Positions 1 to 41,795 of a DNA stretch of 41,795 nt are shown here, piece after piece. The stretch comes from an uncultured Planctomycetaceae bacterium (lineage in GTDB: Bacteria > Planctomycetota > Planctomycetia > Planctomycetales > Planctomycetaceae). Positions within the stretch are counted from its first letter, which is position 1, and the number at the start of each line of letters is the position of its first letter. The translations under genes were made by a program, and so were the position numbers. A model generated the notes under the pieces. The model saw nothing but the letters and a program-made list of their open reading frames with translations, was not told the origin of the DNA and made no database searches. The stretch is taken from the NCBI GenBank assembly GCA_903896675.1, contig CAITYU010000380.1, positions 1-41,795 on the forward strand, in the 5' to 3' direction.

Positions 1-1
1 G

Positions 2-1564
2 CTGGTCCTGTCGTCTGTGGTCTGCGGGCAGGAGAGCCTGAACTACGGCTGCGGTGGGGCTGGTGTGCCGGGGCCAACTGTGTTGTGCGGTCAGGCAGCG
101 GATCAGGCAGCGGATCAGGCAGCGGATCAGGCAGCGGTGGCGGAGTCTGATGCAGCGGTGGCGGATGCGGCGGAGTCTGGTGATTGGTCGCGTTTGCAGC
201 GGTTACTGGAGTCAGGTGCATCCGTATTGCAGGCGCAGGCGGACGGGATGACGGCGTTGCACTGGGCGGTGCTGCATGGTGAGGCGGATGTGGTGCAGCG
301 GCTGTTGCGGTCGGGGGCGTTGGTGGACGCTGAGAACGCCTATGGTGTGCGGCCACTGGCGTTGGCGTGTGAAGCGGGTGCGGGGGAGCTGGTGCAGCAG
401 TTGCTGCGTGCGGGAGCGGATGCGGGTGTGCGGGGGGCAGGTGGTGAATCGATGTTGATGCTGGCAGCGCGAGCCGGTCGGCTGCCGGCAGTGTCGGCAT
501 TGCTGGCTGCGGGAGTTCCGGTGGATGCCTGTGATCAGAAGCAGCAGACGGCACTGATGTGGGCGTCGGCGGAGGGCCATGTGGCGGTGGTGCAGCAGCT
601 GCTGGTGGCGGGCGCGAATGTGCGGGCGACGGCCAATGCCGGCTGGACGGCGCTGTTGTTTGCAGTGCGTGAGGGGCGAACGGAGACTGTGCGGTTGTTG
701 CTGGGGCAGGGGCTGGATGTGAATGCTCCGCGGACGTCTGACAAGCGTCCTCCGGGTCCCAATCCACTGTTGCTGGCGGTGTTGAACGGGCATTTTGAGA
801 CGGCAGCTGCGTTGCTGGAGTCTGGTGCTGATCCGAATGCGCAGCCCACAGGTCAGGGGGCATTGCATGCCGTGGTGACGGTGCGGCGTCCGGTGCGGGG
901 TGACGGGGATCCTCCGCCGGTGGGTTCCGGTGGTCTGGGTTCGCTGGCGTTTGTGCGAATGCTGGTGCAGCGTGGTGGTGACGTGAATCTGCGGCTGCGT
1001 CAGGGCGTGTCGGGGTTTGCGGATTTTACGACGACGGGTTGTACGGCCTTTGTGCTGGCGGCACAGACGGGCGATCTGGCGTTGCTGGAGCTATTGCTGG
1101 AACTGGGTGCCGATCCGCAGATTCCGAATGCGGATGGTGCGACGGCTGTGCTGGCGGCGGCCGGGGTGGGGGATCTGGGCAGTGGTCTGGAAGCGGCGGG
1201 TTCTGAGTCGGAGGCGATCGCAGTGCTGAGACGGCTTGAAGCTCTCGGGCTGGATCTGAATGTGGCGGACGAAAATGGAGAGACGGCGGTGCATGGTGCG
1301 GCGTATCAGAACTGGCCGGGTCTGATTGAGTACCTGGACGGGCGGGGTCTGAAGCCGGAAATCTGGAATCGGTCGAATCGCTGGGGTTGGACGCCGTTGA
1401 TCATCGCGCACGGGTATCGGGAGGGCAATTTTCGGCCGGACGTGGCGACGATTGCGAGTCTGGAACGCGTGATGCGGGCACGGGGGCTGCAGATTCCGCG
1501 GGATCCCGGGCGGGACGTGGAGGCGAACCAGCAGAGCTGGGATCGCAAACCGAAGTCTCGATGA
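2..1564 (+). CDS. Ankyrin-repeat protein, 5' end outside the window
   Basis: The frame is open to the left edge, so the gene probably starts upstream; the first GTG inside the window is at 17. The residues before it (LVLSSVVCGQ) look like the end of a signal peptide, perhaps of a lipoprotein. After an Ala/Asp-rich linker come about ten ankyrin-type units, recognised by recurring G-TALxxA and LLxxGA(D/N)xN patterns, from about residue 50 to 450. The C-terminal WGWTPLIIAHGYREG segment is, from memory, common in secreted planctomycete ankyrin proteins encoded beside planctomycete cytochrome-c (DUF1549/DUF1553) genes; such a gene may lie upstream (inference). Ankyrin repeats bind proteins; the partner is unknown. 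The gene is monocistronic as far as can be seen, with an inverted repeat 170 bases after the stop. Confidence 0.85.
   Translation: MVLSSVVCGQESLNYGCGGAGVPGPTVLCGQAADQAADQAADQAAVAESDAAVADAAESGDWSRLQRLLESGASVLQAQADGMTALHWAVLHGEADVVQRLLRSGALVDAENAYGVRPLALACEAGAGELVQQLLRAGADAGVRGAGGESMLMLAARAGRLPAVSALLAAGVPVDACDQKQQTALMWASAEGHVAVVQQLLVAGANVRATANAGWTALLFAVREGRTETVRLLLGQGLDVNAPRTSDKRPPGPNPLLLAVLNGHFETAAALLESGADPNAQPTGQGALHAVVTVRRPVRGDGDPPPVGSGGLGSLAFVRMLVQRGGDVNLRLRQGVSGFADFTTTGCTAFVLAAQTGDLALLELLLELGADPQIPNADGATAVLAAAGVGDLGSGLEAAGSESEAIAVLRRLEALGLDLNVADENGETAVHGAAYQNWPGLIEYLDGRGLKPEIWNRSNRWGWTPLIIAHGYREGNFRPDVATIASLERVMRARGLQIPRDPGRDVEANQQSWDRKPKSR
91..138 (+). repeat. In-frame 12-bp tandem repeat (four copies)
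   Basis: The unit TCAGGCAGCGGA occurs at 91, 103 and 115, and a fourth copy at 127 differs only in its last base. It encodes an (A-A-D-Q) repeat near the N-terminus of the ankyrin protein. Because the unit is a multiple of three, slippage would change only linker length. Confidence 0.9.
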
Positions 1565-1734
1565 GGTCTGGGGAACGCGATTGTCGGTGATTTTGTGTTG
1601 TTTTTTCGCAACAAGTCCGTTTTTTCGACGAATTTCGCTGATCGCCTGACGCAAGTGGGCGGATTTTTGTTGAAATTTGCGGGTGTCTTGATCTTCGGCG
1701 ACATCCGGGAATTCGCCTGCTGCTGCCGTTTTTT

Positions 1735-1800
1735 CCCCGGAAAAAGTCTCGCAGAAATCCCCTGATTGACTGATAATCAGCGGCAGAATTTTTTCCGGGG
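1735..1800. repeat. Nested inverted repeat between ankyrin gene and DUF1559 gene
   Basis: CCCCGGAAAAA at 1735-1745 is the exact reverse complement of TTTTTCCGGGG at 1790-1800. Between them CTGATT (1762-1767) pairs with AATCAG (1775-1780). The RNA could fold as a long stem with an inner hairpin. It lies 170 bases after the ankyrin stop and just before the ribosome binding site of the next gene, so it could be a terminator, an operator or a 5'-UTR structure. Function is inference. Confidence 0.45.
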
Positions 1801-1825
1801 CGTGCTTGTGGTTGGAGGCAGTCGG

Positions 1826-2854
<1,029 letters not shown>

Positions 2855-2900
2855 GATGCTGCGAGTGTGGTGATCCGGACTGCTGCGGGGGCTTGTGCTG

Positions 2901-3437
2901 ATGGCTTCATTCAGTGCGGAGCGGTTGGGTGAGAACCGCAGTGTCTGGCAGCGTTCGATGCCTCGCTGGGTCTGGATTTCGCTGGTCTGTGTGTCGTCAT
3001 TGCTGGCGGGCTTGAGCTGGTGGTTTGGCGGCACGGCGGTGGTTCGCAGTGACGCTGATTTTATTCCGGCCGATGCCGTGTGTCAGGAGGCTTTGCGGCG
3101 GGCTCTGGAAGCGTGGGTGGCGGGCGCTGCAGCGGGGCCGGTGGCGGGCACATCTCCGGTGGTGCACGTCACCGATTCGACTCGGGTGCAGCAGCGACCG
3201 TTGCTGTCGTGGGAGATTCTTGGGCGTGTTCCCGGGAATGCTCCTCGCTGTTATGCGGTGCGTCTGCAGCTTGATCAGCCGCGGGAGGAGCGGCGTGAGC
3301 GTTATGTGGTGATCGGCATTGATCCGTTGTGGGTGTTTCGTCACGAGGACTATGATTTGCTGCTGCACTGGGAGCATCCGATGGAGCCTGTGAGTGTTGA
3401 GCCGTCGCAGGCGGGCAGTGGGGAGCAGCAGCGATGA
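2901..3437 (+). CDS. Small membrane-anchored protein, paralogue of the lipoprotein at 8876-9274
   Basis: About 178 residues. A single N-terminal hydrophobic segment (about residues 25-45, WVWISLVCVSSLLAGLSWWF) should anchor it in the cytoplasmic membrane with the rest outside the cytoplasm. No named family recognised. The body aligns by eye with the lipoprotein at the other end of the operon: P-A/E-x-A...AL...L..W, then SWEILG versus SFEILG, then YVVIGIDPLWVFRHEDYD versus FVVVGNNPLLVFRKQDFD. The ATG at 2901 is chosen; an in-frame GTG at 2895 is possible. The stop overlaps the next start by four bases (ATGA at 3434), so it is probably translationally coupled to the adaptor. A role in assembling or regulating the pump is inferred from position only. 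Confidence 0.75.
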   Translation: MASFSAERLGENRSVWQRSMPRWVWISLVCVSSLLAGLSWWFGGTAVVRSDADFIPADAVCQEALRRALEAWVAGAAAGPVAGTSPVVHVTDSTRVQQRPLLSWEILGRVPGNAPRCYAVRLQLDQPREERRERYVVIGIDPLWVFRHEDYDLLLHWEHPMEPVSVEPSQAGSGEQQR

Positions 3438-4699
3438 GTGTCGGTGATGCGGATGGTGGTGATCCCGGTGTGGGTCGAACGGCACTGCGTGCGGGCTGGT
3501 GGTTGCAGTTTCTGCAGGTGCGTCTGCGTTTTGTGGTTCTGGTGGCGCTGACGGCGCTGGTGATGGCGCAATGGGATCGTCTGCAGCGGACTGTCGGGGG
3601 GCTGCTGCTGCGGGTTTCCGGTCAGCAGATGTCAGGTGAGATAGCGGCGGACCATGAGTACTTCTGTCCGATGGATCCGGGTGTGTTGTCGGCGTGGCCG
3701 GCGATCTGTTCGATCTGCAACATGGATCTGGTGCCGCGAAGGAAGGGAGATGCTGAGTTGCTGCCTGAGGGTGTGGTGGCACGCATGCAGTTGAGTCCTC
3801 ACAGGATTCAGCTGGCCGGTCTGCGGACAACGGCTGTTGTGGCCAGTCCGTCGTCGCTGGTGTTGACGTTGCAGGGTGTGTTGCGGGTTGAGGCGTCGGC
3901 GGAAACCGGCTACGGGCTGGAGTTGCCGGTATCCCGGCAGGACGCGCTGGCGTTTGCTGAGCCTGTTCAGGTGCTGGTCAGCAGTTCGGTGTTTCCTGAG
4001 GCTGTCAGGGGAACGGCGGTGCGGGTTGCGGATGGGGCCGGAGTTGTGCCTGTGGTGCGGATCAATCCTGCAGCGCCACTGCGGGAGTTGTCGGAGGGTT
4101 TGCTGGCAGTGACCGTGCGGGCTGAGGTATCGGCGGCGAAGCTGTTGAGTGCAGAGCAGCGTGTGTTGCTGGGGGAGCGACCATTGCTGCAGGTGCCGGC
4201 GTCTGCGGTGGTGGAGCATGGCGGCTCGCAACTGGTGTATGTGCAGACGATGGCGGGGATGTTTGATGGTCGTGTGGTGCAGCTTGGTCCGCGGACGGGT
4301 TCCGTGTATCCGGTGGTGCAGGGGCTGGAGGCTGGTGAGCAGGTGGTAACGACGGGTGCGTTTCTGGTGGATGCGGAGGCGCGGTTGAATCCGGCGCTGG
4401 CGGTGGGGTATTTTGGAGCGGATCAGCCGGCGCTGAGTTCGACGGCAGCGTTGGCTCCGTTGAAGGTGGCTGCTTCGAAATCGGGTGTGCCGTCTCTGTC
4501 GCAGGCGGACCGGGCGCTCGCCGAGGTTCAGGGAAAGTGTCCGGTGACGGATCTGTCGCTCGATGCGATGGGAGGCCCGGTGCTGGTGCAGGTGGGAGAG
4601 CGGAAGGTCTTCATCTGCTGCGCGGCGTGTGAGCGGAAGCTGTTGAAGGAACCGGAGAAGTATCTGGCGAAGCTGCCGACGGCAGTGCCTGGGCCCTGA
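3434..4699 (+). CDS. CusB-like RND periplasmic adaptor with N- and C-terminal metal-binding Cys motifs
   Basis: 421 residues. One N-terminal membrane segment (about 30-45) is followed by a heavy-metal-binding domain with Cys78-P-M-D and Cys92-S-I-Cys95-x-MDLVP, the motif found on CusB/CzcB-type adaptors (the usual CPMH His is Asp here). The middle has the adaptor beta-barrel and membrane-proximal features: LQVPASAVVEHGG..YVQ and GLEAGEQVVTTGAFLVDAEA. A long alpha-hairpin is not obvious. The C-terminal ~55 residues form a second Cys module (Cys369-P-V-T, Cys395-Cys396-x-x-Cys399) like YHS/TRASH-type metal-binding domains. It should link the RND pump at 4734 to an outer-membrane channel, which is not encoded in this window. 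The substrate is probably Cu/Ag or another soft or divalent metal ion (inference). Confidence 0.85.
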   Translation: MSVGDADGGDPGVGRTALRAGWWLQFLQVRLRFVVLVALTALVMAQWDRLQRTVGGLLLRVSGQQMSGEIAADHEYFCPMDPGVLSAWPAICSICNMDLVPRRKGDAELLPEGVVARMQLSPHRIQLAGLRTTAVVASPSSLVLTLQGVLRVEASAETGYGLELPVSRQDALAFAEPVQVLVSSSVFPEAVRGTAVRVADGAGVVPVVRINPAAPLRELSEGLLAVTVRAEVSAAKLLSAEQRVLLGERPLLQVPASAVVEHGGSQLVYVQTMAGMFDGRVVQLGPRTGSVYPVVQGLEAGEQVVTTGAFLVDAEARLNPALAVGYFGADQPALSSTAALAPLKVAASKSGVPSLSQADRALAEVQGKCPVTDLSLDAMGGPVLVQVGERKVFICCAACERKLLKEPEKYLAKLPTAVPGP

Positions 4700-4733
4700 A
4701 ACGTGGTCCTGACAACCGGGGGCGGTGAATCTG

Positions 4734-7700
4734 ATGCTTCAGGCGATCATTCGAATTTCAGTGCAGCGGAACTGGATGGTGCTGTTGGCTGCGCTGTTGG
4801 TGGCTGTGGTGGGTGTGCTGGCGATCCGCCGGATTCCGATCGATGCGGTTCCGGACCTGTCTGAGAACCAGGTGATCGTGTTTGCGGAGTGGGCCGGACA
4901 CGGACCGCTGGAGATAGAGTCCCGGGTGACGCGACGGATTTCGCAGGCGCTGCAGGCTCTGCCGCAGGTGACTGCCGTGCGGGGTTCCAGCGACATGGGT
5001 TACTCGCTGGTGCATGTGATTTTCGCGGATGCGGTGTCTCCTGAGCGGGCTCGTGCGATGCTGCAGGAGCGTTTGGCGGGAAGCGATATGCAACTGCCAG
5101 CGGGAGTTGTGCCGCAGTTGGCTGCGGATGGGATCGCGACCGGTCAGATTTACTGGTATACGGTGGAGTCGAGTCGAGCGGATCTGGCGGAACTGCGGCG
5201 GATTCAGGACGAGCAGATTGCTCCGCTGCTGGCCGCGGTCCCGGGTGTGGCTGAGGTGGCATCGGTGGGTGGGGTGCATGCGGAGGTGCGGATTCAGGCG
5301 AATCCGGTGCTGCTGGTGCGTCATGGATTAACGCTGTCTGAGCTGACTCGCCACGTGCAGACCGTTGAGACCGCTGGCGGGCAGGTCTTGCAGAAGGCCG
5401 GGGCGGAGTATGTGTTGCAGCTTCGCAGCTCTGCGGTGGAGGACACTGAGGACTTGCTGGATCGCTGGCGGCAGCGGGTGATTCGCTGTGGTGATGGTCA
5501 GGTGGTGCTGCTGGGGGAGCTGTGCGAAGTGTCACTTTCTGCGGCACCTCGTCGGGGGGCTTTCGAAAAGGATGGTTCGGAGTGTGTGGCGGGAATCGTG
5601 CACATGCGGCATGGTGGCAATGTGCCGGAAGTGACGAGTGCAGTGGTGGCCAAGCTGACGGAGATTGGCGGATCGCTGCCGGCGGACGTGAGGCTTGTGC
5701 CGTGTTACGACCGTCGACCGCTGATTGGCGGGGCCGTGCGGACCGTCGGCAGGACTCTGCTGGAAGCGCTGGCGATAGCGGCAATCTGTGTGTTGATCGT
5801 GCTGCGGCATTTTCGCTCGTGGCTGGTGATTGCGGTGACTCTGCCGATGTGTGTGCTGGGCACGTTTGCGGCGCTGCTGCTGTTGCAGGCGGCGGGTCTG
5901 CTGACGATTCAGACAAACATTATGTCGCTGGCGGGGATTGTGATTTCGATCGGAGTGCTGGTGGATTCATCGATCGTGATGACCGAGAACGTGATGCATC
6001 GGTTGCAGCAGCGGTTTGGTGATCGGCCGGTGCAGGGGGATATCGGGGATGATGTGGTCGCGGCCTGTGTGCTGGTGGGCCGACCGGTGTTCTTTTCGAT
6101 TCTGGTGATGCTGGTGTCATTTCTGCCGGTGTTTGCTTTGGGCGGCATTGATGGGCGGATGTATGGTCCGCTGGCCTGGACGAAGTCCCTGGCGCTGGTG
6201 TCGGCGGCGATTCTCGCTGTGACTCTGGTGCCGGCATTGGCCAGTCTGCTGGTGCGAGGTCGTCTGCGAGAGGAGACGGACAGTGCAGTTGTGCGGACTC
6301 TGCTGGCGGTGTATCGGCCGCTGCTGGATGTGCTGCTGGACCGGCCGCTGCCGCTGGTGGTCGTGCTGTGCGGGACGCTGGTTCTGGCGGCCGCACCGCT
6401 GGGCAGTCTGGTGCTGCGTTTGGGTGTGCTGCTGGCAGTGGCCGGTTGTGTGCTGACGGCTGCGACGTGGCGGAGTTCAGTTGTGTGTGCAGTGGGCATG
6501 GTGCTGCTGGGGGTGGTGGCCGGAGCGGTGATGAAGCCGATTGGCACATCGCTGCGGATGCCACTGGATGAGGGCATGGTGATGGACATGCCGATTACTG
6601 TACCGCGAGCGTCGATCACTCAGTCACTGGATGACATGAAGGCGAGGAACATGGTTCTGTGCCGGTTCCCTGAGATTCGCATGGTGAGTGGCAAAGCGGG
6701 GCGTGCGGACACTCCATTTGACCCGGCGCCGCTGGACATGATTGAGAGCATGGTTGAGTTTTTGCCAGGTGGCTGGTGGCCGTCGCGGCGGCTGTCTGCG
6801 GACGATGGGCGTGCGATGGCTGCCGAGCTGGTGCGGGGGCTGGTGACGGCGGGCATGATCGAGGCGGTGGACGATCGTCAGTCGGATCAATTCGCGCAGT
6901 CGGCATTGGTGCGATTTGATGCGGTACAGCGTGAGACGGCGTGGCAGTTGCAGCAGTCGTTTCGTCGTGGGTTGAGGCAGCGGCTGGGGGCAGCCGCGCT
7001 GGAAGTGGCGGCAGAACGCTGGAGTGATCGCGGGGAACTGGTGCGCAGTCTGCTGCCGGCGGACGTGGGGCTGGTGCAGAATGCCGTGTCGCGGGATTTC
7101 CTGCGTGATCTGGAGATGACTCCGGCGGTACTGACAGTGGCCTCGTGGCTGCGGGTTTCACGGGATGTGTTGCGGCAGAAGGAGCTGATTCCGGACGTTC
7201 CGCTGGTCCAGGGATCAGGCAGTCTGCGGGGTTGGTGGCGGTCCGGATCCGAGGGGCTGGCAGCGGAGGATGCGGAGGCTGCTTTGGCGCGGGTGCAGGC
7301 GGTGTCGGAAGCGGCGTGGTCCGAATTCACGGCCAGTCTGAATGTGACGCTGCGGAAGCGGTCTGTGCCCACATTTCTGCAGTTGGTGTGTGACGAAGTG
7401 TTCGCGAATGTTGTGGTGCGGGATGCGAGCCTGCGGAGGATGCGCGAGCAGATTCTGAAGATTCGGGGGACTCGGGCAGGTGGTCATGCGGCTGGTGATC
7501 ACGAGCATGGGTTGTCGGGGTATGGGGAATTGCCGTTTGCCGATCCGGTACCTGAATTTGATCGACTGCGGCAGGGTTTGATTGAGCGTTGGTCGGGGCG
7601 GGTGCAGTTGCAGGCGCACACGGCTGATTCGCTGACGGGTTTTGGTGGCGAGCTGGATCTGGCGGTACAGATGCCTGGCTGGACCAACGTGTGGACTCGA

Positions 7701-8864
7701 CCAATTCAGAACCGAGTGGATATGCTGGCGACGGGTGTGAACAGTGAGGTTGGTGTACGGGTGCAGGGGCAGGATCTGGAGCAGGTGGTGCTGGCTTCTG
7801 AGGAGGTGGCGGCAATTCTGCGTGAGCTGCCTGGTGCTGCGGACGTGGTGGCGGATCCTGTGCGTGGCAAGGGCGCGATCGAGGTGATTCCGGATGTGCG
7901 GCGTGCGGCCGCACTGGGGGTAACGCAGGCGGATCTTGCGGAAGCGGTCGAGCATGCGTTTACGGGGCGTGTGGTGGGCACCGTGGCGTTGGGTTCCGGG
8001 AGATTGCCGGTGCGGCTGAGTCTGGGTGTGGCGGGCGAGCTGGCGGATGAGCAGACGCTGCGTCGAGTGCCACTGGCGGCAGCTTTGGTTGGTGGTGGCA
8101 GTGTTCCGCTGGATGCCGTGGCGGAAGTGCGGTTGGTGGAGGGTCCGGCGACAGTGAAGAGCGAGAACGGCTGGCTGCGAAATTATGTGAGGTTGAATGT
8201 GCGGGGGCGGGATCCGCAGGAGTTTGTGCGGCAGGCGCAGCGGGTGGTTGGAGCCCGGCTGGGTGAACGCAGGGGAATTGTGCTGGAGTGGACAGGTCAG
8301 TTTGAACATGCCGCTGCGGCTCGGAGACGCATGCTTGTGCTGATTCCGACTGTGGTTCTGCTGATCTTTGTGATATTGCTGTGGACGTATCGGGATCTGG
8401 CGGATGCGGTGATTATGCTGTTGACGGCTCCGGGGGCACTGGCGGGAGGGGTGTTGTGTCAGTGGCTGCTGGGCTATCCGTTTTCGGTGGCGGTGGGTGT
8501 CGGTTACATTGCGTGTTTTGGAATGGCGGCATCGACGGGTGTGGTGATGCTGGTGTATCTGCGGGAGTCAGTCGCGGCGGCTGGCGGTCTGGCGGGGATG
8601 ACATCGGAGCAGTTGCGGCAGGCGGTGTTTCGGGGTGCGGTGCAGCGACTGCGTCCGAAACTGCTGACGGAAGCCACGACTCTGCTCAGTCTGGCTCCGA
8701 TTTTATGGAGCATTGGGACAGGTGCGGACGTCATTCGACCGATGGCGGCACCGGTGCTGGGTGGTGTGCTGATAGCGGACGAGATTATTGACCTGTTGCT
8801 GCCGATTCTGTTTTACCGTGTCCGTTTGCGGCGATTGAACAGGTCCGGGAGGAGTTGTCAGTGA
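4734..8864 (+). CDS. CusA/CzcA-like heavy-metal RND efflux pump, enlarged
   Basis: 1376 residues; the family norm is about 1040. Proton-driven inner-membrane metal exporter. Diagnostic segments: RRIPIDAVPDLSENQV near the start; the TM4 motif ISIGVLVDSSIVMTENV with the relay Asp and Glu; SGKAGRADTPFDPAPLDMIE; WTRPIQNRVDMLATG; and a C-terminal RLRPKLLTEATTLLSLAPI. The single relay Asp resembles CusA more than CzcA, suggesting monovalent Cu/Ag, but this is weak. The extra length comes from added hydrophobic segments before the second periplasmic half and from about 270 residues inserted between roughly residues 675 and 978 (6760-7670), which include the His-rich stretch GGHAAGDHEHG. The ATG at 4734 is preferred to the GTG at 4725 because it starts directly at MLQAIIRIS, the usual family start. 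It overlaps the next gene's possible GTG start. Confidence 0.9.
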   Translation: MLQAIIRISVQRNWMVLLAALLVAVVGVLAIRRIPIDAVPDLSENQVIVFAEWAGHGPLEIESRVTRRISQALQALPQVTAVRGSSDMGYSLVHVIFADAVSPERARAMLQERLAGSDMQLPAGVVPQLAADGIATGQIYWYTVESSRADLAELRRIQDEQIAPLLAAVPGVAEVASVGGVHAEVRIQANPVLLVRHGLTLSELTRHVQTVETAGGQVLQKAGAEYVLQLRSSAVEDTEDLLDRWRQRVIRCGDGQVVLLGELCEVSLSAAPRRGAFEKDGSECVAGIVHMRHGGNVPEVTSAVVAKLTEIGGSLPADVRLVPCYDRRPLIGGAVRTVGRTLLEALAIAAICVLIVLRHFRSWLVIAVTLPMCVLGTFAALLLLQAAGLLTIQTNIMSLAGIVISIGVLVDSSIVMTENVMHRLQQRFGDRPVQGDIGDDVVAACVLVGRPVFFSILVMLVSFLPVFALGGIDGRMYGPLAWTKSLALVSAAILAVTLVPALASLLVRGRLREETDSAVVRTLLAVYRPLLDVLLDRPLPLVVVLCGTLVLAAAPLGSLVLRLGVLLAVAGCVLTAATWRSSVVCAVGMVLLGVVAGAVMKPIGTSLRMPLDEGMVMDMPITVPRASITQSLDDMKARNMVLCRFPEIRMVSGKAGRADTPFDPAPLDMIESMVEFLPGGWWPSRRLSADDGRAMAAELVRGLVTAGMIEAVDDRQSDQFAQSALVRFDAVQRETAWQLQQSFRRGLRQRLGAAALEVAAERWSDRGELVRSLLPADVGLVQNAVSRDFLRDLEMTPAVLTVASWLRVSRDVLRQKELIPDVPLVQGSGSLRGWWRSGSEGLAAEDAEAALARVQAVSEAAWSEFTASLNVTLRKRSVPTFLQLVCDEVFANVVVRDASLRRMREQILKIRGTRAGGHAAGDHEHGLSGYGELPFADPVPEFDRLRQGLIERWSGRVQLQAHTADSLTGFGGELDLAVQMPGWTNVWTRPIQNRVDMLATGVNSEVGVRVQGQDLEQVVLASEEVAAILRELPGAADVVADPVRGKGAIEVIPDVRRAAALGVTQADLAEAVEHAFTGRVVGTVALGSGRLPVRLSLGVAGELADEQTLRRVPLAAALVGGGSVPLDAVAEVRLVEGPATVKSENGWLRNYVRLNVRGRDPQEFVRQAQRVVGARLGERRGIVLEWTGQFEHAAAARRRMLVLIPTVVLLIFVILLWTYRDLADAVIMLLTAPGALAGGVLCQWLLGYPFSVAVGVGYIACFGMAASTGVVMLVYLRESVAAAGGLAGMTSEQLRQAVFRGAVQRLRPKLLTEATTLLSLAPILWSIGTGADVIRPMAAPVLGGVLIADEIIDLLLPILFYRVRLRRLNRSGRSCQ

Positions 8865-8875
8865 GGAGCGAGACG

Positions 8876-9274
8876 ATGTGGCGTGGGGCAGGTCGACGCG
8901 GCTGGCTGTGTTGGGGGCTGCTGTGGCTGGTGACAGCGGGGTGTGGGTCGGGCGAGAGCCGTTATCTGCCCCCGGAAGAGGCAGCGCGGGTAGCGCTGGA
9001 GTCTGTGTTATCGTCGTGGCAATCCGGTGCGAAGCTGGCGACGATTACGACAGGTCCTGTTCCGGTGGACACGTTTGACGCGAGGTGGCGTGACGGAAAG
9101 GCGCTGGAGAGTTTTGAGATTCTGGGGTATGAGTCAGTGGAGGACCGTCCGACATTTCGGGTGCGAGTGGCATTGAGGGGTGAGCAGAGTGTGGAGGACA
9201 CATTTGTGGTTGTGGGGAACAATCCGCTGCTGGTGTTTCGGAAGCAGGATTTTGACAAGGCCGGCGGGTTGTAG
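8876..9274 (+). CDS. Small lipoprotein, paralogue of the protein at 2901-3437
   Basis: About 132 residues. The N-terminus (basic residues, WLCWGLLWLVTAGC) is a lipoprotein signal with a T-A-G-Cys lipobox. The mature part matches the first gene of the operon along its length, including the W, the S(F/W)EILG box and the VVxGxxPLxVFRxxDFD box. The ATG at 8876 has AGGAG at 8864-8868 with 7-base spacing. The alternative GTG at 8861 overlaps the pump stop (GTGA) and has GGGAGGAG upstream; the ATG gives the more compact signal peptide. It is the last gene of the pump operon. Function is unknown; lipidation would place it in a membrane facing the periplasm, near the adaptor. Confidence 0.78.
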   Translation: MWRGAGRRGWLCWGLLWLVTAGCGSGESRYLPPEEAARVALESVLSSWQSGAKLATITTGPVPVDTFDARWRDGKALESFEILGYESVEDRPTFRVRVALRGEQSVEDTFVVVGNNPLLVFRKQDFDKAGGL

Positions 9275-9398
9275 GGGAGTTGTGTTTGTTTTTCCTGCGG
9301 GGGCGGTCGGTTGGCCGGTTTTGACAGTTGTCCCGGTTGCGCAGGCGACGGGGACCAGGAACTTCCCGGTTTACCACTCGGTGTCAGAGTAGAGCTGC

Positions 9399-9438
9399 AT
9401 ACCATAAGACAAGGTGATAGTATTAACTACCCTGGTAT
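9399..9438. promoter_or_regulatory. Possible operator upstream of the DUF1444-like gene
   Basis: ATACCA at 9399-9404 and TGGTAT at 9433-9438 are inverted repeats. Between them lies an imperfect dyad, GGTGATAGT and AACTACCC. This is the A+T-rich part of the 204-base gap between the pump operon and the gene at 9479. The spacing and the lack of a convincing -10/-35 pair keep this weak. Confidence 0.2.
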
Positions 9439-9478
9439 TGTGTGTCTGGTTTCACTCTGCAGCTCAGGAGACTGTTCC

Positions 9479-10741
9479 ATGAGTATTCTGGAAGGCATTG
9501 AATTTCGTGGGTGGACATCGAGGGACGGGGTCGTGGCGATGGATTGTCCAGCGCACTGGACTGTCAGCGAGCGTGCTCCGCAGGGGAATGACGTTCGTTT
9601 CTCATCACCACCGGACGATGGTGTCTGGCTGGAACTTGTGTGCATGCCGTTTACGGTTCCGTCGTCTCTGTATGCCGGCGAGTCTGATGTGCTGGCACTG
9701 CTGGATGGGACGCTGCATTACGAACCGGGAACTCAGTCGCTGGGACGCAGCTCAGCGTTTGCGTATCTCGCCTGTGCGGCGCGTAACACCGTGGGTCATC
9801 TGTCATGGGCCACGATGCACATGGACAGGGTGGTCTTCTTTCAGACGGGCGGTTCTGCTCAGCGGGCTCAGTACTTTCTGCCGGTAATTGAGCGCATGCT
9901 GCAGTCATTTCGCTTGAATCTGTCAGAGAGCTCAGAAGTGGCGATGCTGCTGGGTGAAGTGCTGAAGGAACTGGCTGCTGCGGCGCCGCATTCGAATCCG
10001 AAGTTCGCCGGCGATCACCTTGACGTGGGTTCGCTGCAGGTCCGTGTTGACAATCTGGCATTGTCGATTCGCCGGTCGCCGCAACAACGGACTCGACTGA
10101 TCCGCGAATTTGTGCAGACGACGGTGTCCACGCTCAATTCCACGGCCGGGCTGGGTGAGGAGCAGTGGCGGATTGTGCGAAACTCGATTTTTCCCATGGT
10201 GCGACCGGAAAGTATTCTGCATCAGTCGAAGCCGCAGGATGTCGATCAGTTGTCGGCTGCGGACAAAGTGCGGCTGCAGATGATGTCCACGCCGTGGCTG
10301 GCAGGTCTGGTAATCTGTTATGCCATTGACAGTGATCGGACACTGCGATTTGTGCAGAACCATGATCTGGAACGCTGGGGACTGGATGCGGATGTGGTGA
10401 AACGGCAGGCGATGCGCAATCTGTCGAAGGTGCGCGGGCCGACTTTCAGTTCGATGTGCATTAAGAACGGGCAGTTTCAGGTGGCTGAGGTGACAGACAA
10501 TGATCTGCCGGCACGTTCCTGCTGGATTCTGCATCCGGATCTGCACAAGTCACTGGAGCGTATTTTCCGGGGGCCGTCGTGGATTGCGGTACCGGGGCGT
10601 GATGCGCTGATGGCCTTCAGTGCGAATCCCGACATGCGGGTCGGCCTGCAGCAGCGTCTGACTGAAGATTACCGTACCAGCAGCCACAGCATTTCGGATC
10701 GATTGTTTGAAGTGCGGTCGGACGGTGTCGTGCTGGCATAG
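9479..10741 (+). CDS. DUF1444-like cytoplasmic protein with an N-terminal PsbP/DcrB-like domain
   Basis: 420 residues, no signal peptide. The ATG at 9479 has AGGAG at 9466-9470, 8 bases upstream, and is preferred to an in-frame ATG at 9311. Residues 1-150 (GWTSRDGVVAMDCPAHWTV...) resemble small alpha/beta domains of the PsbP/DcrB/DUF1795 kind. From about 190 on, the pattern of RLIREFV..., FPMVRP, a conserved DRTLRFV and a C-terminal DALMAFS resembles DUF1444 (the YtpQ group). Both assignments are by eye. No enzymatic motif was seen. It is followed 27 bases later by the DUF1801-like gene and may be cotranscribed. Confidence 0.6.
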   Translation: MSILEGIEFRGWTSRDGVVAMDCPAHWTVSERAPQGNDVRFSSPPDDGVWLELVCMPFTVPSSLYAGESDVLALLDGTLHYEPGTQSLGRSSAFAYLACAARNTVGHLSWATMHMDRVVFFQTGGSAQRAQYFLPVIERMLQSFRLNLSESSEVAMLLGEVLKELAAAAPHSNPKFAGDHLDVGSLQVRVDNLALSIRRSPQQRTRLIREFVQTTVSTLNSTAGLGEEQWRIVRNSIFPMVRPESILHQSKPQDVDQLSAADKVRLQMMSTPWLAGLVICYAIDSDRTLRFVQNHDLERWGLDADVVKRQAMRNLSKVRGPTFSSMCIKNGQFQVAEVTDNDLPARSCWILHPDLHKSLERIFRGPSWIAVPGRDALMAFSANPDMRVGLQQRLTEDYRTSSHSISDRLFEVRSDGVVLA

Positions 10742-10768
10742 GGTGTCAGATTCCGTGGGGGGGGGCCG

Positions 10769-11203
10769 ATGGCGAAGAGACGTGCAGTGCAGGCGGATCA
10801 GCCACGGTTGCTGGCGGGAGGAAACCCGCAGGTGGCAAAAGGGGACGGCGATGCTGTAGTGCAGCAGTGGATTGCTGCGCTGCCTGGCTGGAAGCAGGAT
10901 GTGGGGCGACGACTGGATGCAATGATCGTCGCCGCGGTGCCTGATGTCTGCAAAGCCGTACGCTGGAATACTCCTTTTTACGGGCTTGCGGGCAACGGCT
11001 GGTTTATGGGCTTTCACTGCCTGACAAAATACATCAAGGTCGCGATTTTTCAGGGCGCTGCGCTCAATCCGGTACCTCCTGTGTCATCGAAACAGCCCAG
11101 CGTGCGTTATGTGCATCTGACCGAGGCTGAGGCGATAGACTGGCAGCAGCTTGGTGACTGGGCATTGCAGGCCAGCAGATTGCCGGGTGAGCGGTTGTTC
11201 TGA
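10769..11203 (+). CDS. DUF1801 (YdhG-like) domain protein
   Basis: 144 residues. The core (LDAMIVAAVPDVCKAVRWNTPFYG, then KYIKVAIFQGAAL and a C-terminal VRYVHL) matches the DUF1801/YdhG fold: a helix ending in a K-W-N-x-P-x-Y box followed by a sheet edge with F-x-x-GA-L. The start ATG follows a run of nine G (10757-10765), which probably serves as the ribosome binding site. The basic N-terminal tail is unlike typical short family members. No reaction is known for the family. It is convergent with the surface protein gene at 11259. Confidence 0.75.
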   Translation: MAKRRAVQADQPRLLAGGNPQVAKGDGDAVVQQWIAALPGWKQDVGRRLDAMIVAAVPDVCKAVRWNTPFYGLAGNGWFMGFHCLTKYIKVAIFQGAALNPVPPVSSKQPSVRYVHLTEAEAIDWQQLGDWALQASRLPGERLF

Positions 11204-11216
11204 GCAGGCTGATGTC

Positions 11217-11239
11217 TCCCGGAATGCTCAGTGCCGGGA
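11217..11239. terminator. Weak hairpin between convergent genes
   Basis: TCCCGG (11217-11222) pairs with CCGGGA (11234-11239) across an 11-base loop in the 55-base gap between two convergent genes. The stem is short and followed by only three T on the plus strand, so a bidirectional terminator is a guess from position. Confidence 0.2.
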
Positions 11240-11258
11240 ATTTCGGAACAGAGCCGAT

Positions 11259-13253
11259 TCAGCCCAGTGCGACCCCGACGATGCGACGGCGCTGCAGTGG
11301 CGTGGCGGCAGAGTCCAGCATGCCAATGGATGTGCTGGACCACCAGCCAACCATCGATGTGTTCTCGGACAGCAGGCTGGGTGCAGCCAGGATCAGACTG
11401 CGGGTCCCGCTGTTCACTCGGCTGCTCATCATCGTCTCCGGATTCCCTGTGGAACCTGCGGTCATGACCCGCGCCGCTCCGTTGCGGAATGTCATTGCCA
11501 CGACCGCTTCCGTGACCCCATCCCCGTTCAGGTCCGCCGTTGACAGCGTCATGCTGGTCAGTGTGCCGTTCTGTCGCTGCAATGTTCGCGCATCCCGGTC
11601 ACTGATCAGTGTTCTTCGTGTGATCTGCTGCGGAGTACTGCTGTCGACGTCCATCATCGCCATGGCTACTCCGCCGCCCGCCGTGCGACCCACAACCACA
11701 ATCTCGTCCGAGTCCTCATTGACGGCGATCTGTGGCGTGCCGGTCATGCCCCGCATTGTCATGGACATTTCCGTTGACCCGCTGCTGCTGTCCACCGCGC
11801 GCAACTCGATGCCTCGCGGAGTACTGGCGGCCACGACCATCTCGGCGATTCCGTCATCGTCAAGGTCGCCAATGCTGAGGTCCATGGGACCAGAGAACCT
11901 GCTGCCATAAGGACGCATGATGGTATCGGTGAGCATGCCGCCCCACGCATTGAAAGATCGCATCCGCCGCTCACCACCGGTCTGCAGAACGACAATTTCC
12001 ATGAAGCCGTCGTTGTTGAGGTCCGCGACTTCCACGATTGAATCCGCTGCCGCTCGTGAAAACACTTCAAACTGCGAAATCAACCCCATCGTCTCGGCGT
12101 TGATCACCTCCACGCTGGTCGTGGTGGTGGTTGTGCTCAGGACTGCCAGGATCGGCGGCATCACGTTGACTTCGACTCGGCCCTGAGCTTCCACTCCCTC
12201 GGCGTTTCGCACCGTGTAAGTGATAACGTCAGTTCCCATGAACCCGGTGGGCGGCTGGTAGACCAACTGCTGTGTGACCGGATCGATGGTGAGGGTGGAC
12301 TGCGAGTGTCCGCCGAGCTGGCTGTCCACAAGCTCCATGGAATCGTCCGGTACTCCCGATTGGTCGTTGGCGAGCACGTCCAGAAATGTTGGCTCAAGAC
12401 TTGTGCGGACTGAGAAGAAATCGTCCACCGCCTGAGGCGCCAACTCGGATTCGGCCACACGCACCGTCACAGAACTGTGATCCGTGCCCACGGTAACTCC
12501 GATACCGGAGTAGAGAAACGAGGTGACGGTCAGCTCGACACCTGCGGGAGCCGAAAAGCCGCGCGCGGGAACGTAGTTGAGGTCTGCCAGAATGGCGTTG
12601 ACCCCCTCGACCGAACCCGTGACCCACGCTGTGCCACCGCTGTAGGCATAGAATTGCGCGTCTGATCGGGATGTGTCGGTGGTGAAGTCTCCGGGGAACT
12701 GCAGCCCTGAAAAACTTCCGGAAAGAAACTGCCATCGCAGCAGCACGCCTGCCGAGGCCGGCAGTTGACCGGTGTAATCGATCTGCACGGCAGGAGTACC
12801 ATCGGGTGCCAGCAGCGGCGAGGACACCGCTGCTGCAGCAGGAACTTCCGGGACCGTCTGCACCTGCCACGTGTAAGGTGCTGTTTCCTGATCGAAGTGC
12901 ACAAACACTGCAGCCGTTGCCGTCTGGCCATCAGCATCCGTCACGACGTAACTGAAACTGCCCCGCCCGCGGAACTGCGGACCTGGAGTGAATCTGACAG
13001 TTCCCATGCCGTTGGTGCCTGCATCCGGCAGCAGTTCAGTTGTCCCAAAACCGTGGTTCTGCAGTTCAGTCACACGCATACCGATGCCGGTGTCGTTCTC
13101 CAGAACGTCCATCGTTATGGTGGGAAAGCTGGAGGCGTTGGCTGGCAAAGTGGACTGAACTGTATCGGTCATCAGTGACAGTGCTGACAGCACTTCGCGG
13201 GATTCCAGTTGTTCGGCTGCTGTATAACGGCGGTGACGGTTTCGACGGGGCAT
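11259..13253 (-). CDS. Large secreted surface protein: LEPR-type N-terminus, Ig/cadherin-like and FG-GAP repeats
   Basis: 664 residues. It starts MPRRNRHRRYTAAEQLESREVLSA, a variant of the planctomycete LEPRxLL N-terminal signature in which a basic region precedes LE-x-R-x-x-LSA. Residues 40-130 and 270-370 have tandem-adhesin features (DVLENDTG, DVLANDQSG, GTDVITYTVRNAEG; a GSFSYVVTDADG strand). After a Thr-rich linker, three Ca-binding-loop repeats occur, DLNNDGFMEIVVL, DLDDDGIAEMVVA and DLNGDGVTEAVVA, typical of FG-GAP/VCBS beta-propellers. It is likely an exported adhesion or surface-layer protein; the ligand is unknown. Single gene, divergent from the sulfatase at 13490 across a 236-base shared upstream region. 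Confidence 0.82.
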   Translation of the reverse strand: MPRRNRHRRYTAAEQLESREVLSALSLMTDTVQSTLPANASSFPTITMDVLENDTGIGMRVTELQNHGFGTTELLPDAGTNGMGTVRFTPGPQFRGRGSFSYVVTDADGQTATAAVFVHFDQETAPYTWQVQTVPEVPAAAAVSSPLLAPDGTPAVQIDYTGQLPASAGVLLRWQFLSGSFSGLQFPGDFTTDTSRSDAQFYAYSGGTAWVTGSVEGVNAILADLNYVPARGFSAPAGVELTVTSFLYSGIGVTVGTDHSSVTVRVAESELAPQAVDDFFSVRTSLEPTFLDVLANDQSGVPDDSMELVDSQLGGHSQSTLTIDPVTQQLVYQPPTGFMGTDVITYTVRNAEGVEAQGRVEVNVMPPILAVLSTTTTTTSVEVINAETMGLISQFEVFSRAAADSIVEVADLNNDGFMEIVVLQTGGERRMRSFNAWGGMLTDTIMRPYGSRFSGPMDLSIGDLDDDGIAEMVVAASTPRGIELRAVDSSSGSTEMSMTMRGMTGTPQIAVNEDSDEIVVVGRTAGGGVAMAMMDVDSSTPQQITRRTLISDRDARTLQRQNGTLTSMTLSTADLNGDGVTEAVVAMTFRNGAARVMTAGSTGNPETMMSSRVNSGTRSLILAAPSLLSENTSMVGWWSSTSIGMLDSAATPLQRRRIVGVALG

Positions 13254-13489
13254 CTGCAGTTCTCCGCACTGGTGGAAGATCGCTGTCCTGGTCTGAACTA
13301 GACAAAACGTGGGCTGTGGCCAATGGAAATCCGTGCGGTTCGGGCATATTTGAGGGAGTTTTCTCTTTTGCTTCGGGGCGACTCGTGTGAGACTTCGGAA
13401 ATACCGCCGGATGCATCCGTTTTATGGATGTTTTGTCAACGGCGCCCTGTGTGCAGATCAGGGGACTTACTGAGATTGGGTCAACATCG

Positions 13490-14803
13490 ATGCGAAGTTT
13501 GTCTGCGGTGTTCTGGCTGTTGCTGACCGGGTCTGCTGTGGTGTGGGGCGGATCTCCCGATCGTCCCCCGAACCTCATCTTCATCCTGGCTGATGATCTG
13601 GGTGTGGGGAACGTGGGCTGCTACGGTTCGGACCGTTATCGCACGCCGCAGATTGATCGTCTGGCGCAGTCCGGGCTGCGTTACACCCGGGCCTATACCG
13701 CGCCGCTGTGTGGTCCGTCTCGGGCGCTGATTATGACGGGGCGGTATGCTTTTCGAACCGGTGCGACAAATCAGGACAGGGTGGGACAGTTGAAGCCTGC
13801 GGCGGAAACGATGCTGTCAGTGTATCTGCGGCAGGCAGGATATCGTACCGGGGCATTTGGGAAGTGGAGTCAGTTTCCGTTGCAGCCGTCAGACTGGGGA
13901 TTTGACGAGTACCTGCGGTTCAGCGGCAGTGGAGTGTATCGAAATACGGATGCGAAGGGCGAATCGTATGTGGTGAACGGGGAAAGTCGCCGGCTGACGG
14001 CGGATCAGTACATGCCTGATCTGCTGCATGAGCGGGTGGTGGATTTCATACGTCGCCATCGTGAGCAGCCATTCTTTGTTTATTATTCGCTGTCCAGTGT
14101 GCATGGCGAACTGTTGCCGACACCTGACAGTCCGGCAGTGGAGCCGGATCTGATGGCGGATAATATCAGCTATATGGACAAGCTGATTGGTAAGTTGCTG
14201 TCCGAGCTGGGGCAGCAGAACCTGTTGCAGAGTACCCTGATTGTGTTCATGGGGGATAACGGGACGGGTAAGGGGCAGGCGGACGAGGCGACGATTGGTG
14301 GTCGGAGGCTGGCGGGTCAGAAGGGGACGATGCAGGAGGGGGGCGCGCTGGTTCCTCTGATTGTGAGTTGGCCGGGGGTGATTGCGGGTGGCGGGGTTTC
14401 AGACGGCGTGATGGATTCGACTGATTTTCTGCCAACGTTCTGCGAGCTTGCTGGCGTGACACTGCCGTCGGATCGTGTGATTGACGGACGCAGTCTGGTG
14501 GCTGAGTGGCGTGGCACGCAGGCTCAGCATCGCAAGTGGGCCTTTGTCCAACTGGCTCGCAACTGGTATGTGCGTGAGGCTCAGTGGAAGCTGAATCAGG
14601 CGGGCGAGTTGTTTGATATGGGTGGTGCTCCGTTTGCGGAGTCGTTGGTGCCGCAGTCGGCGGACACACCGGACTCGCGGGAAGCGCGTCAGCGACTACA
14701 GGCGGTTCTGGACGGGCTGAATCCGGCGGGTGGGATACTGGACGACGGTGATGGCAGCGGGCGTCATGCGGGTCGCAAAAAGGAAGGCAACTCCGGGGAT
14801 TGA
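13490..14803 (+). CDS. Secreted sulfatase (arylsulfatase family)
   Basis: 437 residues. A signal peptide (MRSLSAVFWLLLTGSAVVWG) precedes the alkaline-phosphatase-fold core. Metal-binding Asp pair: FILADDLG. The sulfatase signature Cys74-G-P-S-R, then LIMTGRYAFRTG, shows that Cys74 should be converted to formylglycine, so an FGE-type maturase is required elsewhere in the genome. Later motifs include MGDNGTGKG and the C-terminal LAGQKGTMQEGG. It hydrolyses sulfate esters, probably on an algal or other sulfated polysaccharide; substrate is inference. The ATG at 13490 was chosen over an in-frame ATG at 13424 because it opens the signal peptide. The nearest ribosome binding site is poor. Confidence 0.93.
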   Translation: MRSLSAVFWLLLTGSAVVWGGSPDRPPNLIFILADDLGVGNVGCYGSDRYRTPQIDRLAQSGLRYTRAYTAPLCGPSRALIMTGRYAFRTGATNQDRVGQLKPAAETMLSVYLRQAGYRTGAFGKWSQFPLQPSDWGFDEYLRFSGSGVYRNTDAKGESYVVNGESRRLTADQYMPDLLHERVVDFIRRHREQPFFVYYSLSSVHGELLPTPDSPAVEPDLMADNISYMDKLIGKLLSELGQQNLLQSTLIVFMGDNGTGKGQADEATIGGRRLAGQKGTMQEGGALVPLIVSWPGVIAGGGVSDGVMDSTDFLPTFCELAGVTLPSDRVIDGRSLVAEWRGTQAQHRKWAFVQLARNWYVREAQWKLNQAGELFDMGGAPFAESLVPQSADTPDSREARQRLQAVLDGLNPAGGILDDGDGSGRHAGRKKEGNSGD

Positions 14804-14970
14804 TCCAGAACGATACAGCGTACTGACCACAAAAGTCGCATTGCCTGCTGTTTTCTGCTGAATTTTCAGGAACATTCAGTGGCATTGCTGCGTCCTGAGT
14901 GCTGAGCAGGTGCGGCAATCGGATTGTCTGTGGCTGTCGCTGACCTCGCTGTTTGCTGCGGGAGCTCTTT

Positions 14971-16902
14971 ATGTCTCGTCGATGGCTGCCTGTGTCTATT
15001 GTGTTGCTGCCGCTGGGGCTTTTCGGCTGTGGTGATCAGCCGGATGTGGCCGTGGGCGTGCAGGTTGAGGTGACATCCGTGCAGAATCCGCCGGAGGCTC
15101 AGGCGGGAGCTGATGACGATCGGCTGGAACGGAAATCGGCAGCCTTCGATCCCGCGCTGGTGGATCCGCGTCCGTTTGGATTCTGGTCCATCAATCAAAG
15201 TGAGGCGATTCTGGGTCTGCACGTGCCAGCGACGGATCCGCGGGTGATGGAGCTGCAGTCGCTTTATCCAAGCCATCAGGCGGCCGCAAATTCTGTGGTG
15301 TCGGGGGTCTGGCTTCCCAGTGTCAATCAGATTGATGGTCAGGCGAAGCAGTTTGATGACGGTCTGCTTGCGGCGGTGGATCTGGCGTTGCTGCAGCGTT
15401 CGGGGTTGCCCGTTGTTGGCCATTTGCCGCTGCTGCAGAGAATGCTGGATCGGGCTGAAGCGGGGTCAGCAGCCGTGCCGTTCCTGTCAGCCGCGATGAC
15501 GCTGGGTGGCGTCAGCAATGAATTTTCTGACAGCACGGAAACTCGCGAGTGGATCCGAAAGTTTGAATCCGATGAAACTGTTTCGCAGCCGATTGGTGTT
15601 TACACGTGGAGCCAGGATCTGCGGCGATGCTGGGCCTGCCTGCGATTTCTGCAGCAACCGCTGGATCTGTCGGTTCCTCGGCACCGTGAGACGGTCGAGT
15701 CGATTTGTGGGTTGCTTTCCGCAGATGACGGGCTGCGGGTTGACTATTCACGCAGTCTGTTGCTGCAGCAGCAGCTCTGCAGCGGGCAGGCCCGACTGTC
15801 CATAGAGCAGGTGATTGGTGCGGATCTGTCGTCTGAGGCTGCTCTGGCGGATCTGCAGCGCAGAGAGTCGGTCCATACGACTGGTGTGTCGTTTTTCCCG
15901 CCAAGTCGTTCACGTGAATCGGAATTGTGCAGTCGCTTGTTTCCCAACGGAGTCCCGGGAGATGCGAATCTGATGCAAATGCTGATCAGTTCGATTCGCA
16001 GCAGTCCGATGGAATCCGGTTCCGCACGACTGCCGGGCTGGTTGGATCATCAGGTGACTGCGTTGCAATATCTGCTGCTGCCTGAGACAGCACATGAGTT
16101 CAACAAGCTGCTGCTGTCCGGAACCTACCGCAGGCGCATGCAGGAGGCTTTCACGGCACTGTTGACAAAGCGGCGGGAGACGCATGTGCGTCAGTTGGAT
16201 GTGGCTCGCCTCGACAGTGCACCGTCGGGGAAGGAGCAGCGTTTTCGACCGCGGCTGCGTCTGGAACCCTGTCTGTCGTGGTATCTGCAGACTGCTCGCG
16301 GCTACCGGTTGCTGCATCAGACTTTGCGGGAAGGACTGGGTGCGGATGTCCTCGGTGAGCTGCACAGGTTGACTCCGACCGGCCCGGTTTCCGAGTCACT
16401 GGCTGTGGAACTGGGTGTGCAGGAGCGACTGTATTATGGGCTGTATCTGCTGTCGTGTGAAGACATCGGTTTGCGCCCGCAGATTCCGGCTGGGGAAGTG
16501 CCGGACGCTGCTGACTGTCAGCAACTGGCAGCAGCGTGGCTGGTGTCGTTGTGCGGCGAACAACGCTCGACAGAGGATGCTCGGTTTGCCGTGCCGATTT
16601 TTATTGACCGGGTGACGGGGAGCATGCGGTTGTGGGCCGTTGTGGGGGTGCGTCTGGCGACCCTGCAGGCGCGTTTCGAGACTGCTCCCAGTATTCGCCC
16701 TGTGAACAGCAGTGACACCTGGCAGAAAGTACCACCCTCACAGTTGGAGCCGGCTGACTGGACGATCGCTGTGGATGACTTTCTGGAGGTGGAAGTGCCG
16801 ACTCTGGTGCCGCCCACGCGTGAGCAGTTTCGTCGCCTGTGTGATCAGTATCGGACGAAGGCTGAAATCCGGAAGGCCCTGCAGAATGGAAACTGGCAGT
16901 AG
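14971..16902 (+). CDS. Lipoprotein of unknown function
   Basis: 643 residues. ATG at 14971 with GGGAG at 14960-14964. The N-terminus MSRRWLPVSIVLLPLGLFGC is a lipoprotein signal with an L-F-G-Cys lipobox. The mature protein is rich in Leu, Gln and Arg and looks alpha-helical throughout (for example LLAAVDLALLQRSGLPVVGH and VTALQYLLLPETAHEF); no catalytic motif, repeat or further membrane segment was seen. I do not recognise the family. It sits between a sulfatase and a Tat-exported isomerase-like protein on the same strand, 110 bases before the latter. Confidence 0.8.
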   Translation: MSRRWLPVSIVLLPLGLFGCGDQPDVAVGVQVEVTSVQNPPEAQAGADDDRLERKSAAFDPALVDPRPFGFWSINQSEAILGLHVPATDPRVMELQSLYPSHQAAANSVVSGVWLPSVNQIDGQAKQFDDGLLAAVDLALLQRSGLPVVGHLPLLQRMLDRAEAGSAAVPFLSAAMTLGGVSNEFSDSTETREWIRKFESDETVSQPIGVYTWSQDLRRCWACLRFLQQPLDLSVPRHRETVESICGLLSADDGLRVDYSRSLLLQQQLCSGQARLSIEQVIGADLSSEAALADLQRRESVHTTGVSFFPPSRSRESELCSRLFPNGVPGDANLMQMLISSIRSSPMESGSARLPGWLDHQVTALQYLLLPETAHEFNKLLLSGTYRRRMQEAFTALLTKRRETHVRQLDVARLDSAPSGKEQRFRPRLRLEPCLSWYLQTARGYRLLHQTLREGLGADVLGELHRLTPTGPVSESLAVELGVQERLYYGLYLLSCEDIGLRPQIPAGEVPDAADCQQLAAAWLVSLCGEQRSTEDARFAVPIFIDRVTGSMRLWAVVGVRLATLQARFETAPSIRPVNSSDTWQKVPPSQLEPADWTIAVDDFLEVEVPTLVPPTREQFRRLCDQYRTKAEIRKALQNGNWQ

Positions 16903-17011
16903 AAACCCGCTGAAAACCGGAGGGGGGATGTTTGTGCGAACCCGCGACGATACGTACACTGGCTGTCGCGGTGGTTCGACCGCGTCTTCCCACAATTTAC
17001 CGGAGTCTTTC

Positions 17012-17857
17012 ATGTCGCAGTCTTCTCGCCGCAGTTTTCTGCGGATCTCGACCTTTGCCGCTGCTGCTGTTGCCTGTGGTGGTGTTTCGCGTTCTGTGCT
17101 CGCTGCTGAGAAAGCGGCTCCGAAACTGGGAATCCAGTTGTATTCGCTGCGCGGGTATTCTCGCGACGCGGCTTTGAAACATGCCCAGGAGCTGGGTTTT
17201 GAATCAGTCGAGTTTTACAGCGGAATGCTTGGCTTGAATGCTCCGGATGCCGAGATCGCTGCTGTCCGCAAGCAGGTGGCAGACATGGGCATGACGATTT
17301 CTGCTCATGGTGTCAATCGTCTGACGAAGGACGCGGCAGAGAATCGGAAGGTCTTTGAATTTGCGAAGAAGCTGGGGATTCCATGCATCACGGCGGATCC
17401 GGATTTCGATGCTTTCGACAATCTGGACGAGCTGGTGAAGGAATTTGATATTCGCGTTGCGATTCACAACCACGGTCCGACTCATCGTTACAACAAGGCG
17501 ATTGACGTTCTGCGGGTGATTGAGAAACGTGATGTGCGAATTGGTGCGTGTGCCGACCTCGGGCATTACATTCGGTCGGGGCAGAGTGGTCCGGAGGTGA
17601 TTCGGATTCTGCAGGGACGGCTGTACGGCATTCACCTGAAGGATTTCGCCGAAATGAAGGATCGCACGAGGGGCGTGATTCTGGGCAAGGGCCATCTGAA
17701 CGTTGAAGCAGTGTTCACCGAACTGCAGCAGGTGCAGTTCCCGGCCAACGGCGCGTTGTCTCTGGAGTACGAAGAGAACGAGAAGAATCCGATTGCCGAC
17801 ATTCGTGAATGCTATGCCGTGGCGAAGCCGGCGATGAAGATTTTTGCTGCCAACTGA
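17012..17857 (+). CDS. Tat-exported sugar phosphate isomerase/epimerase-like TIM barrel
   Basis: 281 residues. The start S-SRRSFLRISTFAAAAVA is a twin-arginine signal (SRRxFL), so the folded protein is exported. The rest is an AP-endonuclease-2-type TIM barrel: KLGIQLYSLRGYS, GFESVEFYSG, ISAHG, IHNHGP, DLGHYIRSG, GIHLKDF and LEYEEN supply the His, Asp and Glu residues that usually bind a divalent metal and the sugar. ATG at 17012 has CGGAG 7 bases upstream; longer in-frame extensions lack a signal. Such secreted xylose-isomerase-like proteins are frequent in planctomycetes; the substrate is unknown. Transcription ends at the hairpin at 17885. Confidence 0.9.
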   Translation: MSQSSRRSFLRISTFAAAAVACGGVSRSVLAAEKAAPKLGIQLYSLRGYSRDAALKHAQELGFESVEFYSGMLGLNAPDAEIAAVRKQVADMGMTISAHGVNRLTKDAAENRKVFEFAKKLGIPCITADPDFDAFDNLDELVKEFDIRVAIHNHGPTHRYNKAIDVLRVIEKRDVRIGACADLGHYIRSGQSGPEVIRILQGRLYGIHLKDFAEMKDRTRGVILGKGHLNVEAVFTELQQVQFPANGALSLEYEENEKNPIADIRECYAVAKPAMKIFAAN

Positions 17858-17884
17858 ACTGGCGAACTGCGTGGTGACTTGTCT

Positions 17885-17919
17885 GCACGGGCTCTGGAGT
17901 CTGTCTCCGGGGCCCGTGC
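17885..17919. terminator. Strong intrinsic-type hairpin
   Basis: GCACGGGCTCTGGAG (17885-17899) pairs with CTCCGGGGCCCGTGC (17905-17919): 15 base pairs, two of them G-U in the plus-strand transcript, around the five-base loop TCTGT. It lies 27 bases after the isomerase stop and directly at the 3' end of the opposing DUF2805 gene, so it can serve both. The T-tract on the plus side is short (TGTCTT). Confidence 0.75.
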
Positions 17920-17923
17920 TGTC

Positions 17924-18202
17924 TTAATCGCCCCGCTGACTGGGTGCACGGAATCGCCCAAACTCAAAACCTCGCAACTGGTCGTGTTTGGTGTGCCGTC
18001 CGGCCGTGCGTTTTCTCCAGCGAACGAACGCGGCGCGATGCAGCAGTCGACGCATCAATGCGATGACCTGACCGTTTGACAGTCCAAACTGCCGTTCGAT
18101 GGCATCAAACGACGTGCGATCTTCCCATGCCATCCGCACGATCCGATCGTGGTCGGCGGGGGAGAGTTCAGGCTGAGTGGTGTATTTTTCGCGACGTGCC
18201 AT
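17924..18202 (-). CDS. DUF2805 / TIGR03643 family small protein
   Basis: 92 residues. The core DRIVRMAWEDRTSFDAIERQFGLSNGQVIALMRR, ending FVRWRKRTAGRHTKH, matches the TIGR03643 (DUF2805) family almost position by position. The central part reads as a helix-turn-helix, so nucleic-acid binding is plausible, but no function is established for the family. The C-terminal 15 residues after TKH are extra. The start ATG is preceded by only a weak GGA. It is divergent from the caspase-like gene and ends against the strong hairpin at 17885. Confidence 0.88.
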   Translation of the reverse strand: MARREKYTTQPELSPADHDRIVRMAWEDRTSFDAIERQFGLSNGQVIALMRRLLHRAAFVRWRKRTAGRHTKHDQLRGFEFGRFRAPSQRGD

Positions 18203-18373
18203 GAGAGGTTCCGGGCTTTGGCAGCCTGATTGAAGTCACCGGCGACGTTGTAGTGCTGCAGTTTCGGAAGTCAATGCCCGGTACTTCGGCGTTGAATGGC
18301 TTGTCAAACACAGGTTGCTGGTTAGGATCCTGGAAAACATCCCGGCCGGCATCACTGACCTGTGAGACAACAT

Positions 18374-19753
18374 ATGCGTAATTTGCTATCCGCTGCTCTG
18401 GTTTTTCTGACGTGTTGCAGTGCGTTGCCTGCTGCGGAAATCGCGGGGCGATATGCGATCATCGTCCGCAGGGGGATGCCGTGGAAGCAGGTTGTGGGGG
18501 CTCTGCAGGATCGTTACGACGGGCAGGTGTTTACGTTCGACAAGGCACCTGAAGAGTTGCTGCAAACGGTGGCTCGGTACAAGCCGCGATACGCGTGTTT
18601 CGTGTGTGAGCCGACGGAGAATTTCCCGGAATTTGTGCTGGAAGCCAATCGATTCTGCCGGGAACTGGACGCCGATCCTTATGTGGATGCGATCTGGGGA
18701 ATACTGACCGGTCTGGATGAGCAGCAGGCACTGCAGATGGCGCGATCTGAGCCGGTGATTGTGCGGCGTGCCTTCACCAAGACTCAGGCCGACTGGCTGG
18801 ACTGGGTTGCTGAGGGCGAGTATGTCACGGAGTGGACGAGGGACCGTGGCGAGGTGGGGACAAAGCATCCCGGGGAAACGTTGCGGCTGCAGGACGGTGG
18901 TCCGAAGTCGGATGCCGATGACCTGAAACATGTGCACAGTCTGCTTTCGCGGGACAATTTCGATCTGATTATCGGTTCGGGCCATGGTGGTCAGCACAAC
19001 TGGATGCTGATGTATCCGTCGGGGTCCGGGTTTCTGACGGCAGGTGACGGGGCATTGACGATGACGGCTCCGGGAGTCAGTCTGCCGCTGCGGGCCAGTC
19101 GTCCGAAGCTGTACTGGGCGGTGGGCAATTGCCTGACCGGCGAGGTGAACTCGCCTCGGAACAGCTTTCGAAATTCCTATGCACTGGCGTGGATGAAGAA
19201 CGGTGCGAGGCAGTATATCGGAGCGGTGCAGCCGACGTGGTACGAATTGAACTGGAATATGGCGGACTGGTTTCTGAAACAGGACGGTCGCTGGACGTTT
19301 GCGGAATCGCTGTTTTTACTGCGGCAGTGGTCGCAGTTTCTGCTGGCCGAAAACGTTGCTCAGGGGCAGGACCGGCGGGGGACCGAGTACACTGACGGAA
19401 TTTTTGTACTGTATGGGGACCCGGCACTGGACAGCCGGATTGAGAAAAACCGGGATCCGGCGCTTGATGAGTCGCTGCAGGTGGTGCCTCTGGAGCAGTC
19501 GGGGAGAGTCAGAGTCACGTATACAGTGAAGGTGAACTTTGTCGGTCTGGGCAATAAACGCACGGCCGAGAAGTATGATGGCTGGCGGATTTTCAGCCAT
19601 CTGCTGCCGGAAAGTCTCAGCGACGTGCAGATTGAAAAATCAGACTTTGCGAAGGTGGTCATCCCCGGCGACTCGCTGATTTGGGATGCCGGAACGGGAC
19701 TGAAGGTTGGTGATCAGCGTTCGGTGACTTTCACCGCTGCACGGGACAGGTGA
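18374..19753 (+). CDS. Secreted protein with caspase/gingipain-like His-Cys dyad
   Basis: 459 residues with a signal peptide (LLSAALVFLTCCSALPA, cut before AEI). I do not recognise a named family, but the layout fits a clan CD cysteine peptidase. NFDLIIGSGHGGQHNW has His204 followed by Gly; about 50 residues later LYWAVGNCLTGEV has Cys253 after a hydrophobic strand; then NSYALAWMKNGARQYIGAV resembles the segment after the Cys in C25 gingipain-like domains. The tail ends in a beta-rich domain (VRVTYTVKVNFVG). An exported protease is inferred, not shown. ATG at 18374 is chosen; the GTG at 18362 is an alternative; neither has a good ribosome binding site. Confidence 0.75.
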   Translation: MRNLLSAALVFLTCCSALPAAEIAGRYAIIVRRGMPWKQVVGALQDRYDGQVFTFDKAPEELLQTVARYKPRYACFVCEPTENFPEFVLEANRFCRELDADPYVDAIWGILTGLDEQQALQMARSEPVIVRRAFTKTQADWLDWVAEGEYVTEWTRDRGEVGTKHPGETLRLQDGGPKSDADDLKHVHSLLSRDNFDLIIGSGHGGQHNWMLMYPSGSGFLTAGDGALTMTAPGVSLPLRASRPKLYWAVGNCLTGEVNSPRNSFRNSYALAWMKNGARQYIGAVQPTWYELNWNMADWFLKQDGRWTFAESLFLLRQWSQFLLAENVAQGQDRRGTEYTDGIFVLYGDPALDSRIEKNRDPALDESLQVVPLEQSGRVRVTYTVKVNFVGLGNKRTAEKYDGWRIFSHLLPESLSDVQIEKSDFAKVVIPGDSLIWDAGTGLKVGDQRSVTFTAARDR

Positions 19754-19770
19754 CAACACGGCGACCTGTC
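19745..19770. terminator. Hairpin between convergent genes
   Basis: GACAGGT (19745-19751) pairs exactly with ACCTGTC (19764-19770) around a 12-base loop. It overlaps the stop codons of both convergent genes, which are only 15 bases apart. No T-tract on either side, so rho-independent action is doubtful. Confidence 0.3.
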
Positions 19771-21121
19771 ATGGCTGGATGGGATCCACGTAGATGGGGT
19801 TGGTCAGCACCCAGACCATGTCAGTGCCGGCCACGTTCAGCCATGCTTCGCAGCGGTAGACGCCCGGCTGGTCCAGCACAACGTCCAGTTGTGCTCCAGA
19901 GGCTTCGTGGACTGCCGTTCCGTTGCGCAGTATCTTCCAGTGGCAGGGCAGAGGGCTGTGTCCCTGCAGTCGACCGTTGGGAGTGAACGTGGCGCGACCT
20001 CCCAGTGGTGTGATGCCGTTGGCTGACTGCAGTTGGAGCTGGAAGCCCTGCGAATCTGCCAGCCAGTCGAACGCCACGAAGCAGCGGCCTGCATCGAGGC
20101 ATTCCCGGACAGAGGTTTCGCTCAGTTCCTTCAGCAGCAGATGCGTGGCGACATGCCGCAGGCTGTATTCGTAGCGGTCAAGGTACAGTGAAAAGATCAG
20201 TTCACCGGGCATTCGACCCAGACGCATCTGTTCACTGTCGGGAATCAGGCTGAGATCGATATCGAGGAGTTTTTCCCCGAGGGCATCTTCCAGTCGCCCC
20301 TGGTTTTCGGTGATCCAGCGAATTCCCAGCCCCACGTTTTGGTGGGCATCGTTGGCGGCGACACCCGTGTGCGGTGCAGTCTGGCATAATTGGTCGAATC
20401 GTCGCAGATAATCGGCCGGATAATTCTGGATGGCCCCGAAACACTCCTGCGGATACTTCTGAATGGCGACGGAAAGCTGAAACAGTTTGAGGGGGTTCCT
20501 GAGGGTGGCGACCAGTGCCTTTTCCTCCTTGAAATCAGCATGGGTGTTGTAGATTTCGGTGCCGCTGATTCCGTTAATCTGCCAGTCCATGCGTTCTTCG
20601 AGGTGCGAGACAAAAATCTGTCCGTCGCGGCCGCGGACGAGGTCGGCCAGTTCCTGCGGTGACTTTGTCGTGATGCCCTCGAGGCTGAATGTCGGGTAGA
20701 CAAGGAATCCGGATTGTTCTGCGCCCGGTATCAGCAGTATGCCGTCGCTGAGACCACGGTGGCCATCCCTGAAAAAGTCGTAGTGTTCGGCCGGATGTTC
20801 GGTGAACATGAGAATGGAGGTTCCCGCCTTTTTTGCTGCGGCGATGATATCTGGCAACTGGCCGCGGCTGTCATGGGAGAAGTGCGAGTGCACGTGCAGA
20901 TTGGCCCGGTGCTGCTGGTAACCGTCCGTGCGTTCAGGAGCTTTTCGCTGAGCGGCAAAGTCTGTGCGCGCCTGCTGCACGGCCTGCAGGCGTTTGACCT
21001 GCAGACGATCCACTGCGTCCTCGGCAGAAGTCACTGCAGAGGTGCTGAGGATGAATGTGATGATAAGTGCGACACCGAGCCGGAAAAAAGCCGACGGTGG
21101 AGTGAGTTCGGTGAATGACAT
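19769..21121 (-). CDS. Exported PHP-domain metal-dependent phosphoesterase-like protein
   Basis: 450 residues from the ATG at 21121, which opens a signal peptide (FFRLGVALIITFILSTSAVTSA). A longer start (GTG at 21169 or ATG at 21166) would overlap the stop of the upstream gene (GTGA), which argues for coupling but gives an unusually long n-region. The PHP motifs are clear: NLHVHSHFSHDSRG (motif I, H-x-H), MFTEHPAEHYDFF (motif II), ILLIPGAEQSG, FVSHLEERMDW and GVAANDAHQN. These residues normally bind two or three metal ions and hydrolyse phosphoesters. A C-terminal ~100-residue beta domain follows. Substrate unknown. Confidence 0.88.
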   Translation of the reverse strand: MSFTELTPPSAFFRLGVALIITFILSTSAVTSAEDAVDRLQVKRLQAVQQARTDFAAQRKAPERTDGYQQHRANLHVHSHFSHDSRGQLPDIIAAAKKAGTSILMFTEHPAEHYDFFRDGHRGLSDGILLIPGAEQSGFLVYPTFSLEGITTKSPQELADLVRGRDGQIFVSHLEERMDWQINGISGTEIYNTHADFKEEKALVATLRNPLKLFQLSVAIQKYPQECFGAIQNYPADYLRRFDQLCQTAPHTGVAANDAHQNVGLGIRWITENQGRLEDALGEKLLDIDLSLIPDSEQMRLGRMPGELIFSLYLDRYEYSLRHVATHLLLKELSETSVRECLDAGRCFVAFDWLADSQGFQLQLQSANGITPLGGRATFTPNGRLQGHSPLPCHWKILRNGTAVHEASGAQLDVVLDQPGVYRCEAWLNVAGTDMVWVLTNPIYVDPIQP

Positions 21122-21165
21122 GCGCTGCCTGTGAATGCTGGATAGTGACGCGTGGTTCAGGTGCA

Positions 21166-21669
21166 TCACGGTGCAGGTTGAACCAGAGGGGTGCGGTCCG
21201 GCGGCGGGCCTCTGCGCAGGGAACCGCCGCCGTTGGAATACCTGTCAATCACCGTACTGGTGCGATCATACAGTGACAGAAATCCGATGGCGCAGTAGGC
21301 TGAAACTGCCAGTGCTGGCAGCAGATGCCGGTAAACTCCGGGGAGTGTCCGGCGACGGGCAATCAGCAGGATCTGCATACCGGCTCCCAGAGCCCAGAAG
21401 ATGCCGCTGATGGTTGTCACGACTGCCATGAAGGTTTCGTAGTCGGGAAGCGGCCGTTGACGCATGCCCCAGCCGAGTTGGGTGATCTCATCAAAAAACG
21501 TTCGGCAGATAACATAGAAAACGAGTGCTACCAGTGGCAGTCCCCAACTGAGCTGTGGGCAGCGACACAGTCGAGCAGCCAGCCGGTCGTGGACAGGGGC
21601 CGCTTTGCAGAGTTTGAGGCCATCTGCGGGTACCCACGGATCGTGATCCGACTTGTGATGCTGATCCAT
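21166..21669 (-). CDS. Small membrane protein, three predicted TM segments
   Basis: 167 residues. The ATG at 21669 has AGGAGG 7 bases upstream, the best ribosome binding site in this part of the window. After a soluble N-terminus with His and Cys residues (MDQHHKSDHD, C-RCPQ), three hydrophobic segments follow: LPLVALVFYVICRTFF, FMAVVTTISGIFWALGAGMQI and LLPALAVSAYCAIGFLSLY. I do not recognise the family. It is directly upstream of the PHP gene and probably cotranscribed with it, and is divergent from the DUF2306-like gene at 21808. Confidence 0.75.
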   Translation of the reverse strand: MDQHHKSDHDPWVPADGLKLCKAAPVHDRLAARLCRCPQLSWGLPLVALVFYVICRTFFDEITQLGWGMRQRPLPDYETFMAVVTTISGIFWALGAGMQILLIARRRTLPGVYRHLLPALAVSAYCAIGFLSLYDRTSTVIDRYSNGGGSLRRGPPPDRTPLVQPAP

Positions 21670-21807
21670 TGCTGGTCCTCCTGTGCAGGCTGATTGTCGA
21701 ATGGCAGGTGGGAAGATAAAACACGGGCCGGGCAGCCGGGTGAGTCTATGCATTGAAATTGTTCAGGTAAACTGAGGAAAGCGGTGAATTGCCGGGGGAG
21801 TTCTGTA

Positions 21808-22467
21808 ATGCGGTTGCCCGATTCCGAGAGCCTCAGTCTTCGCGACGCTGCGAAAGCGTGGTTTGGTGGCCTGGCGGCTGTGGTGGTGCTGGTGATAGCA
21901 CTCAGAATCGTGGGCACCTATGGATTTTATTTTCCACCGGATTTTGATCGTGGATTTCTGCAGGCCCGGCAGGCGTACTTCTGGCGTTCGTTCTACTGGG
22001 TAGGTTTTTACCTGCATATCATCGGGGCCCCGATTGCCCTGATCTGCGGATTACCGCAGTTCAGTCGCCTGCTGCTCTGCTGGTCACCTCGAACCCATCG
22101 TCTGCTGGGCAGGATTTACGCTCTGGCTGTGCTGCTGGGGGCGGCTCCGGGTGGCTTTATTATGGGCTTTCGCAGCTTCGCGGGTATTCCGGCACTGCTG
22201 TGTTTCTCACTGATGAGCCTGCTGGTCAGTGTGTTCACGATACTGGCGTGGCGGGATGCCGTACGTCGCAGATTCGTCAGTCATCGACGCTGGATGATTC
22301 GCAGCTATCTGATGATGGCGTCGGCAGTGCTGTTGCGGCTGATTGATCCTGTCCTGCGAGATCTGGGAGTCTCCGATATGCCGTCGTATGTGTGGTCACT
22401 GTGGCTGAGCTGGGTGCCGTCGCTGCTGATTTTTGAACTGGCAGAGCGAAGTTCACGACGCGGTTGA
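21808..22467 (+). CDS. DUF2306-like membrane protein
   Basis: 219 residues with about six hydrophobic segments. The pattern fits DUF2306 (predicted membrane protein): a first helix, a periplasmic loop (FYFPPDFDRGFLQARQAYFW), then YLHIIGAPIALICGLPQF, HRLLGRIYALAVLLGAAPGGFIM, and a conserved HRRWMIRSYLMMASAVLLR. The HR and HRRWM-RS motifs are typical of the family. The ATG at 21808 has GGGGGAG at 21794-21800; a GTG at 21784 is possible but has no binding site. Function unknown. The gene is followed by degraded DNA. Confidence 0.82.
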   Translation: MRLPDSESLSLRDAAKAWFGGLAAVVVLVIALRIVGTYGFYFPPDFDRGFLQARQAYFWRSFYWVGFYLHIIGAPIALICGLPQFSRLLLCWSPRTHRLLGRIYALAVLLGAAPGGFIMGFRSFAGIPALLCFSLMSLLVSVFTILAWRDAVRRRFVSHRRWMIRSYLMMASAVLLRLIDPVLRDLGVSDMPSYVWSLWLSWVPSLLIFELAERSSRRG

Positions 22468-22480
22468 ATCGCGATAAGTT

Positions 22481-22595
22481 CTAGTCGAGGAATTTTCCAT
22501 CGTTTGTGATCTCAACCTCCAGCATTTTTCCGGTCTTCGACTGACCTTTCAGTTCGTAAACCGATGGCCATTCTTCGACTTCAGTGCAGGCCGCC
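22481..22595 (-). pseudogene. C-terminal remnant of a PepSY-like protein, cut by a palindromic repeat
   Basis: On the minus strand the frame reads VEEWPSVYELKG, then KMLEVEITNDGKFLD and stop. The alternation of YE(L/V), a Lys/Gly turn, (E)VEI and DGK-L is what the last repeat of PepSY-like proteins looks like. Upstream on the same strand the frame runs straight into the palindromic repeat at 22599 and loses all resemblance, so the 5' part has been replaced or lost. Assignment rests on about 30 residues. Confidence 0.4.
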
Positions 22596-22598
22596 TCC

Positions 22599-22708
22599 TG
22601 GGAGGGCGAAGCTCCTGCTGAGCCGAGCCACCTGGATCGCGCGGCTCGGCAGGAGCCTCGCCCTCCCACGATTGGATCCGGCGGCTCGGTGGGAGCCTCG
22701 CCCTTCCA
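22599..22708. repeat. REP-like palindrome, two inverted arms plus a third partial copy
   Basis: Arm 1 at 22599-22625 and arm 2 at 22642-22668 are 27-base inverted repeats with two differences, both leaving G-U pairs in one transcript; the spacer is 16 bases. A third copy of arm 2 with a few changes lies at 22682-22708. In translation the arms give GEAPAEP and GSAGASPS, peptide strings often seen in spurious planctomycete gene calls, which fits a dispersed intergenic element (from memory). No transposase is nearby. Confidence 0.85.
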
Positions 22709-22838
22709 GGGGGAACCACCGAGCACCAGTTCGGTGACCCCTTCGGGACAGCACCCGTTGGCTTCGGCCAACGGCTGGCCTTTGGATGCTTCTGCAAGTG
22801 GTGTCTCTCGTTATCAAAATACTTCTTCACACCGCGCA

Positions 22839-22933
22839 CTACCTTTGACGTTGAGTCAGATTCAGTGCCGTCAGCACTGCGATAATGGCGATGACGACCA
22901 GCAGTTCAATAAGAGTGAAGCCCTACGTGTCAC
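22839..22933 (-). pseudogene. Remnant of a DUF1559/prepilin gene with a frameshift
   Basis: Reading the minus strand, GTG at 22933 gives M-T-R-R and then loses frame; one missing G restores [17 protein letters not shown], the prepilin motif, which begins at 22922. The frame then reads TALNLTQRQR and stops at 22839, where an intact family member would continue [14 protein letters not shown]. No in-frame start exists for the motif because TAG lies directly before its Gly codon. It is therefore a broken 5' fragment of a gene like that at 1826. Confidence 0.75.
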
Positions 22934-23209
22934 GCCTCGAATGAGGCAAACGCGGAACTGTATTTCCGGCCATCCTGTGTCTTCCAGTCTTTGCGAGTGC
23001 GTTCAGGTTCGTCGTCGTGAACGGACTAAAGCGAAAACTGAGGTCTGGCAGAATTTATGTTGCGGCGATTGCGACCATTCGGAAGATAAGACGCGGCTTA
23101 ACGGCTGCCTGGGATTCCAGCGGAGTCACAAGTGAGGGGTATGTCATTTCCGCAGTCCGCTCAGTGGGGCCCCGCGTCCATGCAGAACGACGTAAGTTGG
23201 CAGGAATCC
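22934..23209. other. Gene-free stretch beside the degraded genes
   Basis: No coding frame, RNA gene or convincing hairpin was found here. It lies upstream of the prepilin remnant (on that gene's strand) and downstream of the slipin stop. It may contain the old promoter region of the lost pilin gene. Confidence 0.4.
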
Positions 23210-24334
23210 TTACAGCAGGCTGACGACTCGGTCAGCAAGGCTTTTGTCCCGAGCTGCGTTTTCTCCGAGGATGATGTTGAGCTTCCCAGCCGCGGCGATT
23301 CTTTCCAGCGTCTCCAGCTCGCGCAATCGCATCAGTGTCGGGTTTTCAGCCAGCAGTCGGGCTGTGTTTGCCTGTGATCGCATCGCCGCTGTTTCCTCGC
23401 GACGCGCAATCAAATTGGCCTCAGCCGCTTTCTTCGCTTCCGTCACCCGGTTCATCAATTCCTTCATTTCACCGGGCAGAATCACATCGCGGATTCCGAC
23501 ACTGGTAATGGCCAGCCCAAACTGATCTGCCCGCGTCTTCAGGTCTTCGGAAAGCTGCTGGCTGACCGCGTTTTTTTCCGACAGGAACAGGTCCAGCTCG
23601 CGGGTACCCACTGCGGCGCGCAGCACCAGTTGTGCCTCTCGGTAAAGTGTCTGCCGCAGGTCTTCCGTCAGCGTGACGGCCCTGCGAGCGTCCGTGACGC
23701 GATAGGTCACCGTCGCATTGATGCGGAGAGTCACCTTGTCCGCTGTCATCAGGTCCTGACCGGTGATATCGAGGATGGCTTCCCGCAAATCAACTTCCAC
23801 AACCTGCACTTCCGCCAGTCCTCTCCAGAACGCGTGTACGCCGGGGCCGAGAGACTCTCGGTACTCCCCATCCACATACAGCAGTCCGACCCGTTCGCGG
23901 GCCACAGTGGCCAGCTCAAGAACGTGCTGCGCCATCGGCGAAGTGACAATTGTGCGGACATCCGGATGCTGCAGGCAAACTGTGCGTGCATCCACGACCT
24001 CAGTTCGCACGTGGCGCTGCCCGGTCCAGTAGACGTGGATCCCGGGTGTCAGGAGCTGGCTGAAACGACCGTCGATCCAGACCAGACCGCGCTGGTGGTC
24101 CTGCAGGTCCAGTACCACTGCTCGGCCGTTCAACGCTCCCGACCGGACAATCAGGTCCAATTGTTCATGGACCAGTTCCGGGTCACGCTGTGAAACAATC
24201 TGCAGTCGGTTTCGGTTGAAGGGGTCGAAGAAACGGTGGTGACCGGGGTCTACGAGCCCACAAAATTCGCCGTCGCGGAACAGAAGCCCCACCTCATAGC
24301 TGCGAAGCTGAACTTTTTTGAAAGGAAAACACAC
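23210..24334 (-). CDS. Slipin (SPFH/stomatin-like) family protein
   Basis: 374 residues. An N-terminal region of about 130 residues (VGLLFRDGEFCGLVDPGHHRFFDP, SQRDPELVHEQLD, RAVVLDLQDHQRGLVWIDGRF) precedes the SPFH domain (ERVGLLYVDGEYRESLGPGVHAFWRG, VEVDLREAILDITGQDLMTADKVTLRINATVTYRV), and a coiled-coil rich in Glu, Ala and Arg (EAKKAAEANLIARREETAAMRSQAN) follows. No clear N-terminal membrane helix is visible. SPFH proteins form ring-like scaffolds at membranes. The start is GTG at 24334 with GAGGTGA upstream; an in-frame TGA lies just before it, so nothing longer is possible. Confidence 0.9.
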   Translation of the reverse strand: MCFPFKKVQLRSYEVGLLFRDGEFCGLVDPGHHRFFDPFNRNRLQIVSQRDPELVHEQLDLIVRSGALNGRAVVLDLQDHQRGLVWIDGRFSQLLTPGIHVYWTGQRHVRTEVVDARTVCLQHPDVRTIVTSPMAQHVLELATVARERVGLLYVDGEYRESLGPGVHAFWRGLAEVQVVEVDLREAILDITGQDLMTADKVTLRINATVTYRVTDARRAVTLTEDLRQTLYREAQLVLRAAVGTRELDLFLSEKNAVSQQLSEDLKTRADQFGLAITSVGIRDVILPGEMKELMNRVTEAKKAAEANLIARREETAAMRSQANTARLLAENPTLMRLRELETLERIAAAGKLNIILGENAARDKSLADRVVSLL

Positions 24335-24513
24335 GACTCACCTCACCGTTGCTGAAGTACCTGATCACCGAAGAGTGCTGGCTTGAGGGGCCGTCCGAAG
24401 GCAGAACACTCGCAGAACGCATGGCTGACGAGCGGAGTGCGCGCTGGCGAACTGCAGCGCAGGACGCTGTGGTGCACACTGCAAAGCCGTCGGACATGTT
24501 TCTCACTGGTTCT

Positions 24514-24624
24514 TCAGGCAATATCAATCGCGGACACGGTCTTGATGATGACCTGGACCGGAAGCCTGAGGAAGAACAGGTGGAACCGTTCGTCGCGAAT
24601 GTCTGCCTTCTTCAGGTCACTCAT
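24514..24624 (-). CDS. Possible 36-residue protein downstream of the tRNA-like element
   Basis: ATG at 24624 is one base past the predicted end of the tRNA-like element. The frame reads MSDLKKADIRDERFHLFFLR, then a hydrophobic LPVQVIIKTVSAIDIA and stop. The composition, charged start then an amphipathic or hydrophobic end, is protein-like, but there is no ribosome binding site and the frame is also open upstream through the tRNA-like sequence. No family recognised. Confidence 0.2.
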   Translation of the reverse strand: MSDLKKADIRDERFHLFFLRLPVQVIIKTVSAIDIA

Positions 24625-24625
24625 C

Positions 24626-24697
24626 AGCTGGTTGCGGGATTCGAACCCGCAGTACCCAGATACAGAATCTGGTGCTCCACCGCTGAGCTGGCAGTCA
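24626..24697 (-). tRNA. tRNA-Gln(CUG)-like element, acceptor stem absent; likely pseudo-tRNA
   Basis: On the minus strand a cloverleaf core is plain: D stem GCTC/GAGC (loop AGCGGTG), anticodon stem CCAGA/TCTGG around loop TTCTGTA (anticodon CTG, Gln), five-base variable loop GTACT, and T stem GCGGG/CCCGC around TTCGAAT. Core at 24634-24688. The seven bases expected at the 5' acceptor side (TGACTGC) make no pair with the seven on the 3' side (AACCAGC). Conserved U8 is C and A21 is G. No CCA is encoded. A working tRNA-Gln is therefore unlikely; a decayed gene or a tRNA-like RNA remain open. Confidence 0.6.
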
Positions 24698-24852
24698 TTG
24701 ATGTTTCCCGTCACAACCCGGCTTAGGAACAGATCAGCGCAGATCTCTGCAGATGCGCTGGCTGCCACCGGACGGTCCACAACTTCGACTTCACCTGAAA
24801 ATTCAAACCCAAGGGAACCTGAGACGACAGACAGCGACGAGTGAAGAAGGTT

Positions 24853-24874
24853 CGGCTGTTTTCTGAAAAAGCCG
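24853..24874 (-). terminator. Bulged hairpin after the histidine phosphatase gene
   Basis: On the minus strand CGGCTTTTTC pairs with GAAAACAGCCG with one bulged C, 13 bases beyond the stop at 24888. Position suits a terminator; a terminal T-run is missing. Confidence 0.35.
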
Positions 24875-24887
24875 GTATGTGCGATTC

Positions 24888-25517
24888 TCAGTCGGGGTTG
24901 GTCAACTGCCAGAGGTCCGGGCCTGACTGAGCCAGCACGATGGGGGTGGCGTTCGGCACAGGAAACTGCATGACAGATTCGGGGGCCGCTTTCGTCAGTA
25001 CGCCGATCAGGCAGCGAATGGTCTGGCAGTGCGACACCAGCAGCAGGTCGTGGGTGACGTGCGGAACGTGCCGCAGTAATTCGTCGTGAGCACGCTGCGT
25101 CACCTCTGCCAGGTTTTCTCCGAGTGGAGCTTTCTGATGAAAGTGGGCCCGAAATGCACTGAACTGTGGATTTTCGCGGTATTCCGGAAATTCCGCCAGC
25201 ACGTCCTGCTCCTGGCGCCCTTCAAACAGTCCCAGGGAGCGTTCGTTGAATCCGGTGCTGGCCGGGAAGCGAAACGGTGGTTCTTGAAGTTGCTGAATGA
25301 CCAGTTCCAGCGTTTCGGATGCCCGGCCCAGACTGGAGCTGACGGCGTGAGAGATGCAGTATTTGGGGGAACCTGCGAGGATCCGTCCGGCGTCGCGAGC
25401 CTGCTGCCGACCGCACTCCGTCAGTGGCGTATCCAGTTGGCCGCAGAAGATGGTCTGTGTCTGTTGAGCAGCGTTGACTTCAGATTGTCCGTGTCGAAGC
25501 AGAATCAGATGTCTCAT
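24888..25517 (-). CDS. Histidine phosphatase family protein (phosphoglycerate mutase-like)
   Basis: 209 residues. The N-terminal LILLRHGQSEVN holds the catalytic R8-H9-G motif; LDTPLTECGRQQA, SSSLGRASETLEL (second Arg), FNERSLGLFEGR (conserved Glu) and LLLVSHCQTIRCLIG (second catalytic His) complete the family set. It transfers phosphate through a phospho-His; members are mutases or broad phosphatases, and the sequence alone does not choose. ATG at 25517 lacks a clear ribosome binding site. No operon partner. Confidence 0.92.
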   Translation of the reverse strand: MRHLILLRHGQSEVNAAQQTQTIFCGQLDTPLTECGRQQARDAGRILAGSPKYCISHAVSSSLGRASETLELVIQQLQEPPFRFPASTGFNERSLGLFEGRQEQDVLAEFPEYRENPQFSAFRAHFHQKAPLGENLAEVTQRAHDELLRHVPHVTHDLLLVSHCQTIRCLIGVLTKAAPESVMQFPVPNATPIVLAQSGPDLWQLTNPD

Positions 25518-25910
25518 GGTGGCGACTTTCCGGTTCGGATGATGATTTCCAGACCATAGGTGGAATCCTTGTATGGCTCAACACCTGCCGGTCGGAATGT
25601 CTGAAGTCTGGAAAACTTCCCGGGCAAGCAATCTGCTGCTGCCGTGATCTCAGGCACTGCGGGACATTGCGATTGCGGTGCGATCGCTGCGCAGCACATT
25701 GACGACAGGGAAATCCAATGGCTGGACCGTCCGATTTTCTGTTGGTTTTTTTGTCTGCAATCCCGGTCATGCTGAAGGTAGTGGTGATTTCTGATTGCAC
25801 TGACCGGGACATCACGGCAGAATTCCGGAAGTTCAACCTGTATCCCTGACTGATGAATTCTGTATGCCTGCGGGCTGATTGTGTGTCTGCTGCTGCAGGA
25901 CGGGTGTTCT
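25518..25910. other. Intergenic region between divergent genes
   Basis: These 393 bases separate the histidine phosphatase (minus) from the BSP-like peptidase (plus), so both promoters should lie here. I see no conserved reading frame, RNA gene or strong hairpin. There is a T7 run at 25746-25752 without a convincing stem before it. Confidence 0.4.
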
Positions 25911-27266
25911 ATGATCGCTGGCGGTTTGTTTTCAGTTCCGGGGTTGCTCAGCCTTTTCGCGATGTTGCAGTTGCCTGTGCAGGACAGCCTCCGTCTGTCA
26001 GTTCAGACTGATCGTGGCAGTGAACACTTTCGATTTCCGGACATTCCGCCGCCTGCTGTGAATGACGCTGGTGCTGAGGGCATGTGGCGTGTGATTGCCG
26101 GCCGGGCGGATGTGAATTCCGGTGGCATCACCTGCCTGAATGACGGACGAATTCCGACCAATGCTGACGACCCCCGGGGCAATTTTTTTCTGGCTGCGGG
26201 AACAGTGGAGGGCCTGATCACTCTCGATTTGCAGAAGTCCGTACCGATCGGCGAGGTTGTCAGCTATTCGTGGCACACGGGTGGCAGGGCACCGCAGGTT
26301 TACACTCTGTACGGTGCGACCGGTGATGAATCGGGATTTGTCGTTCCGGACACAGTCGCAGACGTGGCTGATCTCAGGGGGTGGACGAAGATTGCGGATG
26401 TTGACAGTCGGCCGAACGGGGCTCAGGGTGGTCAGCATGCAGTGCGATTGGATCGTGCAGATGGCGTGTTGGGGAATTTCAGGCATTTGCTGATTTCCAT
26501 ACGTTCCACGGATCGTGGTGATCGCTTTGGTCAGACATTTTTCAGTGAAATTGATGTGGTGACGGGGGATCCGGCGGAACTGCGGCGAGTGGAACTGCCG
26601 GCAGTGCGAGAGATATCATTCACGACGTCTGACAATTCTTATGAGTTTTGTGTCGAGACCACGCAGGCGCAGGAGCTGGAAGAGTGGACTGAGCGGGACC
26701 TGAAGCCAGTAATTCTGGAATGGTATCCGCGGATTGTGCAGTTGTTGCCTGGGCAGGGTTATCAGCCGCCCCGGCGGGTGCGTTTTCGTTTTCTGCCGGA
26801 TGCAGACATGCCGGGAATTCCGGCTTATGCGGCGGGCAGTGTGATTTCTCTGAACCGTGAATGGTTTCGCGGGCAGTTGCAGGGCGAGGCCCCTGGTTGT
26901 GTCGTGCATGAACTGGTGCATGTGGTGCAGCAGTATCCTGCGCGGGGGCGAAGGCTGCGTGATGGTGCGGCGGTTCCGGGTTGGCTGGTGGAGGGAATTC
27001 CGGATTACATCCGCTGGTTTCTGTTTGAGCCAGAGAGGGGTGGTGCGAGGCTGTCTGCGGAGCGTCGCCGGGTTGCGAAGCATGATGCCAGCTACCGAGT
27101 GTCGGCAAATTTTCTGGACTGGGTCATTCGTCGTCAGCCCGCAGATGCGAGGATTCTTGAGCAGCTCAATGCGGCTGCTCGAGAAGGGCGATACACGCCC
27201 GAGTTATGGCAGAAACTGACAGGCAGTACGGAACAGCAACTTGCGGAAGAATGGCGGTCCGAGTGA
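25911..27266 (+). CDS. Secreted BSP-type zinc metallopeptidase-like protein
   Basis: 451 residues. A short signal peptide (GGLFSVPGLLSLFAMLQLPV) is followed by a beta-rich domain to about residue 230 with discoidin-like features (NDGRIPTNADDPRGNFF, VGEVVSYSWHTGGRAPQVYTLYGA). The C-terminal ~210 residues match plant basic secretory protein (BSP) family peptidases: EEWTERDLKPVILEWYPRIV, then His333-E-L-V-H-V-V-Q (HExxH zinc motif), and PGWLVEGIPDYIRW with the further Glu and Asp. ATG at 25911 with AGGA ten bases upstream; an in-frame start at 25881 is less likely. Extracellular target unknown. Confidence 0.85.
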   Translation: MIAGGLFSVPGLLSLFAMLQLPVQDSLRLSVQTDRGSEHFRFPDIPPPAVNDAGAEGMWRVIAGRADVNSGGITCLNDGRIPTNADDPRGNFFLAAGTVEGLITLDLQKSVPIGEVVSYSWHTGGRAPQVYTLYGATGDESGFVVPDTVADVADLRGWTKIADVDSRPNGAQGGQHAVRLDRADGVLGNFRHLLISIRSTDRGDRFGQTFFSEIDVVTGDPAELRRVELPAVREISFTTSDNSYEFCVETTQAQELEEWTERDLKPVILEWYPRIVQLLPGQGYQPPRRVRFRFLPDADMPGIPAYAAGSVISLNREWFRGQLQGEAPGCVVHELVHVVQQYPARGRRLRDGAAVPGWLVEGIPDYIRWFLFEPERGGARLSAERRRVAKHDASYRVSANFLDWVIRRQPADARILEQLNAAAREGRYTPELWQKLTGSTEQQLAEEWRSE

Positions 27267-27311
27267 TGCGTGGATGCTCTGGTGCCGGATGAGGCTGTGT
27301 GTGTGTGCGCG

Positions 27312-28031
27312 TTACCGTGCCACGGCCAGCAGGCTGGATCCGAACGGCAGTCGCAGTGGTGTTGCCAGACGCAGTTCAGCACAGGACAGAGCCAGCAGCA
27401 TGCGATTGATCAGCAGTTGAGGAACTTTCGGCGGCTGCGGCGAGGTGTGCCAAAGTCGTTCCTTCAGCCTGATCAGCAGTTTGATCGGACAGGTCCAGTG
27501 GAAGAAGTACTGCAGTGTCAGCAGATCGACTCCGGCAACGCTGGCCAGAGTTCTGAAGGACTGGCGGTCATAGCGGATGTAGTGGTGGTTGACATCATCG
27601 TGCGTGGTCCACAGGGCATTGAGAGCCGGGACTGTGATCAGGATGCGTCCCTCGGGACGCAGCAGGCTGCGAGCGTGTTCGAGAGCAGCTGCGGGATCCG
27701 GCAGATGCTCCAGCACGTCCAGCATCAGGATCAGATCAAATCTCCGTGCCGGCTGAAAATCGGCATCAAACGGCTGGCAGTAGATTCGCTCGCGGTACGG
27801 ACTGTCCGCGGCCAGCGTTGTTTCGTCGGATTCAACACCGAATACCCGGCCAAATCCGGTGAGGCTGGAGAACAGCAGCCCGTCACCACAGCCGACGTCA
27901 AGGATGTCTGCTGTGCCGTCCTCCGTGAAGCCCAGTCGCCGAATCTCAGCCAGAATGGCTCGCTCCCGCGCCCGCCACCACCAGTGCTGCCGATACAGAT
28001 CCCGATACTGTTGTGCGTACTCGCTCTGCAT
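27312..28031 (-). CDS. Class I SAM-dependent methyltransferase
   Basis: 239 residues. SAM-binding motif I ILDVGCGDGLLFSSL, acidic residue at the end of strand 2 (GVESDE), RFDLILMLDVLEHLPDP (motif IV/V) and a C-terminal FRTLASVAGVDLLTLQYFF. This is the Methyltransf_11/23 type that often acts on sugars or lipids. ATG at 28031 (MQSEYAQQYRDLY) is chosen; a longer start to 28088 is open. It overlaps the 3' end of the GT2 gene by 86 bases. Last gene of the glycosylation operon, so a glycan or lipid-sugar substrate is likely (inference). Confidence 0.88.
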   Translation of the reverse strand: MQSEYAQQYRDLYRQHWWWRARERAILAEIRRLGFTEDGTADILDVGCGDGLLFSSLTGFGRVFGVESDETTLAADSPYRERIYCQPFDADFQPARRFDLILMLDVLEHLPDPAAALEHARSLLRPEGRILITVPALNALWTTHDDVNHHYIRYDRQSFRTLASVAGVDLLTLQYFFHWTCPIKLLIRLKERLWHTSPQPPKVPQLLINRMLLALSCAELRLATPLRLPFGSSLLAVAR

Positions 28032-29079
28032 TTGAATGCCTGCCCATGAATGGCGTAAGCGGATTGTGTGTGTGCTCTGAGCCGTCAACTCTGTCGACCA
28101 GATAGAGCGGTCGTTGCTTCACCTGTTCGTAGATGCGACCGATGTACTCACCGATAACGCCCAGAAAGATCAACTGGACTCCCGCCAGAAATGTGATGGC
28201 GGTGATTAACGCTGTGAATCCCTGTGGTGAACGGCTGAAGAACAGATGTGCGATGCCGGCGTAGACCGTGAAGATGGTTGCCGCGGCGACGGTCAGGACA
28301 CCCATCCACGATGCGGCCCGCAGCGGGACAGCACTGAAGGAAAAGATGCCGTCGGCCGCGAGTCGGAAGAGCTTCAGCCAGCTGTATTTGCTTTCCCCAC
28401 GGAACCGGGCATCACGTTCGACTTCAATTCCGGTCTGGCGAAAACCGGCCCAGCGTCGCAGCCCCCGCAGATAACGATGCCGTTCGGGACAACTGCGGAC
28501 GATCTTAACCACGCGTGCAGACATCAGACTGAAATCGCCCGCTCCCTGCGGCAGATCCACGTCGGAAATCCTTGAAATCAGCCAGTAAAAGCCAGCGTAC
28601 GCCGCTCGCAGCAGCCAGCCTTCCTTGCGTTTTGTGCGAATCGCATACACCACGTCGAAACCACGCTGGTGCTGTTGAACAAAGCGGGGAATTGTTTCTG
28701 GAGTATCCTGCAGGTCCCCGTCCATCAGCACCACGGCCTCGCCCTCGGCGTGATCCAGTGCCGCCGAGAGTGCCGCCTGGTGGCCGAAATTTCTGGCGAA
28801 GTGCAGCGCCTTCACGCAGGGATCACACAAGGCCATTGCAGTCAGCAAACTGGCAGTGCCGTCGGTGCTGCCATCATTGACAAACAGCAACTGATGCCGC
28901 CCCGGAATGGTGCTCAGAACAGATTTCAACCGTTGATACAGTTCCGGCAGATTGGACTCTTCATTGTAAACCGGGACCGCTACCGTCAGGTTGATCGAAC
29001 GCAGCTCGGAGGATTCATACTGCGACGCAACGGACCGCATCTCCTGAGTCAATTCGGCGAATTCGAGGACGCCAATCAT
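27946..29079 (-). CDS. GT2 polyprenyl-phosphate sugar transferase (DPM1/GtrB-like)
   Basis: 377 residues. GT-A core: VAVPVYNEESNLPELYQRL, LLFVNDGSTDGT, KALHFARNFGHQAALSAALDHA, VVLMDGDLQDTPE (DxD-type metal site), GAGDFSLMS and KYSWLKLFRLAADGIFSFS. Two C-terminal TM segments follow (WMGVLTVAAATIFTVYAGIAH; ITFLAGVQLIFLGVIGEYIG), ending IYEQVKQRPLYLV, as in enzymes making polyprenyl-phosphate glucose or mannose. About 45 residues beyond that usual end overlap the next gene. ATG at 29079 overlaps the previous stop (ATGA) and has AGGGG upstream. It probably supplies the lipid-linked sugar used by the GT-C enzyme at 29752. Confidence 0.92.
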   Translation of the reverse strand: MIGVLEFAELTQEMRSVASQYESSELRSINLTVAVPVYNEESNLPELYQRLKSVLSTIPGRHQLLFVNDGSTDGTASLLTAMALCDPCVKALHFARNFGHQAALSAALDHAEGEAVVLMDGDLQDTPETIPRFVQQHQRGFDVVYAIRTKRKEGWLLRAAYAGFYWLISRISDVDLPQGAGDFSLMSARVVKIVRSCPERHRYLRGLRRWAGFRQTGIEVERDARFRGESKYSWLKLFRLAADGIFSFSAVPLRAASWMGVLTVAAATIFTVYAGIAHLFFSRSPQGFTALITAITFLAGVQLIFLGVIGEYIGRIYEQVKQRPLYLVDRVDGSEHTHNPLTPFMGRHSNAERVRTTVSGSVSAALVVAGAGASHSG

Positions 29080-29684
29080 CGCGGAGCCCCTTTGAAATAC
29101 GCGAGTTGCCACAATGGCAGGCCCGCCATTTTCAGCACAAAGGGCTCAAAGACCACGGGACGAAAATGCTGGGCAAAGATAGCCCGCCATTCCTCCAGCG
29201 GTCGGGGAAAGTCCCCTCGATCGGCCAGTGCCATACCGCGCGGAATGGACAGACGCGGCGGCAGCACCAGATCCACGATCTGAATGTGCCCGTCCTTTGT
29301 CAGTAACCGCGATAGCTGCCCAAGCAGACGGTGCACGCTGGCTGTATCCATATGATGCAGCAGGCTGTTCACCAGAATGAAATCAAAGCCCTCACCGTTC
29401 TCAGGTTCCCACGTGCAAAGGTCGGCGACTTCAAACCGCAGCGGATGACGCTGTCGCGCCGATTCCACATAGGCGGGATTCAGATCGAGGCCCAGATAGT
29501 CCATACCGTGAAACAGATGGGCATTGGTACCCGGGCCACACCCGGCATCCAGCACACGACGCACGCAGCGCAGGTCGTTGTGCCGCAGAATCGGTGCAAA
29601 TTTTGCATCAACAAAGGGAGCCTGCCACATGCGGTACACGGCAGGCAGGGAAAGCAGATCGTAAACCACATGCAGCAGAGGCAT
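29076..29684 (-). CDS. Class I SAM-dependent methyltransferase
   Basis: 202 residues. Motif I VLDAGCGPGTNAHLF, then YLGLDLNPAYVESAR, FEVADLCTWEPENGEGFDFILVNSLLHHMD and a final Pro-rich IPRGMALADRGDFPRP. Distinct from the other operon methyltransferase (low identity by eye). ATG at 29684 with GGAG nine bases upstream is chosen over a TTG at 29699. Its stop overlaps the GT2 start by four bases, indicating coupled translation. Confidence 0.88.
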   Translation of the reverse strand: MPLLHVVYDLLSLPAVYRMWQAPFVDAKFAPILRHNDLRCVRRVLDAGCGPGTNAHLFHGMDYLGLDLNPAYVESARQRHPLRFEVADLCTWEPENGEGFDFILVNSLLHHMDTASVHRLLGQLSRLLTKDGHIQIVDLVLPPRLSIPRGMALADRGDFPRPLEEWRAIFAQHFRPVVFEPFVLKMAGLPLWQLAYFKGAPR

Positions 29685-29751
29685 AGCTGTCGTCTCCAAT
29701 GGGAACTCTGCAGCCAGCCTGGCTCATGTCTGGTTTACCCGCGTGGGCAAC

Positions 29752-31716
29752 TCATTTTGTCCCGGGTAATTCGTTGGTTTTGTTACCGCTGCTGTCGGAA
29801 TAAACGTTAAAAAGCGCCGGAGCGGAGGAATCACTATTGCCACCAAAGCCGATCACCAGAGGATTTCCAAACCGCTGCCGAGCCCAGTTTTCCAGCTGAT
29901 CAGCAGCTTTGGTGAAGTCGCGCAGAAACGGCTGTTTGACGACCACCAGCCGGATACCCGCTGCGTCAGCCAGTGCGTTCAGATCCTCCGCAGTGCTCAG
30001 CAGTTCCGGACGAAAAAAGTCATAGAACAGACGTGTGGGATTCTGACGTTCGGCCAGAAAATAGACTTCGGGACAATCGGGCCCGGCAAGGATGGCTTCT
30101 CCGTCGTCAGTGCGGGCGTGGATCTCTGTGACCAGCCGCTCATAAGCTTCACCGAGGGAACGTTCCACCTGCAGCCCGCAGCGGGCAAATCTGAGCTGCA
30201 TTCCTGAGAGGTGTGTGGGAGCGCTGGAGACATTGCCGAGCGGTACCACGGACTTCAGTTGCAGCCATGCAAACAGGCTGAGGCCGGCAATGAAAACTCG
30301 TGACCACCGCACCCTGGTCTCAGCATGTCGCCGTGCAGCGTCGGTCGCCTGCAGTCCAAAACTGCCTCCGATAAAGACCAGCGGTGCCACGTAAGGAAAA
30401 TACAGGTCCATGGCGAATGGGAACTGCACCTGCGCGCCCATGATGAGCGTGGCGGCAATGGCAAAAGCCCGACCGCTGTCGGCCCCGCAGCATCTGATCG
30501 CCTGCAGCAGTAACAGTGCCGATACATAAGGGGCCACGCTGCGGACCGCCTGAAAACACGCCAGCCGCCCCTGGATGGACAGATGTCCGCAGACCAGCAG
30601 CAGCCCGAGGATCGCCACTGCCAGCCTGGGCAGGAAGCGGCTGTCCTTTGCAACGGTGGCCGAACGCCCGTTTGTGGATCCAGCAAGACACACTGCTGTG
30701 AAGGCTGCTCCTGAAAGTAAAAAGGCTGCCGGCCCGGGAAATGCCGCCCCGGCATGTTGCAGTCGTCGCTGTGGCAGCACAATCAGGCCCTCATACAACT
30801 CGGATAGCGCACCCGCCTGCCAATACCACAGCAGCCAAGCCGACAGCGGCAGGAAGGCCCCGGCGGCAAAGACCAGCTGCAGTCGCAGCCACGTCCCTGC
30901 ACGCTGCCAAAACGCTCCTCGCCCTCGCTGCCATTCCCCCACAAGTACGGAAATCCCCAGTCCAAAGGCAGGAATTGTCAGATGCAACGCGGACAACAGT
31001 GGGTCGCCGGCCGACCACAGACGGCTTGCCGCAAGGAAGTACACGAGGATGCAGAACAGAATCCAGACCGAAAAAGTCGCTGACCGCGGAGCTGACGAGG
31101 CTGACTGCCGCTGCTCGCAGTCCATCAGAATCAGCACGCCGGCTGCGATCAGGTAAATACCCGTGATCTTGAAAAGGACGGCCACGCCGGCCAGCAGGCC
31201 GGCCCAAAACAGCCATCGCAGGTGCGGCCGTTCCAGAAAAGTCAGCAGAGCATCCAGCATGCCCACCGTCAGAAACAGGATGTACCACGACGGCATCGAT
31301 TCCGGGTTGAGTCGCACACTCCACATACCGCACAAGACCACCAGCCCCCCTGCATCCAGCGGTCGGAGCCATCGCCGGGATATTCGATAGACGCAGATCA
31401 GAAAGGGCAGACTGGCTGCCAGCAGCATCCAGCGGGTTGACTCGGTACGCACTCCCAGCAACTTGAACGCCATGGCATGCAGGACCGTCAGCAGTCCTGT
31501 GTACATGTCATCAAAATCGCGATGCGGCAATTGTCCCTGCAGAAATCGCTCGGCCGCCTGGCCGATCTGACCCTCATCCTGCGGAAACCAGCCGGTCATC
31601 AATCCCGGCAGCGTGGACATGAGTACGATCAGCACTGCGGCTGCAGCGACCACAATGTCCCTCTGCCAGACGGCAGTGGTCGGCGTCTGTTCCGCAGAAA
31701 TCAGGCTTTTTTCCAC
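29752..31716 (-). CDS. GT-C (PMT/ArnT-like) membrane glycosyltransferase
   Basis: 654 residues with about ten hydrophobic segments from residue 22 to 460 and a soluble C-terminal ~190 residues. The first outside loop holds FPQDEGQIGQAAERFLQG and PHRDFDDMYTG; an acidic pair in this loop is the catalytic and metal-binding feature of GT-C enzymes that use polyprenyl-phosphate sugars. The GTG at 31716 is the apparent start. First gene of the operon; the GT2 two genes downstream would make its donor. The acceptor (protein, lipid or polysaccharide) is not deducible. Confidence 0.82.
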   Translation of the reverse strand: MEKSLISAEQTPTTAVWQRDIVVAAAAVLIVLMSTLPGLMTGWFPQDEGQIGQAAERFLQGQLPHRDFDDMYTGLLTVLHAMAFKLLGVRTESTRWMLLAASLPFLICVYRISRRWLRPLDAGGLVVLCGMWSVRLNPESMPSWYILFLTVGMLDALLTFLERPHLRWLFWAGLLAGVAVLFKITGIYLIAAGVLILMDCEQRQSASSAPRSATFSVWILFCILVYFLAASRLWSAGDPLLSALHLTIPAFGLGISVLVGEWQRGRGAFWQRAGTWLRLQLVFAAGAFLPLSAWLLWYWQAGALSELYEGLIVLPQRRLQHAGAAFPGPAAFLLSGAAFTAVCLAGSTNGRSATVAKDSRFLPRLAVAILGLLLVCGHLSIQGRLACFQAVRSVAPYVSALLLLQAIRCCGADSGRAFAIAATLIMGAQVQFPFAMDLYFPYVAPLVFIGGSFGLQATDAARRHAETRVRWSRVFIAGLSLFAWLQLKSVVPLGNVSSAPTHLSGMQLRFARCGLQVERSLGEAYERLVTEIHARTDDGEAILAGPDCPEVYFLAERQNPTRLFYDFFRPELLSTAEDLNALADAAGIRLVVVKQPFLRDFTKAADQLENWARQRFGNPLVIGFGGNSDSSAPALFNVYSDSSGNKTNELPGTK

Positions 31717-31848
31717 CTAAGACCACCCCGGGAGACTTACGCTGTCCGCCCTGGCATCGCGGCAAATATCGAATTCACAGGCGGGCGGATGGCTCAATAT
31801 AGCTTATGCGTGGGAGCTTGCGGCGGCTTTTTCAGGGCGCTGCAGCGG

Positions 31849-32964
31849 CTACTTGGCGTGCAGCAGTTCCACCATCGCCCTGCCCATGGCCTCACCAACG
31901 TCCATGTAGACTTCGGCTTTGCCACCATAGTGCCCATTTCCACTGCCACCCTGGGCCAGCGGATGCGTGTAAATGGTTTTCACGTTGCCGGCAAATTCGG
32001 GATACCTGCCCGACTTGCCATCCACTGCCAGATGACCATCCAGCACCAGACGCGACGGCCCGCTGGATTCAGTTGTGGTTTCTCCCAGAGTTCCACAGAT
32101 GAACTTCGCTTCTGGAGCCTCGAATTCCTTCCGCAGGGCCTTGATAAACCTCACAAGGTTTGCTTCGTAATGCGCTGCATGGCCGGCGTTGCCGGCGTCT
32201 CGCTCGCCCTGCCAGAAAAAGAACCCGGCCACCTCATAACCACTGGCACCGGGATAGTGCTTTTCAAGTTCTGCGAGGGCCTTCTGGGCGTCGCCAATAT
32301 CCGAATCCCACTGCTTGCCCGCATACCAGTCAATCGGCTTGCCATTTTTGTCCAGCCACGGACCCGGTTCAGTTGCCAGACCCAGCGCCGGATCCATGTC
32401 CCAGAATTCCGGTTTGTCTCCGGATCCCGCATAGACAAGTTTCTTTTCCACGCCGGACTTGTCACGCGACACAAATTCCCGTCGCGGACTTCCCGGAGGC
32501 AGCAGGTCCCAGCCCAGAGCGCGGTTCCCGATACAGCATTTCAACACCAGAACAGGCGCGGCGATGGCGTTTCCCAGAACATGGCCAATACCATACTCCG
32601 GACCCAGATTTCCGCCCGTGACTGTCATCCATTCATTTCTCAGCGGGCCACGCCCGGACATGTACTGCACATATCGTACATCCTGCCGCACCGTCCATGC
32701 TCCGGACTGGTCCACCAGGTACTGATACCTCTGCTTTTCCCGAACAGCGTGCTCCAGCGAATTCTCACCGCCCTTCACCTTACCCAGCCCGACCATATTG
32801 GACTGGCCGAGCAGAATGAAGACCTGGACCGGCTTTGTCAGATCGGCTGGCTTGCCGTCAGGAGCGACGATCGGAGTGGCGGTTTCCTGTGCTGCCAATG
32901 TACCCGGCAAACTCAGGCAGGCCAGCAAATACGAAAAGGCAAGCAGGCTTGCAGAAAGCTTCAT
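31849..32964 (-). CDS. Secreted SASA-family carbohydrate esterase (sialate O-acetylesterase-like)
   Basis: 371 residues with a signal peptide (LLAFSYLLACLSLPGTLAAQ). SGNH/SASA motifs: FILLGQSNMVG with the catalytic Ser, FFFWQGERDAG (block with Gln-Gly-Glu), and near the C-terminus THPLAQGGSGNGHYGGKAE with the catalytic His. Members remove acetyl groups from sugars, for example on xylan or sialic acid; the target here is unknown. ATG at 32964 opens the signal peptide. The start overlaps the end of a possible small upstream frame. It may work with the nearby sulfatase on decorated polysaccharides (inference). Confidence 0.92.
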   Translation of the reverse strand: MKLSASLLAFSYLLACLSLPGTLAAQETATPIVAPDGKPADLTKPVQVFILLGQSNMVGLGKVKGGENSLEHAVREKQRYQYLVDQSGAWTVRQDVRYVQYMSGRGPLRNEWMTVTGGNLGPEYGIGHVLGNAIAAPVLVLKCCIGNRALGWDLLPPGSPRREFVSRDKSGVEKKLVYAGSGDKPEFWDMDPALGLATEPGPWLDKNGKPIDWYAGKQWDSDIGDAQKALAELEKHYPGASGYEVAGFFFWQGERDAGNAGHAAHYEANLVRFIKALRKEFEAPEAKFICGTLGETTTESSGPSRLVLDGHLAVDGKSGRYPEFAGNVKTIYTHPLAQGGSGNGHYGGKAEVYMDVGEAMGRAMVELLHAK

Positions 32965-33173
32965 GATCGTTTCCGTGCAGGTGACTGTGTTGGCAACAGC
33001 ATGGGCTTGACCAGCCAGACGGCAGCGAAGCCCGTTTCCCGGAGTATCGAATCAATCGGCTGTATTTGCAATTCCAACTGCGGCAGATCGTCAGACAGTT
33101 CTGTCAGTAACGGAACATCACCAACCGAGATCCTGCTGGTGCAGCGCGGCGGCACAACTGCCGTCGCTTGCAC
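32961..33173 (-). CDS. Possible 70-residue protein upstream of the esterase
   Basis: A frame from GTG 33173 to the stop at 32961 overlaps the esterase ATG by four bases (ATGA), the usual sign of a coupled gene pair. The central part (SVGDVPLLTELSDDLPQLELQI) is protein-like. Against it: no ribosome binding site, a stop codon directly before the GTG, and no family recognised. The rest of the gap to 33288 holds nothing I can name. Confidence 0.25.
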   Translation of the reverse strand: MQATAVVPPRCTSRISVGDVPLLTELSDDLPQLELQIQPIDSILRETGFAAVWLVKPMLLPTQSPARKRS

Positions 33174-33288
33174 TCAGACAGGATCGGAAACTGGTCTGCC
33201 CTGCGATGGCCTCAGAGTTCACACCGGGACCCGGTTAGGCTACGGTTCACCCGCGATTTCAAAATCTCACTGAGCTCCGGAGCTTCGC

Positions 33289-34371
33289 ATGAACCCTTCA
33301 CAGACCGTCACTCGAACCCTGCTGCTGGCCTTTGCCGTGTGTGGCAGCGTGGCGAACAGCCTTGCAGGGGATGTCCGTATTGGCATTCTGGGCATCGACA
33401 ACTATGGATCTGTGGCCTACACGGAATTCCTGAATCGTCCGCGGGCTGAGGGCGATTTTGCGGGTGTGCAGGTCGTTGCGGCATGGCCGATCGCCAGTCC
33501 GGATTACCCGGACAGTGAGAAACTGCAGGCTCAGTGGAAGCAGCAGTTGCTGAATCTGCATCAAAATCCCAGGGATCCGCAGGATGCTGTTCCGCCGATT
33601 GAAATGGTCAATTCACTTGAGGAACTGCTGGCGAAATGCGATGGCGTGATGATCTTCAGTCTGGACGGACGCATGCACACTGAGCAGGCGACGGCGGTGC
33701 TGAAGGCCGGGAAGCCCCTGTTCATCGGTCGACCTCTGGCGGCCACTGCTGAGGATGCAGTTCGTATCTTTCGGGTGGCAGCAGAAACAAAAACCCCATG
33801 CTGGAGCAGTTCGCAGCATCGGTACAGCGCGGGTTTCAGCGGCATGCGGAATCATCCCGATGTGGGACAAGTGATTGGCTGCGATGTCTATGGCGGTTGG
33901 TCGGTGGATGCACCGGAAGCCGATCGATTCACCCGCCCGCTGCACAGTATCGAGACCCTGTATGCCATCATGGGACCGGGAGTTGTGTCTGTCAGCAGTA
34001 CCGGAACAGCCACCGCAGAATCGGTGACCGCAGTCTGGGCTGATGGGCGAGTTGGTACATACCGCGGCATCAAGTCCGGCGCGGTGAAGTACAGTGCCAC
34101 GGTGTTCGGAACCACGGGTGTGTCTACAGCCGGCATTTATGGACACGGAGTTCCCGTCAAGGGCGTTGTGCCGACAGACGATCGCTACGTGGGGTATGAA
34201 GGGCTGGCCATCGAGATTGCTCGATTCTTCAAGGGAGGGCCGGTGCCCGTGACACCTGCGGAGACTCTGGAGATCTTCGCATTGCTGCAGGCTGCAGAAC
34301 GAAGTCGTGCTCAGCAGGGAGCGATGGTTCAATTGCCGGAACTGGCGAAGCAGTTGACTCTGGAGCAGTAG
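33289..34371 (+). CDS. Exported Gfo/Idh/MocA-like oxidoreductase
   Basis: 360 residues. A signal peptide (LLLAFAVCGSVANSLAG) precedes a Rossmann-like start (VRIGILGIDNYGSVAYTEFL), and the DGVMIFSLDGRMHTEQATAVLKAGKPLFIGRPLA segment is the Gfo/Idh N-terminal domain with the E-K-P box changed to G-R-P. The glycine pattern G-I-L-G-x-D-N-Y differs from the GxGxxG dinucleotide motif, so cofactor binding is uncertain. Secreted relatives are abundant in planctomycetes and many may not be redox enzymes. ATG at 33289 has CGGAG 6 bases upstream. Single gene, ended by the hairpin at 34401. Confidence 0.85.
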   Translation: MNPSQTVTRTLLLAFAVCGSVANSLAGDVRIGILGIDNYGSVAYTEFLNRPRAEGDFAGVQVVAAWPIASPDYPDSEKLQAQWKQQLLNLHQNPRDPQDAVPPIEMVNSLEELLAKCDGVMIFSLDGRMHTEQATAVLKAGKPLFIGRPLAATAEDAVRIFRVAAETKTPCWSSSQHRYSAGFSGMRNHPDVGQVIGCDVYGGWSVDAPEADRFTRPLHSIETLYAIMGPGVVSVSSTGTATAESVTAVWADGRVGTYRGIKSGAVKYSATVFGTTGVSTAGIYGHGVPVKGVVPTDDRYVGYEGLAIEIARFFKGGPVPVTPAETLEIFALLQAAERSRAQQGAMVQLPELAKQLTLEQ

Positions 34372-34400
34372 GCTGGTCATCCGGTCAGACGACACTGAGA

Positions 34401-34417
34401 CCGCCCGACGAGGGCGG
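34401..34417 (+). terminator. Short GC hairpin after the oxidoreductase gene
   Basis: CCGCCC (34401-34406) pairs with GGGCGG (34412-34417) around GACGA, 29 bases after the stop. Six GC pairs in a compact stem; only ATTCT follows, so the terminator call is moderate. Confidence 0.4.
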
Positions 34418-34559
34418 ATTCTGCTGAGAATTCGCTGCACCTGACCGCTGCAGCAATCCGGCGTCAGCAGAGAAGGTTGCGATCCCGCCAGAATAGACTA
34501 CAACGAGGCTGCCGGGCCCTTGTGAATTTCTGCCTTTCAGTTCGTGGTCGATATCCCCT

Positions 34560-35597
34560 ATGCCGAAGCGCTCGATCAAACACACTTACCACGATCCTGT
34601 CGATCTGATCTGGCTGCGGGCGGCGGCCGATCTGGGTCTGACGGTGCAGCGTTCCACGGATGCTTATGCGGCCTATGACGGGCAGGGCACCCTGACGATT
34701 TCCGTGGCTGATGAATTCGATCCGGATGACTGCCTCGCGCAGATGATCTTCCACGAACTCTGTCACTGGCTGGTGTCCGGCGCAGGGGCTCGGGATCTGC
34801 CGGACTGGGGGCTTTCCAACACCAGCCGGCGTGATCTGGTGTATGAGTATGCGTGCCATCGCCTGCAGGCTGCTCTGGCGGCTCCGTACGGACTGAGGGA
34901 TTTCATGGCTGTCACTACGATGTGGCGCCCCTACTGGGACGCACTGCCCGAGGATCCGCTGCAGGATGGCGAAGATCCTGCGATCGCCATCGCCCGCAGC
35001 GGGTTTCGGCTGTCTCAGACAGCACCATTTCACGACGTCTTAAGTCGCAGTCTGGCGGCCACGGCAGCAGTTGCGGATGCAGTACGGAGTGCAGTGCCCG
35101 CGTCGTCGCTGTGGAGCACAACGCGAGCTCGACATCGCCTCGGATCACTCCTGTCCGTTTCCCCGACCGAAACCTGCGGAACGTGTGCGTGGGCCATTTC
35201 CGGCGGCAGCGGGCTGCGTTGTCGGCAGCACAGGCAGCCGGGAAAAACTGCCCCAGCGGTGCAGGGGACAGAGCAGGGCTGCGAACGCTGGGAACGGCCG
35301 CTTACGGCCGAGGATTGTGGGAGCTGTGGAGCCTGCTGCCGGCACGGATTTGATTTTGTGCAGGTGTCGGCTCGAGATCCGTTTGTCAGCCTGCACCCTC
35401 AACTGGTGCAACTGAAGGATGGCACTCGGATCGTGCCACGACCGGATGGGGTATGCGTGGCCCTGGCAGGCAGCGGGGCCGCAGACGCTCCGTTTCGTTG
35501 TCAGCACTATGAAACTCGACCCAAAAACTGTCGTGATTTTGAGATAGCCGGCGACGCCTGCCTGCAGGCACGGCGTCGCGTGGGGCTTAGTCGGTAA
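34560..35597 (+). CDS. Fusion of an HExxH metallopeptidase-like domain and a YkgJ-type Cys cluster
   Basis: 345 residues, no signal peptide. Domain 1 (1-190) has MIFHELCHWLVSG: His65-Glu66-x-x-His69, the zinc site of gluzincin/ImmA-like peptidases, plus RRDLVYEYACHRLQAALA. Domain 2 (about 205-245) has a CxxC pair (TCGTC) and two more Cys (LRC, GC). Domain 3 begins at about residue 252 with the C-G-S-C-G-A-C-C cluster, then FDFVQVSARDP, GVC, FRCQHYETRPKNCRDFEIAGDAC, the YkgJ-type zinc/iron-chelating family (Cys-x2-Cys-x2-Cys-Cys). A cytoplasmic metal-linked hydrolase is inferred. No ribosome binding site is visible before the ATG. I do not know this combination as a named family. Confidence 0.82.
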   Translation: MPKRSIKHTYHDPVDLIWLRAAADLGLTVQRSTDAYAAYDGQGTLTISVADEFDPDDCLAQMIFHELCHWLVSGAGARDLPDWGLSNTSRRDLVYEYACHRLQAALAAPYGLRDFMAVTTMWRPYWDALPEDPLQDGEDPAIAIARSGFRLSQTAPFHDVLSRSLAATAAVADAVRSAVPASSLWSTTRARHRLGSLLSVSPTETCGTCAWAISGGSGLRCRQHRQPGKTAPAVQGTEQGCERWERPLTAEDCGSCGACCRHGFDFVQVSARDPFVSLHPQLVQLKDGTRIVPRPDGVCVALAGSGAADAPFRCQHYETRPKNCRDFEIAGDACLQARRRVGLSR

Positions 35598-35621
35598 TTG
35601 CCACTGTTGTTCTGACCACTG

Positions 35622-35640
35622 CCAGCGACAGTCCCGCTGG
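35622..35640. terminator. Hairpin between convergent genes
   Basis: CCAGCG (35622-35627) and CGCTGG (35635-35640) pair around a seven-base loop in the 54-base gap between the YkgJ-fusion gene and the opposing secreted-protein gene. On the plus side TTTTATTT follows after nine bases. Confidence 0.35.
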
Positions 35641-35651
35641 ACAGCAGCGTT

Positions 35652-36443
35652 TTATTTGTCGTAGTTCAGATCAAAGGCCACGCGCGACTCATCATCGTTC
35701 CACCAGAACTTGTGATCTCCGCTGACCAGCTTGATCGTGCGACCGGAATCCGTCAGTGTGATGGTCGGCTGTTTGCCTCCCTTCACGGAGGATGTGCTGG
35801 AAAACGTCTTTCCGCTTGCAAGCGTATAAGATTTTCCGCCTGGTTGCATTGAAAATCGAACGGTGCGGCCTGTTCCGTTGAGGATCGTGTACTTCACCTG
35901 CGATGAATTCTCTGACGCTGAATAGCCAGACTTCGACGACTGCTGAAATCCCTCGGGCGCATAGACACGAAATGTGTACAGCAGGGTACCCCATGCCCGA
36001 CTTTTGCGTACACCGGTGAGTTTGTTGTAGTCAGAGGAGTTGCCAAATGTTCCGGCTTTGAATGAGGACGCCCTGACGGTGATGATGAAACCTCGTCGAT
36101 TTCCCCGGAATGCACCTTCGCGTTCCTTTTCACTCGAGAAGGTTGTTGTATTTCGCATGAGCGGGCCAAGCTGCTCGTATTTGTTCCTGATGGTGCTGGA
36201 TGTCCTTGTTTTCGAAAACGTGTCGAACGAGGAGATGTTTCCAACGTTGTCCAGATGTGTATGCAAATCTCGGATCGCGTGCTGAACGGCCTCAGATTCG
36301 CTGATCTTCGCAGGTCGCTCCATCGTGAATCCGAACTCTGCGGCTTTCGAGCTTTCGAACAGCAGAAAACGTTCCTGCGCCAGCCCCGGCCGGGATCCGC
36401 AGCACAGGATGGTCGTGACAAATACGGCGGTGAAGAATCTCAT
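35652..36443 (-). CDS. Secreted protein of unknown function
   Basis: 263 residues. Signal peptide FFTAVFVTTILCCGSRPGLAQ. The mature protein is Ser/Thr/Gly/Lys-rich; the C-terminal ~90 residues are beta-strand-like (VKYTILNGTGRTVRFSM, YTLASGKTFSSTSSVKGG, TITLTDSGRTIKLVSGDHKFWW), resembling repeated strands of a small beta sandwich. Residues 50-110 are charged and possibly helical. No family recognised. The start ATG is preceded by AAGG. It lies 73 bases after the other secreted protein and is probably in one operon with it. Confidence 0.75.
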   Translation of the reverse strand: MRFFTAVFVTTILCCGSRPGLAQERFLLFESSKAAEFGFTMERPAKISESEAVQHAIRDLHTHLDNVGNISSFDTFSKTRTSSTIRNKYEQLGPLMRNTTTFSSEKEREGAFRGNRRGFIITVRASSFKAGTFGNSSDYNKLTGVRKSRAWGTLLYTFRVYAPEGFQQSSKSGYSASENSSQVKYTILNGTGRTVRFSMQPGGKSYTLASGKTFSSTSSVKGGKQPTITLTDSGRTIKLVSGDHKFWWNDDESRVAFDLNYDK

Positions 36444-36516
36444 GATGGTTGCCTTTTTCAGAAATGATGTTCAGGAATGAGCTTTGGACCATAAGGCGAC
36501 GGGAGTTTCCTGCGGT

Positions 36517-37269
36517 TTATTGTTCGTCGGGCTGTTGTTCAGCCTCGTTCTGCTGCTGCCTCCTCGCTGCCGAATCAAGAATCTGCAGAATTCCGACGGC
36601 TATCTGCTGTTCAGGGGAGAGTTGTTTGACAGGAACGCTGGAGGCAGCAGCCGGAATACTTTTGTCTCCGTACACCCAGATCTGCTGCCCACTGTCATCA
36701 GTCTCAAGCGTTGCTTTTCCAATGACGCTGGATCTTTGTACCGATCCGTCTCGCAGGACTTCTCGGACGACCTGCCCGGTTTTCGGGTTGATTCGTGTTC
36801 GGATGGACATCCGGGAGCTGGCTGTCTCGATTTTCGGGGAGACCTTGTCATCCTTCGCCACGTTTCCCAGCGTCTCAACGCGATCGTAGCTTCGGGGGGC
36901 TCTTCGTGGTTGCGGAGCTCCGCTGCTGTCCTTATAGTCCGAGACCCACCACGCCTCGGGCTTATTGTGAAAGTGCTTGATATGAGCCTTTGCAACGGGT
37001 TTGTTGCTGAACTCTTTGGACCAGACGTTGCCTTTCTCATCGATATAAGGCGGAAGGACCACGATTCCGAGCGAACTGGTGGCTTCCTTTGAAGGCGGGA
37101 GCAGTGTACTGGGGTCAAGTGGCGTATTCCTGATGGGCTTGACCTGGTAGGGGGGCTTGAGGCGTTTGAGTTGACCGTTGCAGGTGCTGCAAAGCAACGC
37201 AGTGACAGCGAGGAACACCGGCACGAGGTATCGACGAGACAAAACCGAATGCATCTTCCCGGAACGCAT
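36517..37269 (-). CDS. Secreted protein of unknown function, Lys/Pro-rich
   Basis: 250 residues. Hydrophobic N-terminal segment YLVPVFLAVTALLCSTCNGQ suggests a signal peptide, possibly lipoprotein-like. The mature part is Pro/Lys/Ser/Arg-rich with few hydrophobic runs, so it may be partly disordered, ending in a Gln/Glu-rich tail (RRQQQNEAEQQPDEQ). No family recognised. ATG at 37269 with AAGGG eight bases upstream. It is divergent from the ECF sigma gene at 37488 across 218 bases, so the sigma factor may control it (inference). Confidence 0.72.
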   Translation of the reverse strand: MRSGKMHSVLSRRYLVPVFLAVTALLCSTCNGQLKRLKPPYQVKPIRNTPLDPSTLLPPSKEATSSLGIVVLPPYIDEKGNVWSKEFSNKPVAKAHIKHFHNKPEAWWVSDYKDSSGAPQPRRAPRSYDRVETLGNVAKDDKVSPKIETASSRMSIRTRINPKTGQVVREVLRDGSVQRSSVIGKATLETDDSGQQIWVYGDKSIPAAASSVPVKQLSPEQQIAVGILQILDSAARRQQQNEAEQQPDEQ

Positions 37270-37487
37270 GGCAAAACCCTTCTGCTGCTGGATTCAGATA
37301 TCTGCTGAAGAAAAACCGTTTCACAATGATCCAGGCGTGAAATACAGCGCAGGTGGTTCAGCAATTCATTCCAACCCCGGTTTTCCACCAAATTGGCAAT
37401 CGCGTGGGATTTTTTTTGAGTTTAAGGCTGTATGTGCGCAGGATGAGCCATCGTCCGCAGCGTCACGGTGATCAGAGGGAGTGTGGC

Positions 37488-38060
37488 ATGTCATCTCTTA
37501 CGGGTATCCTGCAGCAGGTTGAGGAAGGGACACCGGGTTCAGAGGATGTGCTGTTGCAGGCGGTTTACCAGCAGCTGCGTCGGCTTGCGGCGGTACGCAT
37601 GCGGGGTGAACAGGCTGCTCATACACTGCAGCCCACCGCCCTCGTGCACGAAGCGTGGATCCGGGTGCTGGCAACCCGTCAGGGCGGAGCATTCCGGGAT
37701 CGCAGGTCTTTTTTTGCAGCGTTCAGCGTCACGATGCGACGGGTTCTGATCGATGTGTCGCGACGCAGAAATCGCGAACGTCACGGCAGCGGTGTCAGAC
37801 CGCTGTCGCTCTCTGAAGATCTGTCGCGTCAGTTCTCCGACAACCGCTGCACTTCCGAGATTCTGCTGGTGCATGAAGCCCTTGAACGTCTGGAAGCAGT
37901 CGACTCTGAGGCGGCTGAGCTTGTGAATCTGCATTACTTTGCCGGACTGCCATTGACCGAGGCTGCCGAGGTGCTGGGGTTATCCAGAGCATCGGTCTAT
38001 CGTGTCTGGCAGTTTGCACGCGTGTGGCTGAAGGCCGAGATTGCGCGTTTGTCGAACTGA
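37488..38060 (+). CDS. ECF sigma factor, planctomycete kinase-associated type (TIGR02999-like)
   Basis: 190 residues. Region 2: LLQAVYQQLRRLAAVRMRGE, TLQPTALVHEAWIRVLA and FFAAFSVTMRRVLIDVSRRRNRERHG; region 4: EALERLEAVDSEAAELVNLHYFAGLPLTEAAEVLGLSRASVYR, a helix-turn-helix for the -35 element. The TALVHEAW and MRRVLID motifs are those of the TIGR02999-type ECF factors of planctomycetes and acidobacteria. ATG at 37488 has GAGGGAG at 37475-37481 and is clearly the start. No anti-sigma factor gene is adjacent; the downstream kinase is the probable controller. Confidence 0.93.
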   Translation: MSSLTGILQQVEEGTPGSEDVLLQAVYQQLRRLAAVRMRGEQAAHTLQPTALVHEAWIRVLATRQGGAFRDRRSFFAAFSVTMRRVLIDVSRRRNRERHGSGVRPLSLSEDLSRQFSDNRCTSEILLVHEALERLEAVDSEAAELVNLHYFAGLPLTEAAEVLGLSRASVYRVWQFARVWLKAEIARLSN

Positions 38061-38155
38061 CAGGCTCGTCGTCCGATTGTGGAATTGTTGCAGACGGTTT
38101 CGGGGAGGCTGATTCCTCCTTACCGGCTCATTCAGCGGTCCGAGGGGGTGTTGTC

Positions 38156-41100
38156 ATGAGTATTTCTTCGGCACAACTGCGTGATGTGTATCTGCGGGCC
38201 ATCGAGATTCCTGACGCGCGGGAGCAACAGCTTTTTGTCCGCAGCCAGTGTGAAAATGATTCCTCACTCATAGCTGAGGTTCAGCATTTGCTCAGCCTCG
38301 GGGATGTTGATGCCAGCTTTCTCGCCGAGCCAGCCGGAGCACTCCTCAGTGCTGCAGATCTGTGCGGACTGCTGCCGGAGGAACCACTGTGTGCTGGTAC
38401 GGTGATTGAACGCTACCAATTGCTGCAGCTGCTGGGCAGTGGAGGCATGGGTACGGTCTTCCAGGCGAAGCAGCTTGAGCCGGTGGAACGTGTGGTGGCA
38501 CTGAAAGTGCTGCGCAGCGGATTCCTGACGGCGGCATCGGCTGCCCAGGTTCAGGCAGAACGTCAGACACTTGCGGGACTGAAACATCCCGGAATTGTGT
38601 CGGTTCTGGATGCCGGCAGTCTGCCTGACGGTCGTCCGTGGTTTGCCATGGACTATGTCGATGGCCTTCCGTTGACCGCATTCTGTCGGGATCGGAACCT
38701 CGCGGTGCACGAGAGTCTGCGATTGATTGCTGAGCTTTGTGATGCCGTCCGACATGCTCATTTCCGCGGCATTATCCATCAGGACCTTAAGCCCTCCAAC
38801 GTGCTTGTTGAGGTTTTGGACGGGCGACCAGCATGTCGCTTGATCGACTTTGGAATCTGTCGCAATATCCTTGCAGTTTCGGTTCATCCGCACATCCCGG
38901 TGGGTACCCCGGACTACATGAGTCCCGAGCAGTCCTGTGCTGAGTCGTCGGGTGCTGATACACGGTCCGATGTATTTGCTATTGGGCGGATACTCGCGGA
39001 GGTGGTGTATGGATCACCCGCAGCGGTGGGGAGTGAAGGGTCCGCAGTGTGCAGAACTCCAACGGTGCCAGCCCGGTTGAATCGGGAACTGTGCAGCATT
39101 ATTCGTCGAGCCACTGCGGTGGTTCCTGCTGATCGCTATCCTGGTGTTGGGGCCCTGCGGGATGAATTGCAGAGGGTGCTTGAGGGGCATGCGGTTCAGG
39201 CGATGCCAGCAGGGGGAATGTACCGTCTGGAGAGATTTGTCACTCGCCACAGATTGCCTGTGGGACTGGCAGCACTGGCAGTTTCCAGTCTTGTTCTGGG
39301 ACTGCTGGTCAGTGTGCGGCAGATGCAGGCAGCGCGAGTCTCCGAACGGCGGGCTGAATTCTATCTCGGAGAAACTCAGACGCAGCAGCGGAAGTTTCAG
39401 GATCTGGCGTGGGGTTCAACGCTGAGGCAGGCATGGACAGCGTGGGAGCTTGGGAATCTGTTCGAGACAGATCGGTTGCTGACTGCAATAGACACGCCCG
39501 ACAACTCTGCCGAGTCTTCGGCGGAGTGGAGCATCCTGCGGGCTCAGCGGCAGTCAATGCTGACGTCGCGAAAGCTGTGTGATGCGGCGATTCACGAATT
39601 GCGTCCGATTCCCGGCGGCAAACTTGTCGCGGCCGGATGCGGTGATGGTGTACTGCGAATTCTTCGCAGTGACACAGGGGCGGTTGAACTGGAGGTCTCC
39701 TCGGAAATTGAGTCACTGCATGCAGTTGCCGTGGATTCTTCGGGACGTTACATCGCGGTGGGGGGAAGTCTGGACAAGGCGAGTGACAGGTCCTGTGTGA
39801 AGATTTATGATACTCAGATGAGAACGTGGAGGACGGGTTCCACCCCGATGTTCACCACGATCGAAACACTCTCGTTTTCCAGCGATGGAAACATGCTGCT
39901 CTGCGGTTCGCGGTATGAGGCTCCCGTTGTCATACGCACCGACAACACGACCTGCGTGGCGACGTTGCCCGTGGAACGCAGAAACCTGTGGGGAGCAATC
40001 TCGGCGGATGGCAGTCGAGTGCTGGTCGCTGCGGCAGACAACCGTGTGCATCTTGCCGATCTGAAGGTGTCGACAGACAGCGGCGCCGGGGCAATTGAAG
40101 TCGCCTTCGCCGCGCACCAGCATGTGCTGACCGGGTTTGCCATGCCGCTTACCGGACGACTGTGCTGCGTGGTCGATGATACCGATTCGCTGATCCTGCA
40201 GGACGTTGAGGCGCAGCAGCCGCTGGCCAGCCTCGGATTCAGAGGTAAACCACTCTGTGTCCACCCGGGGCTTTCCGGGGGGCAACTTGTAACATCAAAC
40301 TTAACAGGAGATATTGTTCGCTGGGACCTGAACGATCTGAGCCGCGACGCGACCTCAGCCGAAGACGCAGGGATGCATACATTTCGGGAATTCGGGGCTG
40401 ATCGTATTCCATTCCTGCAGCCCGAGGCTCGCTGGATCGTGGCTGATGAGCCGTTGATCAGCGTCTGCGATGCTGGTGATACGGTCCTGACCGGGACTGA
40501 CAGTGGCAGGATTCATGTCGTCACAGTCGCCCCGACGAAACTGAAGCGACTGGAGTTTCATTCAGGTGAGAAGACGTGGATGAGCCCGAATCACATCGAC
40601 GTGTCTTCCGACCATCAGTCGGTGCTGATCGGATTTATGGATGGTGCCATGATTCGTGTTGAACCTTCGCCACGATCACAGTCTGAGGTCAGCGCAGAAT
40701 CCACCGTCTGCTTTCCCGCGCAGCATCAGATCACGGAAGTCTTTCCGGACATCGCCTCGGCCGGTCTCCAGCCAACCAGCGAGCTGGACCCGATGCGAGA
40801 ATGGTATCTGAGATGGCTTACGCGCGAACGTCAGTTCTGGCTTCAGCGGCAACAGGTGAACAGTACGGGAGGCGTGTTGCAGGATCATTCCGCCACACCG
40901 CAGGCGATTCGAAGCGACCAAATTGAGTATTCCCCCGATGGCAGCCGGTTTGCCTACTACGTGGATCGTGAAGTACATGTTCTGCAGGCAGCACCACTGA
41001 GTGGTCAGCGTTGCATGACGACTCTTCCCGGGCTGGTCGTCACATTCTGCTGGCACCCCGATGGAAAATCCTTGATTATCGGAGGTGAATTCGGGGGGCT

Positions 41101-41533
41101 CCGGCAGTGGTTTCCGGAAACCGGTGAGGTGGCTGTACTGCCCGGCGTCAGCGATCAGGTTCGGAGAATTGCTGTCTCGCAATCCGGACGGGTCATGGTC
41201 ACGGGTGACCGTGGTGGGCGAGTGGCCAGTTGGAGTCTGGCGGGGGATCGTCCGGAATATCAGGTGGGAGCTCAGAGGCACGACGGGGAAATCTACGCCG
41301 TCTGCCTGCTGGATGATGGCAGGCTGGCTGTTTCGGTGGATGAAAAGCTGCAGGTGGAAATCTGGCGGACCTCGACGGCCACTCAGGTTGGCCGACTGGG
41401 CACACTGCCCGGTGAGTGCATGCATGGAGAGGACATCCTTGAGCTGTTTGCCACGCCCAACGAAGACCGCCTTGTGTTAATGTGGCTCAGGATCAACACG
41501 GACGTGCACTGGGCAAGTTGGAACCTGAAGTGA
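38156..41533 (+). CDS. Membrane Ser/Thr protein kinase with C-terminal WD40-like propeller
   Basis: 1125 residues. After a helical N-terminal ~90 residues, the kinase domain has the P-loop LLGSGGMGTVFQAK, ALKVL (VAIK Lys), IIHQDLKPSNVLVE (Asp210, with Gln209 in place of the usual Arg), DFGICR (Asp231) and GTPDYMSPEQ. One TM segment (about 364-386, LPVGLAALAVSSLVLGLLVSV) leads to an exposed C-terminal region of about 720 residues with repeated strands and hydrophobic G-D-G-V/L-I units (AVAVDSSGRYIAVGGS, TLSFSSDGNMLLCGS, EYSPDGSRFAYYV), a beta propeller. ATG at 38156 follows GAGGGGG and lies 95 bases after the sigma stop; a longer open start at 38024 would overlap the sigma gene. It probably phosphorylates the sigma factor (known for this gene pair, not shown here). 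Confidence 0.93.
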   Translation: MSISSAQLRDVYLRAIEIPDAREQQLFVRSQCENDSSLIAEVQHLLSLGDVDASFLAEPAGALLSAADLCGLLPEEPLCAGTVIERYQLLQLLGSGGMGTVFQAKQLEPVERVVALKVLRSGFLTAASAAQVQAERQTLAGLKHPGIVSVLDAGSLPDGRPWFAMDYVDGLPLTAFCRDRNLAVHESLRLIAELCDAVRHAHFRGIIHQDLKPSNVLVEVLDGRPACRLIDFGICRNILAVSVHPHIPVGTPDYMSPEQSCAESSGADTRSDVFAIGRILAEVVYGSPAAVGSEGSAVCRTPTVPARLNRELCSIIRRATAVVPADRYPGVGALRDELQRVLEGHAVQAMPAGGMYRLERFVTRHRLPVGLAALAVSSLVLGLLVSVRQMQAARVSERRAEFYLGETQTQQRKFQDLAWGSTLRQAWTAWELGNLFETDRLLTAIDTPDNSAESSAEWSILRAQRQSMLTSRKLCDAAIHELRPIPGGKLVAAGCGDGVLRILRSDTGAVELEVSSEIESLHAVAVDSSGRYIAVGGSLDKASDRSCVKIYDTQMRTWRTGSTPMFTTIETLSFSSDGNMLLCGSRYEAPVVIRTDNTTCVATLPVERRNLWGAISADGSRVLVAAADNRVHLADLKVSTDSGAGAIEVAFAAHQHVLTGFAMPLTGRLCCVVDDTDSLILQDVEAQQPLASLGFRGKPLCVHPGLSGGQLVTSNLTGDIVRWDLNDLSRDATSAEDAGMHTFREFGADRIPFLQPEARWIVADEPLISVCDAGDTVLTGTDSGRIHVVTVAPTKLKRLEFHSGEKTWMSPNHIDVSSDHQSVLIGFMDGAMIRVEPSPRSQSEVSAESTVCFPAQHQITEVFPDIASAGLQPTSELDPMREWYLRWLTRERQFWLQRQQVNSTGGVLQDHSATPQAIRSDQIEYSPDGSRFAYYVDREVHVLQAAPLSGQRCMTTLPGLVVTFCWHPDGKSLIIGGEFGGLRQWFPETGEVAVLPGVSDQVRRIAVSQSGRVMVTGDRGGRVASWSLAGDRPEYQVGAQRHDGEIYAVCLLDDGRLAVSVDEKLQVEIWRTSTATQVGRLGTLPGECMHGEDILELFATPNEDRLVLMWLRINTDVHWASWNLK

Positions 41534-41626
41534 CGACTGCACCTTGAAACGGCTGAACTTTCGCCACGGCAAATGTTCAGGACTGAAAAGTGCCTGATGT
41601 ATTCCTGACATCATGTTCAAACACCG

Positions 41627-41650
41627 TGGCCCGGGCTTTAGCCTGGGCCA
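41627..41650. repeat. Palindromic repeat downstream of the kinase gene
   Basis: TGGCCCGGGC (41627-41636) and GCCTGGGCCA (41641-41650) pair with one G-U across TTTA. It lies 94 bases after the kinase stop and could act as its terminator; it also resembles the element at 41740 in base composition. Confidence 0.6.
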
Positions 41651-41739
41651 GTTACCTTGTCATTACCCACGAAACCCGTCGGGCGTGGAGGCCGTTGCGG
41701 CGTGTGTTTGGTTTGTGCCGTGCGTCTGTTTGCGATTCA

Positions 41740-41795
41740 GGCCTGAAGGGCCGGTTTCCGGTAGCCCAGGGCGCAGCCCTGGGTCTGGGACACCC
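41740..41795. repeat. REP-like element with two stem-loops, cut by the window edge
   Basis: GGCC (41740-41743) pairs with GGCC (41749-41752) across TGAAG, and CCCAGGGC (41765-41772) pairs with GCCCTGGG (41776-41783) across GCA. The combination of a GCC-TGAA-GGGC hairpin followed by a CCCAGGGC palindrome is a common intergenic repeat in many bacteria, planctomycetes included (from memory). The element probably continues past 41795. Confidence 0.65.

Follow-up and report, generated by a model that had tools for sequence, protein, structure and literature searches.

The window, by which we mean the whole stretch of DNA that was analysed (41,795 nucleotides from an uncultured Planctomycetaceae bacterium), carries a tRNA-like element on its minus strand, between a gene of the histidine phosphatase superfamily and a slipin gene. 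From upstream to downstream, the features of the locus are as follows.

24888-25517, minus strand: gene of the histidine phosphatase superfamily, the upstream neighbour
24808-24823, minus strand: terminator-like hairpin with a T-rich tail, between the phosphatase gene and the RNA (weak; 1 found versus 0.6 expected in shuffles)
24711-24731, minus strand: leader motif, a diverged form of TGTTCCGTACATGGGTTCTGA (15/21 letters), which lies upstream of the tRNA-like domain in relatives
24626-24697, minus strand: tRNA-like domain, comprising a 7-nt 5' flank, the core, a 7-nt 3' flank and the discriminator position, with the acceptor unpaired
24634-24689, minus strand: tRNA core, matching positions 9-63 of the Rfam model RF00005 (39.4 bits)
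24688-24674, minus strand: D arm, part of the tRNA core
24672-24656, minus strand: anticodon arm, with the triplet CTG at 24665-24663
24650-24634, minus strand: T arm, part of the tRNA core
24587-24616, minus strand: 5' strand of the long-range helix P4 (22/22 pairs in the window; covariation in the family)
24469-24485, minus strand: degenerate counterpart of the relatives' motif CTGTAGTGCGTGGATACCGC (alignment A4)
24433-24441, minus strand: motif CGCACTCCG, common to the relatives (profile match, alignment A4)
24391-24419, minus strand: 3' strand of P4 (nhmmer match 24441-24389, E 0.0015)
23210-24334, minus strand: intact slipin/SPFH (Band_7) gene of 374 aa (Pfam PF01145, E 1.3e-30), starting about 300 nt downstream of the tRNA core

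Farther along the window, at 22481-22839, open frames on both strands read as WEGEAPAEP- and GSAGASPSQ-like repeats; this stretch looks like a repeated intergenic element, not genes.

The tRNA-like element joins a fully paired core to an acceptor that does not pair. As the earlier note had described from the letters, the D, anticodon and T stems are complete (4/4, 5/5 and 5/5 pairs), none of the seven acceptor pairs forms in the standard register (0/7), and U8 and A21 are changed. We confirmed each of these statements, along with the strand (minus) and the coordinates: position 8 is C, leaving the canonical U8 absent, and position 21 is G. The four inner acceptor pairs that are retained in relatives are likewise missing (0/4). 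With random bases, 0/7 acceptor pairs would be expected by chance in about 4% of cases ((10/16)^7). The Rfam tRNA model scored the element at 39.4 bits (cut-off 29), covering only positions 9-63 of 71. Across the whole genome this model matched 36 places, of which 35 span the full 1-71 and the window element alone is truncated. ARAGORN reported no tRNA over the window. Judged on these features, the element very probably does not function as a tRNA. It is also not a product of chance, since an acceptor-blind core finder gave 0/1480 matches on shuffled 1.1-kb stretches and a profile of the leader plus tRNA-like domain, built from 15 relatives, matched the window at 24733-24631 (nhmmer, E 5.4e-16).

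Alignment with relatives shows the element to be the 5' domain of a predicted structured RNA located upstream of the slipin gene on the same strand. This RNA spans about 340 nt in the window and about 480 nt in relatives. At most aligned loci, the region extends from roughly 45 nt ahead of the tRNA-like domain up to about 80-130 nt short of slipin. In relatives it combines the tRNA-like domain with a near-invariant leader (TGTTCCGTACATGGGTTCTGA), a second hairpin and the long-range helix P4, and it carries the motifs CTGTAGTGCGTGGATACCGC and CGCACTCCG. Its helices were assessed in alignment A4, made up of the window and 15 relatives that had been selected for their recognisable motifs. Pairing in A4 reached 93.7%, versus 35-43% in slid versions, and 24 of 45 pairs carried changes on both sides, a number reached by 0/500 shuffles. 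None of the 500 shuffles matched A4 in the share of paired cells, the count of changed cells or the covariation score either, while 18/500 reached its number of pair types.

The window copy shares several features with this family: it lies upstream of slipin on the same strand, it has the leader and tRNA core, and it has P4. All 36 non-acceptor pairs tested are formed (14/14 in the D, anticodon and T stems and 22/22 in P4). Two P4 pairs have changed and still pair, one from UA to AU in the window only (249-577, alignment numbering) and one from GC to AU in common with L052 and L089 (237-588). Missing from the window copy are the inner acceptor stub of 3-4 bp, hairpin 2 and an intact central motif. 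A profile of the 3' domain alone found the window weakly, with two collinear matches (E 0.0015 and 0.72).

No Rfam family other than tRNA exceeded its cut-off for the larger RNA on the same strand, in either the window or L052. Over window positions 23500-26000 (E up to 1), Rfam gave tRNA plus one match far below cut-off; over L052 6300-7000 (E up to 5), tRNA was the only match on the strand of the RNA, with two antisense matches far below cut-off. Y RNA was not among the Rfam matches of the window and L052. Among the open frames listed between the tRNA-like domain and slipin, no conserved small ORF recurred by eye. Our literature search, which included the available portions of PMC7790460, PMC9650030, PMC10272220, PMC13086221 and PMC7824862, found neither the larger RNA nor the acceptor reduction described.

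The RNA is tightly linked to slipin. Among slipin orthologues in relatives and in a scan of named genomes, which listed at least 56 slipin loci, most loci had a tRNA or tRNA-like element immediately preceding the slipin gene on its strand. The loci of the scan came from Planctomycetota, Desulfobacterota, Acidobacteria/Thermoanaerobaculia, Verrucomicrobia, Lentisphaeria, Sumerlaeota, Flavobacterium and a small number of other groups; culturable carriers of the slipin locus include Lacipirellula limnantheis, Adhaeretor mobilis, Singulisphaera acidiphila and Flavobacterium cheniae. A covariance model of the leader plus tRNA-like domain (R1) matched less than 1.1 kb upstream on the same strand at 55 of 65 usable slipin loci among the matches listed, and within 3 kb at 5 further loci, with a median gap to the slipin start of 427-440 nt. 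This count entered 61 of 177 R1 matches, the nearest one per locus, chosen by hand; some of the 61 are weak (24-40 bits, Flavobacterium) and some may be array tRNAs. By rule, 9 of 74 loci were excluded (3 with too little upstream DNA and 6 with partial slipin matches). The partial loci L067-L069 are absent from the 65, and two genomes are counted twice (L055/L079 and L057/L083).

The same association was found by genome. Among 248 genomes of the class, with up to 13 candidates scored in each, 69 contained R1 at 80 bits or more and 81 contained slipin. Both were present in 67 genomes, the RNA (at least 80 bits) without slipin in 2, slipin without the RNA in 14 and neither in 165 (Fisher p 9e-44, a descriptive value only for genomes related by descent). 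Within 1.1 kb upstream of slipin on the same strand lie 58 of the 71 strong matches (at least 80 bits), and 8 lie 1.2-2.9 kb from it. Conservation beside slipin, a check that the earlier note had proposed, is strong, both at the 55 of 65 loci listed and in the 67 of 69 strong-match genomes with slipin. A search for phage homologues of slipin gave one weak match.

Other tRNA genes and fragments accompany slipin at some loci. Large tRNA arrays (28-34 genes by ARAGORN) occur upstream of it at L077 46-5529, L081 1391-5509, L082 313-5416 and L096 2473-8134; the L096 array extends beyond slipin too, and the arrays resemble a second tRNA set. In Flavobacterium (L114-L121 and L123), a conserved stretch that contains GTGTTTCTGTATAGCAC and is reminiscent of the leader precedes tandem tRNA pieces (T arm; D plus short anticodon arm; T arm); the pieces lie about 450 to 270 nt upstream of slipin. 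We considered circular permutation for these loci, which show tandem tRNA pieces instead. At L105 5436-5569, the leader motif upstream of slipin is followed by other sequence with inverted repeats and no tRNA-like domain.

Relatives retain a shortened acceptor stem. In alignment A3, whose 25 sequences were selected for a leader motif close to slipin, the inner three acceptor pairs formed in 25/25 and the fourth in 20/25; L105, which has the leader but no tRNA-like domain, was excluded. The outer three formed in 9, 8 and 9 of 25, about the level of random bases. Paired cells in the other stems of A3 amounted to 100% (D), 99.2% (anticodon) and 100% (T). The window copy has lost even this stub (0/4), of which the inner three pairs are retained in 15/15 other A4 members. 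In comparison, 101 of 139 other tRNA cores found less than 5 kb upstream of slipin by an acceptor-blind search have 7/7 acceptor pairs. Of the 10 'proximal' cores with 7/7 acceptors, 7 were read as array tRNAs and 3, from the distant relatives L108, L112 and L113, stand in true family positions, contrary to a strict rule of acceptor reduction. An apparent tRNA-Met beside slipin in G004/G015 first seemed a normal tRNA and proved to be a family element with 6/7 acceptor pairs.

Bacterial slipins (stomatin-type proteins) are found near RNA-repair genes. In a Citrobacter record, slipin adjoins rtcR and a nucleotidyltransferase gene; an E. coli record has slipin and the nucleotidyltransferase, with rtcR not annotated beside them. 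RtcB was found in 36 of 40 genomes searched and RtcR in 4 of 40, all four of which have a slipin match (only a piece in G012). RtcR, RtcB and slipin share one contig in G006. Sigma-54-like sites (TGGCAC-N5-TTGCW, up to 2 mismatches) occur about 70-95 nt before the leader-plus-core match in L093, L099, L101, L103, L113 and L127, which is 6 of the 61 RNA loci scanned and fits RtcR-type control. The same scan found none upstream of the leader in the window. In the parts of the cited reports available, loss of TrcR in Anabaena raises the slipin alr0740 and rtcB, with a tRNA array under the same repressor (PMC10272220), and the rtc locus of P. aeruginosa contains an SPFH gene (PMC13086221).

We consider it somewhat probable that this RNA is a tRNA-core mimic, acting as a decoy or scaffold with slipin in responses to tRNA damage. 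With its acceptor stem absent, such a mimic would not be expected to undergo RNase P cleavage, CCA addition or aminoacylation in the normal way. Since the D and T arms, which form the elbow, are retained along with the anticodon arm, binding would be expected through these parts. An anticodon nuclease or a tRNA-repair factor might take the RNA as bait or decoy; alternatively, it could be a scaffold that keeps such factors on a slipin ring at the membrane, as part of the response to damaged tRNA. The acceptor stub of relatives would be dispensable for this role and would have been lost in the window lineage. The earlier note had offered a tRNA-like RNA needing only its core, as in an mRNA leader or decoy, as one option; this agrees with a slipin-linked RNA whose acceptors are reduced in relatives while its other helices are retained. 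More specifically, and more tentatively, the RNA, about 480 nt long with its near-invariant leader, its hairpins, the 22-bp helix and a tRNA core whose acceptor has 3-4 bp, might form a dedicated ribonucleoprotein with slipin, the core being a decoy or docking module read through the elbow and anticodon arm; the loss in the window would then show that the acceptor is dispensable. A conserved RNA with a tRNA core, little or no acceptor, and slipin in nearly every strong-match genome would provide slipin with a concrete RNA partner, and this coupling suggests that slipin answers tRNA damage. It would also illustrate how a tRNA-like fold can escape charging and translation with constraint persisting on its elbow and anticodon arm.

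A more conventional reading is that of a degenerate tRNA gene (Gln or His) or a scar of integration, which we regard as highly improbable. The match to the Rfam tRNA model does exceed the cut-off, and tRNA-His genes make up several of the closest matches that BLAST gave outside the genus. However, the slipin-linked family to which the element belongs has a leader and a long-range helix of its own, the genome carries Gln-CTG, Gln-TTG and His tRNA genes separately, and anticodon triplets vary among family members (e.g. TTA or AGG), with Leu- and Ser-type triplets on bodies with short variable arms. As the triplet drifts in this way, CTG carries no identity, and the initial label of the element as tRNA-Gln-like does not hold. 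We rejected a tRNA-Gln paralogue after alignment with the genome's own Gln and His tRNAs, given the same drift. A tRNA-His origin was also rejected, as similar arms account for those BLAST matches. No sign of an integration scar was noticed. In a tRNA pseudogene, pairs are lost in all arms without compensation; here, all non-acceptor pairs form and two of them are compensated. The suggestion of a recent pseudogene thus fits less well, although the degenerate motifs and missing hairpins leave room for it. The earlier note had also reasoned that a relative with a normal acceptor here and drift in other strains, or no conservation at all, would point to a simple dead gene. Conservation beside slipin speaks against most of this, but the complete acceptors of L108, L112 and L113 agree with one part of it.

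Two further explanations are serious rivals to a tRNA-core mimic. The window copy could be decaying, its function lost in this lineage and its sequence drifting, with the acceptor gone first by chance; we consider this unlikely. Hairpins 2 and 3 are missing, the central motif is degenerate, and no match to RtcB (PF01139) or RtcR (PF06956) was found in the genome of the window (95% complete), all of which favours decay and counts against a mimic. Decay is also suggested by G008, a member of the same genus and the nearest relative with a syntenic copy, whose element adjoins an 83%-identical phosphatase. Its slipin is a remnant of two pieces (residues 147-161 and 231-241) fused downstream, its leader was not found (the profile match begins at model position 41), and 28/36 of its non-acceptor pairs form. 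The window, in contrast, retains 36/36 with compensated changes, and its slipin is open, with one deviation across 82 columns invariant in 15 relatives (81/82 retained). In this single comparison, which carries no statistic, pairs have eroded next to the slipin remnant and have held next to the intact slipin. Moreover, the window and G008 agree at 73% of positions over the RNA region (221/302), compared to 59% at fourfold sites of the phosphatase (58/98), again contrary to drift.

Alternatively, the RNA could be the 5' untranslated region of the slipin mRNA, in which the tRNA-like fold would regulate slipin in cis, for instance through a bound tRNA-binding protein or through competition with damaged tRNA. 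We consider this somewhat unlikely. The shared strand and the median spacing to the slipin start favour such a leader, as does the start of the window slipin about 300 nt after the tRNA core. However, the size, the covariation and the enclosure of the rest of the RNA by P4 are equally expected of a stand-alone RNA, 8 of the 71 strong matches lie at the greater distances given above, and a simple scan of 24300-24900 found no sigma-70-like site.

Additional observations weigh against the proposed mimic. When 111 nt around the element were folded freely, the cloverleaf was not chosen and stability did not exceed that of shuffles (z -0.52). The window copy scores 65.4 bits with R1, less than the 80-bit cut-off and no more than ordinary tRNAs can reach (up to about 75 bits). 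Among the 65 usable loci listed, R1 found no match in L105, L120, L121, L122 and L124, and the complete acceptors of L108, L112 and L113 count on the same side. Nor is acceptor loss confined to the copy that has an intact slipin next to it, because the inner acceptor of G008 pairs only 1/4 in the relatives' register (GGTGG/CCACC could pair in a shifted register, by eye). Lastly, the window slipin is 62-65% identical to those of genus mates, which are 81-88% identical among themselves, and the lineage may therefore be changing role.

Burroughs and Aravind (2016, NAR 44:8525) reportedly described SPFH/Band-7 modules of RNA-repair systems with a predicted 'novel tRNA-like molecule' as their cognate RNA. 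By that description, the present locus is alike in that a tRNA-like RNA adjoins an SPFH/Band-7 gene and RNA-repair genes adjoin the locus in other genomes. It differs in that RtcB and RtcR were not found in the genome of the window, the acceptor is absent and the element is embedded in a larger RNA. The Y RNA YrlA, according to the available portion of its report, is a non-coding RNA with a tRNA-like module, encoded in an RNA-repair locus (the rsr-yrlBA-rtcBA operon) and suggested as a possible competitive inhibitor of an anticodon nuclease (PMC7790460). Compared by description, the two RNAs share such a module and differ in partner, which is Ro60/Rsr for YrlA (PMC7790460) and slipin here. In Anabaena (trn array, TrcR, rtcB and slipin alr0740), tRNA arrays and slipin answer the same translational stress, as far as the available text describes (PMC10272220), and many relatives here carry tRNA arrays directly upstream of slipin. 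In contrast, the Anabaena array is on a plasmid, apart from alr0740, and the term 'tRNA-like' is absent from the available text of PMC10272220.

Upstream of the enterobacterial slipin, both L133 (4680-4860) and L134 (3680-3850) contain a sigma-54-like TGGCACGCTTCT(G/C)GCAA, a stretch with TGTTCCGTCAGCC and a T-arm-like GGGTTCGATTCCCA hairpin. Neither has a full tRNA core, and rtcR is annotated beside slipin in L133.
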